Below are positions 1-64,000 of a stretch of DNA of 64,000 nt, piece after piece. The stretch lies in the NCBI RefSeq assembly GCF_013009075.1, contig NZ_CP053108.1:2294001-2358000 (forward strand), given 5' to 3'. The notes under the pieces were generated by a model. The model worked only from the letters and a program-made list of their open reading frames with translations. It had not been told where the DNA came from and searched no databases. The position numbers and the translations under genes were made by a program. The stretch comes from Halomonas sp. TA22 (GTDB taxonomy: Bacteria > Pseudomonadota > Gammaproteobacteria > Pseudomonadales > Halomonadaceae). Position 1 is the stretch's first letter. Every line of letters starts with the position of its first letter.

Positions 1-1
1 G

Positions 2-193
2 GGTGGATCCATTTTAATAGAGACGGTTTTTGCTTGGCCTGGTACGGGATTTCTTCTGAATGAGGCTATTTTACAGAGAGATTTACCAGTACTACAGGGA
101 GCCATACTACTCATGGCCCTGTTTTTTGTAGTCCTGAACCTCATGGTGGATTTGATGCAAAACATTATCGATAGAAGAATCCAGCGCGCATGA
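2..193 (+). CDS. Dipeptide/oligopeptide ABC transporter permease (DppB/OppB type), C-terminal part only
   Basis: The window opens inside this gene; 63 codons remain before the TGA. The translated end reads as the last segment of a BPD_transp_1 permease: a SILIETVFAWPGTGFLL stretch typical of DppB proteins, a final hydrophobic helix (ILLMALFFVVLNLMVDLMQ) and a short basic tail (DRRIQRA). DppB-type proteins form one half of the inner-membrane channel for peptides. The next three genes supply the second permease and both ATPases, so this is the start of a dpp-like operon whose binding-protein gene should lie to the left of the window. Base composition is AT-richer than most of the window, as for its neighbours. 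Confidence 0.85.
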   Translation, partial: GGSILIETVFAWPGTGFLLNEAILQRDLPVLQGAILLMALFFVVLNLMVDLMQNIIDRRIQRA

Positions 194-308
194 TACGGGT
201 TTTTTTCGGCAGTTGCACGGATTGAAAACGTTTCGTGGGTGCATGACTTGAGCGGAAAAAATGATGAGTCATGCAGAGAGGCTGAACTATGAATCCCAAG
301 GCAGAAAG

Positions 309-1217
309 ATGAAAGCAAATATAACTAGTCCATATATCAAAGACGAAGGGGCTGGAAGCGAAAGGATGGAGCTCCCAGCACCACGCTATTGGAAACGTGT
401 CGTACGGCATCTTCTCAGGGACCCTGTCACCATAGGCTGTACTTTGATAATTGTGGCAGTTGTAGGAGCGGCCATCGCAGCGCCTTTCATTGCTCCGGCC
501 AATCCGTTTGAGGCATCCATGATGAACAGGCTTCAACCCATCGGCTCTGAAGGTTATTTGCTGGGCACGGACCGTTTGGGACGAGATATCCTGTCTCGTT
601 TGCTTTATGGAGGGCGGGTGTCATTGATCATGGGGATTGCTCCAGTACTTTTAGCCGTGCTCATCGGCGGTGGAATGGGAATACTGGCAGGTTACGCTGG
701 TGGTTTCATGAATACTGTCATCATGCGTACTATGGATGTCTTCTATGCGTTTCCGTCAATCCTGCTGGCCATCGCTATTGCTGGAGCAATGGGGCCGGGA
801 ATCTCTAACGGAATAATCGCATTGACATTGGTATTTATTCCACCAATGACTCGTGTGGCGGAGAGTGCTGCCACTCAAATTCGCAAACATGATTATATAG
901 AAGCAGCCCGAGCTGCTACCTCGTCACATTATAGAGTACTACGAGTACATGTGGTTGGAAATGTCGTTGGTACTATCTTGGTCTATGCGACGAGCCTAGT
1001 GAGTCTCTCTATCATAATTGCCTCGGGCCTCAGCTTTTTAGGTTTGGGAGTGAGTCCTCCTAACCCGGAATGGGGTTTGATGCTGAGCGATCTCCGTGAG
1101 TCGATCTATTTCAATCCTTGGGTGGCGGTGCTTCCGGGATTAATGATCTTTGTGACTTCCGTCAGCTTCAATCTCCTGAGTGATGGATTAAGAAGTGCAA
1201 TGGATATTAGATTGTGA
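309..1217 (+). CDS. Dipeptide/oligopeptide ABC transporter permease (DppC type)
   Basis: Second inner-membrane permease of the peptide importer. It has an N-terminal cytoplasmic segment followed by a transmembrane helix ([22 protein letters not shown]), the DppC hallmark [23 protein letters not shown], and a permease core with the EAARAA loop that contacts the ATPases ([21 protein letters not shown]). It ends in a [11 protein letters not shown] tail, all standard for DppC/OppC. The frame is open from ATG 261, but ATG 309 has an AAGG seven bases upstream and gives a 302-residue protein, closer to family length; the start is therefore a judgement. The stop overlaps the region just before the next ATPase gene, consistent with one operon. 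Confidence 0.9.
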
Positions 1218-1228
1218 GAGGTGACAAT

Positions 1229-2326
1229 ATGGCCGTCAATGTGGGAAGTAATAGCCAGCACCAATTGGAAGAGCATGCCCGTGGTGGTCCTGCGCAACCC
1301 TTATTAATAGCGAATAAGCTTAAGAAACATTTTCCTGTCAGATCTAAAGCGTTTACTAGCCGGAAGATGGTTCGAGCGGTGGAAGGCATCAGCTTCTCAA
1401 TAGATAAAGGGGAAACGGTTGGGATTGTTGGAGAATCGGGCTGTGGGAAATCCACCACTGCCCGATTGATAATGGGCCTTGTTTCCGCTGACGACGGTGA
1501 GCTGATTTTCGATGGAGACCCGGTAGGATGCAGAGGCGGGTTAAGCTGGGAGAAATACCGACGCCAAGTCCAGATGGTTTTTCAGGATTCGTATTCGTCT
1601 TTGAATCCTAGACTGTCGGTGGAAGATAGCGTGGCGTTTGGCCCACAAAGTAATGGTATCAAAGCACACGAAGCGATAGAAAAATCACATATATTATTGA
1701 GGAAAGTGGGGCTTAATGTAGGGCTTTATAGTCGCCGTTTTCCTCATGAATTATCGGGAGGGCAGCGACAGCGGGTCAACATCGCGCGTGCTCTAGCGCT
1801 TAAGCCAAGGTTGTTGATTTTAGATGAAGCCGTATCTGCATTAGATAAATCTGTTGAGGCGCAGGTTCTTAATCTGCTGGTGGAATTGAAGAATACGCTT
1901 CAATTGACATACTTGTTTATCTCCCATGACCTCAATGTTATCTATTATATTTGTGACCGGGTCCTCGTTATGTATCTCGGTGAGATTGTCGAGATTGGTC
2001 CTGTCGAAGATATATATAGAAACCCGAGACACCCTTATACGCGTGCGCTTTTGGCGTCGATGCCAAGCATTGGTGCAGGCCAGCGGCGCAGTGAGCCACC
2101 ATTGTTTGGCGATCCACCTAATCCAATAAATCCACCTTCAGGGTGCCGGTTTCATACTCGTTGTGAGTTTGCAGATCGTACCTGCTCGGAACGCACTCCT
2201 GAGCTGCAATTCGTTTCCCTGAATGAAGTGAATGCTCATAAATCTCATTTAGTGGCTTGCCATATGTACAATAAATATAGTGAGAATCCGCAAGCGGAAA
2301 TAAAAAATATTATTGCTATGGGATAG
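1229..2326 (+). CDS. Peptide ABC transporter ATP-binding protein (DppF/OppF type)
   Basis: ATPase subunit that powers the peptide importer on the cytoplasmic face. Visible motifs are Walker A (GESGCGKST), Q-loop ([17 protein letters not shown]), signature ([15 protein letters not shown]), Walker B ([12 protein letters not shown]) and the switch His (FISHDLNV). The C-terminal oligo_HPY region ([17 protein letters not shown], then [15 protein letters not shown] with clustered Cys) identifies the Dpp/Opp subclass. A GTG start at 1214 is possible and would overlap the permease stop, but ATG 1229 has GAGAGGTG directly upstream and is preferred. Length is normal. It pairs with the ATPase gene at 2434. 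Confidence 0.93.
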
Positions 2327-2433
2327 ATGTAAGTAAAAGTCATTTTCATAGGCTGGTGTGAATATTTGCTGTATGGGGATAATTCCATCATTGGTATATC
2401 TTCCATATTGGTATGTCCTCCATAGGAAGGGAT

Positions 2434-3438
2434 ATGAAAAGTGCAGCGTGGGAAGATATCGACGAAAAAGGTATCGATCAAGTTCGTGTTACGAACTTGA
2501 TGGTGGGGTTCGTGCAAGAAAACCGGGTAATTCGTGCCGTCAATGATATCAGTTTCGAGATAAAAAAAGGCGAGGTTCTGTGCCTATTGGGGGAATCGGG
2601 TTCAGGAAAAAGTGTCACTTTGCGCGCCTTGCTTGGCCTACTACCCAAGCAGGCAAATGTCACTGGAAATGTGGTGATTTCGGGGCACGATGTGCTTGCT
2701 TTACGGGGTCAGCATTTAAGGGACTACCGTGGCGCAGTGACCTCAATGATATTTCAGGAACCCATGAATGCGCTAGATGCGGTCTTTCCTGTTGGGTTTC
2801 AGATAGCGGAGACCGTGAGAAGGCATATGAAGGTATCTCGTCGGGCAGCGAAACAGCGTGCCTTGGAATTGATGAGGTTAGTACAGATCCCGTCTCCTGA
2901 ACGAAGATACTACGCATACCCGCATGAATTGTCTGGCGGCCTCAGGCAGCGTGTAATGATTGCCGTTGCGCTTGCTCCCGAGCCTTCGTTCTTGTTAGCG
3001 GATGAGCCCACTACTGCTTTGGATGCCACCGTCCAGATCCAAATTTTGCTCTTGCTTAGAAAACTGGTAGATGAGTTGGGCATGAGCATGGTTTTCGTAA
3101 CTCACGACCTTGGGGTGGCTGGTGAAATTTCAGATAGGATTGCGGTGATGTATGCCGGACGCTTCGTGGAGATTGGCCAAACTCATGAAGTGGTAAAGGA
3201 ACCTATGCATCCCTACACCGTAGGGTTACTAAATGCGACTATAACGCCCGCGCATCGTGGACATTTACTCACTCCGATCCCTGGTGAACCGCCGGATCTT
3301 GCCGCTCTGCCCCGCGGTTGTAGCTTCTCTCAGCGTTGTGCACATGTGTCGGATAAATGTAGCGAAAAGGTACCCGATTTTGAGCGACGGGAAGAGGGTA
3401 GATACATACGTTGCATAAAAGAAATGTCGCTTGAATGA
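2434..3438 (+). CDS. Peptide ABC transporter ATP-binding protein (DppD/OppD type)
   Basis: Second ATPase of the peptide importer. Motifs: Walker A (GESGSGKSVTLRALLGLLP), Q-loop (SMIFQEPMNALDAVFPVG), signature (LSGGLRQRVMIAVAL), Walker B (LLADEPTTALD), switch His (FVTHDLGV) and the oligo_HPY tail (EPMHPYTVGLLNATI ... GCSFSQRCAHVSDKC). The signature has LRQR rather than QRQR, a common variant of the D-type subunit. ATG 2413 is in frame, but ATG 2434 follows AGGAAGG at the right spacing and is chosen. The 107-base gap after the preceding ATPase gene has no gene or obvious terminator. Confidence 0.93.
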   Translation: MKSAAWEDIDEKGIDQVRVTNLMVGFVQENRVIRAVNDISFEIKKGEVLCLLGESGSGKSVTLRALLGLLPKQANVTGNVVISGHDVLALRGQHLRDYRGAVTSMIFQEPMNALDAVFPVGFQIAETVRRHMKVSRRAAKQRALELMRLVQIPSPERRYYAYPHELSGGLRQRVMIAVALAPEPSFLLADEPTTALDATVQIQILLLLRKLVDELGMSMVFVTHDLGVAGEISDRIAVMYAGRFVEIGQTHEVVKEPMHPYTVGLLNATITPAHRGHLLTPIPGEPPDLAALPRGCSFSQRCAHVSDKCSEKVPDFERREEGRYIRCIKEMSLE

Positions 3439-3629
3439 GCACAGCAGAATCTTGTCTTTCTTACGAGTACTACGATGCACGGCATTCCCATGGTGCAATT
3501 GGATATCTTTGTCGAGGGGCACTGACGCTCCCGGCAGCCATCGACCTAAGCGAGCAGCGGTATCAGAAGAGAGAAAGGATAAGACCAAGGTGAAGTATTA
3601 TGATTTATCCGAAAAGGAGGTAGAAGCTA
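3439..3629. other. Intergenic stretch with weak tautomerase-like coding trace
   Basis: Between the peptide transporter and the CapA-like gene there is no convincing gene. ATG 3475 opens 16 codons reading MHGIPMVQLDIFVEGH before a TGA. The PMVQLDIFVEG portion resembles the N-terminus of small 4-oxalocrotonate tautomerase-like proteins (Pro-x-Val-x-hydrophobic ... EG), but nothing recognisable follows in any frame. The last bases (AAGGAGG at about 3615) are the strong ribosome binding site of the next gene. Confidence 0.3.
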
Positions 3630-4850
3630 GTGAGTAGAAACATTAAGGAAGTAAAGCTTGCCATGGTGGGTCAGTCATTGGTCGAACACAAAATCGAGCC
3701 TCATGATGCCGATGGTTGGGTTGAGTTAGAAGCAATACTTAAAGAGGCTGACTTTTCCTTCACTAATTTGGAGGTTACTGTCAAGGGAGATAGGGAGAGC
3801 TGGCCTATGAAACCACTCGATTGGTGTACACGTCCTGATGCTTCATCTTTGGACTGCCTAAAGAAATTGGGGTTTAATGTACTCTCTCTTGCAAATAACC
3901 ACGCTTGGGATCTTGGCCCCACAGGGGTATTGGATACGATTGAGTTAGTAGGAAAGGAAGGCTTCAAGCATGCTGGAACAGGTGTTTGTCTAGAGGATGC
4001 CGAAGCCCCGGTATTTGTCGATACACCAGGTGGTAGAGTCGCTCTTATTGCGATGGCATCAGGCAATCTTCCTGAGCAAGCTTTTGCAACGGCAAAAGAA
4101 AAACTTGGCTCGCTCGCTCGTCCCGGTGTGAACCCCATTTTGGTGCGGGATATCCATGCTGTGCCCAGGCAGGAGTTTGAACGGTTAGCGGCAACGCTTG
4201 CGCCACTTGGGTACGCCCCGGACGCCGATGGGTATATCCAGGTCGGAGAGCAATGGTTCGCCGAAGGGGAGCGACATGAAATTAAACGAGTTATTGACGC
4301 GGAGGATCGAGCTCGCCATCTCCGTCTGATAGCCGAGGCAGCGGAACAAGCCGATATCGTTCTGGTATACTTGCACCAGCACCATTGGGAACAGGAGTGG
4401 CAGCAGGTGGGGGAGTGGTTACAGGATTTTGCCCACGACTGTATAGATGCCGGTGCCCATGGCTTCCTCGGTCACGGTGTCCCCATGTTACAGGCTGTGG
4501 AGATCTATAAGGAAAAACCGATTTTTTATAGTCTTGGCAATTTTATCTTCCATCCGACTGCGGGACCATCTTACTGGCCTGATCACAGATGCTGGCAAAG
4601 TGTCATAGTTGAGGCGAGTTTTGCTGATGGCAGCTGGCAAGAGTTGAAGCTGCATCCCATTACACTCGGCAAGGAGGATATCATCGTGAATCAAGATATG
4701 TCCGATCCCTCCCGACTTTATCCTCTTCCGGCAGAGGGCCGTTACGGACAAAGTATTCTCGAACACTTGCGTGATTTATCTGCTCCTTTTGATTGTCGTA
4801 TAAATGTCAACGGCGATGTGGGGGAAGTTTTGCTGCGAGAGGTAGGATAA
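3630..4850 (+). CDS. CapA-like metallophosphatase family protein
   Basis: Belongs to the CapA/PgsA group of the calcineurin-like phosphoesterase superfamily, named for poly-gamma-glutamate capsule synthesis but mostly of unknown substrate. Seen in the 406 residues: TNLEVTV near residue 46, LANNHAWDLG (89-96), LVYLHQHHWEQEW (245-257), GHGVPMLQAVE (281-291) and SLGNFIFHP (301-309). These line up with the CapA motifs NLE, ANNHxxDxG, HWGxE, GHHPHVLQ and SLGNFvF, but the GHHPHV position reads GHGVPM and so lacks the second His. No signal peptide is evident, so it may be cytoplasmic. The GTG start is fixed by AAGGAGG upstream. Placement behind a peptide transporter suggests a role with imported (gamma-)peptides (inference). 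Confidence 0.78.
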   Translation: MSRNIKEVKLAMVGQSLVEHKIEPHDADGWVELEAILKEADFSFTNLEVTVKGDRESWPMKPLDWCTRPDASSLDCLKKLGFNVLSLANNHAWDLGPTGVLDTIELVGKEGFKHAGTGVCLEDAEAPVFVDTPGGRVALIAMASGNLPEQAFATAKEKLGSLARPGVNPILVRDIHAVPRQEFERLAATLAPLGYAPDADGYIQVGEQWFAEGERHEIKRVIDAEDRARHLRLIAEAAEQADIVLVYLHQHHWEQEWQQVGEWLQDFAHDCIDAGAHGFLGHGVPMLQAVEIYKEKPIFYSLGNFIFHPTAGPSYWPDHRCWQSVIVEASFADGSWQELKLHPITLGKEDIIVNQDMSDPSRLYPLPAEGRYGQSILEHLRDLSAPFDCRINVNGDVGEVLLREVG

Positions 4851-4964
4851 GGGGCACATGATAACTCAGTATAACGATTCATGTTTAATTGACCCGAGGT
4901 AATTCGGGGGCCTATCTCCGGTATATGATGCACTCGCGTCGCGTCTCCTTCGCCAGGAAGGAGT

Positions 4965-5215
4965 CGCGGCGGGGAGTATTTAGATGTTTGGTCCCGTGAA
5001 GTAATGGTTGGAGCATTATAAAATTTCTGGGGCTCTTTCTGCCATTGATCAAGGATAAATCCAATCGGCGTCTTGCTCTTGAGCGCCCTGAGTGGTCGGG
5101 CACTGTTATAGGCCCCATAGGTAATCATCCAGGTGGGACTGGAGCTGATCAAGCGAGATGTAATGCCTGAATTCATAGAATAACTGCAGCACTTTGGACC
5201 ACACGGTAGAGGCAG
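4965..5215 (-). pseudogene. IS481-like transposase remnant (integrase-core C-terminus)
   Basis: On the minus strand one frame (about 5215-5117) reads KVLQLFYEFRHYISLDQLQ and a second frame (about 5110-4973) continues YNSARPLRALKSKTPIGF, then ILDQWQKEPQKFYNAP; a third frame gives NHYFTGPNI. Together these match the C-terminal end of DDE integrase-core transposases (YN-x-xRPH-x-AL-x-x-x-TP, then W-x-x-EP). At least two frameshifts separate the pieces and the N-terminal catalytic part is missing. It is the leftmost identifiable piece of the IS graveyard; nothing else is recognisable between the CapA-like gene and this fragment. Confidence 0.6.
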
Positions 5216-5347
5216 GAGGGCCAGCACCGGTACCCTCCCTGCTTTACCAATGGAATGGTCCGCCCCACCTATACCGGCGCTGCTGCGCCACACTGTACTG
5301 ATAGGTAACGGGGCTATAGCCCTATCGGAGGATGAGGAGAGCATTTC

Positions 5348-6014
5348 ATGACCATTACCCGAGTCGGTGTCGATATCGTAAACTCTGTCTTTTATGTGTA
5401 TGGCGTAAACCGCCATGATCAGGCTCAGTGGCGCGGGAAATATTCACGTGATAAGTGACTGGGTGCCATCGTCAAGCGAGTCCCCGCTGGCGGCGAAATC
5501 GGCATGGAAGCCTATGCCTCCTCTCACTACTGGGCGCGTGCACTCCAGGCATGTGGCTATCATGTCAAGCTGATCGCGGCTCAGTTCGTGAAGCCCTACG
5601 TCAAGAGCAACAAGAACGACCGGGTCGATGCCGAGGCCATCTGTGAGGCCATGAGCCGGCTGACTATGCGCTTCGTGACGGTCAAGACGGCGCTCAACAA
5701 GATGTTCAGGCCGCGCACCGCATCCGCGAAGAGTTGGTTCAGCAGCGCACAGCCAAGGCCAACTAGATCCGTGGCCTGAGTGGGCGAATATGGACTGGTG
5801 GCGCCAGTTGGCATCGGTCAACTGCGAGCGGCTCTGCCACGCTGGCTGAAAGATGCCGAGAACGGCTTGACCGATAGCTTTCGCCTCCTGCTCGCTAGAC
5901 TCGCCGAGGACCTGTGCTACTTGGATGATCGCATTGCCTCTGTCACGGAGCGCATCGCGCATCACGCCAAAGCTGACCCAGTGGCGAAAAGCCTGATAAC
6001 TCTTCGAGGTGTCT
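5348..6014 (+). pseudogene. IS110-family transposase, frameshifted and truncated
   Basis: ATG 5348 opens MTITRVGVDIVNSVFYVYGV, the DEDD-type N-terminus of IS110 transposases. An in-frame TGA at 5456-5458 interrupts it, then the same frame continues with MEAYASSHYWARALQACGY and KSNKNDRVDAEAICEAM, core IS110 motifs. A frameshift near 5690 moves the match to a frame reading QQDVQAAHRIREELVQQRT, which has a TAG. The match then returns at 5780 as VGEYGLVAPVGIGQLRAALP and runs to SLITLRGV near 6014. There the sequence switches abruptly to an opposite-strand IS3 orfA, so the C-terminal transposase domain is lost. Clearly non-functional. Confidence 0.8.
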
Positions 6015-6213
6015 TGAGTCGGGCGTTCTCGGTCTCCAGCTCGCGCAGGCGCTTGGCCTCCGAAATCTCCATGCCGCTGTACTGGGCCTTCCAGCGGTAA
6101 AGGGTCTGCTCGGTCACGCCGTTCTGCCGGGCCAGCTCGGCGATCGAGACACCACGCTCGTTGGCCTTGAGGATACTGATGAACTGCTCTTCGGTATGTC
6201 GGTTACGCTTCAT
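6015..6213 (-). pseudogene. IS3-family transposase orfA fragment
   Basis: From ATG 6213 the minus strand encodes MKRNRHTEEQFISILKANER, an HTH (SIAELARQNGVTEQTLYRWK) and the start of the leucine-zipper segment (RLRELETENARLK). These are the hallmarks of the OrfA helix-turn-helix protein of IS3 elements. After ENARLK the frame runs into the IS110 remnant at about 6015, so the 3' end of orfA and all of orfB are gone. A GGAGAT ribosome binding site is still present before the ATG. The sharp junction suggests a deletion or recombination between two insertion sequences. Confidence 0.8.
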
Positions 6214-6249
6214 CGTGAGATCTCCTGCTATGAGGATAACGTAGCGGAA

Positions 6250-6516
6250 AACTCACATTGGCGGTGGACCGGTTACTGGGGGAAAGGTCAGTACGACATG
6301 GCAATCAGCAGCGGCATTGAGGCCCTGGGACGCTTTGCCAAGCGGCTGGCTCCCTATCTGGGCATCATGTCCAGTACCCGGCACCGGCTGAACACCAACG
6401 TGCTGGAGGGCATGAACAATCGGATCAAGGTCATCAAGCGGATGGCCTATGGGTATCGGGACACGGCGTACTTCTTTCTGAAGATCCGTGTCGCGTTTCC
6501 CGGCAAAATGAGATGA
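6250..6516 (+). pseudogene. ISL3-family transposase C-terminal fragment
   Basis: The frame to the TGA at 6516 carries GRFAKRLAPYLGIMSSTRHR, LNTNVLEGMNNRIKVIKRMA and YGYRDTAYFFLKIRVAFPGK. This is the very end of ISL3-type (DDE_Tnp_ISL3) transposases, where VLEG-x-NN-x-IK includes the last catalytic Glu. The upstream three quarters of the gene, including the first catalytic Asp residues, are missing, and the apparent start at 6196 belongs to neighbouring IS3 DNA. A remnant rather than an active gene. Confidence 0.75.
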
Positions 6517-6540
6517 ACCATAAAAAATCGTCATAGTTTC

Positions 6541-7138
6541 AAGCGTATTCGGCGCTCACTGAAGGGACGGCGTGATGAAACGGATTTTCGCAACACTTAG
6601 CGCCTCCTGAAGGCGCTTCACGAGCGTGAGGATCGAGGCGAGCACGAGCTGTATTACTTTGACAAGTCGGGCTTTTCGCAGTCATCGTCGGTGCCTTATG
6701 CGTGGAGCCCTATCGGTAAGCCCTGGGAGGTGACGGCTTACTCACACAGTCGCAGGCTCAACGTATTGGGGTTTCTCAGCCGGCAAGGGAAGTTGGTTCA
6801 CCCTACCACCACCGAACCCGTCATGACGGAAACGGTAATTGCGGCATTTGACCAGTTTGTGTCCCAGAAAGATTCCGATACCTTCCGGTGGTGGTGCTGG
6901 ACAATGTCAGCATGCATCGTTCCAGGGCCTTTAGATGCAAGATGCAGGAGGGGATGTCGCATCGTGTGCACTTGGTCTACCTATCCGCCTACTCGCCGGA
7001 ATTGAACCTGATTGCGATCCTGTGGCGGCAGATGAAGTACCCTGGCTGCCCTTGAGCGCCTACCTCTCATTTGACCACCTCTGTAATGATGTGCGCCGCT
7101 TGCTTGGTGGCTACGGAAGTAGAGCGCTCGATTATTAA
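6541..7138 (+). pseudogene. IS630-family transposase, multiply frameshifted
   Basis: One frame from 6541 reads KRIRRSLKGRRDETDF, has a TAG at 6598-6600, then continues with HELYYFDKSGFSQSSSVPYA and NVLGFLSRQGKLVHPTT. The match shifts near 6885 to VVVLDNVSMHRSRAF and YLSAYSPELNLIAILWRQMK, the DDE segment of IS630/Tc1-like enzymes (second Asp in LDN, Glu in SPELNLIE-like). It shifts again near 7040 to WLPLSAYLSFDHLCNDVRRL up to the TAA at 7138. The start, one stop and two frameshifts make it dead. Right-hand end of the IS graveyard. Confidence 0.8.
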
Positions 7139-7189
7139 TGAATGGCCACGTAGTAGATCACTTGCCCCAGCCTCTCTCGTGAGTTATTT

Positions 7190-7204
7190 TGGAAATGATT
7201 TCCA
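7190..7204. promoter_or_regulatory. Perfect 15-bp palindrome matching the IclR-type operator
   Basis: TGGAAATGATTTCCA is a perfect palindrome (six-base arms, three-base centre) ending 38 bases before the allE start. It equals the consensus I recall for Escherichia coli IclR, TGGAAATNATTTCCA. AllR, the repressor of allantoin genes, is an IclR-family protein, so position and sequence both suggest an AllR-like site controlling allE-allA. No IclR-family gene is in the window. Confidence 0.65.
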
Positions 7205-7242
7205 TAATATTCCTTGCCGGCCGGGTGCCCACCTGAGGATTC

Positions 7243-8082
7243 ATGATGACCAAGCGAAGCTACTACGCGCCCCATGGCGGCCATCCGGCTCAGACCCAAC
7301 TGCTCTCCGACCGTGCGGTGTTCACCGAGGCCTACGCGATCATTCCCAAGGGGGTGATGCGCGATATCGTCACTAGCAATCTGCCTTTCTGGGAGAAGAC
7401 CCGGCTATGGGTGCTGTCGCGGCCACTGTCGGGATTCGCCGAAACCTTCTCCCAGTACATCATGGAAGTTGCCCCTGACGGCGGCAGCGACAGGCCCGAG
7501 CCCGATCCCGCAGCGGAAGGGGTGCTGTTCGTGGTGGAGGGGCAGCTGACGTTGACGCTCTCGGGTGAACGGCACCTGATGCAGCCGGGCGGTTATGCTT
7601 TTATTCCACCGGGAAGCGACTGGCAGGTGTGTAACGACACCGATGCCGCGGTGCGCTTCCACTGGGTGCGCAAGGCCTACGAGTGCGTCGAGGGCATTGA
7701 GGTACCCAAGGCCTTCGTCACCAACGAGAACGACATCACACCTCGGGAGATGCCGGGCACCGAAGGGCGCTGGGCGACCACGCGCTTCGTCGATCCCGAT
7801 GACGTGCGCCACGACATGCACGTCAACATCGTCACCTTCCAGCCGGGAGGCGTGATCCCCTTCGACGAGACCCACGTGATGGAGCATGGCCTCTACGTGC
7901 TCGAGGGCAAGGCGGTCTACCATCTCAACCAGCAGTGGGTGGAAGTGGAGGCCGGCGACTTCATGTGGCTGCGCGCCTTCTGCCCACAGGCTTGCTATGC
8001 CGGCGGTCCGGGGCCGTTTCGCTACCTGCTCTACAAGGATGTGAACCGGCACATGAAGCTCACGCCCTTTGGCGCCCGTTAA
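7243..8082 (+). CDS. allE: (S)-ureidoglycine aminohydrolase
   Basis: Double-cupin manganese enzyme of purine/allantoin breakdown: it releases ammonia from (S)-ureidoglycine to give (S)-ureidoglycolate. The protein (279 residues; E. coli AllE is about 261) has the family N-terminus (RSYYAPHGGHPAQTQLLSDR), a first cupin with GVLFVVEGQLTLTL and PGGYAFIPPGSDW, and a second cupin with HVMEHGLYVLEGKAVYHLNQ, W-x-EV-x-x-GDFMWLRAFCPQ and a conserved YKDVNR end. The second cupin keeps His and Glu residues (FDETHVMEHG) expected for metal and substrate binding. ATG 7243 and ATG 7246 are both possible behind GAGG. The ureidoglycolate lyase gene follows after 17 bases. Confidence 0.92.
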   Translation: MMTKRSYYAPHGGHPAQTQLLSDRAVFTEAYAIIPKGVMRDIVTSNLPFWEKTRLWVLSRPLSGFAETFSQYIMEVAPDGGSDRPEPDPAAEGVLFVVEGQLTLTLSGERHLMQPGGYAFIPPGSDWQVCNDTDAAVRFHWVRKAYECVEGIEVPKAFVTNENDITPREMPGTEGRWATTRFVDPDDVRHDMHVNIVTFQPGGVIPFDETHVMEHGLYVLEGKAVYHLNQQWVEVEAGDFMWLRAFCPQACYAGGPGPFRYLLYKDVNRHMKLTPFGAR

Positions 8083-8099
8083 ACGGGTAGGGAGAGACC

Positions 8100-8588
8100 A
8101 TGCTTGAACTCAAGGCCCAGCCACTGACCCCGAAGGCCTTCGCGGCGTTCGGTGACGTCATCGATACGCGATGCGCCGATTACTTCGAGATCAATGCCGG
8201 GCGTACCCGGCGTTATCACGATCTGGCCAGGGTCGAGACGCTCGGTGAAGGGGCACGTCCGCTGATCAGCATCTTCGTCAGCCAGCCGGTAGCGTTGCCC
8301 CTGGAACTCGACTTCCTTGAGCGTCATCCGCTGGGCAGCCAAGCCTTCATGCCGCTGCACCAGGAGCGCTTCGTGATTGTCGTCGCACCGCCGGGCGAGA
8401 CGATCGATTCACACGCGGTGAGGGCGTTCGTCACCGATGGGCATCAGGGCGTCAACTACCGTGCCGGTACCTGGCACGCCATCCAGTCGGTGCTCGACCG
8501 CGAGGGCGAATTCCTGGTCGTCGATCGTGGTGGAGAGGGCAACAATTGCGAGGAGTGCCCTCTCCTGTTGCGGGTCTTGCTGGACTGA
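8100..8588 (+). CDS. allA: Ureidoglycolate lyase
   Basis: Converts (S)-ureidoglycolate to glyoxylate and urea, the step after AllE. The 162 residues match the AllA family in length and order: LTPKAFAAFGDVID near the N-terminus, INAGRTRRYHDLARV, LISIFVSQPVALPLELDFLERHPLGSQAFMPL (the cupin-like core), VVAPPG, AFVTDGHQGVNYRAGTWHAIQSVL and a final FLVVDRGGEGNNCEEC. GERHPLGSQAF-type and YxxGTWHH/A-type motifs are the family signature. Together with allE it makes a two-gene ureide operon; allantoinase, allantoicase and glyoxylate genes are not in the window. A shadow of the symporter gene lies on the opposite strand just downstream, so transcription is convergent. Confidence 0.92.
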   Translation: MLELKAQPLTPKAFAAFGDVIDTRCADYFEINAGRTRRYHDLARVETLGEGARPLISIFVSQPVALPLELDFLERHPLGSQAFMPLHQERFVIVVAPPGETIDSHAVRAFVTDGHQGVNYRAGTWHAIQSVLDREGEFLVVDRGGEGNNCEECPLLLRVLLD

Positions 8589-8590
8589 GC

Positions 8591-10084
8591 TCAAGGGGTA
8601 GTCGAGGCAGCCTGGGTCAGTGCCACATCGGGGGCCTGCTCCATCCGCTCGCGCTCCTGATCGAGCAGCGCCAAGGCCTGCTCCGGGGTGACGCGTGAGG
8701 CGGGGGTCAGCAGGGTGATCGTCACGCCGGCAAGGAGGGCCGCGAGCACCGCAGGAATGCTGGGATTGCCCCAGAAGGTGCTCCACTCGGCATTGGCGAT
8801 GACGGTCAGCGAGGTCACCGAGGCGGTAACCAGAGTCGCCACGGCGCCCTGCCAGTTGTAGCGTGGCCAGAAGCGTCCCAGCATGCCGCATACGAATAGC
8901 CCCGAGAGAATGGTCGAGATCATCCGGGTGATATAGGTGATGACGTTGTCCGAGGTGAGGGCGAAGATCAGCGCAAGACCGATGGTTGCCACCAGCGCCA
9001 GGCGCGAGAAGCGCACCACGTTGCGCGCTGCCGGCGTACGCCCGGTAAAGAGGAGGCAGATGTCGCGCATCAGCGTCGAGACGCCGGCGATGGCATCGGA
9101 GCTGGCACTCGACATGGTCGCCGACAGGCCCGCGACCAGCAGCAGCAGACCCAGTCCCAGCGGCAGTATCTCGGTGGCCAGGAAAGGGAAGGCGAAGTTG
9201 CTATTTTCAAGGCCCGGATTGAGCGCATGCGTGGCCATGCCGATGATTGCCGGAATGATCGAGAAGCCCAGGTAGAGCACGCCGGTGATGACGAAGGAGC
9301 GCCGCACCGATGCCACCGACTCGCCGGAGTAGATGCGCTGGCGAAACGACGGCGTGGCGAGTACGCCGATGGCGATCACCGCCGCGAGCGACAGCGCGGG
9401 CAGCGCGCCGATCTTGTCGATCCCGAGGAAGCTGGTGGCGGCGACGTCCATGCTGGCGGTCAGCCCGCCGAAGCCGCCGACTTCGACCAGGGCAAGGATC
9501 GCCATGAGCATGAAGCCCGCAAACAGCACCACGGCCTGGACGGTATCGGTCCAGATCACCGCGGTATAGCCGCCGATTACGCAGTAGACACCGAAGCCCA
9601 GCGCCACCAGTACCTTGGCTAAGCCCAGGTCGATACCCGCCATCCACGAAAGATAAAGACCGCCGCCGAGGATGTGCGCCCCCAGCCAGCCGATGCAGGC
9701 GACATAGATCAGCAGCGCCACCACATTGCGGACCAGGCGATTGGCGCCGACATAGTAAGCCAGCTCCTCGCTCATGGTCATGAAGCGCAGCTTGCGTACC
9801 GGGGCGAAGCACCAGGCCAGCAGCAGCACGCCCGTTGCCCCGCCGATACCATACAGAGCGCCTGCCCAGCCATTGGCGTAACCGAAGCCCACTGCACCCA
9901 TGCTCGAACCGGTACCGACCATCGTCGCCACCGTAGTTCCAATGGTCAGGAACAGCGGAACGCTGCGCCCGCCCAACAGGAAGTCGTCGCCGGTGCCGCG
10001 TTTATGACGCGATATCCACCAGCCGAACCCGATCATGACGAGAACGTACGCCACGAAGGCGCCGAGGAAAATTTGACTGTTCAT
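8591..10084 (-). CDS. Sodium:solute symporter family (SSS) transporter
   Basis: Inner-membrane protein of 497 residues with about 13 hydrophobic helices, of the sodium/pantothenate-proline-type symporter family. Seen: N-terminal helix then WWISRHKRGTGDDFLLGGRS (the family loop after helix 1), GTTVATMVGTGSSMGAVGF with the Na-site glycine/serine run, YVACIGWLGAHILGGGLYLSWMAG, and VLLLVAGLSATMSSASSDAIAGVSTLMRDI, the helix-8 sodium motif. Last gene of the minus-strand cluster rpiR-type regulator, D-acylamino acid deacylase, RidA, symporter; the likely substrate is an N-acyl- or free D-amino acid (inference). It is separated from ridA by 136 bases holding a strong hairpin. Confidence 0.88.
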   Translation of the reverse strand: MNSQIFLGAFVAYVLVMIGFGWWISRHKRGTGDDFLLGGRSVPLFLTIGTTVATMVGTGSSMGAVGFGYANGWAGALYGIGGATGVLLLAWCFAPVRKLRFMTMSEELAYYVGANRLVRNVVALLIYVACIGWLGAHILGGGLYLSWMAGIDLGLAKVLVALGFGVYCVIGGYTAVIWTDTVQAVVLFAGFMLMAILALVEVGGFGGLTASMDVAATSFLGIDKIGALPALSLAAVIAIGVLATPSFRQRIYSGESVASVRRSFVITGVLYLGFSIIPAIIGMATHALNPGLENSNFAFPFLATEILPLGLGLLLLVAGLSATMSSASSDAIAGVSTLMRDICLLFTGRTPAARNVVRFSRLALVATIGLALIFALTSDNVITYITRMISTILSGLFVCGMLGRFWPRYNWQGAVATLVTASVTSLTVIANAEWSTFWGNPSIPAVLAALLAGVTITLLTPASRVTPEQALALLDQERERMEQAPDVALTQAASTTP

Positions 10085-10183
10085 GTTAGCCTCTTATCGT
10101 TGTTGTCCGGTCGTTGCCGCGACCGGCTGAGCAATGCTTGAACGCGTCGGGTTCCATATCGAAAGCTTGCCCGTACGCGCCCC

Positions 10184-10213
10184 GTGCCGTGCCCCTTGCC
10201 GGGGGCGCGGCAC
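10184..10213. repeat. Strong intercistronic hairpin between ridA-like gene and symporter
   Basis: Arms GTGCCG and CGGCAC enclose GCCCC and GGGGC around a five-base loop, with a single mismatched base on each arm. There is no U-run, so it is more likely an mRNA-stabilising or processing stem-loop or a REP-like unit than a terminator. It sits in the 136-base gap that sets the symporter gene apart from the rest of the operon. Confidence 0.5.
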
Positions 10214-10220
10214 ACCTTCT

Positions 10221-10613
10221 TCAGGCCCGGTCGGCCCTGAAGCACTTCACGTCGACCTCCACCTTGCAGTCCACCACCAGGTCCTGAACGCTGCAGATGC
10301 GCGCCGGCGGATTGTTCGAAAAGAGCTCGCTGAACACCTTGTTGAAGGACGAAAAGTAGCGGGCATCGGTAAGCACGGCGGTGACATGCACCACATCCTC
10401 CACGCCATAGCCCGCCTCGTGCATGATCGCCAGGCAGTTGTCGAACGCCAGGCGGGTCTGCTCGATAATGCCACCCTCCACCACTTCGCCATCGGTCATC
10501 GGTGTCTGGCCGGAAACGTACAACCATCCGCCAGCCTCGACGGCGCGGGCGAAGGGCAGCTTCTGGCCCCCGGTGCCAATGCCACCCTCGGTGCCATATC
10601 GGGTAATGCTCAT
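10221..10613 (-). CDS. RidA family (reactive intermediate/imine deaminase) protein
   Basis: Small RidA/YjgF fold protein of 130 residues. RidA proteins hydrolyse reactive enamine/imine intermediates such as 2-aminoacrylate made by PLP deaminases. Seen: ARAVEAGGWLYVSGQTPMTDGEVVEG, IIEQTRLAFDNCLAIMHEAG, DVVHVTAVLTDARYFSSFNKVF and PPARICSVQDLVVDCKVEVDVKCF. The Arg of PARI corresponds to the catalytic Arg of active RidA. ATG 10613 is chosen because GGAGG lies nine bases upstream; the open frame begins further back at 10646. Thirty-two bases separate it from the deacylase gene. The divergent PLP enzyme at 13071 is its likely source of enamines (inference). Confidence 0.88.
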   Translation of the reverse strand: MSITRYGTEGGIGTGGQKLPFARAVEAGGWLYVSGQTPMTDGEVVEGGIIEQTRLAFDNCLAIMHEAGYGVEDVVHVTAVLTDARYFSSFNKVFSELFSNNPPARICSVQDLVVDCKVEVDVKCFRADRA

Positions 10614-10645
10614 GCTTCCTACCTCCATGAATTGGCGAATCGCCA

Positions 10646-12088
10646 TCAGATGCGTTGTCGGCGGCGCAGCATGCGCCCGCCTCTATTTCCGGTTGGCTGT
10701 CCCTGCCGATAGCCGATCACCCCATTGACCATGACCAGCTCGATGCCGCGAGCCGGTGAGATAGGAGTGTCGTAATCGGCGATATCCTCCAGCGTGTCGA
10801 GATCGAACAGGGTGAGGTCGGCATAAGCGCCCTCACGGATCACGCCACGGTCGATCAGTCCGAAGTTGGCAGCCGACAATCCCGTCATCTTGCGGACCGC
10901 CTCGGCGAGCGACATCAGGCCCAGATCGCGACTGTAGTGGGCCAGGACCCTAGGGAAGGCGCCCCAAAGGCGGGGGTGGGGATGCGGGTCGTTGGGCAGG
11001 CCGTCGGAACCCACCATCGATAGGGGGTGAGCGAGTATCTGGCGCATGTCCTCCTCGCTCATGTTGTGATAGACCGCCCCGGCCGGCTGCAGGCGCCTTG
11101 CAGCGTCATGCAGCGGCATTCCCCAGTCGGCGGCGATGGCCTTGAGCGGGCGTCGGGCCTGCTCTGGATGAGGCTCCGACCAGGTGATGGTGATCTCGAT
11201 CTCGTCATTGACCTGACCCAGGTCGAGTGTCGAGGAGCCTGCCGTGTAGGGGTAGCAGTCGCAATGCACGCACTGCTGGCGTGCTGCCGTTTCCAGCTTG
11301 GCCAGCGCCCGCGGTGCGCCACCCCAATTGCCGGCACCGGCGCACTTGAGATGCGAGATGACCAGCGGCACCTGGCCTTCTCGGGCAGTGGTGAAGGCTT
11401 CGTCCATGGCGCCGGGCAGGCCGGCGAACTCATCCCGCAGATGGGTGGTATAAAGCCCGCCGGCTCGGCCCACGGCGGCTACCAGGGATGTCATTTCCGC
11501 CCTGGGGGCATGGAAGGCGTTGCGGTAAGCGAGCCCCGAGCTCAGCCCCAGCGCCCCCTCGTCGAGTGCCTGACAGAGCATGAGCCACATGGCGGCGATC
11601 TCCTCTTCGCTTGCGGCACGCGCAAAGTCGTCCATCACCTGGCTGCGCAGGCTGGTATGTCCTACCAAGGCTGCCACGTTGACGCTGGGCGTGGCGGCAT
11701 CCACGGCCTCGGCATAGGCGGCGAAGCTTGGATAGCGGAAGTCCTCGGCGCGACCCAGCAGGTTCATCGGGTCGGGCACATCGCCGCTTAGCGTGACCGG
11801 GCTTGCACTGATGCCACAGTTGCCCACCACTACAGTGGTTACGCCTTGAGAGAGCTTGGGTAGCATCTCGGGGGTACGGATCACATTGGTGTCGTCGTGG
11901 GTATGCACGTCGATGAAGCCGGGGCTCAGATATCTATCCCGTCCATCGATTGTGATGTCAGCCGTGGCCAGGGTCAGCTGGCCGATAGCGGCGATGCGCT
12001 CGCCACGAATCGCGACATCTGCAGTAAAGGCATTCGCGCCAGTGCCATCGAGTACGTGAACGCCACGAATCAGTACGTCATAGGGCAT
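10646..12088 (-). CDS. N-acyl-D-amino-acid deacylase (D-aminoacylase)
   Basis: Zinc amidohydrolase that releases free D-amino acids from N-acyl-D-amino acids. The 480-residue protein has the amidohydrolase opening DVLIRGVHVLDGTGA, the metal motif FIDVHTHDDT (H62 and H64) and VVVGNCGISASP with C91, the unusual cysteine ligand of D-aminoacylases. It also has LSSGLAYRNAFHAPRAE, TTHLRDE, VISHLKCAGAGNWG, and MVGSDGLPNDPHPHPRLWGAFPRVLAHY with the catalytic Asp, ending in ADLTLFDLDTLEDIADYDTP. All these are characteristic of the D-aminoacylase subfamily. It follows the regulator gene with only three bases between, so they are cotranscribed. Confidence 0.92.
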   Translation of the reverse strand: MPYDVLIRGVHVLDGTGANAFTADVAIRGERIAAIGQLTLATADITIDGRDRYLSPGFIDVHTHDDTNVIRTPEMLPKLSQGVTTVVVGNCGISASPVTLSGDVPDPMNLLGRAEDFRYPSFAAYAEAVDAATPSVNVAALVGHTSLRSQVMDDFARAASEEEIAAMWLMLCQALDEGALGLSSGLAYRNAFHAPRAEMTSLVAAVGRAGGLYTTHLRDEFAGLPGAMDEAFTTAREGQVPLVISHLKCAGAGNWGGAPRALAKLETAARQQCVHCDCYPYTAGSSTLDLGQVNDEIEITITWSEPHPEQARRPLKAIAADWGMPLHDAARRLQPAGAVYHNMSEEDMRQILAHPLSMVGSDGLPNDPHPHPRLWGAFPRVLAHYSRDLGLMSLAEAVRKMTGLSAANFGLIDRGVIREGAYADLTLFDLDTLEDIADYDTPISPARGIELVMVNGVIGYRQGQPTGNRGGRMLRRRQRI

Positions 12089-12091
12089 GGG

Positions 12092-12955
12092 TCAGTCTCC
12101 CAGCGGCTGACGATTGTCGCCGCTGCGATGGGCATCCAGGGTGATCTTAAGGCGTCGCAACTTGTCACGGCTGCGGTCGCGATGGCGCATGGCAAGCTCA
12201 AGTGCCAGCACGTCGATGGCGGCCAGCATGGCGTAGCGCGAGGCAGACGGGTGATAGATGAAATCAGTCTCGCGTGAGGCGATCGGCAGCACCACATCGG
12301 CGATCTCGGCAAGCGGCGAGCCACTGGCGGTGATCGCCACGACTCGGGCCCCATAGTGGCGGGCAATCTGGGCGGACTCGATCATCTCGGGAGTGAAGCC
12401 GGTAACGGAGAGCACCGCGACCACATCGCTTGGGTCAAGTGTCGAGGCGACCATGCGAGGCAGCAGCGACTGTGGGTAGGCGCTGATCGCGTAGCCAAGC
12501 CGCACCAGCCTGAACTGCATCTCCTGAGCCAGCATGCTGGAGCCGCCGCCGGCACCGAAGACCAGGATCTGACGTGCGTTGTCGAGATGCTCGACCGCAC
12601 CGGCAAGATCGGCCTGGGCCATCAGGTCGCGATTGACGGCAAGCGTCTGGGTGGCAATGTCGTATACGGCACTGGAGCCATCGGCTTCGCTGGCATCCTG
12701 GATGAAGCGACGTCCGGCTGCCAGGGCCCGGGTCAGGCGGGTCTTGAGGTCGCGCACGTTCTGGCATCCCACGGCGCGAGCGAAGCGTGTCACGCTGGCG
12801 TCGCTGACACCGGCGCGGGTGGCGATCTCGCTGATGCTGGCCTCGGTGATGAAGTCGATATCGTCATGAATCAGTGCGGCGACCTTCTTCTCGGCATCGC
12901 GCAGTCCAGCGAAATGGGCCGTAATATGGGAAAGAATATCGGTGTCTTGGCTCAC
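12092..12955 (-). CDS. MurR/RpiR family transcriptional regulator
   Basis: DNA-binding regulator with an N-terminal HTH_6 domain (LRDAEKKVAALIHDDIDFIT, EASISEIATRAGVSDASVTR, FARAVGCQNVRDLKTRL) and a C-terminal SIS sugar-isomerase-like domain (RQILVFGAGGGSSMLAQEMQFRLVRLG, VVAVLSVTGFTPEMIESAQIA, GARVVAITASGSPLAEIADVVLPI). The open frame reaches 13045, but GTG 12955 is preceded by AAGGAG and gives a 287-residue protein of usual size. RpiR-type proteins usually sense phosphosugars or amino sugars; next to D-amino-acid genes this one probably responds to a D-amino acid or N-acyl derivative (inference). A palindrome at 12991 lies between it and the divergent PLP gene. Confidence 0.9.
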   Translation of the reverse strand: MSQDTDILSHITAHFAGLRDAEKKVAALIHDDIDFITEASISEIATRAGVSDASVTRFARAVGCQNVRDLKTRLTRALAAGRRFIQDASEADGSSAVYDIATQTLAVNRDLMAQADLAGAVEHLDNARQILVFGAGGGSSMLAQEMQFRLVRLGYAISAYPQSLLPRMVASTLDPSDVVAVLSVTGFTPEMIESAQIARHYGARVVAITASGSPLAEIADVVLPIASRETDFIYHPSASRYAMLAAIDVLALELAMRHRDRSRDKLRRLKITLDAHRSGDNRQPLGD

Positions 12956-12990
12956 CGTGTGCTCCTTGAACTTGCCTGACGCCAACGCTA

Positions 12991-13005
12991 TGTTAGTTTC
13001 TAACA
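12991..13005. promoter_or_regulatory. Candidate operator between divergent regulator and PLP enzyme genes
   Basis: TGTTAGTTTCTAACA is an inverted repeat with perfect six-base arms (TGTTAG / CTAACA) around TTT; flanking CTA and TAG extend the partial symmetry. It lies 36 bases before the regulator GTG and 66 bases before the PLP-enzyme ATG, the expected place for a site controlling both directions. RpiR regulators bind inverted repeats; assignment to this regulator is inference. Confidence 0.55.
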
Positions 13006-13070
13006 CATAGTCAAATTTTCGTGAAAATAAAGAACGTGGCTGCACAGGCCAACCGAAATGGAGAGAGGAA

Positions 13071-14303
13071 ATGCGCGACCATGATGACGCCCCGATTGTC
13101 TGGCGCTACGACAAGGGGACGGTCGAGAGCGGAGGCGACCTGCTTTCGGGGGTGAGTCTACCGGCGGCGGTGATTCGCGAACCGGCGCTGCGCCACAACC
13201 TGCTCTGGATGCAGCGCTTCGCCGATGCGCATGGCGCGCACCTGGCGCCACACGGCAAGACCACCATGGCGCCGGCCCTGTTCAGGCGCCAGCTCGAGGC
13301 CGGCGCTTGGGGCATCACCTTGGCCACGGCGCCGCAGTGCCGGGCGGCCTTCGCCCACGGTGTCCAGCGGCTGCTGATGGCCAACCAACTCGTCGGCATG
13401 GCCAACATGGCGATTGTCGCCGAGCTGATCGCGGCGGGTGCAGACTACTACTGCCTGGTGGATAGCATCGAAAATGTTCGTCAACTGGGCGCATTCTTTG
13501 CCGCCCGTGATCTGCGTCTGCAGGTATTGATCGAGCTGGGTGTCGAGGGGGGGCGCTGCGGCTGCCGCGATCAGCTCCAGCTCGAGGCGCTGGTGGAAGC
13601 TATTGCCGGAGAGCCCGCCCTGGCGCTGGTGGGTATCGAAGGATACGAGGGCGTGATCGCCGGAGACGATGAGGTCGCCTCGGTGCGCGCTTACGGCGAA
13701 CGACTGGTGGAGACCGTGCGCGCGCTGCGTGCCAGCGGCGTGCTCAGCTGTGAGGCGCCGATCGTCACCGCTTCCGGCTCCAAGTGGTTCGATCTGATTG
13801 CCGAGGCGTTCGATAATGCGGAGCTGCGCGAACACTATACGCCGGTACTCAGGCCGGGCTGCTACGTGGTCCACGACCACAAGCTCTACGCCGGGGCCAT
13901 GGCCGACGTGAAGGCCCGCCATCCACAGTTGCAGGGGGAGCTGCAGTCGGCCCTGGAAGTGTACGCCCATGTGCAGTCGCTGCCCGAACCCGGCCTGGCG
14001 ATCGTCGCACTGGGCAAGCGCGACATAGGTCACGAACCAGACCTGCCGTTGCCGCTACGCCTCTATCCGCTGTTCTCTCGTCCCGAGGCGGCAACCTTGC
14101 CGCTGGATGTCAGCAATTGGCATGCGAGGCATATCATGGACCAGCATCTCTTCCTCGAGATTCCCCAGCAAGCCGCACTTGCGGTCGGCGATGTCATCGC
14201 TTTCGGCACCTCGCACCCCTGCCTGACCTTCGATAAGTGGCGCCAGCTGTTGCTAATGGATGACTCTCTTAAAGTTATTGAAGTTATGCCCACCTTTTTC
14301 TGA
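13071..14303 (+). CDS. PLP-dependent D-amino-acid deaminase / D-threonine aldolase-like protein (DSD1 family)
   Basis: Fold-type III (alanine-racemase-like) PLP enzyme of 410 residues. K63 in PHGKTTMAP is the Schiff-base lysine of D-threonine aldolase and eukaryotic-type D-serine dehydratase. The C-terminal D-serine-dehydratase-like domain carries SHPCLTFDKW, whose H382 and C384 match the zinc ligands of that family, and VLRPGCYVVHDHKLY in between. The family makes keto acids and ammonia (dehydratase/deaminase) or aldehyde and glycine (aldolase); sequence alone does not decide which. It is divergent from the RpiR-D-aminoacylase-RidA-symporter genes, and together they form a coherent route from N-acyl-D-amino acids to keto acids (inference). 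Confidence 0.88.
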   Translation: MRDHDDAPIVWRYDKGTVESGGDLLSGVSLPAAVIREPALRHNLLWMQRFADAHGAHLAPHGKTTMAPALFRRQLEAGAWGITLATAPQCRAAFAHGVQRLLMANQLVGMANMAIVAELIAAGADYYCLVDSIENVRQLGAFFAARDLRLQVLIELGVEGGRCGCRDQLQLEALVEAIAGEPALALVGIEGYEGVIAGDDEVASVRAYGERLVETVRALRASGVLSCEAPIVTASGSKWFDLIAEAFDNAELREHYTPVLRPGCYVVHDHKLYAGAMADVKARHPQLQGELQSALEVYAHVQSLPEPGLAIVALGKRDIGHEPDLPLPLRLYPLFSRPEAATLPLDVSNWHARHIMDQHLFLEIPQQAALAVGDVIAFGTSHPCLTFDKWRQLLLMDDSLKVIEVMPTFF

Positions 14304-14320
14304 AAAATAGTTTTTATATA

Positions 14321-14358
14321 AAAAGCCATGAAGTCGATTTATCGAATTCATGGCTTTT
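14321..14358 (+). terminator. Rho-independent terminator after the PLP enzyme gene
   Basis: A perfect 12-base stem, AAAAGCCATGAA with TTCATGGCTTTT, and a 14-base AT-rich loop, 18 bases past the stop at 14303. The A and T ends allow function on both strands. Confidence 0.75.
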
Positions 14359-14397
14359 CATGCGACCAATGTATAAGAACTTAAGTTTTGTTACTCA

Positions 14398-14426
14398 TTG
14401 ACCTCCTTGGGAAGCGATGATAGTTT
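14398..14426 (+). promoter_or_regulatory. Candidate sigma-70 promoter for the CoA-transferase operon
   Basis: TTGACC (14398-14403) and TAGTTT (14421-14426) are separated by 17 bases. The -35 matches five of six consensus bases; the -10 is weak. The predicted start of transcription falls inside the palindrome at 14430, a typical repressor arrangement. Confidence 0.4.
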
Positions 14427-14429
14427 TTC

Positions 14430-14449
14430 GTAAACTGTTAACAATTTAC
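14430..14449. promoter_or_regulatory. 20-bp near-perfect palindrome, candidate operator
   Basis: GTAAACTGTTAACAATTTAC is symmetric apart from one base pair (C at position 6 against A at position 15), with TGTTAACA at its centre. It lies 11 bases before the CoA-transferase ATG, directly ahead of the AAGAGG ribosome binding site. Binding here would block initiation. The GntR-type regulator encoded at 20913 is the obvious candidate (inference). Confidence 0.55.
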
Positions 14450-14460
14450 AAGAGGTTGTC

Positions 14461-15657
14461 ATGTCAAAAATCGAAGCGTCGAGCGCGCTCAAGCGGTTCC
14501 GGGTACTTGATCTTTCACGTGTGAGAGCAGGCCCTACTTGTGTCAGAATGCTTGCTGACTTTGGCGCAGATGTAATCCGTATTGAACCGCCTATGGGTGT
14601 TGACCCCAATGCCAATATGTTTGCCGATGTACGTCTTGGCGGTGACTTCCAGAATCTCAATCGAAATAAGCGTTCGTTGACTCTTAATCTCAAGAAGCCA
14701 GAAGCTAAGGAAGTTCTATATAAGCTGGTCGAAGAGGCCGATGTGATAGTAGAGAACTGGCGTCCCGATGTTAAAGAACGCTTGGGAGTTGATTACGAAT
14801 CATTAAAAAAAATTAATCCACGGATTATTTTAGCGAGTATTTCCGGCTTCGGACAAACGGGCCCATACGTGAAGCGGCCAGGCTTTGACCAAATTGTTCA
14901 GGGTATGGGTGGGATGATGTCGGTGACTGGCTTACCAGGACAGGGGCCGGTGCGGGCGGGAATCGCTGTGGCTGACTCTAGCGCTGGATTATATACCGCA
15001 CTGGGTATTATGACCGCCCTTCTGGAGCGTGAGCAGTCAGGAGAAGGCCAGTGGGTGCATACCTCATTGCTGCATGCCCAGATTGCTATGCTAGATTTCC
15101 AGGCGGCACGTTATCTCAATGATGGTGATGTGCCGGTACAGGCAGGTAACGATCATCCCACAAGTTGCCCTATGGGGCTGTTCCACGGCAACGATGGCGA
15201 TTTCAACATCGGGGTCTCAGGCGACGGTCAGTGGGTGCAGTTTTGCAATGCGCTAGAAAAACAGGAGTGGAACGACGATCCTCGCTTCAAGACGGTCAAG
15301 GATCGTCGCGAGCATCGTCAGGAACTCAATACACTGATTCAGGAAATATTTTCCACCCAAAGCGTCAGCTACTGGGTTGAGCGCCTGAATACCTTCGGTG
15401 TGCCGTCTGGCCCGGTCTATACGGTGCCGGAAATGTTCGAGGATCCGCAGATCCAGCACCTCGGCGTTTATCAAGAAGTCGACGATAGCGATATCGGCAA
15501 GAAATACTTCATTACTCAGCCGGTCCATCTCTCGCGCACTACCGCCAACGTGGCCAAGGTGGCACCCAAGTGGGGAGAGCATACCGATGAAATTCTCAGT
15601 GAGCTGTCTTATTCACAAGAAGAGATCAACCATCTGTATGAGATTGGCGCTGTCTAA
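14461..15657 (+). CDS. CaiB/BaiF-type (family III) CoA transferase
   Basis: Cytoplasmic enzyme moving CoA between carboxylic acids. The 398 residues show the family pattern: FRVLDLSRVRAGPTCVRMLADFGADVIRIEPP, RNKRSLTLNLKKPEA, ADVIVENWRPDVKERLGVDY, ILASISGFGQTGPYVKRPGFD, GMMSVTGLPGQGPVRAGIAVAD, and a C-terminal FGVPSGPVYTVPEMFEDPQIQ. In many family III enzymes the catalytic Asp lies in a DVSLLDA-type motif; here the line is VHTSLLHAQIAMLDF, so His205 stands where that Asp is expected. Other subfamily members may share this, so the mechanism is uncertain. First gene of the carboxylate module; the crotonase follows after 35 bases. Its 5' half is AT-richer than the flanking genes. Confidence 0.9.
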   Translation: MSKIEASSALKRFRVLDLSRVRAGPTCVRMLADFGADVIRIEPPMGVDPNANMFADVRLGGDFQNLNRNKRSLTLNLKKPEAKEVLYKLVEEADVIVENWRPDVKERLGVDYESLKKINPRIILASISGFGQTGPYVKRPGFDQIVQGMGGMMSVTGLPGQGPVRAGIAVADSSAGLYTALGIMTALLEREQSGEGQWVHTSLLHAQIAMLDFQAARYLNDGDVPVQAGNDHPTSCPMGLFHGNDGDFNIGVSGDGQWVQFCNALEKQEWNDDPRFKTVKDRREHRQELNTLIQEIFSTQSVSYWVERLNTFGVPSGPVYTVPEMFEDPQIQHLGVYQEVDDSDIGKKYFITQPVHLSRTTANVAKVAPKWGEHTDEILSELSYSQEEINHLYEIGAV

Positions 15658-15692
15658 CTAACCAGCCTGATATATCACGAGGAAGCACAACC

Positions 15693-16496
15693 ATGAGTGC
15701 CCAAGAAAAACTGCCTGGCTACATCGATACTTCTCTGGATGGTGGCGTGCTGCGCATCATTATCTGTAATGAAAAGCGTTTTAACGCCATGTCATTGGAC
15801 ATGTGGAAAAACCTCGCCAAGGCGGTTACGGATGCCCAGAGCAATGATGACGTACGCGTCATCGTGCTGCAGGGGGCCGGTAAGAAAGCCTTCATATCGG
15901 GCGCCGACATCAGCGAATTCAAGGATAAGCGCAGCGACAAGGCGCAGGCACAGCACTATGCCGACAGCGTCAACGCCGCTCAGTCTGCGCTACGCAGCAG
16001 CCGCAAGCCGACGATTGCCGCCATCAAGGGTATCTGCATGGGCGGCGGCATGGGCCTGTCGCTCTCCTGTGACCTGCGCTACAGCACCGAGACGGCCAAG
16101 TTCTGTATGCCGGCGGGCAAGCTCGGCGTGGGATATGCCTACGAAGGTATCAAGCGCTTTGTGGATATTGTTGGTGCCTCGCGCACGGCAGAACTGTTCC
16201 TGACCGCCCGCACCTTTAGCGGTATTGAGGCAGGCAGGATCGGTTTGGTTAACGAAGTGTTCAGCGAGGAGCATTTCGACAAGATTGTCGGTGAGCGTAT
16301 CACCACCATGGCCGGCTACGCCCCGCTGACCATGCATGCGGTCAAGACCGGTATTCGTTGTGTGCTGCAGGAGGACAATGCTCCGTCAGTGGAAGAGGTC
16401 AGTCGCATGGTAGTGGCATGTTTCGAGAGTGAAGACTATCGGGAGGGCCAGGCCGCATTCAAGGAGAAACGTAAACCCAACTTTAAAGGCAAGTAA
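15693..16496 (+). CDS. Enoyl-CoA hydratase/isomerase family (crotonase) protein
   Basis: 267-residue crotonase fold enzyme. Oxyanion-hole segments are clear: KKAFISGADISEFKD (about 65-78) and IKGICMGGGMGLSLSCDLRY (111-130). In hydratases two Glu residues act; the first, in QPEI-type motifs, aligns with Ala141 of CMPAGKLGVGY, while the second aligns with Glu167 of SRTAELFLTARTFSG, which is kept. A single Glu is more usual in delta-isomerases, so isomerisation or another crotonase reaction is as likely as hydration. It acts on the CoA thioester presumably made by the upstream CoA transferase. TctC follows after 62 bases. Confidence 0.9.
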   Translation: MSAQEKLPGYIDTSLDGGVLRIIICNEKRFNAMSLDMWKNLAKAVTDAQSNDDVRVIVLQGAGKKAFISGADISEFKDKRSDKAQAQHYADSVNAAQSALRSSRKPTIAAIKGICMGGGMGLSLSCDLRYSTETAKFCMPAGKLGVGYAYEGIKRFVDIVGASRTAELFLTARTFSGIEAGRIGLVNEVFSEEHFDKIVGERITTMAGYAPLTMHAVKTGIRCVLQEDNAPSVEEVSRMVVACFESEDYREGQAAFKEKRKPNFKGK

Positions 16497-16558
16497 GCGT
16501 TACTAAGAAGTACAAACTCATTATTACCCATAGATCCAATAATAATCGGGAGTACGTC

Positions 16559-17548
16559 ATGCACAACGCCAAGCTGAAGAAGACAGGTACCACGCTCGCC
16601 ACTGCCATTGTACTCGCTGCCGGTGGCCTAGCTCTGACCAGCAGCCAGGCCATCGCTGATAGTTGGGAGCCTGAAGAGCAGCTGAATGTCACCATTGCTT
16701 TTGGCCCAGGAGGAGGCAATGACGTGCTGTCGCGCACGCTGATCGATATCCTCGAAAAGTACGATCTTTACCCCGAGAATATCGTTGCCACCAACCGCCC
16801 GGGGGGGAGTGGTGCGGTGGGCTGGGGTTACGTTTTTAATCAGAAAGGCAACCCCTACCATCTTTCCACTACCAGTGGTAGCTTCATTGCCACCCCCCTG
16901 CAGGCCGACACCCCTTGGGACACCATGTCGTTTACCCATATCGCGCTGATGGCAGCGGATGATGCAGTATTGATTGTCAACGGTGAAAGCGATATTCAGG
17001 ACTTCGATGATTATCTCGAGTGGGCGCGTGAAAACCCACCGGTGGTGGGCGGTATCGGCTCGGTCAACAGTGATTTCATCGTCGCCCAGCTGCTCTCACA
17101 GGAAGCTGGCTACGACTACGACTATGTGCCTTTCAATCAGCAGGGCGAGCTCACCACGGCGCTGCTCTCGAAATCGCTCGATGCCATGGTGGCGACTCCT
17201 GGTTCGGTGATCGGCCTGATCGAGTCTGGCGATTTCCGGGCGCTGGCCTTTAGTGGCGAAACGGTTCCCGATGCGCTGGAGGGCGTGCCTTCCTTCAAAG
17301 AGCTCGGCTATGGCGATGCCGCAGTGGCCATGCCGCGCGGCCTGATTATGCCACCGGGGGTGCCGGAAGAAGCCCGCGACTGGTGGATCGACACGATTGC
17401 CAAGGTGGTGGAAACCCCCGAATGGGCGGAATATGTAGAGGCTAACTTCCTTACAGAGAATGTTCAGTTCGGGGACGACTTTACTGAATTTCTGGAAAAC
17501 GCCATCAATAACTTCGAGACCATTCTCACTGAAACTGGCGCAATTTAA
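16559..17548 (+). CDS. Tripartite tricarboxylate transporter substrate-binding protein (TctC family)
   Basis: Periplasmic binding protein of a TTT-type secondary carboxylate importer. Residues 1-34 form a signal peptide (basic KLKKTG, hydrophobic core, cut near SQAIADS). The mature part shows the TctC hallmarks LNVTIAFGPGGGNDVLSRTL, VATNRPGGSGAVGWGYV, TPWDTMSFTHIALMAADDAVLIVN, VGGIGSVNSDFIVAQLL, YVPFNQQGELTTALLSKSLDAMVATPGSV and RALAFSGETVPDALEGVPSFKELGY. Length (329) is normal. The ligand cannot be read from sequence; these proteins bind di- and tricarboxylates, aromatic acids and other anions. The two membrane subunits follow, separated by a hairpin. Confidence 0.92.
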   Translation: MHNAKLKKTGTTLATAIVLAAGGLALTSSQAIADSWEPEEQLNVTIAFGPGGGNDVLSRTLIDILEKYDLYPENIVATNRPGGSGAVGWGYVFNQKGNPYHLSTTSGSFIATPLQADTPWDTMSFTHIALMAADDAVLIVNGESDIQDFDDYLEWARENPPVVGGIGSVNSDFIVAQLLSQEAGYDYDYVPFNQQGELTTALLSKSLDAMVATPGSVIGLIESGDFRALAFSGETVPDALEGVPSFKELGYGDAAVAMPRGLIMPPGVPEEARDWWIDTIAKVVETPEWAEYVEANFLTENVQFGDDFTEFLENAINNFETILTETGAI

Positions 17549-17583
17549 TTCAGTACTTGGTAAGTTTTATTAGATGCATGTCT

Positions 17584-17605
17584 CGGCCATGTGCCAACAT
17601 GGCCG
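17584..17605 (+). repeat. Hairpin between tctC-like and tctB-like genes
   Basis: CGGCCATG and CATGGCCG form a perfect eight-base stem around TGCCAA in the 133-base gap after the binding-protein gene. Without a U-run it probably protects or processes the upstream mRNA, giving more binding protein than membrane subunits (inference). Confidence 0.5.
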
Positions 17606-17681
17606 GGATCATGAAGACGCTGAACAAGGCGACATTGGGATGGTGTCGTCTATCTCGCAGCAGCCTCAGTGAGACGTACCC

Positions 17682-18122
17682 ATGAGACTCTTCTTCTATC
17701 TTTTTATTCTGGTAGTAGCTGTTTGCTACACCTATATGGCATTTTCCGACCTGACCTTCCTGACAAATCGCGGGCGGATGGGGCCGGGCTTCTTCCCGAG
17801 AATTCTGGGGATAAGCATGGTTGTTGCCATGCTGTTGGTGATCTTGAGCGATATCAAGAATAAGGCGCTATTTTCCGGAGCTCAGGATAACCAATACCAA
17901 GATGCGGCTGTGTTAATCGGTTTATCGCTGACCTTTGGTGCGCTGCTGATGGTGCTTGGCTATGTCATCGCAATACCCGCCTATATTGGTGCCACGCTTT
18001 ACTACTTCAATCGCGGGAAGCATAAAACAAATGCCGCTATCACGGTGGCAGTGCCGGTTGTAATCCATTTCCTGTTTGGCGCCCTATTGAACGCATCACT
18101 GCCGCGCGGCCTGTGGTGGTAG
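17682..18122 (+). CDS. Tripartite tricarboxylate transporter small membrane subunit (TctB family)
   Basis: 146-residue membrane protein with four hydrophobic segments: LFFYLFILVVAVCYTYMAF, then GRMGPGFFPRILGISMVVAMLLVIL containing the GPGFFPR motif typical of TctB, AAVLIGLSLTFGALLMVLGYVIAIPAYIGATLYYF, and a final ITVAVPVVIHFLFGALL. It is the poorly conserved small partner of TctA. Position between tctC- and tctA-like genes fixes the identity. ATG 17682 gives the expected short N-terminus before the first helix. Confidence 0.88.
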   Translation: MRLFFYLFILVVAVCYTYMAFSDLTFLTNRGRMGPGFFPRILGISMVVAMLLVILSDIKNKALFSGAQDNQYQDAAVLIGLSLTFGALLMVLGYVIAIPAYIGATLYYFNRGKHKTNAAITVAVPVVIHFLFGALLNASLPRGLWW

Positions 18123-18150
18123 CCCACAACCAATAGACAAGGGTATCGCA

Positions 18151-19665
18151 ATGGAAATCTTTGACAATTTGTTGATGGGCTTATCGATAGCCATCACTCC
18201 CGTAAATCTGCTCTACCTGCTACTCGGTGCAATGATTGGCATGATGATTGGTGCCATTCCGGGCTTCGGGCCCTCGGCGGGTATTGCCATTCTATTGCCC
18301 GTCACCTTCAGCATGGACCCCATCGGTGCGGTCATGATGCTGGCGGCCATTTACTATGGCGCCATGTACGGCGGCACAATTACGGCGATCCTTCTCAATA
18401 CCCCCGGCGATTCGACCACTGTAGCATCGACATTTGACGGGTTTCCGCTAGCCAAGCAAGGACGTGCTGGGCCGGCGCTGGTGATGCAGGCCTGTGCTTC
18501 CTTCACCGGTGGGACCATCGGCGTGATCCTGATCACTCTGCTAGCGCCAATGTTTGCTATGGTCACGCGCAGTTTCGGTCCGCCGGAATTCTTCCTGCTG
18601 TGCCTGATGGGTATCCTAACCCTGGTAGCACTGATGTCGGGAAACTGGATCCTGGGGCTTGTGTCGGCGCTGATCGGTTTCGCGCTGGGCACGGTGGGTG
18701 TCGATCTGGAGACGGGGCATCAGCGCTTCACGTTTGGCTCCACTGAACTGATTGGCGGTATCCATTTCATTCCCGTGGCCATCGGCTTGTTCGGGATAGG
18801 AGAGCTCTTCCACGCCTTTTATAGTGGGGCTCACAAAAGTGGCACCGGCGGAATCGTCGAGTACCAGAACGAAGAGCGTTTCTGGCCGACCAAGAAGGAT
18901 TTCCGCGAGAGCAAGTTCACCATGCCGAGAAATTCGGTGCTCGGCTTCTGTATCGGTCTGATTCCTGGTGCTGGAGCGACCATCGCCTCGCTAATGGCCT
19001 ATTCATTGGAGAAATCGCTCTCCAGTACGCCAAAGAAGTTTGGTCAGGGAGAGATGCGAGGCTTGACGGCACCCGAGTCGGCCAACAACGCGGCGTCCTC
19101 TGGGGCAATGGTACCACTGTTAACCTTGGGGATCCCCGGATCGGCCTCTACCGCTGTGTTGCTGGCGGCATTCATCATGTGGGGGCTGCGCCCCGGGCCG
19201 CTGCTGATGGCAGAGAATCCCCAGTTTGCTTGGGGACTTATCAGCAGTATGTATCTAGGCAATATGGCGCTGCTGGTGATAAGCATCTTCGCCATCCCAC
19301 TGTTCGTCTATATCATCAAGGCGCCCTATCGCATTCTGGCCCCACTAGTGTTGGTTGTCTGTGTAATGGGTACCTTCAGCGTCAATGCCAGCATGATCGA
19401 GGTATTCATTATGCTGGTTGCCGGGGTGATCGGCTTCCTCATGAAACGATTCGGCTTTTCGCCGGCTGCGGTGGTATTGGCGCTGGTGCTCGGGCCGATG
19501 GCGGAGGAGTCGCTGCGTCAGACCCTGATCATCAGCCGAGGCTCGTTCGATATTTTCTTCCTGCGGCCGTCGTCAATCTACATCATGGGGTTCTTTGTCG
19601 CGGTAATTCTCTCCGGCATTCTGCTCAACACCTATCGCAAGAAAGCCAATGTCCAAGGAGCCTAA
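18151..19665 (+). CDS. Tripartite tricarboxylate transporter large membrane subunit (TctA family)
   Basis: 504-residue permease with about 11-12 helices. TctA signatures: LLGAMIGMMIGAIPGFGPSAGIAILLPVTF, YGAMYGGTITAILLNTPGDSTTVASTFDGFPLAKQG, RFTFGSTELIGGIHFIPVAIGLFGIGE, a repeat-like second half FCIGLIPGAGATIASLMAYSLEKSLS, and GAMVPLLTLGIPGSASTAVLLAAFIMWGLRPGPLL. The two GxxPGxGP-type loops at the start of each half are the family hallmark. The next gene starts three bases after the stop, so the thioesterase belongs to the same transcript. Confidence 0.94.
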   Translation: MEIFDNLLMGLSIAITPVNLLYLLLGAMIGMMIGAIPGFGPSAGIAILLPVTFSMDPIGAVMMLAAIYYGAMYGGTITAILLNTPGDSTTVASTFDGFPLAKQGRAGPALVMQACASFTGGTIGVILITLLAPMFAMVTRSFGPPEFFLLCLMGILTLVALMSGNWILGLVSALIGFALGTVGVDLETGHQRFTFGSTELIGGIHFIPVAIGLFGIGELFHAFYSGAHKSGTGGIVEYQNEERFWPTKKDFRESKFTMPRNSVLGFCIGLIPGAGATIASLMAYSLEKSLSSTPKKFGQGEMRGLTAPESANNAASSGAMVPLLTLGIPGSASTAVLLAAFIMWGLRPGPLLMAENPQFAWGLISSMYLGNMALLVISIFAIPLFVYIIKAPYRILAPLVLVVCVMGTFSVNASMIEVFIMLVAGVIGFLMKRFGFSPAAVVLALVLGPMAEESLRQTLIISRGSFDIFFLRPSSIYIMGFFVAVILSGILLNTYRKKANVQGA

Positions 19666-19667
19666 GC

Positions 19668-20099
19668 ATGATCGATGAAGAAAAGGTAAGACTCGTATTC
19701 GAGGAGGCGCTTACCACCCAGGAGCCGGCCTTCGAGAAGTTCTTCCTGGCCAAGTTCATGCAGCTCTCAATCACCTACACCAATGAGGTATGTAATGTGG
19801 TGTTACCTGTCGAGCCTCACCTCTACAACCCTCAGGGTAGTTTGCACGGTGGGGTTCTGGCACTGGCGATGGACGTCTCCATGGGGCATCTCATTCATCA
19901 TGCGATGGGGGCGGGGGGCAGTACCATAGAAATGAAGATCCAGTATATGCGGCCGGCTACAGTGGGGGCGGTGCGACTCGAGGGCTGTTTCATCAAGAAG
20001 GGTCGCAACGTCTCCTTCCTTGAATCGCGCGCTTTTGATGAAACAGGTAAGTTGGTTGGCATGGCCACTTCCACCTGGAAGATGCCAGCCTATGGCTAG
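19668..20099 (+). CDS. PaaI-type hotdog-fold thioesterase
   Basis: 143-residue acyl-CoA thioesterase of the 4HBT/PaaI group. Seen: FFLAKFMQLSITYTNEVCNVVLPVEPHLYNPQGSLHGGVLALAMDVSMGHL, where the NPQGSLHGG loop followed by a helix with Asp is the PaaI active-site pattern, then MKIQYMRPATVGAVRLEGCFIKKGRNVSFLESRAFDETGKLVGMATSTWK. It probably frees CoA from dead-end or product thioesters of the CoA-transferase/crotonase pathway (inference). ATG 19668 lies three bases past the TctA stop; an open frame continues upstream inside tctA but is a shadow. The stop overlaps the next start by eight bases. Confidence 0.88.
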   Translation: MIDEEKVRLVFEEALTTQEPAFEKFFLAKFMQLSITYTNEVCNVVLPVEPHLYNPQGSLHGGVLALAMDVSMGHLIHHAMGAGGSTIEMKIQYMRPATVGAVRLEGCFIKKGRNVSFLESRAFDETGKLVGMATSTWKMPAYG

Positions 20100-20868
20100 C
20101 CTGTTCGCGCTATTGGATGGTCTCTCACCGCTTTCTGGAGGCGCCAATGCGCTGTTGATCCTGCTGAGCCTGGCGACGGCATGGATGACCAGCGCCTTCG
20201 GTATCGGCGGAAGCGCCCTGCTGATCATGTCGATGGCGCAGATCATGCCGCCAGCGGCAGTGATTCCGGTGCATGGCATGGTTCAGCTAGGCGCCAATGG
20301 AAGTCGTTTCATATTTACCTGGCGTGACGTTGACTATCGACGTCTTGCGGCTATCGTACCTGGTATTCTGTTCGGGGCTTTGATGGCTTCCTGGCTACTG
20401 ATTCGCTTGCCCTCAGGAATGTTGGAGCTAATCATTGCCAGCTTTATGATTTTTATGTGTTGGGGACCTTCGCTTCCATCGCGAGCGGTAGGGATGGGGG
20501 GAAGCTTGTTGATGGGGGCGCTAACGACTTTCTTATCCAGTTTTGTGGGTGCTGCCGGATCGGTAGTAGCTGCGTATCTCAAGCATATTAGCCCCGAGAG
20601 GCTGGTTCGCGTAGCGACATTCTCGGCGGTCATGACGTTGCAACACTTATCCAAGGCATTCATTTTTGGTATTGCCGGATTCATTTTTTTTGACTGGCTA
20701 CCTTTGATGATTGCTATGATAGTTGTAGGCTTTCTGGGCACTTGGGCAGGGTTGAAAGTTCTAAGCAAAGTCACTAACAATAGCTTCGATTTCATAATGA
20801 AAATATTGCTGACGCTATTGTCCGTCCGTCTTCTTTGGGTAGCTTTCGAGAAGTTAGTGTTGATATAA
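20092..20868 (+). CDS. Sulfite exporter TauE/SafE-type membrane permease
   Basis: 258 residues with about eight helices and the TauE pattern of two repeated halves. The first half has SLATAWMTSAFGIGGSALLIMSMAQIMPPAAVIPVHGMVQLGANGSRFIFTWRDVDY; the second has GMGGSLLMGALTTFLSSFVGAAGSVVAAYLKHISPERLVRVATFSAVMTLQHLSKAF. GIGGS and G-x-x-GS-loops are the family signature. Members export sulfite, sulfoacetate or other organic anions. ATG 20092 overlaps the thioesterase stop, linking it to the operon; the open frame further upstream is a shadow of the thioesterase. The last third is AT-rich compared with the start. Confidence 0.85.
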   Translation: MASLFALLDGLSPLSGGANALLILLSLATAWMTSAFGIGGSALLIMSMAQIMPPAAVIPVHGMVQLGANGSRFIFTWRDVDYRRLAAIVPGILFGALMASWLLIRLPSGMLELIIASFMIFMCWGPSLPSRAVGMGGSLLMGALTTFLSSFVGAAGSVVAAYLKHISPERLVRVATFSAVMTLQHLSKAFIFGIAGFIFFDWLPLMIAMIVVGFLGTWAGLKVLSKVTNNSFDFIMKILLTLLSVRLLWVAFEKLVLI

Positions 20869-20912
20869 ATTTATCGATATTGACACCACTGTTATTTGTG
20901 AGTGAGGGCGTC

Positions 20913-21602
20913 ATGGATCCTGTGCTTGAATCGGCCAACATTATTACAGAGCGTAAGGCTTCGTCATTGACGACGATAGTCGCGGAAGAGCTTGAAAAGT
21001 TAATTTTATCAGGTTATTTAAAGCCTGGAGAGCGACTTAATGAAATGCGTCTGGCAGAAAAATTCAATGTTAGTCGGGGAATAATCCGCGAAGCACGGCG
21101 TGGTCTGGAACGTGCTGGGCTGGTGAATAGCCTGCCCAATCGTGGCGTGTTCGTGAAAAAAGTCACTCGTGAAGAATATGTCGAAAATAGCGAGGTAAGA
21201 GCTCTTATTACTGCTTTTTTATGCGGTAAAGCAGCAGAAAATGCGGACGATGAAGAAAAACGTGAACTACAAGTTAAGCTAGTTGAAATGGGAAAGTCTG
21301 CGGCATGCGATGATGCGGACACCTATTTCCATCTCAACTTGGACTTCCATGAATTTATCCTCAAAGTGGCCAATCATCAGCGAGCCAGTGCGATATATCG
21401 TGACCTAGTGAAAGACTCTTTGTTGGCGCGGAAGTATTTACTTCAGGGGGCGGTGGTGATGAGCAAATCCCATGAGGAACATACCGAAATTGTTTCCGCC
21501 ATCGTCGCCAATGATAAGGCCCGGGCTTATCAGGCGGGGCTTGAGCATACCAGTAAAGGGCTGGCGCGATGGTTGGAGCGCCAGCACGACGTTGGGGGTT
21601 GA
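20913..21602 (+). CDS. GntR family regulator (FadR/FCD subfamily)
   Basis: 229-residue regulator. The N-terminal winged helix reads SLTTIVAEELEKLILSGYLKPGERLNEMRLAEKFNVSRGIIREARRGLERAGLVNSLPNRGVFVKKV, a classical GntR head. The C-terminal FCD domain has VRALITAFLCGKAAENA, DADTYFHLNLDFHEFILKVANH and KSHEEHTEIVSAIVANDKARAYQAGLEHTSKGL, with Asp/His residues that bind metal and a carboxylate effector in the subfamily. ATG 20913 is preferred over an upstream in-frame ATG at 20835 that lies inside the permease gene. It is the only regulator near the CoA-transferase/TTT module, which it probably controls, perhaps through the palindrome at 14430. Confidence 0.9.
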   Translation: MDPVLESANIITERKASSLTTIVAEELEKLILSGYLKPGERLNEMRLAEKFNVSRGIIREARRGLERAGLVNSLPNRGVFVKKVTREEYVENSEVRALITAFLCGKAAENADDEEKRELQVKLVEMGKSAACDDADTYFHLNLDFHEFILKVANHQRASAIYRDLVKDSLLARKYLLQGAVVMSKSHEEHTEIVSAIVANDKARAYQAGLEHTSKGLARWLERQHDVGG

Positions 21603-21643
21603 TCCCAGTGGCGACTCTTACAATGATAATGAATTAGGAGAAT

Positions 21644-22555
21644 ATGATGAATTCCAGCAGCGCCAAAGGAAAGGTGTGGTCACCGGTAGTGACCCCGTTT
21701 CAGCACGACCTGTCACCTGATCTTCCGCGCTACATCGAACACTGCCGATGGCTGGTCAACAATGATGTGGGCCTGGCCGTCTTCGGTACCAACTCTGAAG
21801 CCAACTCTCTGGCGGTATCCCACAAGCAGCAGCTGCTCGACGCGCTGGTCGGGGCGGGTGTACCGGGTAGCCGCCTGATGCCGGGCACCGGCAGCTGCGC
21901 CATCGAGGATGCCGTGATGCTCAGCCGGCATGCCCTTGAGGCGGGCTGTCACGGAGTGCTGATGCTGCCACCGTTCTACTACAAGAACGTACCGGACGAG
22001 GGCCTCTATCGTTACTTTGCCGAGGTGGTCGAGCGGGTCGGCGATGCGGCGCTCAAGATCTATCTCTATCACATACCACCGGTAGCCCAGGTACCGATCA
22101 GCCTTGGCCTGATCGAGCGGCTGCGCAAGGCCTATCCCGAGACCTTCGTCGGCATCAAGGACAGCTCGGGGGACTGGGGCAATACCCGTGCCATGATTCG
22201 CCAATTCGCCGCTGATGGCTTTCAGGTTTATGCCGGCAATGAGCGCTTTCTACTACAGACCATGCGTGAAGGGGGCGCGGGTTGCATCAGCGCCACGGCT
22301 AACGTCAACGGACGTGCCATCGTGGCGCTGGCCCAGCGGTGGCAGGAGCGCGATGCCGACCAGGCGCAGCTGGCGCTGAATGTTACACGCGAGATTTTCG
22401 AAGGTTTTCCGATGATTCCCGCGCTCAAGTCGGCGATTGCCGACTTCCGCGACAGTGATGACTGGTGTCGGGTGCGTCCGCCGTTGGTGGCATTGAATAA
22501 GACGCAGCGCCGCCAGCTTGCCACCGCGCTCAACGAGCACGGCTTCTCCATGTGA
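21644..22555 (+). CDS. Dihydrodipicolinate synthase family (DapA-like) aldolase/lyase
   Basis: 303-residue class I aldolase of the DapA/N-acetylneuraminate lyase superfamily. The Schiff-base Lys is K172 (FVGIKDSSGDW) and the catalytic Tyr is Y142 (IYLYHIPP). The pyruvate carboxylate-binding motif reads GTNSEANSL (48-56) rather than the GTTGE of true DapA, so it is a catabolic relative: a keto-deoxy sugar acid aldolase, dehydratase or similar. Neighbours are an FMN hydroxyacid oxidase and an enolase-superfamily enzyme, supporting a hydroxy- or sugar-acid route. AGGAG precedes the tandem ATG ATG at 21644. Confidence 0.87.
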   Translation: MMNSSSAKGKVWSPVVTPFQHDLSPDLPRYIEHCRWLVNNDVGLAVFGTNSEANSLAVSHKQQLLDALVGAGVPGSRLMPGTGSCAIEDAVMLSRHALEAGCHGVLMLPPFYYKNVPDEGLYRYFAEVVERVGDAALKIYLYHIPPVAQVPISLGLIERLRKAYPETFVGIKDSSGDWGNTRAMIRQFAADGFQVYAGNERFLLQTMREGGAGCISATANVNGRAIVALAQRWQERDADQAQLALNVTREIFEGFPMIPALKSAIADFRDSDDWCRVRPPLVALNKTQRRQLATALNEHGFSM

Positions 22556-22572
22556 GTTCAGGGAACCCTTCG

Positions 22573-23757
22573 ATGACGCATCGCAACCGCAAGCTGGCAG
22601 GCATCCTTAATCTTCACGACTTCGAGGTGGCGGCCAGAAAGAAACTACCCCGACCGATCTTTGGCTATGTATACAACGCCGCCGAGGATCGCAAAACCTA
22701 TCAGGCCAATCGTAGCGCCTTCGACGACTACCGCTTCGTGCCGCGCACCTTTGTCAACGTGGCATCGATTTCGCTCGAGACCACGCTGTTCGGCGAGACC
22801 CACCAGGCACCGTTCGGCATAGCACCGATGGGTATCAGCGCCATTTCGGCCTATCGTGGTGATCTGGTGCTGGCCCAGGCGGCGGCTGCCGCCGACATCC
22901 CCATGATTCTCAGCGGTTCTTCACTGATCCCCATGGAAGAAGTCGCCGCCACCGGCGGCACCGACTGGTTTCAGGCTTACTTGCCGGGTACGCCGGATGC
23001 AATCGAGGCACTGATCAAACGCGTCAAGCGCGCCGGTTTCCACAATCTGGTAGTGACCCTGGATTATCCCGTTCCCCCCAACCCCGAGCACAATATCCGC
23101 AGCGGCTTCTCATCTCCGCTCAAGCCCACTGCGCGGCTGGCTGTGGATGGTCTGCTGCGGCCGCGCTGGCTGCTAGATACCTTCTGCCGCACGTTGCTGC
23201 GCCACGGCATCCCGCACTTCGAGAATAACTACGCCCAGCGTGGCGCACCGATCATCTCGCGACACGTGGCCCGCGACTTTTCCGGCCGCAGCCACTTCGA
23301 CTGGGAGTACCTCGACCTGGTGCGCCGGCTCTGGCCGGGCCACCTAATAGTCAAAGGCATATTGCATCCTGAGGATGCGGTGCGTGCGCGTGACGCTGGG
23401 GTCGACGGCATTATTCTTTCCAACCACGGCGGGCGCCAACTGGATGGCACCATCTCGCCGCTGCAGGTGCTGCCACAGGTGGTGGCCGACGTGCCGGATA
23501 TTCCGATCATGATCGACAGCGGTTTCCGTCGCGGCAGCGATGTGATCAAGGCGCTGGCGCTGGGTGCCAGCTTCGTGTTCCTCGGGCGGCCCTTCAACTA
23601 CGCCGCGGCCTGCGCTGGCGAGGACGGGGTACGCCATGCGGTGACCCTGCTGGCCGATGAGATGCGCCGCGACATGGCTCTGCTCGGCGTCACTGAGATC
23701 AGCGGCCTGAGCCGCGAGCATCTCTACGAGACCAGCCGCCTGGCCACGGGCGCCTGA
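22573..23757 (+). CDS. FMN-dependent alpha-hydroxy-acid oxidase/dehydrogenase
   Basis: About 394 residues of the lactate dehydrogenase (LldD)/glycolate oxidase/mandelate dehydrogenase family, oxidising 2-hydroxy acids to 2-keto acids with FMN. Seen: FEVAARKKLPRPIFGYVYNAAEDRKTYQANRSAFDDYRFVPRTFVNV, APFGIAPMGISAISAYRGDLVLAQAAAAADIPMILSGSS, the FMN-phosphate and active-site segment LIVKGILHPEDAVRARDAGVDGIILSNHGGRQLDG with catalytic His285 in SNHGGRQLDG, and IMIDSGFRRGSDVIKALALGASFVFLGRPF. GTG 22552 overlapping the DapA-like stop is possible, but ATG 22573 with AGGGA upstream fits better. It has no membrane segment, unlike LldD of some species. Confidence 0.88.
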   Translation: MTHRNRKLAGILNLHDFEVAARKKLPRPIFGYVYNAAEDRKTYQANRSAFDDYRFVPRTFVNVASISLETTLFGETHQAPFGIAPMGISAISAYRGDLVLAQAAAAADIPMILSGSSLIPMEEVAATGGTDWFQAYLPGTPDAIEALIKRVKRAGFHNLVVTLDYPVPPNPEHNIRSGFSSPLKPTARLAVDGLLRPRWLLDTFCRTLLRHGIPHFENNYAQRGAPIISRHVARDFSGRSHFDWEYLDLVRRLWPGHLIVKGILHPEDAVRARDAGVDGIILSNHGGRQLDGTISPLQVLPQVVADVPDIPIMIDSGFRRGSDVIKALALGASFVFLGRPFNYAAACAGEDGVRHAVTLLADEMRRDMALLGVTEISGLSREHLYETSRLATGA

Positions 23758-23788
23758 CCTCGACCATAACCGATCAGGAAGCCTTGCC

Positions 23789-24940
23789 ATGCGTATTACC
23801 GACATTCGCGCCTCGATCCATGCCTTGAACGTTGATGTGCCCGGCGTCGGGGTCTCGGTGGAGCGGCGTGTGTTTGTGTTCGTCGAGGTCGAGACCGATG
23901 CCGGCACTACCGGGTTCGGACTGACCGGCGCCATGCTGCCGGCCGCGGTAGTGGCCTGCATCGAGCACCACCTCAAGCCGGCACTGCTCGGCATGCCAGC
24001 GCTATCTCGCGAGCGCATCCATGCCCACGTCTGGCGCAAACTCAATATTCGCGGCTATACCGGGGTGATCTCCAACGCGCTATCGGCCATCGACATCGCA
24101 CTGTGGGATGTCTGGGGCAAGTGGGAGCAGCGCTCGATTCACGAGCTGATCGGAGGCTATCGCGACTGGGCGCCGACCTATGCCACTTTCGGCTATCCGT
24201 TCTTCGATACCGATCAGCTCGCCGAGCACGCCAAGCGCTTCCTTGCCGATGGCCATCGGATGCTCAAGATGGTAGTGGGGGGTGATCCATCACGCACCTG
24301 GAAGGATGACGTGGAGCGAGTGCGCTGCGTGCGCGAGGCGATCGGTGCCGACGCCGACCTGATCATCGACGCCAACTGCTGGTTCGATCCGTTCGAGGCG
24401 CGCCAGCTGGCCCAGGCGGTGGCCGACTGCCGGCTGCTGTGGTTCGAGGAGCCGATCCAGCAGAACGACGTGCGTGCGCTGGCCGATTTGCGAGCCCAGA
24501 TCAGCATGCCGTTGGCGGTCGGCCAGATGGAGGGAAACCGCTGGCGCTACCGCGAGTTCATTGCCGAGCGGGCGGTGGACATCATCCAGCCCAACGTGAT
24601 CTACAACGGCGGCTTCACCGAATCGATCAAGGTCGCGCACATGGCCCAGGCCTTCAACATGCCGATGACCAACGGCGGCGGCTGGCCGATCTTCAACATG
24701 CATCTGCTATGCGGCCTGATGAACGGCGGTGCGGTGGAGTTTCACTACGGCATCTGGCAGGTCGGCAAGCACTTCTTTCATGGTACGCCCGATCCCGAGA
24801 ACGGTCACATGCAGCTGTCGGGCGCCCCGGGACTCGGCTTCACGCCTGACTTTGACGCGCTTGAGGCGGCGCGTCTCGATGCCACCCAGCTAGCAACAGC
24901 AGCAAATCACGATGCTCATGGTTATCGCCTGCGCGGGTGA
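23789..24940 (+). CDS. Mandelate racemase/muconate lactonizing enzyme family protein (enolase superfamily)
   Basis: 383 residues: N-terminal capping domain and a C-terminal beta-barrel. Metal ligands look complete: D194 (IIDANCWF), E220 (LWFEEP) and E248 (VGQMEGNRW). The KxK base motif reads LKMVVGGD, with K160 but Val at the second Lys position. The segment where mandelate racemase has its catalytic His reads MTNGGGWPIFNMHLL, so that His is absent or displaced (H305 follows later). It is therefore probably a dehydratase or epimerase with an altered base arrangement. Clustered with the FMN oxidase and DapA-like aldolase; substrate unknown. Confidence 0.86.
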   Translation: MRITDIRASIHALNVDVPGVGVSVERRVFVFVEVETDAGTTGFGLTGAMLPAAVVACIEHHLKPALLGMPALSRERIHAHVWRKLNIRGYTGVISNALSAIDIALWDVWGKWEQRSIHELIGGYRDWAPTYATFGYPFFDTDQLAEHAKRFLADGHRMLKMVVGGDPSRTWKDDVERVRCVREAIGADADLIIDANCWFDPFEARQLAQAVADCRLLWFEEPIQQNDVRALADLRAQISMPLAVGQMEGNRWRYREFIAERAVDIIQPNVIYNGGFTESIKVAHMAQAFNMPMTNGGGWPIFNMHLLCGLMNGGAVEFHYGIWQVGKHFFHGTPDPENGHMQLSGAPGLGFTPDFDALEAARLDATQLATAANHDAHGYRLRG

Positions 24941-25112
24941 ATGGCCACTCTGTGCACGATAATATCTTTTATGATTGGCCGCTAGACGATCTGCTACATG
25001 ATCAAGCTGTAATAGATTGACGCTTGGTAACATGCACTTCGCTTCGGCCACCTGCGTTTGTTCGTGAGTGTGATGTCCAAATTAAAATTAATAGTGCTAT
25101 GGGCCCAACAAG

Positions 25113-26069
25113 TTACTCGGCTCTCTCCTTCATCACACGCGGATCACGGCCGATGGGGTGCGGCTCGCCGCGCTGGCGAGCCAGTTCGATCTGCTTCTGG
25201 CGCTCACGCGCGGCGGCGCGAGTCTTCTCGGGCAGCGAGTCCCAGCAGTGCGGGCAGCTCACTCCGGGCTGGTAGCGGCCGGACTGCATCTCCTCGGCCG
25301 AGACCGGCATGCGGCAGGCGTGACACTGCTCGAAGTCACCTTCGCTCAGGTCATGCCGCACCGTGACCCGGTTGTCGAACACGAAGCACTCGCCGCGCCA
25401 CAGCGACTGTTCCTCGGGCACCTCCTCGAGATACTTCAGCACCCCACCCTTGAGGTGATAGACCTCCTCGAACCCCTCGCCGAGCATGAAGCTCGAGGCT
25501 TTCTCGCAGCGAATGCCGCCGGTGCAGAACATCGCCACTTTCTTGTGCTTTGCCGGATCGTAGTGCTCGCGAACGTACTTGGGAAATTCGCGAAACGATT
25601 TGGTTTTGGGGTCGATGGCGCCCTCGAAGGAGCCAATGGCCACCTCATAATCGTTACGCGTGTCGATCACCAGCACCTCCGGATCGGAGATGATGTCGTT
25701 CCACTGGCTGGGTTCGACATAGGTGCCGACTCGTTGGTTGGGATCGATGCCATCGACGCCGATGGTCACGATCTCCTTCTTCAGCTTGACCTTGGTGCGG
25801 TAGAAGGGGGGCTCATCGCACAGCGACTCCTTGTGATCGATGTCGACCAGTCGCGGATCGGCTTTGAGCCAGGCGAGCAGGGCATCGATGCCCTCTCGGG
25901 TGCCGGCCACGGTGCCATTGATGCCCTCGTTGGCCAGCAGCAGGGTGCCCTTGACGCCGTTGGCCTGCATCACGTCGAGCAGCGGCTCGCGCAGGGCCTG
26001 GTAATCCTCGAGGGTGACGAACTTGTAGAGTGCCGCGACGACGATGCGCGGTGTATCGATAGTGCCCAT
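25113..26069 (-). CDS. trhO: tRNA uridine(34) hydroxylase, rhodanese-type
   Basis: Makes 5-hydroxyuridine at the wobble position of tRNA, a prephenate-independent route to cmo5U. The 318 residues contain the acylphosphatase-like start ([37 protein letters not shown]), [20 protein letters not shown], a rhodanese domain ([20 protein letters not shown]) with catalytic Cys in [29 protein letters not shown], and a C-terminal Cys-rich zinc-type segment (CHACRMPV ... [10 protein letters not shown]). This order is that of YceA/TrhO. ATG 26069 behind GGAG is used; the open frame reaches 26096. It converges with the enolase-family gene. Confidence 0.93.
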
Positions 26070-26165
26070 GCTCGCTCCAGGTAGTCGTCCTCGCAAAGGA
26101 CGGACCGGGTATGTGAAGCGGCATATTCTACGTCACGGGCGGCTATGCTGCAGCCCTTGACGACA

Positions 26166-26189
26166 AGGCCCCGCGCATTGGCGGGGCCT
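26166..26189. terminator. Possible weak terminator hairpin downstream of serA
   Basis: AGGCCCCGC and GCGGGGCCT form a perfect nine-base stem with loop GCATTG, 28 bases beyond the serA stop. On the serA strand no long U-run follows, so termination would be inefficient or Rho-assisted. Confidence 0.45.
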
Positions 26190-26216
26190 ATCGGTCAAAC
26201 GAATCGAGGCGAGGTT

Positions 26217-27467
26217 TCAATCCTGGAAGTTGGTCTCGGAGTAGAGCGTGCGCAGGCGCAGGGTGTGCTCGACTTGCTTGAGCGTGTCCAACGCCTGGGG
26301 GCCGTAGGCCTTATCGACATCGATCACCACGTAGCCGACCTTCTCGTTGGTCTGCAGGTACTGGCCGGAGATGTTGATGCCGTTCTCGGATAGCACGCGG
26401 TTGATCTCGGATAGCACGCCTGGCACGTTCTCGTGGATGTGCAGCAGACGGTGCTTGTCCGGGTGCGCGGGCAGCGCCACTTCGGGAAAGTTGACCGAGG
26501 TGACCGTGGTGCCGTTGTCGGAGTAGGTGATCAGCTTCTCGGAGACCTCGATGCCGATGTTCTCCTGGGCTTCCAGTGTCGAGCCACCCACATGAGGCGT
26601 CAGGATGACGTTCTCGAGGCCGCGCAGCGGGCTCTCGAACTCCTCGTCGTTGCCCTTGGGCTCGACCGGGAAGACGTCGATCGCCGCACCCAGCAGCTTG
26701 CCGCTCTTGAGCGCCTCGGCCAGTGCTTCGATCACCACCACGCTGCCGCGGGAGGCGTTGATCAGAATGCCGCCCTGCTTCATCAGCGCGATCTGTTCGG
26801 CACCGATCATCCAGCGCGTGGAGGGCAGCTCTGGTACATGCAGGCTGACCACGTCGGCACGTGCCAACAGCTCCTCGAGGCTCGCCACCTGGCGGGCATT
26901 GCCCATGCCAAGCTTGGTGACCACATCGTAGAAGATCACGTCCAGACCAAGGGATTCGGCGAGCACCGACAGCTGGGCGCCGATGCTGCCGTAGCCGACG
27001 ATACCCAGCGTCTTGCCACGCGCCTCGTGGGAGTTCTTGGCCGACTTCAGCCAGCCGCCCTGGTGGGCGCGGGCGCTCTTCTCGGGGATGCCACGCAGCA
27101 GCATGATCGCCTCGGCCAGCACCAGCTCCGCCACCGAACGAGTATTGGAGTAGGGGGCATTGAAGACCGGAATGCCGCGGGTGAGGGCAGCATTGAGGTC
27201 GACCTGGTTGGTGCCGATACAGAAGCAGCCCACCGCCGTCAGCTTTTCGGCGGCGTCGAAGACGCGTTGGGTCAGCTGAGTACGGGAGCGGATACCGAGA
27301 AAGTGAACATCACGAATCTTGTCGATCAGTGTGGCTTCGTCAAGCGATGTCGGTAGATGCTCGATATTGGTGTAACCCGCGTTCAGCAAGTTGTCCACCG
27401 CGCTCTGGTGGACGCCCTCAAGCAGCAGGATCTTGATCTTGCTCTTGTCCAGGGACGTTTTGGCCAT
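26217..27467 (-). CDS. serA: D-3-phosphoglycerate dehydrogenase
   Basis: First enzyme of serine synthesis; oxidises 3-phosphoglycerate to 3-phosphohydroxypyruvate. The 416-residue protein has the NAD Rossmann motif GIVGYGSIG (155-163), catalytic R240 (NASRGSVV), E269 (FPVEP) and H292 (LTPHVGGST). It ends in a C-terminal ACT domain (HRLLHIHENVPGVLSEINRVLSENGINISGQYLQTNEKVGYVVIDVD) that mediates serine feedback in E. coli-type enzymes. Length matches E. coli SerA. Transcribed alone on the minus strand, divergent from xseB. Confidence 0.96.
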   Translation of the reverse strand: MAKTSLDKSKIKILLLEGVHQSAVDNLLNAGYTNIEHLPTSLDEATLIDKIRDVHFLGIRSRTQLTQRVFDAAEKLTAVGCFCIGTNQVDLNAALTRGIPVFNAPYSNTRSVAELVLAEAIMLLRGIPEKSARAHQGGWLKSAKNSHEARGKTLGIVGYGSIGAQLSVLAESLGLDVIFYDVVTKLGMGNARQVASLEELLARADVVSLHVPELPSTRWMIGAEQIALMKQGGILINASRGSVVVIEALAEALKSGKLLGAAIDVFPVEPKGNDEEFESPLRGLENVILTPHVGGSTLEAQENIGIEVSEKLITYSDNGTTVTSVNFPEVALPAHPDKHRLLHIHENVPGVLSEINRVLSENGINISGQYLQTNEKVGYVVIDVDKAYGPQALDTLKQVEHTLRLRTLYSETNFQD

Positions 27468-27781
27468 GGTCGAATCAACCCTTCCGGCGGCTGGTGCCGC
27501 TTGCGATCAGTATATTGGTTAGCCTGTCGGCCCGCCCTCCCGTGGTGGTCGGGCATGGCATGCAACAGGGGCACTATCCTAGCACAGCGGGGCCTCGGCT
27601 CGGCCGCATGGCAAGATGAAAATGCACGTGGCTGATAGTGAATGCCATGCATGTCGCCGCGATATCGCCAAGAGGCAGACGACCACCGGGGGGGAGCGTG
27701 TATACTCTGCTATCTATTTCGATTTGTCCGGGCACGGTGGCCAAGGAAGCCTGCCCGCATCGATAAGCGAGAAGAGGTGTC
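27468..27781. other. Divergent serA/xseB intergenic region
   Basis: This 314-base stretch has no gene. It carries the two promoters: TATACT at 27701-27706 reading toward xseB and, on the minus strand, TATACT complementary to 27509-27514 reading toward serA. Neither has a good -35 element. No further structure is evident. Confidence 0.35.
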
Positions 27782-28051
27782 ATGCCAGACAAGCCCCTTG
27801 ACAAGCCCACGGCGCGGCAGGATTTCGCCGCGACGCTCGATCATCTGGAGTCGCTGGTGGCCCGCCTCGAGTCCGGCGAGCTCTCCCTTGAAGAGTCGCT
27901 CTCCGCCTTCGAGCAGGGCGTGCGCCTGACCCGTGATGCCCAGCAACGCCTCGACGATGCCGAACTCAAGGTGCGGCGTTTGATCGAGCAGCCTGACGGC
28001 ACGCTGCAGGAGGCGCCTTTTGATACGCCTGATGAGGAGATGCGCGGGTGA
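27782..28051 (+). CDS. xseB: Exodeoxyribonuclease VII small subunit
   Basis: 89-residue helical subunit of ExoVII, which degrades single-stranded DNA to oligonucleotides together with XseA (not in the window). The family core [56 protein letters not shown] is complete. AAGAGG precedes ATG 27782. It overlaps the ispA GTG by four bases, and the order xseB-ispA-dxs is the one found in E. coli and many gammaproteobacteria. Confidence 0.95.
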
Positions 28052-28938
28052 TCACCGAGACGCAACCGCTGGTCGAGCGGCTGGCCGGCGATCGTGCCCG
28101 TGTAGATGCCCGGCTCGAGGCACTGCTTTCGGCAGACGAGGCGGTCTCGCCGGCGCTTGAGGCGGCCATGCGCTACAGCGTGCTGGGCGGCGGAAAGCGC
28201 CTGCGTCCGGTGCTGGTGTATGCCGCCGGGCGCGCCCTTGGCGCGTCGGAGGCGATGCTGGACGGCCCGGCCGCGGCCATCGAGCTGATCCACGCCTACT
28301 CGCTGGTCCATGACGACCTGCCGGCGATGGATGACGACGACCTGCGCCGGGGCCAACCCACCGTGCACAAGGCGCATGGTGAAGCCAATGCGATACTCGC
28401 CGGCGATGCCCTGCAGGTACTGGCCTTCGAGGCGCTGGCCGGGACCGAGCACCCGCGGCTTGCTGCGCTGGTCCGTACTCTCGCCCAGGCCTCGGGCCGG
28501 CGGGGCATGGTGGGAGGTCAGGCACTCGACCTCGCCGCCGTGGGCGTTCACCCCGATGCCGACGCGCTGATGCGCATGCACCACTACAAGACCGGCGCGC
28601 TGATTTGCGCCGCGCTGCGCTTGGGCGGGCTGATCGCCGTCGACGAGAGCGATCCGGGCCTGGCAGCGCTGGAGCGCTACGGCCTGGCGATCGGCCTGGC
28701 CTTCCAGATACAGGATGACATCCTCGACGTGACTGGCGACACCGCCACCCTAGGCAAGACCTCCGGCGCCGACGCGGCGCGCGACAAGCCGACCTATCCG
28801 GCCCTGCTTGGCCTGGAGGGCGCCCGCGCCAAGGCCCGCGAGCTGCTCGACGACGCGCTGGCGGCGATCGCGCCGCTGGGTGAGCGCGGCATGCCGCTGG
28901 CCGACCTGGCTCGATACATGATCGAGCGCGACCATTGA
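28048..28938 (+). CDS. ispA: Farnesyl diphosphate synthase (geranyltranstransferase)
   Basis: Prenyltransferase adding isopentenyl units to make farnesyl diphosphate for quinones and undecaprenyl carriers. In 296 residues: [15 protein letters not shown] (47-61), the first Asp-rich motif [10 protein letters not shown] (89-98) followed by [25 protein letters not shown], and the second motif [13 protein letters not shown]. Two intervening residues in the first motif (DDxxxxD) mark the bacterial short-chain type. The start is the GTG overlapping the xseB stop (GTGA). Dxs, feeding the same pathway, follows after 16 bases. Confidence 0.95.
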
Positions 28939-28954
28939 GACGACCGATATCCCC

Positions 28955-30862
28955 ATGAAGCTGTTCGACGAAATTCCCGCCGAGCGTCCGGCCACGCCGC
29001 TGCTCGACACGCTGGATACCCCCGTGGCGCTGCGGGCCATGACCCCGTCCCAGCTGCGGCAGGTGGCCGATGAACTGCGCGCCTACCTGCTCTATAGCGT
29101 GGGTTGCAGTGGCGGTCATTTTGGCGCCGGGCTCGGTGTCGTGGAGCTTACCGTGGCGCTTCACCATGCGCTGGAGACACCCTACGACCGTGTCGTCTGG
29201 GACGTGGGGCACCAGGCCTATCCGCACAAGATCCTGACCGGTCGACGCGAGGCGATGCCGCGCATTCGCCAGTATGGCGGGTTGGCGGCGTTCCCGCGCC
29301 GCGCCGAATCGGAGTACGACACCTTCGGTGTGGGGCATTCCAGCACGTCGATCTCGGCGGCGCTGGGCATGGCGCTCGCCGCCCGCGCACGCGGCGAGAA
29401 GCGACGTGTCTGCGCGGTGATCGGTGACGGTGCGCTCACCGCCGGAATGGCCTTCGAGGCGCTGGCGCATGCCGGGCACGTCGATGCCAATCTGCTGGTG
29501 GTGCTCAACGACAACGAGATGTCGATCTCCGAGAATGTCGGCGGCATCGCCAGCTATCTGGCACGTATCCTCACCAGCAAGCCCTACACCGCGATGCGCG
29601 AGAACAGCAAGCGCGTGCTCTCGCATCTGCCCGGTGCACTTGAGCTCGCCAAGCGCACCGAAGAGCACGTCAAGGGCATGGTCAGCCCGGCCACGCTGTT
29701 CGAGGAGATGGGCTTCAACTATATCGGCCCGATCGACGGTCATGACCTGGCGGAGCTGGCCCATACGCTGCGCAACATGCGCGATCTGGAGGGCCCCCAG
29801 TTCCTGCATGTCAGGACCCGCAAGGGACGCGGCTTCCAGCCCGCCGAGGCCGATCCCATTGGCTACCACGCCATCACCAAGTTGGAGAAGAGCGTCGAGC
29901 CGCCGCCGGTCCCAAGCAGTCCCGCGCCGAAGAGACCCAAGTACTGCAACGTGTTCGGCGACTGGCTGTGCGACATGGCAGCCGTCGATCCGCGGCTGAT
30001 CGGCATCACCCCGGCGATGCGTGAAGGCTCGGACCTGATCCGCTTCTCGCTCGAGTATCCGGAACGCTACTACGATGTGGCGATTGCCGAGCAGCATGCT
30101 GTCACGCTTGCCGCCGGCATGGCTTGCGAGGCGATGAAGCCGGTGGTGGCGATCTACTCCACCTTCCTGCAGCGTGGCTACGACCAGCTGATCCACGATG
30201 TGGCAGTGCAGAACCTCGATGTCACCTTCGCCATCGACCGTGCCGGCCTGGTCGGCGAGGATGGCCCTACCCATCACGGCAGCATGGACCTCTCCTTCCT
30301 GCGCTGCATTCCCGGCATGGTGATCCTGGCACCGGCCGACGAGGCCGAATGTCGCGCCATGCTGTCGGCGGCCTACCATCACCCGGGGCCGGCGGCGGTC
30401 CGCTATCCGCGCGGCAGCGGACCGGGCGTGACGATACCCGAGCATCTCGAGCCGCTTGAGATCGGCAAGGCCGAGGAGCGGCGCAAGGGCAGTAGGGTGG
30501 CGCTGCTCGCTTTCGGCAGCCTCAACACGGCAGCAGCCGAGGTTGCCAAGCGGCTCGATGCCACGCACATCAACATGCGCTCGATAAAACCGCTTGATCG
30601 AGGGGTGATTATTGCCGCGGCGGGCGAGCATGAGCTGCTGGTCACCCTGGAGGAGAACGTGATCGCCGGTGGTGCCGGAAGTGCGGTCAACGAGCTATTG
30701 GCAAGCGAAGGCGTACAGGCGCGAGTGCTCAACCTGGGCTTGCCGGATGCTTTTGTCGAGCATGGCAAGCCACAAGAGTTGCTCGAGGAGTGCGGATTGA
30801 CGACCGAAGGGATCGTCAAGGCCATCGAGCAGCGGTTCGCCGCATCAAGGGGCATCTCCTAA
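28955..30862 (+). CDS. dxs: 1-deoxy-D-xylulose-5-phosphate synthase
   Basis: Thiamine-diphosphate enzyme at the head of the methylerythritol phosphate pathway, condensing pyruvate and glyceraldehyde 3-phosphate. The 635 residues show [38 protein letters not shown] with the conserved His, the ThDP-metal motif [18 protein letters not shown]...[42 protein letters not shown] with the catalytic Glu, [32 protein letters not shown] and a C-terminal transketolase domain. Length is standard. Last gene of xseB-ispA-dxs; GTTGCGC/GCGCAAC after its stop is a stem without a U-run. Confidence 0.97.
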
Positions 30863-31248
30863 TGTTGCGCTGCAATGGCGCAACAGGGCGAAAGAAGACT
30901 TCATTTGGTGCGTCGTTACTCGCCATCGAGGGCTTCTTTTCCAGCCGAATTGGCCTGATTTTAAATTAAGACATTGTTTTTTAAAGGAAGAAAAAAAAGC
31001 GGCACGATTTTCGTAAGGGTATAGACGTAGGTCAGGAGGAGAATCGGACAGTGTACTCCTCGTCATGGCCTGACCCCTTTTCAACGTCGCACCCCATCGG
31101 GTCGCGATATACCGAGTGAGCTGGCGTGCTCCCCTAGTCCCCTTCGGGGGGCTTTTTTTTGTCCGAAAATTGTCAGGAGTTCCCCTGCGCAGCCTGGCGG
31201 TGTAGGGTCGAGTCAACGAGGTCACTTCTACGGTGGCGGTGCCATGGC
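30863..31248. other. Gene-free region with a structured, amtB-derived 3' part
   Basis: After dxs comes a stem (GTTGCGC with GCGCAAC, 30864-30884), an AT-rich stretch, then GGTCAGG paired with CCTGACC (about 31030-31077) enclosing AGGAG/CTCCT, and finally a segment matching the end of amtB plus its terminator (see 31062-31160). No protein-coding frame is convincing. The last 88 bases before the transporter at 31249 hold its leader; no strong ribosome binding site is seen there. Confidence 0.5.
31062..31160 (+). repeat. Decayed second copy of the amtB 3' end and terminator
   Basis: From GGCCT at about 31068 to the T-run at 31153-31160 this segment aligns with the complement of 58678-58585. TTCAACGTCGCA, the codons before the amtB stop, is shared exactly; about ten bases over the stop differ; then 31102-31152 matches 48 of 51 positions, including the hairpin CCCCTTCGGGG. 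The stem and eight Ts should still terminate transcription of the dxs operon. The coding part is not open. Best read as a remnant of a duplicated ammonium-transporter tail, or a dispersed terminator repeat. Confidence 0.7.
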
Positions 31249-32598
31249 ATGACGATCCTCCTTCCTCGCTTGTTCAATGTACGTCGCGAAGAGCTCCCTT
31301 CGGTGCTGCTCGCGGTGCTGTTCTTCTTCTGCGTACTGACTGCCCTGATGGTGCTGCGGCCAGCCCGCGAAGCGCTTGGCCTGCGAGGGGGCATCGATGC
31401 GGTACGCTGGCTGTTCATGGGCACTGCGCTGGTCACGCTGATGATCAACCCTTTGTTTGGCTTACTGGTCAGTCGCCTGCCGCGCATGCGCTTCATCACC
31501 GCCACCTATGCGTTCTTCTCTTTCACGCTACTCGCCTTCTACCTGACCATGACACTTACGCCGGAGGTGATCGGCATCACTACCGGCCAGCTGTTCTATG
31601 TCTGGTTCAGTGTCTTCAACCTGTTTGTGACCATGGTGTTCTGGGCACTGATGGCGGATCGCTTCTCGCTGGAGCAGGGCAAGCGCTTCTTTGGACTGAT
31701 CGCGGTGGGAGGAACCTGTGGCGCCATCTTCGGCCCCTGGCTCGCTTCACGACTGGCCACTCCCCTGGGCACGCCCGCCTTGCTGCTGATATCCATCGGC
31801 TTTCTGTTGCTGGCACTGGGAGCCGCCTGGGGCATCGCTCGGCTGCAGCCGTTGCATCCGCGGCAGGGCACCGGCACCCATGCCACGTCCATCGTCGATG
31901 AGCGCGAACTCATCGGCGGCAGTGCCTGGGAAGGGCTGCGTGCGGTCTTCCGCTCGCGCTACCTGCTCGGCATCGCGGCCTATGTGGTCATTCTTGCCAT
32001 CATGGCTACCTTTCTCTATTTCACCCGATTGCAGATGGTCGCCGCCCTGGGCGAGGATCTGGACCTGAGAACCACGATGTTCGCGCGCATCGATCTGATC
32101 ACGCAGGTCGCGACATTGGTGATGCAGGCCCTGGTGGCCGGCCACGTGATGAAGCGGGCCGGGGTGTCGGTCACGCTGGCGCTGCTGCCGCTCACGGCGG
32201 CACTTGGCTTCATAGGCCTCGCGATTGTCGGATCGCTGGCAGCACTGATCGTCTTCGAAGCAGCCTTTCGTGCCGTGCAGCGTGCGCTGATGCGCCCGGC
32301 ACGCGAGACGCTCTACACGGTCACCAGCCGCGAGGACAAGTACAAGTCGAAGGCCTTTATCGATACCTTCATCTATCGCGGCGGAGACGTGGTGGGCGCG
32401 CAGCTGGAAGGGATGCTGGGCCGGCTGGGCATGGGACTTGCCGCCGTGGCCAGTGTTGCCGTGCCATTGGCACTGGCATGGGCAGCCCTCGCCCTCTGGC
32501 TCGGCCGCACGCAGCAGCGTATCGCCCTGGCGCCACCGGAGAGTGCCGAAATCGGCACTGACGCCATCAACCCTAGCAGACAGCGGAGTGCGCCATGA
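31249..32598 (+). CDS. MFS-type transporter resembling NTP/NDP exchange (ATP/ADP translocase-like) proteins
   Basis: 449-residue inner-membrane protein with about 12 helices. The N-terminal pattern ELPSVLLAVLFFFCVLTALMVLRPAREALGLRGG and LFYVWFSVFNLFVTMVFWALMADRFSLEQGKRFFGLIAVGGTCGAIFGPWLAS, with ALMRPARETLYTVTSREDKYKSKAFIDTFIYRGGDVVGAQL in the second half, is typical of bacterial proteins grouped with Npt1/Npt2 nucleotide transporters in the MFS superfamily. Free-living species have many such paralogues with no known substrate, so nucleotide transport should not be assumed. ATG 31249 is used because upstream codons fall in the leader. The aldo/keto reductase start overlaps its stop by four bases. 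Confidence 0.75.
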   Translation: MTILLPRLFNVRREELPSVLLAVLFFFCVLTALMVLRPAREALGLRGGIDAVRWLFMGTALVTLMINPLFGLLVSRLPRMRFITATYAFFSFTLLAFYLTMTLTPEVIGITTGQLFYVWFSVFNLFVTMVFWALMADRFSLEQGKRFFGLIAVGGTCGAIFGPWLASRLATPLGTPALLLISIGFLLLALGAAWGIARLQPLHPRQGTGTHATSIVDERELIGGSAWEGLRAVFRSRYLLGIAAYVVILAIMATFLYFTRLQMVAALGEDLDLRTTMFARIDLITQVATLVMQALVAGHVMKRAGVSVTLALLPLTAALGFIGLAIVGSLAALIVFEAAFRAVQRALMRPARETLYTVTSREDKYKSKAFIDTFIYRGGDVVGAQLEGMLGRLGMGLAAVASVAVPLALAWAALALWLGRTQQRIALAPPESAEIGTDAINPSRQRSAP

Positions 32599-33539
32599 TC
32601 TCTCGTCGTGATTACCTGAAACTCAGCCTGGCCGCAGGTGCCGCGCTGGCCATCAATCCCGCGCTGTCATGGGCCGAGGAGCGTGAGCTTGGCCTGATCA
32701 CTCGCGCCATTCCCTCGTCTGGCGAACGTCTTCCCGTGGTGGGGCTTGGCAGTTCCGCCACTTTTGCCGATGTGGCGCGAAGCGAGGATGTCGCGGCGCT
32801 GCGCGAGGTGTTCCAGGCAATGGTCGACAACGGCGGCCGGCTCTTCGATACCGCTCCCGGCTATGGGGCCTCCGAGGAGGCGGCCGGTGAGATCGCCGAT
32901 GAACTCGGTATCACCGATACGCTGTTCTGGGCCACCAAGCTCAATGTCGCCGGGCGCGATGGCGGGAGTGCCGATCCATACGAGGCTCGGGCGCAGATCG
33001 AAGCCTCCTTCGCACGGTTGAAGAAACCCACACTCGATCTGATTCAGGTTCACAACCTAGGCGATGTGCCGACTCAGCTCGGCCTTCTCAAGGAGCTGCG
33101 TGACGCGGGACGGGTGCGCTACATTGGCGTGACGACCACCTTCCCACGCCAGTACGACGAGCTCGAGCAGATCATGCAGCACGAGCCTCTCGACTTCATC
33201 GGCGTCGATTACGCCATCGACAACCTAGCCATGGAGGAGCGCATCCTGCCGCTCGCCCAGGAACGGGGTATCGGTGTGCTGGTCTATGCCCCCTTCGGGC
33301 GCACACGGTTATGGGAGCGCGTGAGCGGACACGAGGTGCCGGAATGGGCAGCACAGTTCGATGCTCACTCCTGGGCCCAGTTCTTCCTGAAATTCGTCAT
33401 AGCGCATCCCGCCGTTACCGTGGCAACGCCCGCCACCAGCCGCACCCGCCACATGATCGACAACATGGGGGCAGCCCTTGGCGACTTGCCGGACGAGGCG
33501 ATGCGCAGGCGGATGATTGCCCATATAGAGAGCCTGTAA
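32595..33539 (+). CDS. Aldo/keto reductase with a Tat-type signal peptide
   Basis: 314 residues. The N-terminus MISRRDYLKLSLAAGAALA with a twin-arginine (RRDYLKL) and cleavage near SWAEE indicates folded export by the Tat system. The barrel carries VVGLGSSATFADVA, DNGGRLFDTAPGYGASEEAAGE with the catalytic Asp and Tyr, LFWATKLNV with Lys, DLIQVHNLGD with His, GRVRYIGVTTTFPRQYDEL and VAFTVATPATSRTRHMIDN-like cofactor end. A periplasmic aldo/keto reductase would need bound cofactor carried through Tat; the family exists but its role is unclear. It overlaps the transporter gene by four bases, so they are cotranscribed. Confidence 0.87.
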   Translation: MISRRDYLKLSLAAGAALAINPALSWAEERELGLITRAIPSSGERLPVVGLGSSATFADVARSEDVAALREVFQAMVDNGGRLFDTAPGYGASEEAAGEIADELGITDTLFWATKLNVAGRDGGSADPYEARAQIEASFARLKKPTLDLIQVHNLGDVPTQLGLLKELRDAGRVRYIGVTTTFPRQYDELEQIMQHEPLDFIGVDYAIDNLAMEERILPLAQERGIGVLVYAPFGRTRLWERVSGHEVPEWAAQFDAHSWAQFFLKFVIAHPAVTVATPATSRTRHMIDNMGAALGDLPDEAMRRRMIAHIESL

Positions 33540-33568
33540 TTGCCTCTGTCGAGACAGTAGGGTCATCC

Positions 33569-33593
33569 CATTATCACCATGGCGGTGATAATG
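33569..33593. repeat. Perfect 10-bp hairpin after the aldo/keto reductase gene
   Basis: CATTATCACC and GGTGATAATG pair perfectly around ATGGC, 29 bases past the stop. No U-run follows directly; a clear terminator stands 15 bases further on. It could be an additional RNA stem or a protein-binding palindrome. Confidence 0.45.
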
Positions 33594-33601
33594 AGTATTA
33601 C

Positions 33602-33643
33602 AAAAAAAAGGCCGCCTCCAGTGTCGCAAGCGGCCTCTTTTAT
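33602..33643. terminator. Bidirectional Rho-independent terminator
   Basis: A-run, GGCCGC, 14-base loop region, GCGGCC, then TCTTTT. It lies between the convergent aldo/keto reductase gene and the acidic secreted protein gene and can serve both. Confidence 0.75.
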
Positions 33644-33688
33644 CGATCAATCAACTGTCGTTAATGGATAGTTGGTTTTGAGATCACA

Positions 33689-34027
33689 TCACGTATTGTC
33701 GTCTTCCTCGAACCAATTGTCGTCGTCATCGCCGTTGTCGTCCCAATCGATATCGTCGGCATCGCCGCCGCCGCGGCGCTCGGCCCCGCCTGTGGGACTC
33801 CCCGCACCGGCATCGGCTCCACCCGCTTGTGAGCTGCCGCCACTGGCAGTATCGGAGCCCGTCTCGGTACCCAAGGTGCCGGCACCCTGGGACTCGTTTT
33901 CCTGGGTCTCGATCTGCTGATCGTCCCGGTCGGTATCGTTGTCATCGGCAAAAGCCAAGGGGCTTGCCAACAATCCGAAAGAGAGACCGAGAACGGCGAG
34001 CTTATTATAAAGATCGTTATTCAACAT
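33689..34027 (-). CDS. Secreted, extremely acidic low-complexity protein of unknown function
   Basis: 112 residues with no recognised domain. MLNNDLYNKLAVLGLSFGLLASPLAFA is a signal peptide cut after AFA. The mature part is almost wholly Asp, Glu, Gly, Ser, Thr and Gln: DDNDTDRDDQQIETQE, then TGSDTASGGSSQAGGADAGAG, then a terminal DIDWDDNGDDDDNWFEEDDN. It has no Cys or Lys after cleavage. This suits a disordered, metal- or salt-interacting periplasmic or exported protein of a halophile (inference). ATG 34027 is chosen for the GGAGGTG upstream; an in-frame ATG at 34042 lacks one. Single gene, terminator on its 3' side. Confidence 0.75.
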   Translation of the reverse strand: MLNNDLYNKLAVLGLSFGLLASPLAFADDNDTDRDDQQIETQENESQGAGTLGTETGSDTASGGSSQAGGADAGAGSPTGGAERRGGGDADDIDWDDNGDDDDNWFEEDDNT

Positions 34028-34188
34028 GGCGTGCACCTCCATTTGCGGAAATCGAATAAGCGACGCATCTAAAACAGGCCAGCAGTACGGCTTCAGGATG
34101 CGTTATTACACTGTAGAAGGTCTTATCGAGAGCACCAGCCAGTGATACGGTTGTTCGATCCAACATGATGGCGCCAGGAGATCTGTCG

Positions 34189-34821
34189 ATGATAACCCTG
34201 TACTTCTTTCCCTCGTCCCGCTCGTTGCGGGTGGCCTGGACGCTGGAAGAGCTGGGGCTCGATTACGAGTGCCGACACATCGACATGGTAGCTGGTGAAG
34301 GTCAGGAGGAGGTGCACCTAGCAAGGCATCCTGACGGCAAGGTGCTGGTGCTGGAGGAGGGCGATCGGACGCTGTTCGAGTCGTCGGCGATCTGCCGCTA
34401 CCTGGCCGAGCGCCATGGTGAACCGGGTGCTCTCCTGCCGGAGTCACTCGAAGCACGCGCCGCAGTCGATCAGTGGATGAGCTTCGTGATTGGCGAACTG
34501 GAGCAGCCGCTCTGGACCCAGGGCAAGCATAAGTTTGCCCTTCCTCAGGAGCGGCGCGTACCGGCGATACTGCCCACTGCGGCCTGGGAGTTCCAGCGCG
34601 CTCTGGCAGCCCTCGAACGGCGCTTCGACGGCGCGGGGTGGCTGGTGGGAGAAACGTTCACCCTGGCGGACCTGTTCGTTGCCCACACCCTGAGTTGGGG
34701 AGCCAGGTTCAAGAACCGCCTGCCGCCGGCGCTGGATGCCTACCGCGAGCGCTGCCTCTCCCGCCCCGCCCTGGCCAGAGCCATGGCACGCGAGAAGCAG
34801 GCCGCCCCGCAAGCCGAGTAG
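34189..34821 (+). CDS. Glutathione S-transferase family protein
   Basis: 210-residue cytoplasmic GST. N-terminal thioredoxin-like domain: ITLYFFPSSRSLRVAWTLEELGLDYE, with Ser residues near position 9 as possible glutathione-activating residues, then GKVLVLEEGDRTLFESSAICRYLAERHG, the glutathione-binding ESSAI motif. C-terminal helical domain: LEARAAVDQWMSFVIGELEQPLW, GAGWLVGETFTLADLFVAHTLSWG with the N-capping FTLADL motif. Upstream in-frame ATG 34165 is less likely than ATG 34189, which follows AGGAG. Stands alone between convergent or divergent neighbours; substrate unknown. Confidence 0.9.
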   Translation: MITLYFFPSSRSLRVAWTLEELGLDYECRHIDMVAGEGQEEVHLARHPDGKVLVLEEGDRTLFESSAICRYLAERHGEPGALLPESLEARAAVDQWMSFVIGELEQPLWTQGKHKFALPQERRVPAILPTAAWEFQRALAALERRFDGAGWLVGETFTLADLFVAHTLSWGARFKNRLPPALDAYRERCLSRPALARAMAREKQAAPQAE

Positions 34822-34841
34822 TCTGGGTTCGCAGGACTCGT

Positions 34842-35501
34842 CTACGCCTCGAAGGGCAGTACTGCGGTGTAGACCGCGAAGTAGTGGCAAACGCTGCCGG
34901 CGAGCACGAACAGGTGCCAGATGACATGGTTGTAGGGGATCGCGCGAATGGCGAAGAACACCACGCCCAGCGTGTAGGTGATGCCGCCAGCGGCGAGCAG
35001 CACGATCCCGGTACTCGACAGGCTCGCGGACATCTCGCCGCTGGCCAGTACGATCATCCAGCCCATGACCAGATAGATGACTACACGGAAAACCGTAAAG
35101 CGCTGTGGCCAGAGCAGCTTGCAGGCGATGCCGGCAAGCGCCAGGCCCCACACCGCGGTGAACAGCGTCCAGCCGGTGGGGCCGCGCATGTTGACCAGCA
35201 AGAAGGGGGTGTAGGTGCCGGCGATCAGCAGGTAGATGGCGCAGTGGTCAAGCATCTGGAACAGCTGCTTGAGGCGCGGATGGCGGACACCGTGGTAAAG
35301 CGTCGAGGCGGTATAGAGCAGCACCAGGCTCACGCCGTAGAGGCTGATCCCCACGAGCTTCCAGGGATCGATATTGGCGGCCAGGCTGGCCAGCACCAGC
35401 AGCACTACCACGCCGGCCAGGCTGAGCGCGGCCCCCACGCCGTGGCTGATGCTGTGTAGCAACTCCTCGAGACGGCTGAACTCTTGGGAAAGCTGGTTCA
35501 T
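34842..35501 (-). CDS. Hemolysin III / PAQR family membrane protein
   Basis: 219 residues, the length of E. coli YqfA, with seven predicted helices. Family motifs: ELLHSISHGVGAALSLAGVVVLL (E-x-x-x-S-x-x-H), STLYHGVRHPRLKQLFQMLDHCAIYLLIAGTYTPFLL (S-x-x-x-H and D-x-x-x-I), and PYNHVIWHLFVLAGSVCHYFAVY (H-x-x-x-H), which together form the metal site of PAQR/CREST proteins. Despite the name, haemolysis is unproven for most members. ATG 35507 overlaps the ribA stop (ATGA), but ATG 35501 has AAGGA at better spacing. Cotranscribed with ribA. Confidence 0.9.
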   Translation of the reverse strand: MNQLSQEFSRLEELLHSISHGVGAALSLAGVVVLLVLASLAANIDPWKLVGISLYGVSLVLLYTASTLYHGVRHPRLKQLFQMLDHCAIYLLIAGTYTPFLLVNMRGPTGWTLFTAVWGLALAGIACKLLWPQRFTVFRVVIYLVMGWMIVLASGEMSASLSSTGIVLLAAGGITYTLGVVFFAIRAIPYNHVIWHLFVLAGSVCHYFAVYTAVLPFEA

Positions 35502-35503
35502 GG

Positions 35504-36139
35504 TCATTCCTTGCGTTCGATATCCACATCGGACGCCTGGGTGAAATCTCCGAGCGCCATCATATGGCCGAGCTTGCCGGCCTTGGTGGCCAGATAGTGC
35601 TCGTTGTGCGGGTTGAGGCCGGTGGTGATCGGCAGCCGCTCGGCGATCGTCACTCCGTCGCGGGTCAGGGCATCCACCTTGCGTGGATTGTTGGTCATCA
35701 GTTTGAGCGATGCCACGCCCAGATGTTCCAGCATCGGCACGCAAAGATCGTAACGCCTGAGGTCGGCACCAAACCCCAGGCGCTCGTTGGCCTCGACGGT
35801 ATCCAGCCCCTGGTCCTGCAGGTGGTAGGCGCGGATCTTGTTGAGCAGGCCGATGCCGCGTCCTTCCTGACGCAGATACAGCAGCACGCCGCGCCCCTCG
35901 TCGGCGATGCGCTTGAGCGCCTCCTGCAGCTGGTAGCCACAGTCGCAGCGCATCGAGAACAGCGCATCGCCGGTCAGGCACTCCGAATGCACACGTCCCA
36001 GCACTGCCTCGCCGTCGTCGATCTCGCCAAGTGTCAGGGCGATATGATCCTTGCCGGTGGCGTCATCCTCGAAGCCATGCATGATGAAAGTCGCCCATGG
36101 CGTGGGCAGTTGGGAGGCGGCGATGAATCGGATCGTCAC
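35504..36139 (-). CDS. ribA: GTP cyclohydrolase II
   Basis: First step of riboflavin synthesis; opens GTP to 2,5-diamino-6-ribosylamino-pyrimidinone phosphate. The 211 residues show [57 protein letters not shown] with the three zinc Cys (C-x10-C-x-C), [38 protein letters not shown] with the catalytic Arg/Tyr region, [28 protein letters not shown] and a usual C-terminus. GTG 36139 behind GAGG gives E. coli-like length; the frame stays open to 36334 without family similarity. It is followed by the hemolysin III-like gene. Confidence 0.94.
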
Positions 36140-36360
36140 GGAAAACCTCGATGCTGAGCGACGGCGTGGCCGGCGAATTGAGGAGGCCATTCTAGCAGGT
36201 TCGCCGTCCCCGCTCACGGCGGCAGGGTAGTACGCCGCCGAAAGCGACGAATGTAGTGATGAATAATGGCTATAGGTGGGGGGAGTACTGTCACGAATCA
36301 AGCCGCCGGCGGCGTCATTGGGTACAATGCGCACAAATTCGCAAGCACCGAGTCTATCTC

Positions 36361-37428
36361 ATGTCTCTCAAGAACGATCGCTTCCTGCGCGCCCTGGCCC
36401 GTCAGCCGGTGGACCGCACTCCGGTATGGATGATGCGCCAGGCAGGTCGCTACCTGCCGGAATACCGCGCCTCACGCGCCGATGCCGGCAGCTTCATGGA
36501 CCTGTGCCGCAATCAGGAACTGGCCTGCGAGGTCACCCTGCAGCCACTAGAGCGCTATCCGCTGGACGCCGCCATTCTCTTCTCGGATATCCTGACGATC
36601 CCCGATGCCATGGGCCTTGGGCTCTATTTCGAGACCGGCGAGGGGCCGAAATTCCGCAAGCCGGTGCGCAGTGCCGAAGACGTGGCTGCGCTCAAGGCCC
36701 CGGATGCCGAGCGCGATCTCGACTACGTGATGAACGCGGTGCGCACCATTCGGCATGAGCTGAATGGTCGGGTGCCGCTGATCGGCTTCTCAGGCAGCCC
36801 CTGGACGCTTGCCACCTACATGGTAGAGGGCGCCTCGAGCAAGGACTTCCGCCATGTGAAGTCGATGCTCTACGGCAACCCCGACGCCATGCACGAGCTG
36901 CTCGACCTCCTGGCCACGGCGGTGACTGACTACCTCAACGCGCAGATTCGCGCCGGGGCCCAGGCGGTACAGATCTTCGACACCTGGGGCGGCGTGCTCT
37001 CCACCCCGGCCTATCTGGAGTTCTCGCTGCGCTACATGGAGCAGATCGTTGCCGGATTGATCCGCGAGCACGATGGGCGTCGCGTGCCCGTTATCCTGTT
37101 CACCAAGAATGGCGGCCAGTGGCTCGAGCATATCGCCGGTGCCGGCAGCGATGCGCTGGGACTCGACTGGACCACGGAACTCTCCGACGCGCGCGAGCGG
37201 GTCGGGCATCGGGTCGCGCTGCAGGGCAATCTCGACCCCAACGTGCTGTTCGCCAAGCCGGCGGCGATCCGTGCCGAAGTGGCACGAGTGCTGGATAGCT
37301 ACGGAACGGGGCCGGGCCACGTCTTCAACCTGGGCCACGGGATCAGCCAGTTCACCGATCCGGATCATGTCACCGCGTTCATGGACGCCTTGCATGAGCT
37401 GAGTCCGGCCTACCATCAGGGCGCATGA
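36361..37428 (+). CDS. hemE: Uroporphyrinogen decarboxylase
   Basis: Removes four carboxyls from uroporphyrinogen III to give coproporphyrinogen III in haem synthesis. The 355 residues carry the two signature motifs [16 protein letters not shown] (near residue 21) and [16 protein letters not shown], plus [27 protein letters not shown] with the catalytic Asp, [18 protein letters not shown] and [16 protein letters not shown]. Length matches E. coli HemE. ATG 36361 fits family N-termini; the frame is open 35 codons further upstream but unrelated. The VanZ-like gene overlaps its stop by four bases. Confidence 0.96.
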
Positions 37429-37823
37429 CCATGGCCCAGATAAGAACAATGATGACGTACTGGCACGACCGGCGTCGCCTGTGGACGGTCATGGCAGCGA
37501 TCGCGGCCGTGGCGATCGCCGTGGGCAGCCTGACCCCGGGCAGCGACATGCCGAGCAATCTGCCGTGGGACAAGTTCAACCACTTCGTCGGCTATGCCGG
37601 CCTGGCCGGGCTGGTCGGGCTTGCCGGAGTGCGGCTTAGCCTGACGCTGGTGCTCGTGGTGCTCTACGGCATTGCCATCGAGTATGCGCAGATTCCGGTG
37701 CCCGACCGTAGTGGTGGTGACTGGCTCGATATCTTCGCCAATAGTCTAGGCGCGACGAGTGCCGTAGCAGTGCTCTACTTGTTTCGGCGCGGCTTTCTCG
37801 GCCGAGGAGATGAGACCGAGTAA
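37425..37823 (+). CDS. VanZ-like family small membrane protein
   Basis: 132 residues with four hydrophobic segments. VanZ-type motifs: [36 protein letters not shown] (the P-x-x-x-x-x-D-K-x-x-H-x-x-x-Y core), and [37 protein letters not shown] (the E-x-x-Q-x-x-x-x-R-x-x-x-x-D-x-x-x-N-x-x-G signature). The family is named after a teicoplanin-resistance gene but most members have no known function. The start overlaps the hemE stop (ATGA), implying translational coupling. A nine-base G+C hairpin (37894-37917) follows without a clear U-run. Confidence 0.85.
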
Positions 37824-37893
37824 CGCCGTCGCTGCCTTGGTGCACTATTAACGTCTTGTTGCACCAGAGTTTGCACCGTTTTGAGGCGCGAAT

Positions 37894-37917
37894 AGGCCCG
37901 GCCAGAGTGCCGGGCCT
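37894..37917 (+). terminator. Possible weak terminator after hemE-vanZ-like operon
   Basis: AGGCCCGGC and GCCGGGCCT pair perfectly around CAGAGT; only TTGT follows, so efficiency is uncertain. Confidence 0.4.
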
Positions 37918-38077
37918 TGTCAAGTCTGGGCAGAACCGCGCTTTTACCTGCTTTTTCTGCGTTGAATAAGAGTTATCGCCAGCGTCTCACGTTATTGGAA
38001 CACTCTTTGCTATGGTCTTGGCACATGCTTATACAGGCGCATGTCCAAATTAATGACTATTACGTGAGGGATTCTCC

Positions 38078-39106
38078 ATGTCACACAAGAATAACAAGCT
38101 CATGCTGCTGACTTCCGCCGCCGTGCTGGCTGCCGGTGCTTCCGTCAGTGCATCGGCCACCACTCTGCAAGATACGCTCAGCCGTGGAGCGGTGCAGTGT
38201 GGCGTCAGCGACGGCCTGCCCGGTTTCTCCGCGCCGGATGACCAGGGCGAGTGGCAGGGCATCGACGTTGACGTCTGCCGTGCGGTGGCCGCTGCGGTCT
38301 TCGGCGATGCCGAAGCCGTGCGCTATGTGCCATTGAACGCGGTCGAGCGCTTCACTGCCCTGCAGTCTGGCGAAGTCGACTTGCTGTCACGCAACACCAC
38401 CTGGACCACCACCCGCGACACCACGCTGGGTCTGAACTTCACCGGCGTTAACTTTTACGACGGTCAAGGCTTCATGGTCTCCACCGACCTGGGCATCTCC
38501 AGCGCGCGCGAGCTCGACGGCGCGGCGATCTGCATCCAGTCCGGCACCACCACCGAGCTGAACTTGGCCGACTACTTCCGTGCCAACGACATGGAGTTCG
38601 ACCCGATCGTCTTCGATACCTCCGAGCAGACCGTAGGCGGTTTCCAGGCGGGCCGTTGCGACGTGCTGACCTCCGACACTTCCCAGCTGGCTGCCCTGCG
38701 CATTCAGCTCGACAATCCCGATGGCGCCGTGGTGCTGCCGGAGGTCATCTCCAAGGAGCCGCTGGGTCCAGTGGTTCGTCAGGGCGACGATCAGTGGCTG
38801 AACATCGTCAAGTGGTCGCTGTTCGCCATGCTCAATGCCGAAGAGTACGGCATCACCAGTGAAAACGCCGACGAGATGCGCGATTCAGAGAACCCCGATA
38901 TCGCTCGCCTGCTGGGCCAGGATGGCAACTACGGCGAAGGCATGGGTCTGGACGCCGATTGGGTCTATAACATCGTCAGCCAGGTCGGCAATTACGCCGA
39001 AAGCTACGACCGCAACGTGGGTATGGATTCTCCGCTGCAAATCGAGCGCGGGATCAATGCTCTGTGGACGGATGGCGGCATCCAGTACGCCCCGCCGGTA
39101 CGCTAA
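38078..39106 (+). CDS. aapJ: General L-amino acid ABC transporter, substrate-binding protein
   Basis: Periplasmic receptor of a polar-amino-acid importer. Signal peptide MSHKNNKLMLLTSAAVLAAGASVSASA, then TTLQDTLSRGAVQCGVSDGLPGFSAPDDQGEWQGIDVDVCRAVAAAVFGDAEAVRYVPLNAVERFTALQSGEVDLLSRNTTWTTTRDT, which is the AapJ/BztA subgroup of SBP_bac_3 proteins (342 residues, longer than His/Gln receptors). The Arg and Asp of LSRNTTWT and the later GRCDVLTSDTSQLAALR are ligand-binding positions. It heads aapJ-aapQ-aapM-aapP; two strong hairpins separate it from aapQ. Confidence 0.92.
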   Translation: MSHKNNKLMLLTSAAVLAAGASVSASATTLQDTLSRGAVQCGVSDGLPGFSAPDDQGEWQGIDVDVCRAVAAAVFGDAEAVRYVPLNAVERFTALQSGEVDLLSRNTTWTTTRDTTLGLNFTGVNFYDGQGFMVSTDLGISSARELDGAAICIQSGTTTELNLADYFRANDMEFDPIVFDTSEQTVGGFQAGRCDVLTSDTSQLAALRIQLDNPDGAVVLPEVISKEPLGPVVRQGDDQWLNIVKWSLFAMLNAEEYGITSENADEMRDSENPDIARLLGQDGNYGEGMGLDADWVYNIVSQVGNYAESYDRNVGMDSPLQIERGINALWTDGGIQYAPPVR

Positions 39107-39119
39107 GCGTCCCGCCTGA

Positions 39120-39141
39120 TGCACCGGCGCCCGCCGGTGCA
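39120..39141 (+). repeat. First of two perfect hairpins between aapJ and aapQ
   Basis: TGCACCGGC and GCCGGTGCA form a perfect nine-base stem with loop GCCC, 13 bases after the aapJ stop. No U-run. Likely protects aapJ mRNA from 3' exonucleases. Confidence 0.6.
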
Positions 39142-39154
39142 CGTACGGCCTCTT

Positions 39155-39178
39155 CCGCCAGGCCACCCGGCCTGGCGG
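39155..39178 (+). repeat. Second perfect hairpin between aapJ and aapQ
   Basis: CCGCCAGGCC and GGCCTGGCGG form a perfect ten-base stem with loop ACCC, ending seven bases before the first possible aapQ ATG at 39186. It may also limit ribosome access to aapQ if that start is used. Confidence 0.6.
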
Positions 39179-39185
39179 ATAGCCC

Positions 39186-40412
39186 ATGACTCAAGCACCA
39201 CTCCTGGCGGAGACGATGTCCATGCCTGCTCGACCCAAGGTGGCCCATACCGGCCCCAACCCCCCGCTATGGCGCGATCCCGCCAAGCGGGCTTTGCTGT
39301 TTCAATTGCTGCTGATCGCGGCAGTTGTGGCTTTTCTGCTCTATATCGTTGGCAATACGCAGGACAACCTTGCCGCGCGCGGCATCACCACCGGCTTCGG
39401 TTTTCTCGACAGAACCGCAGGCTTTGGCATCAGCCAGACCCTGATCGACTACTCGTCGCAAAGCACCTATGGCCGTACCTTCGTGGTGGGCTTGCTCAAC
39501 ACCCTACTGGTCGGTGGACTTGGCGTGCTGGCAGCGACCATTGTCGGCTTCATCGTGGGGATTGCCCGGCTGTCACCCAACTGGTTGATTGCAAGGCTTG
39601 CCAACGCCTATATCGAGATCTTCCGTAACATCCCGCTGCTGCTGCAGATCTTCTTCTGGTACTTCACGGTGCTGCGTGCCGTCCCGAGCCCACGCGATAG
39701 CTTGTCGCTGGGCGAGGTGGTGTTCCTCAACGTGCGCGGCCTCTTTCTGCCCAAGCCGCTGTTCGAGTCCGGCTTCGGGCTGATTCCGCTGGCGCTGGGC
39801 ATCGCAGTCGTGGCCAGTGTGGTGCTGATCGTCTGGAACAAGCGCCGCCAGGAAGCGACCGGCAAGCGGCTACCCGCCGGTTGGATCGCTCTGGGACTGA
39901 TCATTGGTCTGCCGCTGCTGGTACTGTTGGGAACCGGGGTGCCGGTGACCTGGGAAGTGCCGGAACTGCGCGGCTTCAACTTTCGCGGCGGTGTCACCGT
40001 GATTCCCGAGTTCCTGGCCCTGTGGTTGGCGCTGACGATCTATACGGCCTCGTTCATTGCCGAGATCGTACGCTCCGGTATCCAGGCGATCTCCCACGGT
40101 CAGACCGAGGCGGCCCAGGCGCTGAGCCTGCCGCAGGGGTTGGTGCTGCGCCTGGTGGTGGTGCCGCAGGCGATGCGCGTGATCATCCCCCCGATGACCA
40201 GCCAGTACCTCAACCTGATCAAGAACTCCTCACTGGCCACTGCGATCGGCTACCCCGACCTGGTCTCGGTCTTTGCCGGTACCACGCTCAACCAGACCGG
40301 GCAGGCGATCGAGGTCATCGCCATGACCATGGCGGTCTACCTGACCATCAGCCTGCTGGTATCGATGTTCATGAACTGGTTCAACGCCCGCGTGGCGCTG
40401 GTGGAACGCTAG
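39186..40412 (+). CDS. aapQ: General L-amino acid ABC transporter, permease AapQ
   Basis: Inner-membrane permease of 408 residues. After a cytoplasmic N-terminus (PPLWRDPAKRALLFQ) come helices and the His/Glu/Gln-type permease motifs: YGRTFVVGLLNTLLVGGLGVLAATIVGFIVGIARLS, ANAYIEIFRNIPLLLQIFFWYF, and the ATPase-contacting loop VRSGIQAISHGQTEAAQALSLPQGLVLRLVVVPQAMRVIIPPMTSQYLNLIKNSSLA. The long insert between helices marks AapQ rather than HisQ. ATG 39186 and ATG 39216 are both plausible. Confidence 0.92.
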   Translation: MTQAPLLAETMSMPARPKVAHTGPNPPLWRDPAKRALLFQLLLIAAVVAFLLYIVGNTQDNLAARGITTGFGFLDRTAGFGISQTLIDYSSQSTYGRTFVVGLLNTLLVGGLGVLAATIVGFIVGIARLSPNWLIARLANAYIEIFRNIPLLLQIFFWYFTVLRAVPSPRDSLSLGEVVFLNVRGLFLPKPLFESGFGLIPLALGIAVVASVVLIVWNKRRQEATGKRLPAGWIALGLIIGLPLLVLLGTGVPVTWEVPELRGFNFRGGVTVIPEFLALWLALTIYTASFIAEIVRSGIQAISHGQTEAAQALSLPQGLVLRLVVVPQAMRVIIPPMTSQYLNLIKNSSLATAIGYPDLVSVFAGTTLNQTGQAIEVIAMTMAVYLTISLLVSMFMNWFNARVALVER

Positions 40413-40421
40413 GAGAGCGCC

Positions 40422-41522
40422 ATGACAATTCAACACAAAATGATCGAGGCGCGACCGGCTCCGACCCATACCATTGGCCCGGTCGCCTGGCTGCGGGCCA
40501 ATCTGTTCAGCGGCCCGGTGAATACTCTCTTCTCGCTGCTGGGCCTCTACCTGCTCTATCTGATACTGGTACCCATCATTCAATGGGCATTCATCAATGC
40601 CGACTGGATTGGCACCAGCCGGGAGGATTGCTCGCGCCAGGGGGCCTGCTGGGTATTCATCAATGCACGTTTGAGCCAGTTCATCTACGGCCTCTATCCG
40701 CGTAGCGAGATCTGGCGGGTCAACCTGACCTTCGCCCTCTTCGCGGCACTGATCGCCTGGCTGGTGATTCCGCGCCTGCCTTACAAGCGATGGGTCGTGC
40801 TGGTCACGCTGCTGGTGTTCCCGGTGGTCGCCTTCTTCCTGCTCTATGGCGGCAGCTTCGGCCTGCCGGTGGTCCAGACGCATCGCTGGGGCGGGTTGAT
40901 GCTGACCCTGATACTGGCCGTGGTGGGCATGGTCGGTGCGCTGCCGATCGGCATCCTGCTGGCGCTGGGGCGGCGTTCGAAGATGCCGATCGTCAAGAGC
41001 TTCTGTGTGATCTTCATCGAATTCTGGCGCGGTGTTCCGCTAATCACAGTGCTGTTCATGGCCTCGGTGATGCTGCCGCTGTTCATGCCCACCGGCATGG
41101 GAGTCGATCGGCTGATCCGCGCGCTGGTGGGTATCACGCTGTTCCAAAGCGCCTATATGGCGGAAGTGATACGTGGCGGCCTGCAGGCCATCCCACGTGG
41201 ACAGGAGGAAGCCGCGGCAGCGTTGGGCATGGGGTATTGGAAGCGTACGGGATTGATCGTGTTGCCCCAGGCGCTGAAGATGATGATCCCCGGGATCGTC
41301 AACACCTTCATCTCGCTGTTCAAGGACACCACCCTTGTGATGATCATCGGCCTGTTCGACCTGCTGGGCATCGTCCAGGCAGCGCTCGCCGACTCCCGCT
41401 GGCTGGGGTTCTCGCTGGAGGGCTACATATTTGCAGCGTTTATCTTCTGGATCTTCTGTTTCAGCATGTCGCGCTACAGCCAGTATCTCGAACGCAAGTT
41501 GCATACCGGACATAAACGTTGA
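40422..41522 (+). CDS. aapM: General L-amino acid ABC transporter, permease AapM
   Basis: Second permease, 366 residues, nine bases after aapQ. A long N-terminal region with extra helices and a Cys-containing loop (GTSREDCSRQGACWVFINARLSQFIYG) is the AapM pattern. It is followed by the transport core GGLMLTLILAVVGMVGALPIGILLALGRRSKMPIVKSFCVIFIEFWRGVPLITVLFMASVMLPLF and the loop VIRGGLQAIPRGQEEAAAALGMGYWKRTGLIVLPQALKMMIPGIVNTFISLFKDTTLV. The C-terminus (RYSQYLERKLHTGHKR) is cytoplasmic. Forms a heterodimeric channel with AapQ. Confidence 0.93.
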   Translation: MTIQHKMIEARPAPTHTIGPVAWLRANLFSGPVNTLFSLLGLYLLYLILVPIIQWAFINADWIGTSREDCSRQGACWVFINARLSQFIYGLYPRSEIWRVNLTFALFAALIAWLVIPRLPYKRWVVLVTLLVFPVVAFFLLYGGSFGLPVVQTHRWGGLMLTLILAVVGMVGALPIGILLALGRRSKMPIVKSFCVIFIEFWRGVPLITVLFMASVMLPLFMPTGMGVDRLIRALVGITLFQSAYMAEVIRGGLQAIPRGQEEAAAALGMGYWKRTGLIVLPQALKMMIPGIVNTFISLFKDTTLVMIIGLFDLLGIVQAALADSRWLGFSLEGYIFAAFIFWIFCFSMSRYSQYLERKLHTGHKR

Positions 41523-41548
41523 GCCTCGGCGTCTAAGGATAAAAAGTC

Positions 41549-42319
41549 ATGAATGAAGCAACCGCAACCCCCCAGGCCGACGCCACCCCCATGGTCGAGA
41601 TGCGTGGCGTCAACAAGTGGTATGGCGACTTCCACGTGCTGCGCGATATCGACCTGACCGTCAGACGTGGCGAGCGGATTGTCGTGTGCGGCCCTTCGGG
41701 GTCGGGCAAGTCGACGCTGATACGCTGCATCAACCATCTCGAGGAGCATCAGCAGGGCGAGATCGTGGTCGGCGGCATGGCGCTCACCCAGGACGTCAAG
41801 CGTATCGAGCAGATTCGCCGTCGCGTGGGCATGGTGTTCCAGCACTTCAATCTGTTCCCCCACCTGACCGTGCTCGAGAACTGCTGTCTGGCGCCGATGT
41901 GGGTACAGAAGAAGTCGCGTCGCGAGGCCGAGGCACGCGCCATGCAGTATCTCGAGCGTGTGCGTATCGCCGAACAGGCACGCAAGTATCCCGGGCAGCT
42001 CTCCGGTGGTCAGCAGCAGCGTGTGGCGATCGCCCGCTCGCTATGCATGCACCCCGAGGTGATGCTGTTCGACGAGCCGACCTCGGCGCTCGACCCGGAG
42101 ATGATCAAGGAGGTGCTCGATGTCATGGTCGAACTTGCCAGGGAGGGCATGACCATGATCTGCGTGACCCACGAGATGGGCTTCGCCAAGACCGTGGCCG
42201 ACCGGGTGATCTTCATGGACCAGGGGCAGATCATCGAGGAGAACGCGCCGGAGCCCTTCTTCAACAATCCGCAGTCGGAGCGTACCCAGCTCTTCCTGAG
42301 CCAGATCCTCGGCCACTGA
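41549..42319 (+). CDS. aapP: General L-amino acid ABC transporter, ATP-binding protein
   Basis: 256-residue ATPase: Walker [25 protein letters not shown]-loop [19 protein letters not shown], signature [35 protein letters not shown] with Walker B, and switch His [27 protein letters not shown]. This is the GlnQ/HisP/AapP class. The [26 protein letters not shown] end is standard. RidA follows after nine bases in the same operon. Confidence 0.95.
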
Positions 42320-42328
42320 GGTAGCGAC

Positions 42329-42727
42329 ATGATAGACAAGCAGTTCATTGCCCGGGCTCCGCAGCCCATCGCGCCCTTCTCGCATGCCTGCCGGGTGGGG
42401 GATCTGGTCTTCATCACCGGGCAGATGCCCACGGTGCCCGAAACCAACGAGATGCTGCTGGGCACCTTCAGCGAGCAGACCCACCGGGTGATGCAGAATC
42501 TGGCGATCATTCTCGAGGAGGTGGGCAGTGCCTTCGAGTATGTGGTTCAGTCGCGGGTCTTCATCACCAACATGGGTCATTTCGATGAGGTCAACGCCGT
42601 CTATGCCAGTTACTTCGCGCAGCCGCTACCGACCCGGACCTGCATCGGCGTGACAGGGCTCGCCGGCGGGGCGGATGTGGAAGTGGACATGATCGCCTGG
42701 ATTCCACCGACAATGCCTACGGCCTGA
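42329..42727 (+). CDS. RidA family protein linked to the amino-acid transporter
   Basis: 132 residues, RidA/YjgF/YER057c/UK114 fold. IDKQFIARAPQPIAPFSHACRVGDLVFITGQMPTVPETNE, SEQTHRVMQNLAIILEEVGSAFEYVVQSRVFITNMGHFDEVNAVYASYF, and LPTRTCIGVTGLAGGADVEVDMIAWIP give the full trimeric-barrel pattern; the Arg of PTRT matches the catalytic Arg of active deaminases. It is the second RidA paralogue in the window and is only distantly like the one at 10221. Cotranscribed with aapJQMP, it may remove enamines arising from catabolism of the imported amino acids (inference). Confidence 0.88.
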   Translation: MIDKQFIARAPQPIAPFSHACRVGDLVFITGQMPTVPETNEMLLGTFSEQTHRVMQNLAIILEEVGSAFEYVVQSRVFITNMGHFDEVNAVYASYFAQPLPTRTCIGVTGLAGGADVEVDMIAWIPPTMPTA

Positions 42728-42825
42728 CCCGTATTGCCGATGGCCCCCTTGCAGAGCGCCTGGCTGTCACGGCCAAGGCGCTTTGCGTCTCTTTACGCTC
42801 TCGTTCGTAACGGACAAGTACCGTC

Positions 42826-42848
42826 TGCGTGACCTCACGCAAATTTTT
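42826..42848 (+). terminator. Rho-independent terminator after the aap-ridA operon
   Basis: TGCGTG and CACGCA pair around ACCT and are followed by AATTTTT, about 100 bases after the ridA stop. Confidence 0.55.
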
Positions 42849-43005
42849 GCATGGCGGAGCGTTCAACTTTGGTCCAAGTCGAGTCGGCTCGATAATGTTC
42901 GCTTTTCATTGGCAACTGGCGGCAATGCCGCGCCGTGTCTGGCTCCCCTGTAATCACGCTCATGCAGCACCTCGCGTGAGGCTCAATGGGGTTCAGGGAA
43001 AGCAA

Positions 43006-43033
43006 TTGACATATTTGTGACACACCCTAGATT
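43006..43033 (+). promoter_or_regulatory. Candidate phnD promoter with a Pho-box-like direct repeat
   Basis: TTGACA (43006-43011) and TAGATT (43028-43033), spaced 16 bases, make a reasonable sigma-70 promoter. The same bases hold a direct repeat of TTGACAT and GTGACAC with 11-base period, like the two seven-base halves of a PhoB box (CTGTCAT), each half matching five of seven. Either reading alone may be right. Confidence 0.4.
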
Positions 43034-43123
43034 GGGGGTATTTTCGAAAACAATCATTTATTTCTCCTGATGTTGAGTTTCGAAAACCCGAGTTTGTATA
43101 AGAACAACCCCAAGGGGCATGCC

Positions 43124-44125
43124 ATGAAAATGTCTGTTTCAACCAATAAGCCAGTGATCAAAACCCTGGCAGCGACTGCCCTGTTACCGCTCTCGCTGCT
43201 TGCCCTGTCGCCTGCCTATGCCGAGTGTGAGCGCGGCCATCTGGATACGATCTTCTGCGACGAGGATGGCGACATGGTCGCCGACCGTCCGGCAGACGAA
43301 TCCCAATGGTCCAATCCCGATACGCTGATATTTGCCTATACCCCGGTCGAGGATCCGGCCATCTACTCGGATATCTGGCAACCCTTTATCGATCACCTCG
43401 AGGAGGTGACCGAGCGGCGTGTGCGTTTCTTCGCCGTGCAGTCCAACTCGGCCCAGGTCGAGGCAATGCGTAGTGGACGCCTGCATATCGCCGGCTTCTC
43501 CACTGGGCCCACGCCCTTTGCGGTCAACCTGGCAGGCGCGGTGCCCTTCGCGCTGATGGGCTCCGACAATGGCCAGTTCGGCTATACCCTCCAGGTGTTC
43601 ACCCACGTCGACTCGGATATCGAGGAGATGGAGAACCTCAAGGGCAAGCGGGTGGCGCACACCTCGCCGACCTCCAACTCCGGCAACCTGGCGCCTCGCG
43701 CCCTATTCCCCGAGCTGGGTATCGTCCCCGACGAAGATTACGAAGTGGTCTATTCGGGCAGCCACGACCAGTCGATGCTGGGCGTTGTCGCCCGCGACTA
43801 CGATGCCGCCCCAGTGGCCTCCGAAGTGGTCGAGCGCATGGCCGCCCGAGGGCTCTACGACGAGGAGGAGGTGCGGCTGATCTATGAATCGGACCGCTTC
43901 CCCACCACGTCCTACAACTACGCGCACAACCTGCATCCGGACCTGGTCGAGAAGATCGAGGAGGCCTTTTTCAGCTTCGATTTCGCCGGCACCGAGCTTG
44001 GCGAGGAGTTCGAGGGCGTCGACAAGTTCATCCCCATCAACTACCAGGAGCACTGGGAGGTGATCCGCACCATCCAGGCGGCCAACGACGTGCGCTACAC
44101 GCGCGAAGGGCTGGAGCAGGAGTAA
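43124..44125 (+). CDS. phnD: Phosphate/phosphonate-type ABC transporter substrate-binding protein (PhnD)
   Basis: 333-residue periplasmic receptor. Signal peptide from MKMSVSTNKPVIKTLAATALLPLSLLALSPAYA; mature N-terminus carries two Cys (ECERGHLDTIFCDEDGD). Then LIFAYTPVEDPAIYSDIWQPFIDHLEEVTERRVRFFAVQSNSAQVEAMRSGRLHIAGFSTGPTPFAVNLAGAVPF, KGKRVAHTSPTSNSGNLAPRALF with the SGxxxP anion-binding loop, and YSGSHDQSMLGVVARDYDAAPVAS. This is the PhnD/PtxB/PhnD-like family; the ligand may be a phosphonate, phosphite or other oxyanion. ATG 43124 has AAGGGG upstream and starts the signal peptide, so the upstream in-frame ATG 43070 is rejected. Confidence 0.88.
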   Translation: MKMSVSTNKPVIKTLAATALLPLSLLALSPAYAECERGHLDTIFCDEDGDMVADRPADESQWSNPDTLIFAYTPVEDPAIYSDIWQPFIDHLEEVTERRVRFFAVQSNSAQVEAMRSGRLHIAGFSTGPTPFAVNLAGAVPFALMGSDNGQFGYTLQVFTHVDSDIEEMENLKGKRVAHTSPTSNSGNLAPRALFPELGIVPDEDYEVVYSGSHDQSMLGVVARDYDAAPVASEVVERMAARGLYDEEEVRLIYESDRFPTTSYNYAHNLHPDLVEKIEEAFFSFDFAGTELGEEFEGVDKFIPINYQEHWEVIRTIQAANDVRYTREGLEQE

Positions 44126-44180
44126 GCCTGGCCTGCCGTGAGGCCGGTCATGATGGATGGTCGTTCAAGAGGGGTGGGGA

Positions 44181-44987
44181 ATGCTGGAAATCTCGAAACT
44201 GGTCAAGCGCTACGGTCATGACGAGCCGGTGCTCAAGGAGCTGGACCTGAAGGTGGAAGGCAATAGCGTGATTTCCATCGTTGGCGCCTCGGGGGCGGGC
44301 AAGAGCACCATGCTCAGGTGCATCAATCGGCTGGTGGAGCCCACCTCGGGCTCGATCAAGCTCAACGGTACCGAGCTGGTCAATCTGCAGGGCAGTGCCC
44401 TGCGCAAGGCACGGCGCAAGATCGGCATGGTCTTTCAGGGCTTCAACCTGCTCGATCGCCTGACGGTGATGGAGAACGTGCTGGCCGGTCGGCTTGGCTA
44501 TGTCAGCCTCTATCAGGCGCTCTCGCGGCGCTATCCCCAGGCCGATATCGAGCGCGCCTTCGCGCTGATGGAGCGTGTCGGCATCGCCCACTACGCCAAC
44601 AAGCGTGCCGATGAGCTGTCGGGGGGCGAGCGCCAGCGGGTCGGTGTGGTGCGGGCACTGATGCAGGAGCCGGAGGTGCTGCTGGCCGACGAGCCTACCG
44701 CGTCGCTCGATCCGCGCACTTCCGAGCAGATCATGATCCTGTTGCAGAGCTTGGCCAGCGAGCTGTCGCTGCCGGTGCTGATCAACATTCATAACGTCGC
44801 CCAGGCCAAGACCTACACCGAGCGCATCGTCGGGCTGCGCCACGGCAAGATGATCTTCGATGGTGCCCCCGCCGATTTCACCAAGGATGCCTTGGAGGCG
44901 ATCTACGGGGGGATCGAAGCACCCGAGGAGGAGCTCTCCATGACCGCGCTTCAGTCTACGCAAGGGGTGGTGCATGACCAAGTCTGA
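44181..44987 (+). CDS. phnC: Phosphonate-type ABC transporter ATP-binding protein
   Basis: 268-residue ATPase of the PhnC class: Walker A VGASGAGKSTMLRCINRLVEPTSG, Q-loop GMVFQGFNLLDRLTVMENVLAGRLGYVSLYQALSRRYPQ (the LAGRLG stretch is typical of PhnC), signature LSGGERQRVGVVRALMQEPEVLLADEPTASLDPRTSEQIM and switch His INIHNVAQAKTYTERIVGLRHG. ATG 44181 follows GAGGGGTGGGG; the frame opens at 44157. Its 3' end overlaps phnE by 14 bases. Confidence 0.92.
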   Translation: MLEISKLVKRYGHDEPVLKELDLKVEGNSVISIVGASGAGKSTMLRCINRLVEPTSGSIKLNGTELVNLQGSALRKARRKIGMVFQGFNLLDRLTVMENVLAGRLGYVSLYQALSRRYPQADIERAFALMERVGIAHYANKRADELSGGERQRVGVVRALMQEPEVLLADEPTASLDPRTSEQIMILLQSLASELSLPVLINIHNVAQAKTYTERIVGLRHGKMIFDGAPADFTKDALEAIYGGIEAPEEELSMTALQSTQGVVHDQV

Positions 44988-45792
44988 CGACAGTGTGGCA
45001 GCAGCCCCGCCACGTACCTGGCGCAAGCCCCCCTTCATCGCAAGCCCCGTGCTGCGCTACGGCCTGTGGCTGGTGGTGGTGGTCTACTTGGTATGGGCCT
45101 TCGCGACGCTGCCGTTCAACTGGGATCGTATCGCCGAGGGGCTGCCGCGCGCCGCGCGCATTTTCGGTGGTGGCTTCCCGCCAAGCTTCGAACGTGGCGG
45201 CCTGCTGCTCACCGGTTTCAAGGAGAGCTTCCAGATTGCCATTCTGGCGACCCTGCTCGGTGTGCTGCTGTCGATCCCCTTCGCGGTGATGGCGGCAAAG
45301 AACATCGCCCCCAAGCCGATCTACCTGCTGGGGCGTGCGGTGATCATCATCTCGCGCAGCTTCCATCCGGTGATCGTTGCGATCCTGTTCGTGGCCGCGG
45401 TGGGCTTTGGGCCGCTGGCGGGAATTCTGACCCTGACGCTCTACTCCATCGGCTTCGTCGGCAAGCTGCTTGCCGAGGAGATCGAGGAGATCGACTGGGG
45501 CCAGGTGGAGGCGATGCGCGCCGCCGGGGCGGGCTACCTGGCGACACTATTCTATGCGGTGTTCCCGCAGATCCTGCCGCGCCAGGTGGGACTCTCGATG
45601 TATCAGCTCGACAGCAACCTGCGCGCCTCCGCCGTGGTGGGCATCGTCGGGGCCGGCGGTATCGGCGGCACCCTGATGAATGCTTTCGGACGTTACGACT
45701 ATGACTTCGCCTTCGCCATCCTATTGATCATCATCGCGGTGATCCTGGTCAGTGAAGGCATCAGCGGCTGGGTGAGGAAGAAGATATGGTAG
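44974..45792 (+). CDS. phnE: Phosphonate-type ABC transporter permease PhnE (first copy)
   Basis: 272-residue permease with about six helices. PhnE features: LLLTGFKESFQIAILATLLGVLLSIPFAVMAAKNIAPKP, GRAVIIISRSFHPVIVAILFVAAVGFGPLAGILTLTLYSIGFVGKLLAEEIEEIDWGQVEAMRAAGAGYLATLFYAVFPQILPRQVGLSMYQLDSNLRASAVVGIVGAGGIGG. The EAMRAAGA loop contacts PhnC and RASxVxGxVGAGGIG is the family end motif. It overlaps phnC before and the second phnE after, so translation is coupled along the operon. Confidence 0.92.
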   Translation: MTKSDDSVAAAPPRTWRKPPFIASPVLRYGLWLVVVVYLVWAFATLPFNWDRIAEGLPRAARIFGGGFPPSFERGGLLLTGFKESFQIAILATLLGVLLSIPFAVMAAKNIAPKPIYLLGRAVIIISRSFHPVIVAILFVAAVGFGPLAGILTLTLYSIGFVGKLLAEEIEEIDWGQVEAMRAAGAGYLATLFYAVFPQILPRQVGLSMYQLDSNLRASAVVGIVGAGGIGGTLMNAFGRYDYDFAFAILLIIIAVILVSEGISGWVRKKIW

Positions 45793-46595
45793 ATCATGCC
45801 GGCACCTTGGCCGATCGTGTATGGCAGCGCTACGACCGCAGGGAGCGGCTGATTCGCTACGCCGTCTTGCTGCTGACGCTGATGCTGATGGTCTGGGCGG
45901 TGCGAGACATCGATATCTTCTGGCCCTGGGTGTGGGATGCGCCGAATCAGATCTCGGGGCTAGGCGCGCGCATGTGGCCCCCAGACCCCACCGGCCTGGC
46001 GCGGATCGTCAGTGCGCTAATCGAGACGGTGCATATCGCCACGCTTGCGACCATGCTGACCATCTTCATCGCACTGCCGGTTGCCTATATCGCGGCGCAG
46101 AATACCACCCCCAACCGTGCCTGCCTGTGGCTTGGACGCTTCATCCTGGTCTCCAGCCGTTCGGTGAACACCATCATCTGGGCCCTGCTGTTCGTGGCGA
46201 TCTTCGGCCCCGGTGTGCTGGCCGGCATTCTGGCGATCATGTGCCGTTCGATCGGCTTCATCGGCAAGCTGATGGGCGAGGCGATCGAGGAGATCGATCG
46301 CCGCCCGGTGGAGGCGATGGAAGCCACCGGTGCCTCCAAGCTCAAGGTGATCGCCTATGCCATCGTGCCCCAGGTGATGCCGGCGTTTTTCGCCATCGTC
46401 ATTCTGCGCTGGGACATCAATATCCGAGAATCCACGGTGCTGGGGCTGGTCGGTGCCGGCGGGATCGGGGTAATCCTGCAGGGCTCGATCGACACTTTCG
46501 CCTGGCCCACCGTGGCAACCATCCTGATTGCCATCGTGGTGCTGGTATTGATTGGCGAGACAATCACCAGCCTGCTGCGCAGCAAGGCGCTATGA
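45786..46595 (+). CDS. phnE2: Phosphonate-type ABC transporter permease PhnE (second copy)
   Basis: 269-residue paralogue of the preceding permease, starting seven bases inside it. It keeps TVHIATLATMLTIFIALPVAYIAAQNTTPN, GRFILVSSRSVNTIIWALLFVAIFGPGVLAGILAIMCRSIGFIGKLMGEAIEEIDRRPVEAMEATGASKLKVIAYAIVPQVMPAFFAIVILRWDINIRESTVLGLVGAGGIGV. Paired PhnE proteins probably form a heterodimeric channel. No C-P lyase, phosphonatase or phosphite dehydrogenase gene lies nearby, so the metabolic use of the ligand is not shown here. Confidence 0.92.
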   Translation: MVDHAGTLADRVWQRYDRRERLIRYAVLLLTLMLMVWAVRDIDIFWPWVWDAPNQISGLGARMWPPDPTGLARIVSALIETVHIATLATMLTIFIALPVAYIAAQNTTPNRACLWLGRFILVSSRSVNTIIWALLFVAIFGPGVLAGILAIMCRSIGFIGKLMGEAIEEIDRRPVEAMEATGASKLKVIAYAIVPQVMPAFFAIVILRWDINIRESTVLGLVGAGGIGVILQGSIDTFAWPTVATILIAIVVLVLIGETITSLLRSKAL

Positions 46596-46611
46596 GAGCT
46601 AACAAAAGGCG

Positions 46612-47097
46612 TTATAGACGAGGCTCCTTGCGGGCCGGGGCCTTGTCGATGGCTTTCGCCTTGGGCTCCTCCTGGGAACGACGCCGGCCCACGGTAGCCG
46701 GTTGAGTGACCCGGGCCTCGCCGAGCACGGCATCGTCACCCTCTTGATAGCGCGCCGCACTGGTCCAGGATTCATTGGTATCGTGTACCGCCGGGCGTCG
46801 CTCATAAGAGCGAGTCACTACCGCACTCGGGGCGAATCCCTGGCGCATGGCCGACATATAGTGTGGAAGCATCACCAGTTCGGCCAACAGACGAGTGCCC
46901 AACATGACCAGGAGCATCACACCGACGCCGAGCAGCATCGCCGGCCAGGCCTCGGACCACGCCACGGTGGAGAGCCAGGGGCTGTGGAACGCCAGCCAGA
47001 CACCGCCACACAGTAGCCAGCTCAATTGAGCCGCGACATGAACGAAGACTACGCTGCGGCGCGATAGCGGGCGTTGCAGCAAAAGCAGGGTGCGCAT
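46612..47097 (-). CDS. Small two-helix membrane protein, DUF4282-like
   Basis: 161 residues. After a basic start (MRTLLLLQRPLSRRS) two hydrophobic helices follow: VVFVHVAAQLSWLLCGGVWLAFH and AWPAMLLGVGVMLLVMLGTRLLAELVMLPHYMSAMRQ. The second, ending R-x-x-x-E-x-x-M-x-x-x-x, loosely resembles DUF4282 proteins. The rest is a hydrophilic tail rich in Arg, Glu, Lys and Ala (RRRSQEEPKAKAIDKAPARKEPRL). ATG 47097 follows GGAG; the frame is open to 47205. Function unknown. It converges with the phn operon, 16 bases from its end, and diverges from the formate dehydrogenase gene. Confidence 0.65.
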   Translation of the reverse strand: MRTLLLLQRPLSRRSVVFVHVAAQLSWLLCGGVWLAFHSPWLSTVAWSEAWPAMLLGVGVMLLVMLGTRLLAELVMLPHYMSAMRQGFAPSAVVTRSYERRPAVHDTNESWTSAARYQEGDDAVLGEARVTQPATVGRRRSQEEPKAKAIDKAPARKEPRL

Positions 47098-47372
47098 CGA
47101 TGTTACTCCAGTGAAGCCGCCATCCTGGGATGTCGACTCGGTCGCGTCCAGACTTCCTTTGCCCGAATCATACCAGTTTCCAGCGCTCCGGTAGCGCCTC
47201 GACATGGCAAAGCGTTTCCTGCCGCCAACTTAGACAACTTCCAACGCTTTTACTACGGTTTGAAGATGAGGTGGGTTGGCGCCCGCTGAGCCAGGACGCG
47301 TTTCCCGGTCTTCGATCGAGAAATTAAAGAGGTTCGATAATAACAGTCGAACGCTAGGAGGAAAGGAGTCCA

Positions 47373-50348
47373 ATGAGCGATACCAAGGATTGCACAATCA
47401 TCTACGATGGGAAGCCCCTGACAGGCAAAGCAGACAGGCCACTCATCGAATTTCTCGAAGCGAATGATATCGACCTGCCCCATGTCTGCTACCACCCATC
47501 ACTGGGCGCGTTGGAAACCTGTGATACCTGTTGGGTCGAAGTGGATGGTGCCCTGAAACGTGGCTGTACCCTGACAAGCGCCGATGGCCTGACAATTTCC
47601 AGCCAGGATCAGCGCGCCCGGGCGGCCCGGGAAGAGGGGATGGACCGCCTGCTGGGCAAGCACGAACTCTACTGCTCTGTATGCGAGCACAATACTGGTG
47701 ACTGTACCCTTCATGAAACCCTGGCGGCGATGGATGTGCCCATCCAGCGTTACAAGTTTCGCCGCAAGCCCTACGAAAAGGATGAGTCCGGCCCCTTCTA
47801 TACCTACGACCCTGACCAGTGCATTCTATGCGGCCGTTGCGTGGAGGCGTGTCAGAACGTCGAGGTCAACGAGACGCTGACCATCGACTACTCGATGGAA
47901 AATCCCCGCGTGCTTTGGGATGGCGGCCATTCGGTCGACAATTCGAGCTGCGTGCATTGTGGGCATTGCGTCACTGTCTGCCCCTGCAACGCGTTGCTTG
48001 AAAAGAGCATGCAGCCCGATGCCGGCCCGTTCACCGCGATGCCGCAAGAACTCAAGCGGCCGATGATCGAGATCGTCAAGCGGCTGGAAGAGACCATCGG
48101 TGCGACACCGATCACCGGCCTCTCCAATATCGACAAGTATTGGCGTCAGCCGGAGATCAAGCGCACCAAGACAGTGTGCACCTACTGCGGGGTGGGCTGT
48201 GCCTTCGAGATGTGGACGCGTGATCGGCACATCCTCAAGGTCCAACCGGTTGCCGAGGCACCGGCCAACGGCATTTCGACCTGCGTCAAGGGCAAGTTCG
48301 CCTGGGATTTCGTCAACAGCGAAAAACGCCTCACCATGCCCTTGATCAGAGAGAACGGTCGCTTTCGCGAGGCGAGCTGGGATGAAGCTTTGGATAAAGT
48401 CGCCAAGGGACTGTTGGATGCCTGCGACACCTACGGTCCAGAGAGTGTCGGCTTCATCGGCTCGAGCAAGGCGAGCAACGAAGAGGCCTATCTGACCCAG
48501 AAGATCTCGCGACTGATCATCGGTACCAACAACGTCGACAACTCCTCGCGCTACTGCCAGAACCCGGCCACCAAGGGGCTGTTCCGTACCGTCGGCTACG
48601 GCGGCGATGCCGGCACCATACAGGATCTCGAGAAGGCCGAGGTGATCGTCATCGTGGGTAGCAATACCGCCGAGAATCACCCCGTCATCGCCTCGAAGAT
48701 CAAGGCTGCGCGCAAGCGGTATGGCCACAAGCTGATCGTCGTCGACCCACGTATGCACGAAATGGCCGAGCGCGCCGATATCTTCCTGCGTCCCAAGATA
48801 AGTACGGATCTGATCTGGGCCTCGGCCCTGTCACGTTATATGTTCGACAACGATCTGGCTGACTGGCCGTTTCTCGAGCAGCACGTCAATCAGGTCGAGG
48901 AGTACCGCGAGTCGATCGAGCCGTTCACCCTAGAATTCGCCGAGGAGATGACCGGTATCTCCAAACAGGAGCTGATCGACACGGCGGAAATGATCGGACG
49001 TGCCAAGAGCGTCAGCCTACTGTGGGCGATGGGCATCACCCAGCACAGCCACGGAGCGGACATCAGCACGGCACTCTCCAATCTGCTATTGGTAACCGGC
49101 AACTATGGCAAGCCCGGCACCGGGGGCTATCCGATGCGTGGCCACAATAACGTGCAGGGGGCGAGCGATTTTGGCTGCCTGCGCAACATGTATCCCGGCT
49201 ACGAGAAGGTCAGCGACGCGGAAGCGCGCAAGCGCTGGGCCGAGGGTTGGGGGGTGGCGCCCGAGCAGCTCTCCGACGAGGTGGGCATGGGCAACTTCCT
49301 GATGGTGCAGGCTGCTCAGGAGGACAGGATCAAGGCGATGTACATCATCGGCGAGGAAACCGCCTTTGCCGACGCCGATTCGCATAACGTGCACACCGCC
49401 TTCGAGGAGCTCGACTTCATGGTGGTGCAGGACATGTTCCTGAGCCGTACCGCCGAGTTCGCCGATGTGGTGCTGCCGGCCTGTCCAAGCGTCGAGAAGG
49501 AGGGAACCTTCGTCAATACCGAGCGGCGCATTCAGCGCTTCCATCAAGTGATGCCACCGTTGGGCGATAGTCGTCCTGACTGGGAGATCCTGACCGAAGT
49601 GGCGGCGCGTATGGGCCACGACTGGGGTTACACCCACCCTTCGCAAATCATGGAGGAGTGCGCCCGTATCTCGCCGCTGTTTGCCGGCGTGACCTACGAA
49701 CGGCTGGAGGGGTGGAAGTCGCTGCTGTGGCCGGTGGCGGCGGATGGCACCGACACGCCGCTACTCTATACCGACGGCTTCCCCACCGAGGATGGCAAGG
49801 CGACGCTCTTTCCCCTCGAGTGGCAGGCGCCCGAAGAGGATGCCGACGACGAATATGATCTGATGCTCGACAACGGTCGCATGCTCGAACACTTCCAAGG
49901 TACCAACCAGAGCGGGCGTACCGACGGCATCTGGCATCAGTCACCCCACGGCTTTCTTGAAGTCAGCCCGGAGCTTGCCGCCGAACGCGGTATCGAGGAG
50001 GGGACTTGGCTGCGTGTCACCTCACGCCGCGACAGTGTGGAAATGCCCGCCGTGATTACCGATCGTGTACGAGGCAAGACGGTCTTTCTGCCCATTCACC
50101 ACGGCAAGATCGGCATCAACGCGCTGACTGGTGAACACCACGACCCCGATGTACATACTCCGGCCTACAAGGAGACTGCGGTCAAGCTGGAGGTGCTGGA
50201 CAGGGAGCGCCATGAGCCGCCACTGCCGCCCCACAATTTCCGCTTCGGGAGGCGCACGCCGAGCGAGGGGGTGCCCGTCGAAGTCAAGTGGATGAAGCAG
50301 GATTATGCCGAGCCACCCAAGCATCAATCTCGTCCGGAGAAAATGTGA
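47373..50348 (+). CDS. fdhA: Formate dehydrogenase alpha subunit, NAD-type molybdo-iron-sulfur protein
   Basis: 991-residue cytoplasmic enzyme of the B. subtilis YjgC/YrhE class. N-terminal 2Fe-2S domain with C39, C50, C53 and C65; then C101, C104 and C111 near H106; two 4Fe-4S clusters (C150, C153, C156, C203 and C160, C193, C196, C199); a further 4Fe-4S site C269, C272, C276, C304; and the molybdopterin domains. The catalytic residue is Cys395 (SSRYCQNPAT), not selenocysteine. GNYGKPGTGGYPMRGHNNVQGASDFG and the C-terminal molydop-binding segment (DLMLDNGRMLEHFQGTNQSGRTDGI) are present. AGGAGGAAAGGAG precedes the ATG. Next gene overlaps by one base. Confidence 0.94.
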   Translation: MSDTKDCTIIYDGKPLTGKADRPLIEFLEANDIDLPHVCYHPSLGALETCDTCWVEVDGALKRGCTLTSADGLTISSQDQRARAAREEGMDRLLGKHELYCSVCEHNTGDCTLHETLAAMDVPIQRYKFRRKPYEKDESGPFYTYDPDQCILCGRCVEACQNVEVNETLTIDYSMENPRVLWDGGHSVDNSSCVHCGHCVTVCPCNALLEKSMQPDAGPFTAMPQELKRPMIEIVKRLEETIGATPITGLSNIDKYWRQPEIKRTKTVCTYCGVGCAFEMWTRDRHILKVQPVAEAPANGISTCVKGKFAWDFVNSEKRLTMPLIRENGRFREASWDEALDKVAKGLLDACDTYGPESVGFIGSSKASNEEAYLTQKISRLIIGTNNVDNSSRYCQNPATKGLFRTVGYGGDAGTIQDLEKAEVIVIVGSNTAENHPVIASKIKAARKRYGHKLIVVDPRMHEMAERADIFLRPKISTDLIWASALSRYMFDNDLADWPFLEQHVNQVEEYRESIEPFTLEFAEEMTGISKQELIDTAEMIGRAKSVSLLWAMGITQHSHGADISTALSNLLLVTGNYGKPGTGGYPMRGHNNVQGASDFGCLRNMYPGYEKVSDAEARKRWAEGWGVAPEQLSDEVGMGNFLMVQAAQEDRIKAMYIIGEETAFADADSHNVHTAFEELDFMVVQDMFLSRTAEFADVVLPACPSVEKEGTFVNTERRIQRFHQVMPPLGDSRPDWEILTEVAARMGHDWGYTHPSQIMEECARISPLFAGVTYERLEGWKSLLWPVAADGTDTPLLYTDGFPTEDGKATLFPLEWQAPEEDADDEYDLMLDNGRMLEHFQGTNQSGRTDGIWHQSPHGFLEVSPELAAERGIEEGTWLRVTSRRDSVEMPAVITDRVRGKTVFLPIHHGKIGINALTGEHHDPDVHTPAYKETAVKLEVLDRERHEPPLPPHNFRFGRRTPSEGVPVEVKWMKQDYAEPPKHQSRPEKM

Positions 50349-50833
50349 TGGCAGAACGAATCTATCAGGACTTTACGCCGCCCAAGATCGGCCCGGATGC
50401 GCACGATGAATTGGAGCGGCTGCTGCAGAGCATGCATGAGCATGGCGTATTGCGCTTTGCCAACGATGTAGTGGTAGCCAATCCTCAGATCGCCAAGGTA
50501 GTGGTCAACGGACTAAGCAAGGAGGGCACTCTCAACGCCATACAGAATCTCTCGGCGCTGGCAATGGCGCTCTCGACCATTCCGCCCAACCAGTTCTACA
50601 AGGTGGTCTTTGCTCTGCGCGATGCCATGGGTGAAATTGGTGAGCACCACCAGCAGGACGAGAAGGGCGATTCCCCTGGCGTGAGTGGTGCCTACCATAT
50701 GCTCAAGGACGAGGAGCTCTGGCAGGCAGTGACGCCATTGATCAAGGGGTTGAAAGCCTTTGGAGCCGGTCTCAACAAGGAGGTCGACAAGCCGATCTCG
50801 GATTTCACCGGCAAGCCGACGGAAGGTCCTTAG
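50348..50833 (+). CDS. DUF1641 family protein associated with formate dehydrogenase
   Basis: 161 residues. The DUF1641 core is visible as ELERLLQSMHEHGVLRFANDVVVANPQIAKVVVNGLSKEGTLNAIQNLSALAMALSTIPPNQFYKVVFALRDAMGEI; a charged linker and AYHMLKDEELWQAVTPLIKGLKAFGAGLNKEV follow. In Bacillus the homologues YjgD/YrhD are encoded next to the YjgC/YrhE formate dehydrogenases, as here (one-base overlap, translationally coupled). Its biochemical role is not known; a chaperone or subunit role for the dehydrogenase is inference from linkage. Confidence 0.85.
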   Translation: MAERIYQDFTPPKIGPDAHDELERLLQSMHEHGVLRFANDVVVANPQIAKVVVNGLSKEGTLNAIQNLSALAMALSTIPPNQFYKVVFALRDAMGEIGEHHQQDEKGDSPGVSGAYHMLKDEELWQAVTPLIKGLKAFGAGLNKEVDKPISDFTGKPTEGP

Positions 50834-50853
50834 GCAGCGCACAAGGAGCGATT

Positions 50854-51282
50854 ATGACGACCTATATCGTAGTAGCAGATTCCGCACGGGCACGTATCTT
50901 CACTCGAGACGCCCTGCAGCTGGAGGAGCAGGAGAGTTTGGTGCATGCCGAAGGGCGAATGCATGAAGGGGATCTCGTTACTGACAATCGCGGCGACGTT
51001 CACGAATCGACCTCCACCACGTCGCGAGCCGCGGGTAACGAGGATGCGGCCTCCAAGCGCTTCATCGAGCTCTTCGCCAAGGAGCTGGCCGAGCATATCT
51101 ACAAGGCCAGGGTAGAGAACAAGCTCTCCAAGCTGATTCTGGTCGCGCCGCCTAAGTTTCTAGGCCTTCTACGGGAGAAGCTGGATGCCACGACAAGCAA
51201 ATTGATCATCCACACGCTCGCCAAGGATCACTCCAAGGCGAGCCTGGACGACATCCAGAAAGCGGTCAGCGACTTGCGCTGA
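50854..51282 (+). CDS. Host attachment family protein (Host_attach domain)
   Basis: 142 residues with MTTYIVVADSARARIFTRDA at the start, a disordered middle (MHEGDLVTDNRGDVHESTSTTSRAAGNED), then ASKRFIELFAKELAEHIYKARVENKLSKLILVAPPKFLGLLREKLDATTSKLIIHTLAKDHSKASLDDIQKAVSDL. The VADxxRAR-IF start and LILVAPPxFLGxLR motif define the family, named from an Agrobacterium plant-attachment locus; the fold resembles eRF1 domain-2-like proteins and function is unproven. Cotranscribed with the formate dehydrogenase pair and closed by a terminator. Confidence 0.85.
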   Translation: MTTYIVVADSARARIFTRDALQLEEQESLVHAEGRMHEGDLVTDNRGDVHESTSTTSRAAGNEDAASKRFIELFAKELAEHIYKARVENKLSKLILVAPPKFLGLLREKLDATTSKLIIHTLAKDHSKASLDDIQKAVSDLR

Positions 51283-51311
51283 TTTAAAGAAGCCTTGTTT
51301 CGATAGACACG

Positions 51312-51340
51312 CCGGCATGTGCAACACATGCCGGTTTTTT
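51312..51340 (+). terminator. Rho-independent terminator of the fdhA operon
   Basis: CCGGCATGTG and CACATGCCGG-type arms around CAA, followed by TTTTTT, 29 bases after the stop at 51282. Confidence 0.85.
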
Positions 51341-51425
51341 CATGTGTCGTCTTGGGCGCCGCCCCGAGCTGTAAACTAGACATTGGTTAAAGTCTGGCCC
51401 GTGCTAGCCGATAAAACGAATAAAG

Positions 51426-51444
51426 CCGGCTCACCGAGAGCCGG
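51426..51444. repeat. Hairpin upstream of the first chemoreceptor gene
   Basis: CCGGCTC and GAGCCGG pair perfectly around ACCGA, about 30 bases before ATG 51476. It could form in the leader mRNA or act as a weak minus-strand terminator (AT-rich bases follow on that strand). Confidence 0.4.
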
Positions 51445-51475
51445 GGTATAACGATTCCCTAGCTGCGAGACTCCA

Positions 51476-53365
51476 ATGCTGACCTCCCTTCGCGTTCGTA
51501 TTCTTATCACCACCGTAGCAGTGATTGTACTCGCCCTGTTGATCAACAGTATGGGCAACTATTTTACCGTAAAGTCTCATAACGACGAGCAGGTGGGAAG
51601 CCAGCTCGTTTCCGTTTCCCATGGGCATGCACTGGCGATCAGCGAGTGGCTATCTTCGCGTACTCACATGATTGAGGCTGCCCGCACTCCCATGGATGGC
51701 GACTCGCCAGTGGAGGCATTGGTACAGCTAGCCGAGTCTGGAGGGTTTCTGTCGACCTATCTGGGTATGCCCGACGGCAGATTGATCACCTCTGATGGCT
51801 GGGTGCCCCCCGCTGATTATGATCCACGCGAACGTGGCTGGTACCTCGATGCCACTCAGCAGGACCAGAGCATCGTCTCGCTCCCCTATGTGGATGCCAG
51901 TTCCGGCGGCCTTGTGGTGACTTTCGCCACCCCAGTCAAGCGTGGCAATACGCTGATCGGGGTGATTGGCGGTGATGTAGTCATTGATAGCGTTATCGCG
52001 GGTGTGGCGGCCATACGACCAACGCCTTCAAGTTTCGCTTTCCTGAGCCGTGGCGGTGAGACATTGATCGCCCACCCGGATGCCGAGCTGACGCTTGAGT
52101 CCGTGACCCGCCTGAGTCCTGATCTGACCCCACAGGTCATTGCACAATTGGGGCATGAGGGGGGCTGGCGAGCCTTGGAGATTGGGCAGCGAGACAAGCG
52201 TCTTGCTGTCACCCCGATTGCCGGTAGCGACTGGGAGCTCGGTGTGGCAATGGACGAACGCGAGGCCACCGCCGGGCTGCGTGCAGTGCTTGGAACCTCA
52301 ACGATCATTCTGGTGCTGGTGGTACTGGGTGCTTCCCTGATGTTGGGGGCAGTATTGAAGATCGTCTTCCGCCGCCTGCAGGTGGTGCGCGATGCCATGG
52401 AGAACATCGCCAGCGGTAGCGGTGATCTGACAAAACGCCTACCCGACGAAGGACATGATGAAGTGGCTCATATCGCCGATGCCTTCAACCGCTTCGTGGC
52501 CAAGATGGAAAGTGTGCTGATGACCATCCGCGACAGTAGCGAGTCGGTACGCGTGGCGGCAAGCGAAATCGCCCTCGGTGGCGAAGATCTATCGCGCCGC
52601 ACCGAGAACACGGCCTCCAGCCTGCAGCAGACCTCGGCGTCAATGGAGCAGCTCACCAGCACCGTGGAGCACACGGCAGAGTCCTCACGCCAGGCCAACC
52701 AACTCTCCCAATCGGCCTCACAGGTCGCCTCGCGGGGCGGCGAAGTGGTCTCGCAGGTGGTCAACACCATGAGCGAGATCAGTGCCTCCTCGCGGCAGAT
52801 CGCCGAGATCGTCACAGTGATGGATGGCATCGCCTTCCAGACCAACCTGCTGGCGCTCAATGCCTCGGTGGAGGCGGCGCGTGCCGGCGAGCAAGGACGT
52901 GGCTTTGCGGTGGTCGCCGGTGAGGTTCGGCAATTGGCCGGGCGCAGTGCCGATGCCGCGCGCGAGATCAAAACATTGATCGCAACCTCGGTGTCGCGCA
53001 CCGAGGAAGGAGCCGAACTGGTACGCACCGCCGGTACCACCATGGACGAGATCGTCGAGAGTGTCACTCGGGTAGCCGACGTGCTCGGCGAGATCACGGC
53101 AGCGACCAGTGAGCAGAGCCAGGGCATTGGTCAGGTCAACGTGGCAATCTCCGAACTCGATCGCATGACCCAGCAGAACGCGGCATTGGTGGAGGAGTCG
53201 ACGGCGGCGGCCGAGCAGCTCAAGGAGCAGTCTGATCGGCTGGCCATGGCGGTCGGGGCCTTCACACTGTCGCAACATCACACCGAACACTTGGCATTGG
53301 CACTGCCCGGCGGCTCGGTTCCAAGAGTCGAATCATTGCCCAAGGAGCCTGCCAGTGCGTTTTAA
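51476..53365 (+). CDS. Methyl-accepting chemotaxis protein with amino-acid-type dCache sensor
   Basis: 629-residue receptor: TM1 (about 8-30), periplasmic dCache domain, TM2 (about 279-301), HAMP ([24 protein letters not shown]) and a cytoplasmic signalling domain with the hairpin-tip sequence [52 protein letters not shown]. In the sensor YDPRERGWY keeps Y, R, W and Y at relative positions 0, 5, 7 and 8, and GVIGGDV places Asp at +52: exactly the spacing of the PctA amino-acid-binding residues (Y121, R126, W128, Y129, D173). It should therefore bind L-amino acids. No CheR pentapeptide at the end. Overlaps the next receptor gene by 11 bases. Confidence 0.93.
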
Positions 53366-55484
53366 ATCGATCCGCAGCTTCGTCGTTATCCTGGCCGGCG
53401 CCTGCCTGCTGGCGGTAGTGGCCGCATTGGTGTTCTATTCGCTGTTCGCCTCGGCGCGTACCCAGGAGACGGTAAGTACGCGTACTCAGGCCTTGCTCGA
53501 AGAGGCTGCCGACGAGCGGCTCTCGGCTCTGGCCGCCGCCGAAGCGGGCCTAATCCAGCGTGAACTGGACCAGGCGCTGCTGCTGGCAACACAACTCGCC
53601 CACACCAATGCCCTGATGGGCGGGCGGGACGAGAACGGCAGACGCCAATTGTCGCTGAGTCGGCGTGAACTCTCCAATCTGGTGCGCAATACCGTTGCTG
53701 AAAACCCATCGCTGCTCGACGCCTTCATCGGCTGGGAGCCCAATGCCTTTGGGCACGATGCGCTGTTCGCCGGTCTCGAAAGCGAAGGCTATGACGACAC
53801 CGGCCGCTTCATGCCGTGGTGGTATCGCACCGAGCAGGGGGCGATCGAGGTACTGCCGCTTGGCGATACCATGGAGAGCGAGACGCTCCAGCCCAGCGGG
53901 ATTCGCGAAGGCGAGTATTACCTCTGTCCCCGCGAGACGCTGGTCCCCTGCATCATCGACCCGGCGCCCTATGACTACGCCGGCCAGACGCTGCTGGTCA
54001 CCTCCTTCAACGTTCCAATCCTGGTGAATGGCAACTTTCTTGGTGTCGCTGGCGTCGACCTGTCGCTGGACTTCATCCAGGAGCTGCTTACCCAAGCCAA
54101 CCAGTCACTCTATGACGGCGCCGGCGAAATGGCGCTGGTTGCCGGCCAGGGTGGTTTGGTCGCCTACACGCGCGACCCCAGCCTGCTGGGCGGCCCTGCC
54201 GCCGACGCGTTCGGTGGCGCGGTCATGACTCACATCGAGGAGGCGCAGCGCCAGCACGTGACGCTTGGCATGGTGGAGGATGGCATGATCGAACGCTACT
54301 GGCCTTTCACGATCGGCGACACCGCTACCCCTTGGGTGCTGATGGTGCGACTACCGGAGAGTGCCGTGCTGGCGGAGCTGACCGCACTGCAGAACACCAT
54401 GGATGAGCAGCAGCGCGCCGACATGGCCGGCATGACCGTGGTCGGCCTATCGCTGGCGGGACTGGGGTTGGTGGCCCTGTGGCTGGTGGGCAGCACCATT
54501 TCGCGGCCTCTCCGGCACCTGGCCGAGCGGATGCGCGATATCGCCTCGGGCGGCGGCGATCTCACCCAGCGCCTACCGGTCAAGGGGCGTGACGAGAGCG
54601 CGGCGCTGGCGGCCCAGTTCAATGCCTTCGCCGACAAGATCAACGCGGTACTGCTCGATGTGCGTGACAGCAGCGAGTCGGTGCGCATGGCGGCCACCGA
54701 GATTGCGCTCGGCGGCCAGGACCTCTCGAGGCGTACCGAGAATACCGCCTCAAACCTGCAGCAGACCTCGGCCTCCATGGAGCAGATCACCAGTACCGTG
54801 GAGCACACCGCAGCGTCGGCAAGCCAGGCCAACCAGCTCTCGCTTTCGGCCTCCGAGGTCGCCACGCGGGGCGGCGAGGTCGTGGCCCGGGTGGTCACGA
54901 CGATGGATGACATCACCGACTCCTCGCGGCAGATTGCCGAGATCGTCACGGTGATGGACGGTATCGCCTTCCAGACCAACCTGCTGGCGCTCAATGCCTC
55001 GGTAGAGGCGGCACGCGCCGGCGAGCAGGGCCGTGGCTTCGCCGTGGTTGCCGGCGAGGTGCGTCAATTGGCCAGTCGCTCGGCCTCCGCCGCTCGCGAG
55101 ATCAAGACCTTGATCGAGACCTCGGGACACAAGGTCAACGCCGGCACCGAGCTGGTACGCACCGCCGGTCTCACCATGCACGAGATCGTCGAGAGCGTGA
55201 CCCGCGTGACCGACGTGCTCGGCGAGATCACCGCAGCGGCGGGTGAGCAGAGCAAGGGCATAGTCCAGGTCAATCAGGCGGTGGCCGAGCTGGACCGACT
55301 GACGCAGCAGAACGCGGCCTTGGTGGAGGAGTCAACGGTGGCGGCCGAGCAGCTCAAGGATCAGTCGCTACGGCTGGCCGAGGTCATCGGGGGCTTCACG
55401 CTTGCCGAGCGGAATGCGACATCGGGCGCGCCTCAGCTGAACCCCCCCTCACACAACGAGAGGCCACCGCTGGCACTGCACTGA
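53355..55484 (+). CDS. Methyl-accepting chemotaxis protein with dCache-like sensor (second receptor)
   Basis: 709 residues with TM1 (about 8-31), a larger periplasmic domain, TM2 (about 358-380), HAMP ([25 protein letters not shown]) and a signalling domain nearly identical to that of the first receptor. The sensor reads [22 protein letters not shown], then [20 protein letters not shown] and later [16 protein letters not shown]. This is the dCache layout with an insertion holding two Cys ([10 protein letters not shown]) and a ligand region unlike the amino-acid signature of its neighbour, so another ligand class is expected. GTG 53355 has AAGGAG upstream and lies inside the end of the first gene. 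Confidence 0.92.
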
Positions 55485-55513
55485 CATGGGACGTCGCTCC
55501 GCCATGCGTCGTG

Positions 55514-56440
55514 TCAGGGGGTATAGGGCAGGTCGATCTCATCGCTGCAAGTGACACCTTCGGTCATCTGGCGACACAGGCGCAAGAATTCGCGCATGCC
55601 GGTGGTCAGGTACTTGTGGCGGTGCCAGATGAAGCTGAACTGGCGCTTGAGGTCGAGTTCTGGTGTGGCGATCTGTACCAAGCTGCCGCGGCGGAAGGCA
55701 TCGCGCAGCGCCAGGCGCGACACGCAACCGATACCAAGCCCGGACTCCACGGCGCGCTTGATGCCTTCGGTGTGTTCGAGTTCGAGCAGGATATTGAAGC
55801 GCCCGCGGCGGTGCCGGGCGGCATGTTCCAGTGTCAGGCGCGTGCCGGAGCCCTGCTCGCGCATGATCCAGTCGGCGCGCAACAGCTGATCCATGTCCAC
55901 GCTGCCGGCACTTGCCAACGGATGGCGCGGTGAGCAGAAGATCGCCAGCTCATCCTCCACCCAGGGCTGCATTACCACCTCTTCGTGCTGACAGTCGCCC
56001 TCGATCAGCCCCAGGTCGAGTTCATGCTGCACGATCCGCTCGATGATCCCGCTGGTGTTGCGCACCTGGAGCCGTACCCGGCTATCGGGATGGCGCTGCA
56101 TGAAGTCGCTGATCAGCAGTGTGGCAAGGTAGTTGCCGATGGTCAGTGTCGCACCGACGTCGAGCGAGCCGATGCCGCGTTGCCCGCGCAGCAGCTCCTC
56201 GATCTCTTCGGCGCGGTCGAGCAGGGCCACCGCCTTGGGCAGCAGCTGGAAGCCGAGGGCGTTGAGCTTGAGGCGCTTGCCGATACGGTCGAGTAGTTGA
56301 CAGTCGAACTGCCGCTCGAGTTCGGCAAGGGCAGTGCTGGCGGCCGATTGCGACAGCGCCAGCGCCCGGGCGGCATGCGAGACGCTTTCATGCTGGGCAA
56401 CGGCCACGAAGACTTCAAGTTGGCGCAGGGTATAACGCAT
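55514..56440 (-). CDS. finR: LysR family regulator, FinR-like, divergent from fpr
   Basis: 308 residues: N-terminal winged helix RYTLRQLEVFVAVAQHESVSHAARALALSQSAASTALAELERQFDCQLLDRIGKRLKLN and a C-terminal LysR substrate domain (GSLDVGATLTIGNYLATLLISDFMQRHPDSRVRLQVRNTSGIIERIVQHELDLGLIEGDC, LAIFCSPRHPLASAGSV, RADWIMREQGSGTRLTLE). In Pseudomonas a LysR protein encoded divergently from fprA, FinR, activates the ferredoxin-NADP reductase gene under oxidative stress or in sulfite-related control; the same gene pair and orientation is seen here. The symbol rests on that synteny and is provisional. It converges with the chemoreceptor operon. Confidence 0.85.
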   Translation of the reverse strand: MRYTLRQLEVFVAVAQHESVSHAARALALSQSAASTALAELERQFDCQLLDRIGKRLKLNALGFQLLPKAVALLDRAEEIEELLRGQRGIGSLDVGATLTIGNYLATLLISDFMQRHPDSRVRLQVRNTSGIIERIVQHELDLGLIEGDCQHEEVVMQPWVEDELAIFCSPRHPLASAGSVDMDQLLRADWIMREQGSGTRLTLEHAARHRRGRFNILLELEHTEGIKRAVESGLGIGCVSRLALRDAFRRGSLVQIATPELDLKRQFSFIWHRHKYLTTGMREFLRLCRQMTEGVTCSDEIDLPYTP

Positions 56441-56636
56441 AACGACTCCGATCCATATCTGCTTAATGAATATATCTTATCCATAATAGTCATTTTACAG
56501 ATAAGGGCGAGGCTCTTAGAATGAGTGACAACCTATAGCGGTGGCGTTATTCGATATTGAAATAGATAGCGCATTGACAGCGGATCGGAAGTATCGAGAC
56601 CGCCATCCACATGATGTGTCTTTTAAGGAGCCGGTC

Positions 56637-57413
56637 GTGAGCAAATTCGCCCTTGAAGAGGTTCTTAGCGTCCACCATTGGAACGACACGCTGTTCAGTT
56701 TCCGCACTACGCGTGAACGCAGCTTGCGCTTCAAGAATGGCCAGTTCGTGATGATCGGCCTGGAAGTGGCGGGCAAGCCGCTGATGCGTGCCTACTCCAT
56801 CGCCAGTCCCAACTACGAGGATCACCTCGAATTCTTCAGCATCAAAGTGCCGGATGGCCCGTTGACGTCACGCCTGCAGCACCTTCAAGTGGGCGATCAG
56901 ATCATGGTCAGCCGTAAGCCCACCGGAACACTGGTCACCGATGATCTGCTGCCGGGGCGCAATCTCTATATGCTCTCCACCGGTACTGGGCTCGCGCCAT
57001 TCATGAGTCTGATCCAGGACCCCGAAGTCTACGAGCGCTTCGAGAAGGTCGTGTTGATCCATGGGGTACGTAGCGTCAGCGAACTCGCCTACGCCGATTT
57101 CGTCACCAAGGAGCTGCCAGCACACGAATATCTTGGCGAGGAGATTGCCGAGAAGCTGGTCTACTACCCCACGGTGACTCGCGAGGAGTTCCACACCATG
57201 GGCCGCCTTACCGACCATATCCGTAGTGGCAAGCTTTTCGAGGATACCGGCCTGCCGGCGCTGGACCCCAAGCAGGATCGTGCCATGATCTGTGGCAGCC
57301 CGGCGATGTTGGATGAGACCAGTGGCCTGCTTGACGATCTTGGCTTCAAGATCTCGCCACGGATGGGCGAGCCTGGCGACTATGTGATCGAGCGCGCCTT
57401 CGTGGAAAAATAG
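56637..57413 (+). CDS. fpr: Ferredoxin--NADP+ reductase
   Basis: 258-residue flavoprotein moving electrons between NADPH and ferredoxin/flavodoxin for iron-sulfur and stress metabolism. FAD motif RAYSIASPNYEDHLEFFSI (R-x-Y-S at 51-54) and SRLQHLQVGDQIMVSRKPTGTLV; NADP motif LYMLSTGTGLAPFMSLIQDPEVYERF, HGVRSVSELAY, and MICGSPAMLDETSGLLDDLGF; C-terminal YVIERAFVEK. Length and the VEK end match Pseudomonas-type Fpr. GTG 56637 follows AAGGAG and is preferred to the in-frame GTG upstream at 56541. An IS3 remnant begins 26 bases after the stop. Confidence 0.95.
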   Translation: MSKFALEEVLSVHHWNDTLFSFRTTRERSLRFKNGQFVMIGLEVAGKPLMRAYSIASPNYEDHLEFFSIKVPDGPLTSRLQHLQVGDQIMVSRKPTGTLVTDDLLPGRNLYMLSTGTGLAPFMSLIQDPEVYERFEKVVLIHGVRSVSELAYADFVTKELPAHEYLGEEIAEKLVYYPTVTREEFHTMGRLTDHIRSGKLFEDTGLPALDPKQDRAMICGSPAMLDETSGLLDDLGFKISPRMGEPGDYVIERAFVEK

Positions 57414-57439
57414 CCAGGCAGACGTTTTTGCAGTGTCTA

Positions 57440-58085
57440 GTCCTAGAATAAGTTGACACCTCTTTGTGCCACAGCGCCCGATGCACTGCATCGGGCGTTT
57501 TGTATTTCAGGGCCAGATGAGGCTGGTCCCGGTTGTAGCTCTCGATCGATTCGTCGACTATTACGCGTGCCTGATCCAGGTTCCTGGGACGCAACAGCAG
57601 GAACTCCGTTTCAAAATACCGTTTACTCGCTCCGCCAGGGCATTCTGGTAACAATCATAGTCAAACTCTCATGCACATGGTGCCCGACGATCTTGCGCGA
57701 GTAGGCGTTATCATTCATCAAGCTCACATAGCTCATGCCCGAGGGCGTCGGTAAGTAAGTGATATCCGCCACCCTTGGGGCGACTGGCCACCACTTGCCC
57801 AAGACCACATTTGAGCAGCTTGGGATGACGCCGGAAGCGATGATGACTGAAAGTGCTTTGTGGTAGGCCCGGGGTCGAGGGATCAATAGGCGGTGCCCGC
57901 AATTGAGCGGCCTTGAATACCGTAACGGGCCTGAGCCTGTTTATAGGTCAGTTCGCCGCTTTCTATCTGATCTACGACCGACTGTTTAAAACCAGAGTGT
58001 AATCTTGCTGGGTCCGTCGTTTAGCTCGTTGATCCATCACGTTCTCCCAAAAGGCAGGTCGGAACGTGTCAACTCTATTCAAGAC
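57440..58085 (-). mobile_element. Internally deleted, frameshifted IS3-family element with terminal inverted repeats
   Basis: The ends GTCCTAGAATAAGTTGACAC (57440-57459) and GTGTCAACTCTATTCAAGAC (58066-58085) are inverted repeats differing by a few bases and one indel. On the minus strand an orfA start (ATG 58037, MDQRAKRRTQQDYTLVLNS) shifts frame to GELTYKQAQARYGIQGRS. Next comes orfB material: VADITYLPTPSGMSYVSLMN, AYSRKIVGHHVHESLTM, and after another shift LLLRPRNLDQARVIVDESIE plus RDQPHLALKYKTPDAVHRAL. The element is about 650 bases instead of roughly 1.2-1.4 kb, so the middle of orfA-orfB is deleted. It sits between fpr and glnK. Confidence 0.8.
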
Positions 58086-58102
58086 GGGTCACAGACAAGG
58101 AA

Positions 58103-58127
58103 AAGGCCCGCATGGCGGGCCTTTTTT
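58103..58127. terminator. Terminator downstream of the second glnK
   Basis: GGCCCGC and GCGGGCC pair around ATG, with AAAA before and TTTTTT after. It works on either strand and closes the glnK-amtB-glnK operon on the minus strand. Confidence 0.8.
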
Positions 58128-58159
58128 CATGGCAGCTGGCACCATCATGCAGTGGCGCG

Positions 58160-58582
<423 letters not shown>

Positions 58583-58584
58583 TT

Positions 58585-58608
58585 AAAAAAGGCCCCCCGA
58601 AGGGGGCC
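58585..58608 (-). terminator. Terminator between amtB and the second glnK
   Basis: GGCCCCC and GGGGGCC form a seven-base stem around CGAA; six A residues upstream on the + strand give the U-run for minus-strand transcription. The same hairpin, with flanks, recurs at 31130-31160. Read-through or a separate promoter would be needed to express the downstream glnK. Confidence 0.8.
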
Positions 58609-58678
58609 AGGGGAGCACGCCAGCTCACTCGGTCTATCGCGATTACTTCTTTGCGACGTTGAACTCGGGGTAGGCCTC
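58585..58678 (-). repeat. Reference copy of the amtB-tail/terminator repeat
   Basis: This is the intact copy: the last amtB codons, stop, a 35-base spacer and the terminator. Its complement aligns with 31062-31160; the stretch from TCGCGATA to the end of the stem matches 48 of 51 bases there. Confidence 0.7.
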
Positions 58679-59893
58679 CAGACCGCACTCGGCCAAGTCG
58701 ACCCCTTCATACTCTTCCTCTTCGCTGACCCGGATACCCATCACCGCCTTGATAATCAGCCAGACAACCAAGCTAGCGATGAAGACCCAAGCGAAGATGC
58801 CAATGATGCCGATGATCTGGGCGCCGAAGGAAGCATCGCCATTGCTCATCGGTACCACCATGACGCCCCAGATACCGACCACGCCGTGAACCGAAATGGC
58901 ACCGACCGGATCGTCCAGTTTCAGCTTGTCCAGGGTCACGATCGAGAACACCACGATCAGACCACCAATGGCACCGATGATGACTGCGCCCAAGGCGGTA
59001 GGGGCCAGCGGTTCAGCAGTGATCGCGACCAGACCGGCAAGGGCACCGTTCAGGGCCATGGTCAGGTCAGCCTTGCGGAACCACAGCTTGGCGAGGATCA
59101 GGGCGGTAATCACGCCACCGGCGGCGGCGGCATTGGTATTGACGAATACCTGAGCCACGTTGTTGGCCGAGATACCATCGGAGAGCTTCAGCTCCGAACC
59201 GCCGTTGAAGCCGAACCAGCCCATCCACAGGATGAAGGTACCCAGGGTGGCCAGTGGCAGATTGGCGCCGGGGATGGCGTAGATGGCGCCATCCTTGCCG
59301 TACTTGCCCTTGCGCGGACCCAGTACCAGGACCCCGGCCAGGGCGGCAGCAGCGCCTGCCATGTGAACGATACCGGAACCTGCGTAGTCGGAATAACCGA
59401 GGCTATCCAGCCAACCTTCGCCCCAGGTCCAGTAGCCGGAAATCGGATAGATGAAACCGGTCATCACCACGGCGAAGGCCAGGAACGACCATAGTTTCAT
59501 GCGTTCGGCCACGGCACCGGAGACGATCGACATGGCGGTCGCCACGAACACGACCTGGAAGAAGAAGTCGGAACGCATGGAGTAGTAGGGTGCGTCCTCA
59601 CCGCCGGCAGTGATGGCGTCCAAGGTATTCTCATCACCGATCAAGAAGCCCAGGTTAGGCAGGAAGCCGCCGCCGGGACTAGAGTACATGAGGTAGTAGC
59701 CGACCAGCAGATACATGGTACAGGCGATGGCAAACAGCGCGATGTTCTTGGTGAGGATTTCAGCGGTATTTTTCGAACGCACCATGCCGGCCTCGAGCAT
59801 CGAGAAGCCGGCGGCCATCCACATCACCAGTACACCGCATATCAGAAAGTAAAAAGTGTCGAGCGCGTAAGTCAGCTCTGTGAATTCTTCCAT
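58643..59893 (-). CDS. amtB: Ammonium transporter
   Basis: 416-residue Amt/Rh channel with 11 helices. Seen: LDTFYFLICGVLVMWMAAGFSMLEAGMVRSKNTAEILTKN, DFFFQVVFVATAMSIVSGAVAERMKL, the substrate-site region GYSDYAGSGIVHMAGAAAALAGVLVLGPRKG with the conserved Asp and first pore His, and ISVHGVVGIWGVMVVPMSNG with the second pore His. The C-terminal tail (GIRVSEEEEYEGVDLAECGLEAYPEFNVAKK) includes the glycine and acidic residues that couple to P-II. No cleaved signal peptide is evident. Flanked by a glnK gene on each side, all on the minus strand. Confidence 0.96.
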   Translation of the reverse strand: MEEFTELTYALDTFYFLICGVLVMWMAAGFSMLEAGMVRSKNTAEILTKNIALFAIACTMYLLVGYYLMYSSPGGGFLPNLGFLIGDENTLDAITAGGEDAPYYSMRSDFFFQVVFVATAMSIVSGAVAERMKLWSFLAFAVVMTGFIYPISGYWTWGEGWLDSLGYSDYAGSGIVHMAGAAAALAGVLVLGPRKGKYGKDGAIYAIPGANLPLATLGTFILWMGWFGFNGGSELKLSDGISANNVAQVFVNTNAAAAGGVITALILAKLWFRKADLTMALNGALAGLVAITAEPLAPTALGAVIIGAIGGLIVVFSIVTLDKLKLDDPVGAISVHGVVGIWGVMVVPMSNGDASFGAQIIGIIGIFAWVFIASLVVWLIIKAVMGIRVSEEEEYEGVDLAECGLEAYPEFNVAKK

Positions 59894-59984
59894 TATGTTC
59901 TCCTGAGCCCGCGTTATTTCTAAGTGTTCGCGTTGGCATTTCTTATTGCTTGACGACCCTGTGTACCCTATTCGCTATCCGGGA

Positions 59985-60431
<447 letters not shown>

Positions 60432-60438
60432 TTAATCT

Positions 60439-60456
60439 TTTTGCTGCATTGCAAAA
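60439..60456. promoter_or_regulatory. Candidate upstream activator site for the glnK promoter
   Basis: TTTTGCTGCATTGCAAAA has six-base perfect arms (TTTTGC / GCAAAA) and is centred roughly 73 bases upstream of the predicted start. Its distance suits an NtrC dimer site, although it departs from the usual GCAC-N7-GTGC-like arms. Confidence 0.4.
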
Positions 60457-60598
60457 GGTGTAAACCATGTTATTGAAGCTGGGCTTGTGCACATCAATGG
60501 TGCGACGAATATTGCTGGCGCTCCATAGCGGCGCATACGCGTTCGGGTGAGCTTGCGTATGCTGTACTAGAAGGATTTACGGACGACAGGAGATTGCC

Positions 60599-60940
60599 AT
60601 GAGCAGGAACGACTTTATCAGCCGCTTTGCCCAACAACTGGGCGAACGCCTGCAGGACGCTTCGCATGCGCCTGAAGAGCTACAGAAAAGCATGCAGCAT
60701 CTCGTACGAGGTGCGGTGGACCGGCTAGAACTCGTATCGCGCGAGGATTTCGATATCCTGATGGAGGTGCTGCAGCGTACCCGCAGACGCGTCGAGGCGC
60801 TGGAGCGCCAGGTGACGGCACTGGAAGCCTCTCTTGCCGAGCGCGATGCCGGCGCTTCGGTCAGCAAGACGCTTCCCGGGGCAATGCAAGAGGACCACGA
60901 CCCTGCGGAGGATGCCGGGGCGGGAGAAGCGTCCCGCTGA
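60599..60940 (+). CDS. ubiK: Ubiquinone biosynthesis accessory factor (YqiC/BMFP family)
   Basis: 113 residues: an amphipathic N-terminal helix (MSRNDFISRFAQQLGERLQDASHAPEELQKSMQHLVRGAVDRL), a trimerising coiled coil (VSREDFDILMEVLQRTRRRVEALERQVTALEASL) with the VSREEFDVQxxVLxRTRExLxxLExxVxxLE pattern of the family, and an acidic tail. UbiK supports the Ubi complex of aerobic coenzyme Q synthesis. ATG 60599 follows AGGAG. The YifB gene starts 61 bases later. Confidence 0.92.
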   Translation: MSRNDFISRFAQQLGERLQDASHAPEELQKSMQHLVRGAVDRLELVSREDFDILMEVLQRTRRRVEALERQVTALEASLAERDAGASVSKTLPGAMQEDHDPAEDAGAGEASR

Positions 60941-61001
60941 CACTTGCCGTCCTCGCCTAATCACGGCATAAACGATGATTTAGCATAGCGAGGGCGAGCG
61001 G

Positions 61002-62510
61002 ATGACCTTGGCCATCATCAATACCCGGGCGGGTGTAGGCCTCGAGGCGCCCAACGTGGCGGTCGAGGTGCATCTGGCCAACGGGCTGCCGGGGTTGACC
61101 CTGGTCGGCCTGCCCGAGACGGCGGTGAAGGAGAGCCGCGAACGGGTGCGCAGCGCCCTGGTCAATGCTGGTTTCGAATTTCCCAATACCCGCCGCATCA
61201 CCCTCAATCTGGCTCCCGCCGACCTGCCCAAGGAGGGCGGGCGGTTCGACTTGCCGATCGCGCTGGGCATTCTGGTGGCCTCGGGTCAGATCCCCGGCGT
61301 GGCGCTCGCGCAGGTCGAGTGCCTGGGTGAGCTCGCCCTCGATGGCAAGCTGCGTCAGGTGCCGGGGGTATTGCCGATGGCACTGGCGACACGGCGCGCC
61401 GGTCGGCGCCTGATCGTACCCCGTGGCAACGCCGATGAAGCCGCTCTGGCCGGCGGCCTTGAGGTGCTCCCCGCCGAGCATCTACTCGATGTCGTGGCTC
61501 ACCTGCTGGGGCAGACACCGATCGTGCCCCACCGCCTGGCCGAGCCCCCCACGCTGCTGGATACTCACATGGACCTTGGCGAGGTGCGGGGCCAGCATCA
61601 GGCGCGTCGAGCGCTGGAGGTCGCCGCTGCAGGCGGGCACAACCTGCTGTTTGCCGGCCCTCCCGGCACCGGCAAGACCATGCTGGCTAGCCGTCTGCCG
61701 GGCATCCTGCCTCCGCTGACCGACGATGAAGCCCTGCAGGTCGCAGCAATCCGCTCGGTGAGCGGTCTGCCGCTGCGCGAGGATTGGGGGCGCCGGCCGT
61801 TTCGCTCCCCCCACCATACCGCCAGCGCGGTAGCCCTGGTCGGGGGTGGCTCCAGGCCGCGCCCCGGCGAGATCTCGTTGGCCCACCATGGCGTGCTATT
61901 CCTCGACGAGCTGCCCGAATTCAGCCGCAGCGTGCTGGAGGTGATGCGTGAGCCCATGGAGTCGGGAACGATCTCCATCTCCCGGGCCAACCATCAGCGG
62001 CGTTATCCGGCGCGCTTCCAGCTCGTGGCGGCAATGAATCCTTGTCCCTGCGGCCACCTTGGCGATCCGCGCAAGCGCTGCAGCTGCTCTCCGGCGCAGA
62101 TCCAGCGCTACCAGGCGCGGCTCTCGGGGCCACTGCTCGACCGTATTGACCTGCAGGTGGAAGTGCCGGCGCTGCCGCCTGAGCAGCTCACCTCACAGCA
62201 GGCCGGTGAAAGCTCTTCGGTAGTGCGTGAGCGGGTGCTGGCGGCGCGGGCAATACAGGCCCGGCGCGGTGCTCTTAACGCTCATCTGCCGGGGCGGGAA
62301 CTGGAAAGTGCCTGTGCTCTAGACTCCGCCACCCGAACCTGGCTGGCCAGCGTGCTGGAGCGTCTGAACCTCTCGGCGCGCGCCTACCATCGTGTGCTTC
62401 GGGTGGCACTCACGCTTGCCGACCTGGCCGGCGAAGCTCAGCCCGGGCGGGCGCATCTGATGGAAGCGATCGGCTATCGCCAGCTCGATCGCATGCTCAA
62501 GTCGGCATAG
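61002..62510 (+). CDS. comM: YifB/ComM-type Mg-chelatase-like AAA+ ATPase
   Basis: 502 residues. The N-terminal ChlI-type domain reads MTLAIINTRAGVGLEAPNVAVEVHLANGLPGLTLVGLPETAVKESRERVRSAL; then the Mg_chelatase ATPase with Walker A at 219-226 (GPPGTGKT), sensor/insert FRSPHHTASAVALVGGGSRPRPGEISLAHHGVLFLDELPEFSRSVLEVMREPMESG (Walker B), and FQLVAAMNPCPCGHLGDPRKRCSCSPAQIQRYQARLSGPLLDRIDL with Cys residues. The C-terminal domain ends GYRQLDRMLKS. ComM is a hexameric branch-migration helicase aiding integration of DNA in natural transformation; YifB is the E. coli name. The symbol is by homology only. Confidence 0.93.
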   Translation: MTLAIINTRAGVGLEAPNVAVEVHLANGLPGLTLVGLPETAVKESRERVRSALVNAGFEFPNTRRITLNLAPADLPKEGGRFDLPIALGILVASGQIPGVALAQVECLGELALDGKLRQVPGVLPMALATRRAGRRLIVPRGNADEAALAGGLEVLPAEHLLDVVAHLLGQTPIVPHRLAEPPTLLDTHMDLGEVRGQHQARRALEVAAAGGHNLLFAGPPGTGKTMLASRLPGILPPLTDDEALQVAAIRSVSGLPLREDWGRRPFRSPHHTASAVALVGGGSRPRPGEISLAHHGVLFLDELPEFSRSVLEVMREPMESGTISISRANHQRRYPARFQLVAAMNPCPCGHLGDPRKRCSCSPAQIQRYQARLSGPLLDRIDLQVEVPALPPEQLTSQQAGESSSVVRERVLAARAIQARRGALNAHLPGRELESACALDSATRTWLASVLERLNLSARAYHRVLRVALTLADLAGEAQPGRAHLMEAIGYRQLDRMLKSA

Positions 62511-62523
62511 CAGGCCGCGGCGG

Positions 62524-63015
62524 CTACAGCGCAGTGACATCGAGCGCACCCTGAAGGTGCGCCTCCCACTGCACCAGGGGCTCGCCGGGACGGCGTAACG
62601 TCACCGTCAGCTGGTAGGGCAGCAGCTCACGATCGGTCAGTCTGAGCAACGGGCCGTCGGCAACGAGCTGCGACTCGAGCAGCCACTGATTGTCCAGCAT
62701 TCCCGTTTCTCCCATCTCCGGTGTCCAATTGAGCACCTGGGGGCTGTCGGGCTGGGCGAGCAGGGAGCGTGTGAAGCTTTCGCTGAAACGCTGACCATCG
62801 ATGTGCAGACGCGCCTCGATCTCCGGCTCGGCCAGCAGCAGTACGATATCCGCCGTAGGCCGCTGCCATACCGGCTGCTCGAGCAGCCTGGCACTGGCGC
62901 GCTCGCTGAGTCCGAACAGGGCCTGGCGCAGCGTGGCGGGGCGCTCCGGCGCGCCGGCACAGGCCGCGAGCAGCAGGCAGAGCATCACCACGGCAGCAGC
63001 TCTTAGAAGCGTCAT
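62524..63015 (-). CDS. Predicted lipoprotein of unknown function
   Basis: 163 residues. MTLLRAAAVVMLCLLLAACAGAPERP is a lipoprotein signal with lipobox LAAC (Cys19). The mature part has no motif I recognise: LRQALFGLSERASARLLEQPVWQRPTADIVLLLAEPEIEARLHIDGQRFSESFTRSLLAQPDSPQVLNWTPEMGETGMLDNQWLLESQLV, then a beta-rich end (LLPYQLTVTLRRPGEPLVQWEAHLQG). The layout (an N-terminal helix, then a small alpha/beta domain with trailing strands) faintly recalls LpoB-type outer-membrane lipoproteins, but this is weak. The start overlaps the hydrolase stop (ATGA), so the two are coupled. Confidence 0.75.
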   Translation of the reverse strand: MTLLRAAAVVMLCLLLAACAGAPERPATLRQALFGLSERASARLLEQPVWQRPTADIVLLLAEPEIEARLHIDGQRFSESFTRSLLAQPDSPQVLNWTPEMGETGMLDNQWLLESQLVADGPLLRLTDRELLPYQLTVTLRRPGEPLVQWEAHLQGALDVTAL

Positions 63016-63974
63016 GAGGCAGAGCGCTCCTTGACGCCCGCCTGGGCGGCATGGGTGACCTGTATCCCAAGCAGGTAGTTCTCCAGTTCGAGAAATAGTG
63101 CCTGGCGAATCTCCTCGGCCTCGTTGACCAGATGGTGGCGGGCGGTGGGGTGACGGTAGATATGGGCATTGGGAAACTTGCGCCCCAGCACCTCGAGGTT
63201 CCAGGCCCAATCAACGGTCAGGTCCTGCTCGCCCTGCAGGATCAGGATAGGCAGCTCACTTGTGGGCAGTGCCATCAGGCGTGGCATCCAGCGGCGCATG
63301 GCGCCGACCCAGGTCAACGTCAGATGCTCGGACTGCAGGGGATCCTTCTCGCGCAGAAAGAGGCTGAACTCATCGTCCGACGAGTTGACGCGGTACTTTC
63401 TCGGCAGGGTGCGGATGAAGGGGCGTGCCAGCAGGTGCAACCAGCTGGAGCGCGGCCAACCGCTGGGCCGCACCAGAGGTGCCAGCAGGGCAAGTCCTGC
63501 CCAGCGTGTCTCCTCGCCATGACCCAACGCATCCGTCGCTAGGATGGCCGCCCCGGTGCTCTGACCGATTCCCACCCAGGGGTGCGGCGTCACCCCCTGC
63601 CGCGAGAGGGCCTCCTTCAGGGCTTCCAGGCAGGTCCCGTAATCGTCGAAGTCGTTGATCGAGGCGCGCGCCCCGCTGGAGAGCCCATGCCCCGGGAGAT
63701 CCCACAGCACCACGTTCCAGCCCTGGCACAACAGCAGTTCGAGCAGATGGCGATAGAGGCCCAGATGGTCGAAATATCCATGCACCACGAAGGCGGTACC
63801 GCGTGGCGAGGCGGGGCACCACACCTGGGTCCAAAGGCGGAATTCGGGGGTTTCGACAAAACCGGCATGCAGCGTCACCTGCTCGCAGAGCAGTGGCGCG
63901 AGTCGATAGTGGTCGAGATAATGACCGAGGTGTTCCGTCCATGGCTCGGTGCCGGACCTGGAGACAGGTTCCAC
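63012..63974 (-). CDS. Alpha/beta hydrolase (lysophospholipase-like), 5' end uncertain
   Basis: About 320 residues of the Hydrolase_4 monoacylglycerol/lysophospholipase type. Seen: TQVWCPASPRGTAFVVHGYFDHLGLYRHLLELLLCQGWNVVLWDLPGHGLSSG with the oxyanion HGYxDH motif and DxxGHG-loop, GIGQSTGAAILATDALG carrying the nucleophile Ser (G-x-S-x-G as GQSTG), LPILILQGEQDLTVDW with the acid Asp, and ARHHLVNEAEEIRQAL with the catalytic His. The GTG at 63974 is the first start inside the window, but the frame stays open to the window edge, so the true start may lie outside. Coupled to the lipoprotein gene. Confidence 0.87.
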   Translation of the reverse strand: MEPVSRSGTEPWTEHLGHYLDHYRLAPLLCEQVTLHAGFVETPEFRLWTQVWCPASPRGTAFVVHGYFDHLGLYRHLLELLLCQGWNVVLWDLPGHGLSSGARASINDFDDYGTCLEALKEALSRQGVTPHPWVGIGQSTGAAILATDALGHGEETRWAGLALLAPLVRPSGWPRSSWLHLLARPFIRTLPRKYRVNSSDDEFSLFLREKDPLQSEHLTLTWVGAMRRWMPRLMALPTSELPILILQGEQDLTVDWAWNLEVLGRKFPNAHIYRHPTARHHLVNEAEEIRQALFLELENYLLGIQVTHAAQAGVKERSAS

Positions 63975-64000
63975 TGGCCCGAGGGTGTGCAGCGACGCAA

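Follow-up and report, generated by a model that had tools for sequence, protein, structure and literature searches.

Two related stretches of the Halomonas sp. TA22 genome, one at the 3' end of the ammonium transporter gene amtB and the other downstream of dxs, are likely to encode sibling base-pairing small RNAs (sRNAs) under nitrogen control, of which one would be derived from the amtB 3'UTR and the other would be free-standing, and both could pair with the 3' end of the mRNA of acs (acetyl-CoA synthetase). We hold this reading with considerable confidence from the comparison of sequences. Positions are those of the window, by which we mean the whole 64,000-nucleotide stretch that was analyzed (contig NZ_CP053108.1, positions 2,294,001 to 2,358,000 of the forward strand).

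Two copies of one structured element

The element lies at 31086-31160 (+) and at 58657-58585 (-), and these are the sole two copies in the complete 3.73 Mb genome, where a search returned the query itself with an E-value of 2e-37, the dxs-side copy with 1e-18 and the next match with 0.27. The dxs-side copy aligned to the amtB copy over 58 nt with 93% identity and, within the window, a 25-nt core pattern allowing up to 3 mismatches gave 2 matches versus 0.00 expected. The similarity of the two stretches had been pointed out in a preliminary description of this DNA and was confirmed, with TTCAACGTCGCA exact at 31080-31091 followed by a divergent stretch and then 48 of 51 identical bases from TCGCGATA onwards. 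The ten bases that had been described as divergent do differ in sequence, but they make up the loop and inner stem of a hairpin (hairpin 1) whose structure is kept in both copies, being GTCGC-AAAGAAGTAATC-GCGAT with the stop codon within the loop in the amtB copy and GTCGC-A-CCC-CATC-GGG-TC-GCGAT in the dxs-side copy.

The order of parts is the covarying hairpin 1, a core and an intrinsic terminator with a U-tail. For the dxs-side copy, referred to below as the standalone copy, hairpin 1 (GTCGCACCCCATCGGGTCGCGAT) was placed at 31086-31108 (+) from family covariation and folding, the core ACCGAGTGAGCTGGCGTGCTCC at 31111-31132 (+), and the terminator, which has a U8 tail, at 31137-31160 (+) from its sequence and the covariation of its helix (helix 3). 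The corresponding parts of the amtB copy were hairpin 1 at 58636-58657 (-), where the 5' arm is formed by the last amtB codons, the core ACCGAGTGAGCTGGCGTGCTCC at 58612-58633 (-) and, in the gap before glnK2, a terminator ending in a U6 tail at 58585-58608 (-). A 17-nt segment of the core, GTGAGCTGGCGTGCTCC (31116-31132 in the standalone copy), was identical in 62 of 62 aligned members, part of this identity being due to selection as the members were collected via core similarity. The core is able to form GAGC-UGGCGU-GCUC, a small hairpin with the hexaloop UGGCGU.

All six pairs of hairpin 1 were changed on both sides with pairing kept among the aligned members, and helix 3 also covaried. The whole-structure covariation score was 0.232; none of 500 shuffles, whose mean was 0.140, came up to this value, and sliding the structure brought the score down to 0.05-0.10. 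Swapping the 5' halves between members cost approximately 3-4 kcal/mol (p 1e-7 for amtB copies and 1e-8 for the others). Terminators with U8 (standalone) and U6 (amtB copy) tails are a hallmark of base-pairing sRNAs, as is a conserved pairing segment beside variable, structure-conserved parts, and the earlier remark that conservation is highest in the non-coding part, pointing to a function in RNA, was borne out. No Rfam family reached its gathering score in the window and targeted relaxed searches gave far sub-threshold matches only; a tRNA search found nothing, and the core was absent from the virus contigs searched.

By sequence search the core was present in 227 of 275 sampled Halomonadaceae genomes, and a covariance model raised this to 232 of 275, a few of the weakest matches being near noise; the copy number in this sample was usually one to three per genome. 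When wider samples of the order and class were scored with the model, matches outside the family obtained approximately 26-35 bits versus approximately 42-97 bits for members, and in the five outside matches that were aligned the terminator fitted and the core was missing. The exact 19-mer was found in at least 119 stretches of a named collection, the 80 listed loci all being named as Halomonadaceae genera, with Halomonas, Vreelandella, Chromohalobacter, Salinicola, Modicisalibacter and Billgrantia among the matches listed. As judged by sequence, the element is one family restricted to Halomonadaceae and is not recognisable elsewhere. It had also been suggested that the unit is dispersed; it is indeed found behind unrelated genes, but with two copies here and so few in related genomes it is no dispersed repeat, and a REP-like repeat, which would have tens to hundreds of copies per genome, was ruled out on the same counts.

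The amtB copy and the putative free-standing gene

The minus-strand order in the window is glnK1, amtB, element, glnK2. The host mRNA of the first copy carries amtB (58643..59893, -), an ammonium transporter of the marine subtype TIGR03644, with the PII protein gene glnK1 as the upstream operon gene (59985..60323, -; the PII model begins at residue 27 of the longer ORF 59985-60401, which places the true start within it) and a second PII protein gene, glnK2, behind the sRNA terminator (58160..58498, -; PII model from residue 23 of the ORF). Members of this class normally occupy the gap that separates amtB from a PII (glnK) gene, and in them the final amtB codons supply the 5' arm of the hairpin, the stop codon falling in the loop in most; in some g5 (Chromohalobacter-type) genomes the arms CCAACAAG and CTTGTTGG flank the stop codon. 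The amtB copy overlaps the last amtB codons and ends at the amtB terminator. A -24/-12 element of the glnK1-amtB operon, TGGCACGTTTCACGCT, lies at 60385..60400 (-), and 13 of 19 genomes had one of the same type at or near the equivalent position. In one genome of genus g23 (L355, G251) the amtB copy keeps the core without a clear hairpin 1 and scores low, at 48 bits, which gives the impression of an amtB copy losing strength in the presence of a standalone gene.

In the second class the upstream neighbour gene differs among genera. It is dxs (28955..30862, +) in this window, though not in general, and a dxs-linked function was ruled out because the neighbours differ in other genera. A -24/-12 promoter-like element, CGGCACGATTTTCGTA, is found at 31000..31015 (+) and, taken together with the terminator, predicts a standalone sRNA transcript of approximately 135 nt (31026..31160, +), the start being placed approximately 12 nt after the -12 element. 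The first part of this predicted RNA (31026-31080) is an extra foldable 5' segment around GGAGGAGAATCGGACAGTGTACTCCTC which is missing from the amtB copy. The motif [CT]GGC[ACG][CT]-N5-TCG[CTA] was present upstream of 39 of the first 42 standalone loci versus 0.05 expected per 260-nt locus, at 26-132 nt from the core in all but one locus (230 nt), and the three exceptions, which belong to genus g7, have a GG-N10-GC element with slightly different letters that was read by eye. In a wider set, in which some genomes were counted repeatedly, the motif was found for 68 of 85 non-amtB copies versus 0 of 62 amtB copies. In some genomes (L352, L353) there is an additional non-amtB copy for which no sigma54-type motif could be recognised.

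The spacing of the motif is that of a sigma54 promoter (GG at -24, GC at -12), with C replacing the consensus T (TCGC for TTGC). Most standalone copies read TGGCRCG-N4-TCGC, the -12 part being TCGY or NCGC and not the textbook TTGC, and the standalone element in the window is less typical (CGGCACG-N4-TCGT, with GT instead of GC). Because the glnK1-amtB promoter is of the same type, the C in place of T looks like a habit of Halomonadaceae nitrogen promoters and not a flaw. Sigma54-type promoters here mostly have CGC at -12, not TGC, and exact TGGCACGNNNNTTGCW occurs once in the whole genome; a shifted -12 preference of the Halomonadaceae RpoN is possible. Just behind the dxs stop, and approximately 117 nt upstream of the -24/-12 element, lies the NtrC-like dyad TTGCGCTGCAATGGCGCAA (30865..30883), a putative enhancer which fits TGCRCY-N5-GGYGCA. 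Similar dyads, a motif scored without chance control, were seen approximately 100-135 nt upstream in approximately 10 other standalone copies, and NtrC sites were recognisable in only some standalone copies.

A complement of the core at the end of acs

A pattern search of the TA22 genome for the reverse complement of the core gave two non-self matches with 2 mismatches, one antisense to a long coding frame and one in the 3'UTR of acs, where GAAGCACGCCAGCTCAG lies between the stop codon and the terminator. A second, weaker anti-core, GAGTACGCCAGCC, is located 30 nt upstream of the main one (L314, G000:C1:1728562-1728610, -), and acs may have two anti-core sites in this genome. As the acs site was first found by searching the genome itself, the other genera are the actual test, and the acs ends were fetched from 30 genomes of many genera with no use of the motif.

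A complement of 13-17 nt recurred at acs in seven genera. Strong complements were found in g5, g15, one g8 genome and g17, with predicted duplex energies between -28 and -33.5 kcal/mol and z scores as low as -5.8 versus dinucleotide shuffles. In g12 (L336/L337) G-U pairs preserve the complement (GGAGCACGTTGGC and GGAGCGTGTCAGC; p 0.05 and 0.03, which are weak alone), and in g21 (Salinicola-type) its position is further downstream, immediately ahead of a T-run (AGGGAAGCGCGCCAGCTTTCCGGG). For one g5 genome (L325) the predicted anti-core loop, ACGCCA, is the exact complement of the core hexaloop UGGCGU. The acs anti-core was present in 13 of 24 sRNA-positive versus 0 of 6 sRNA-negative genomes (one-sided Fisher 0.02, kinship ignored) and could not be found at acs in the other 11 sRNA-positive genomes (g2, g3, g7, g13, g18, g23 and part of g8). 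This pattern fits a conserved RNA-RNA contact, and the acs mRNA is probably a partner of the sRNA, whether as target or as sponge.

Other complements were also considered. In a g7 genome whose acs is without the motif, two anti-core hairpins in tandem, GGTGCACGCCAGCTCACC and GGGGAGTACGCCAGCTTTTTTCTCCCC (L374, G024, around 3196815), lie behind an ABC-transporter-like gene approximately 5 kb from the standalone sRNA, and may serve as a dedicated sponge where the acs 3'UTR of the genus is free of the motif. Complement matches in one g8 and one g23 complete genome were rejected, having no terminator behind them and mostly overlapping long open frames. Start-codon sites of the form GGAGCAC..ATG numbered 63 in the genome versus 17 in the reversed control, as expected of a Shine-Dalgarno sequence. 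The strongest start-codon target examined, a DUF1338-like gene by our own reading, was not conserved, and whole-genome pattern searches with one candidate tested found no conserved start-codon target.

In the model that we propose the first copy would be the 3' end of the glnK1-amtB mRNA, either released from it or acting within it, as GlnZ is from glnA, and the second would be expressed as a free-standing gene by a sigma54-type promoter of its own. Under nitrogen shortage NtrC and RpoN would raise both sRNAs, Hfq, to which the U-tail appears suited, would protect them, and the core would act via base pairing. The anti-core ACGCCAGC before the acs terminator, in some genomes in a predicted hairpin loop, would be one conserved partner, and pairing at the 3' end of the acs mRNA would either destabilise this mRNA or trap the sRNA. 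If acs is a target, acetate use would be cut under nitrogen shortage; if it is a sponge, the sRNA would be taken up when acs is expressed. It is possible, though we put it forward tentatively, that the result is a nitrogen-acetate circuit in which the sibling sRNAs would meet the acs anti-core hairpin by loop-loop contact (UGGCGU/ACGCCA) and then form a long duplex, so that acetate assimilation and nitrogen supply would set each other via mRNA 3' ends.

Alternative explanations and related systems

The preliminary description had taken the dxs-side copy for the decayed remnant of a duplicated amtB whose tail was retained solely as the terminator of dxs. There is a real resemblance behind this proposal, as TTCAACGTCGC matches the last amtB codons and CAACGTCG, which is encoded by the last amtB codons, recurred in 16 of the 100 distinct sequences upstream of non-amtB copies (10 of 55 clusters) versus 0.06 expected from shuffling. 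Because CAACGTCG recurs in standalone copies, an old common origin of both classes, amtB coding tail included, is plausible, and to this extent the suggestion of a shared origin can be retained. A decayed remnant is nevertheless very improbable, given that the core of the dxs-side copy is unchanged, its hairpin is intact and kept by compensatory change, standalone copies carry their own promoter motif (for the dxs-side copy a sigma54-type one that lies 85 nt upstream), and the counterparts known from most genera mostly lie behind genes other than dxs.

We also consider it unlikely that the element is only a conserved terminator with an upstream stabilising hairpin, used at two places without any action in trans. 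It does hold a good intrinsic terminator, which would end the amtB and the sRNA-gene transcripts, but termination requires neither a promoter of its own nor a 17-nt core that is identical in every aligned member while the flanking helices vary, and the complements in the 3'UTR of another mRNA would be left unexplained. Similarly slim chances are given to a core that serves as the site of an RNA-binding protein, with the acs complement being incidental; an invariant core with a fixed hexaloop would suit such a site, as would the lack of the acs partner in approximately half of the sampled sRNA-positive genomes, but the length of the acs complement, its recurrence across genera and its preservation by wobble pairs in one of them argue against it. 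An sRNA of the proposed kind which is not nitrogen-controlled, the motif serving another sigma54 activator, is doubtful though a little less so: an NtrC box can be made out at some of the loci only, but the first copy lies within the glnK1-amtB-glnK2 cluster, and the operon promoter is of the same form. We prefer the reading of two sibling sRNAs under nitrogen control.

NrsZ is an NtrC/RpoN-controlled sRNA of Pseudomonas. The standalone copy resembles it in being a free-standing sRNA gene with a sigma54 promoter and a link to nitrogen, and differs in its lineage-specific core, which has no Rfam match at gathering score, the two being set apart by description. NcS25 of Burkholderia was considered and found to be unrelated. 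GlnZ is an sRNA from the glnA 3'UTR of Enterobacteriaceae that is released by RNase E and represses sucA (PMC9731577). Like the amtB copy as proposed here, it sits at the end of a nitrogen-controlled mRNA whose terminator it shares, and has a conserved pairing segment and a carbon/nitrogen link, whereas the host gene (amtB here, glnA there) and the lineage differ, there is no sequence resemblance, and the amtB copy has a sibling whose gene carries a sigma54-type promoter. Membership in the GlnZ family was rejected, the GlnZ seed UUGCCGUGGAAA (PMC9731577) being absent from both copies and the host gene being amtB. SroC, a sponge of GcvB from the gltI 3'UTR (PMC9731577), offers a precedent for the arrangement proposed at acs, in which a stretch of 3'UTR close to a terminator binds an sRNA, although the partner RNAs are unrelated and the anti-core here is in acs. 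SdhX (PMC6393394) comes from the 3' end of the sdh-suc operon and is likewise an mRNA-tail sRNA of central metabolism; host gene, sequence and lineage differ.

A literature search of incomplete coverage returned neither a report of an sRNA from an amtB mRNA nor a natural sRNA that takes part in nitrogen control in Halomonas, and this proposed small RNA family of salt-loving bacteria is apparently undescribed. Because both forms coexist in many genera, the pair is a clean case for relating an mRNA-tail sRNA to a free-standing sRNA gene, and the acs 3'UTR is a specific candidate partner for the sRNA. The family that carries the element includes Halomonas bluephagenesis, which is used as an industrial chassis and whose PHB rises under nitrogen limitation or on disruption of sigma54 (PMC13101641), and a nitrogen-controlled sRNA able to pair with the mRNA of acs would be of immediate relevance to its carbon flow.
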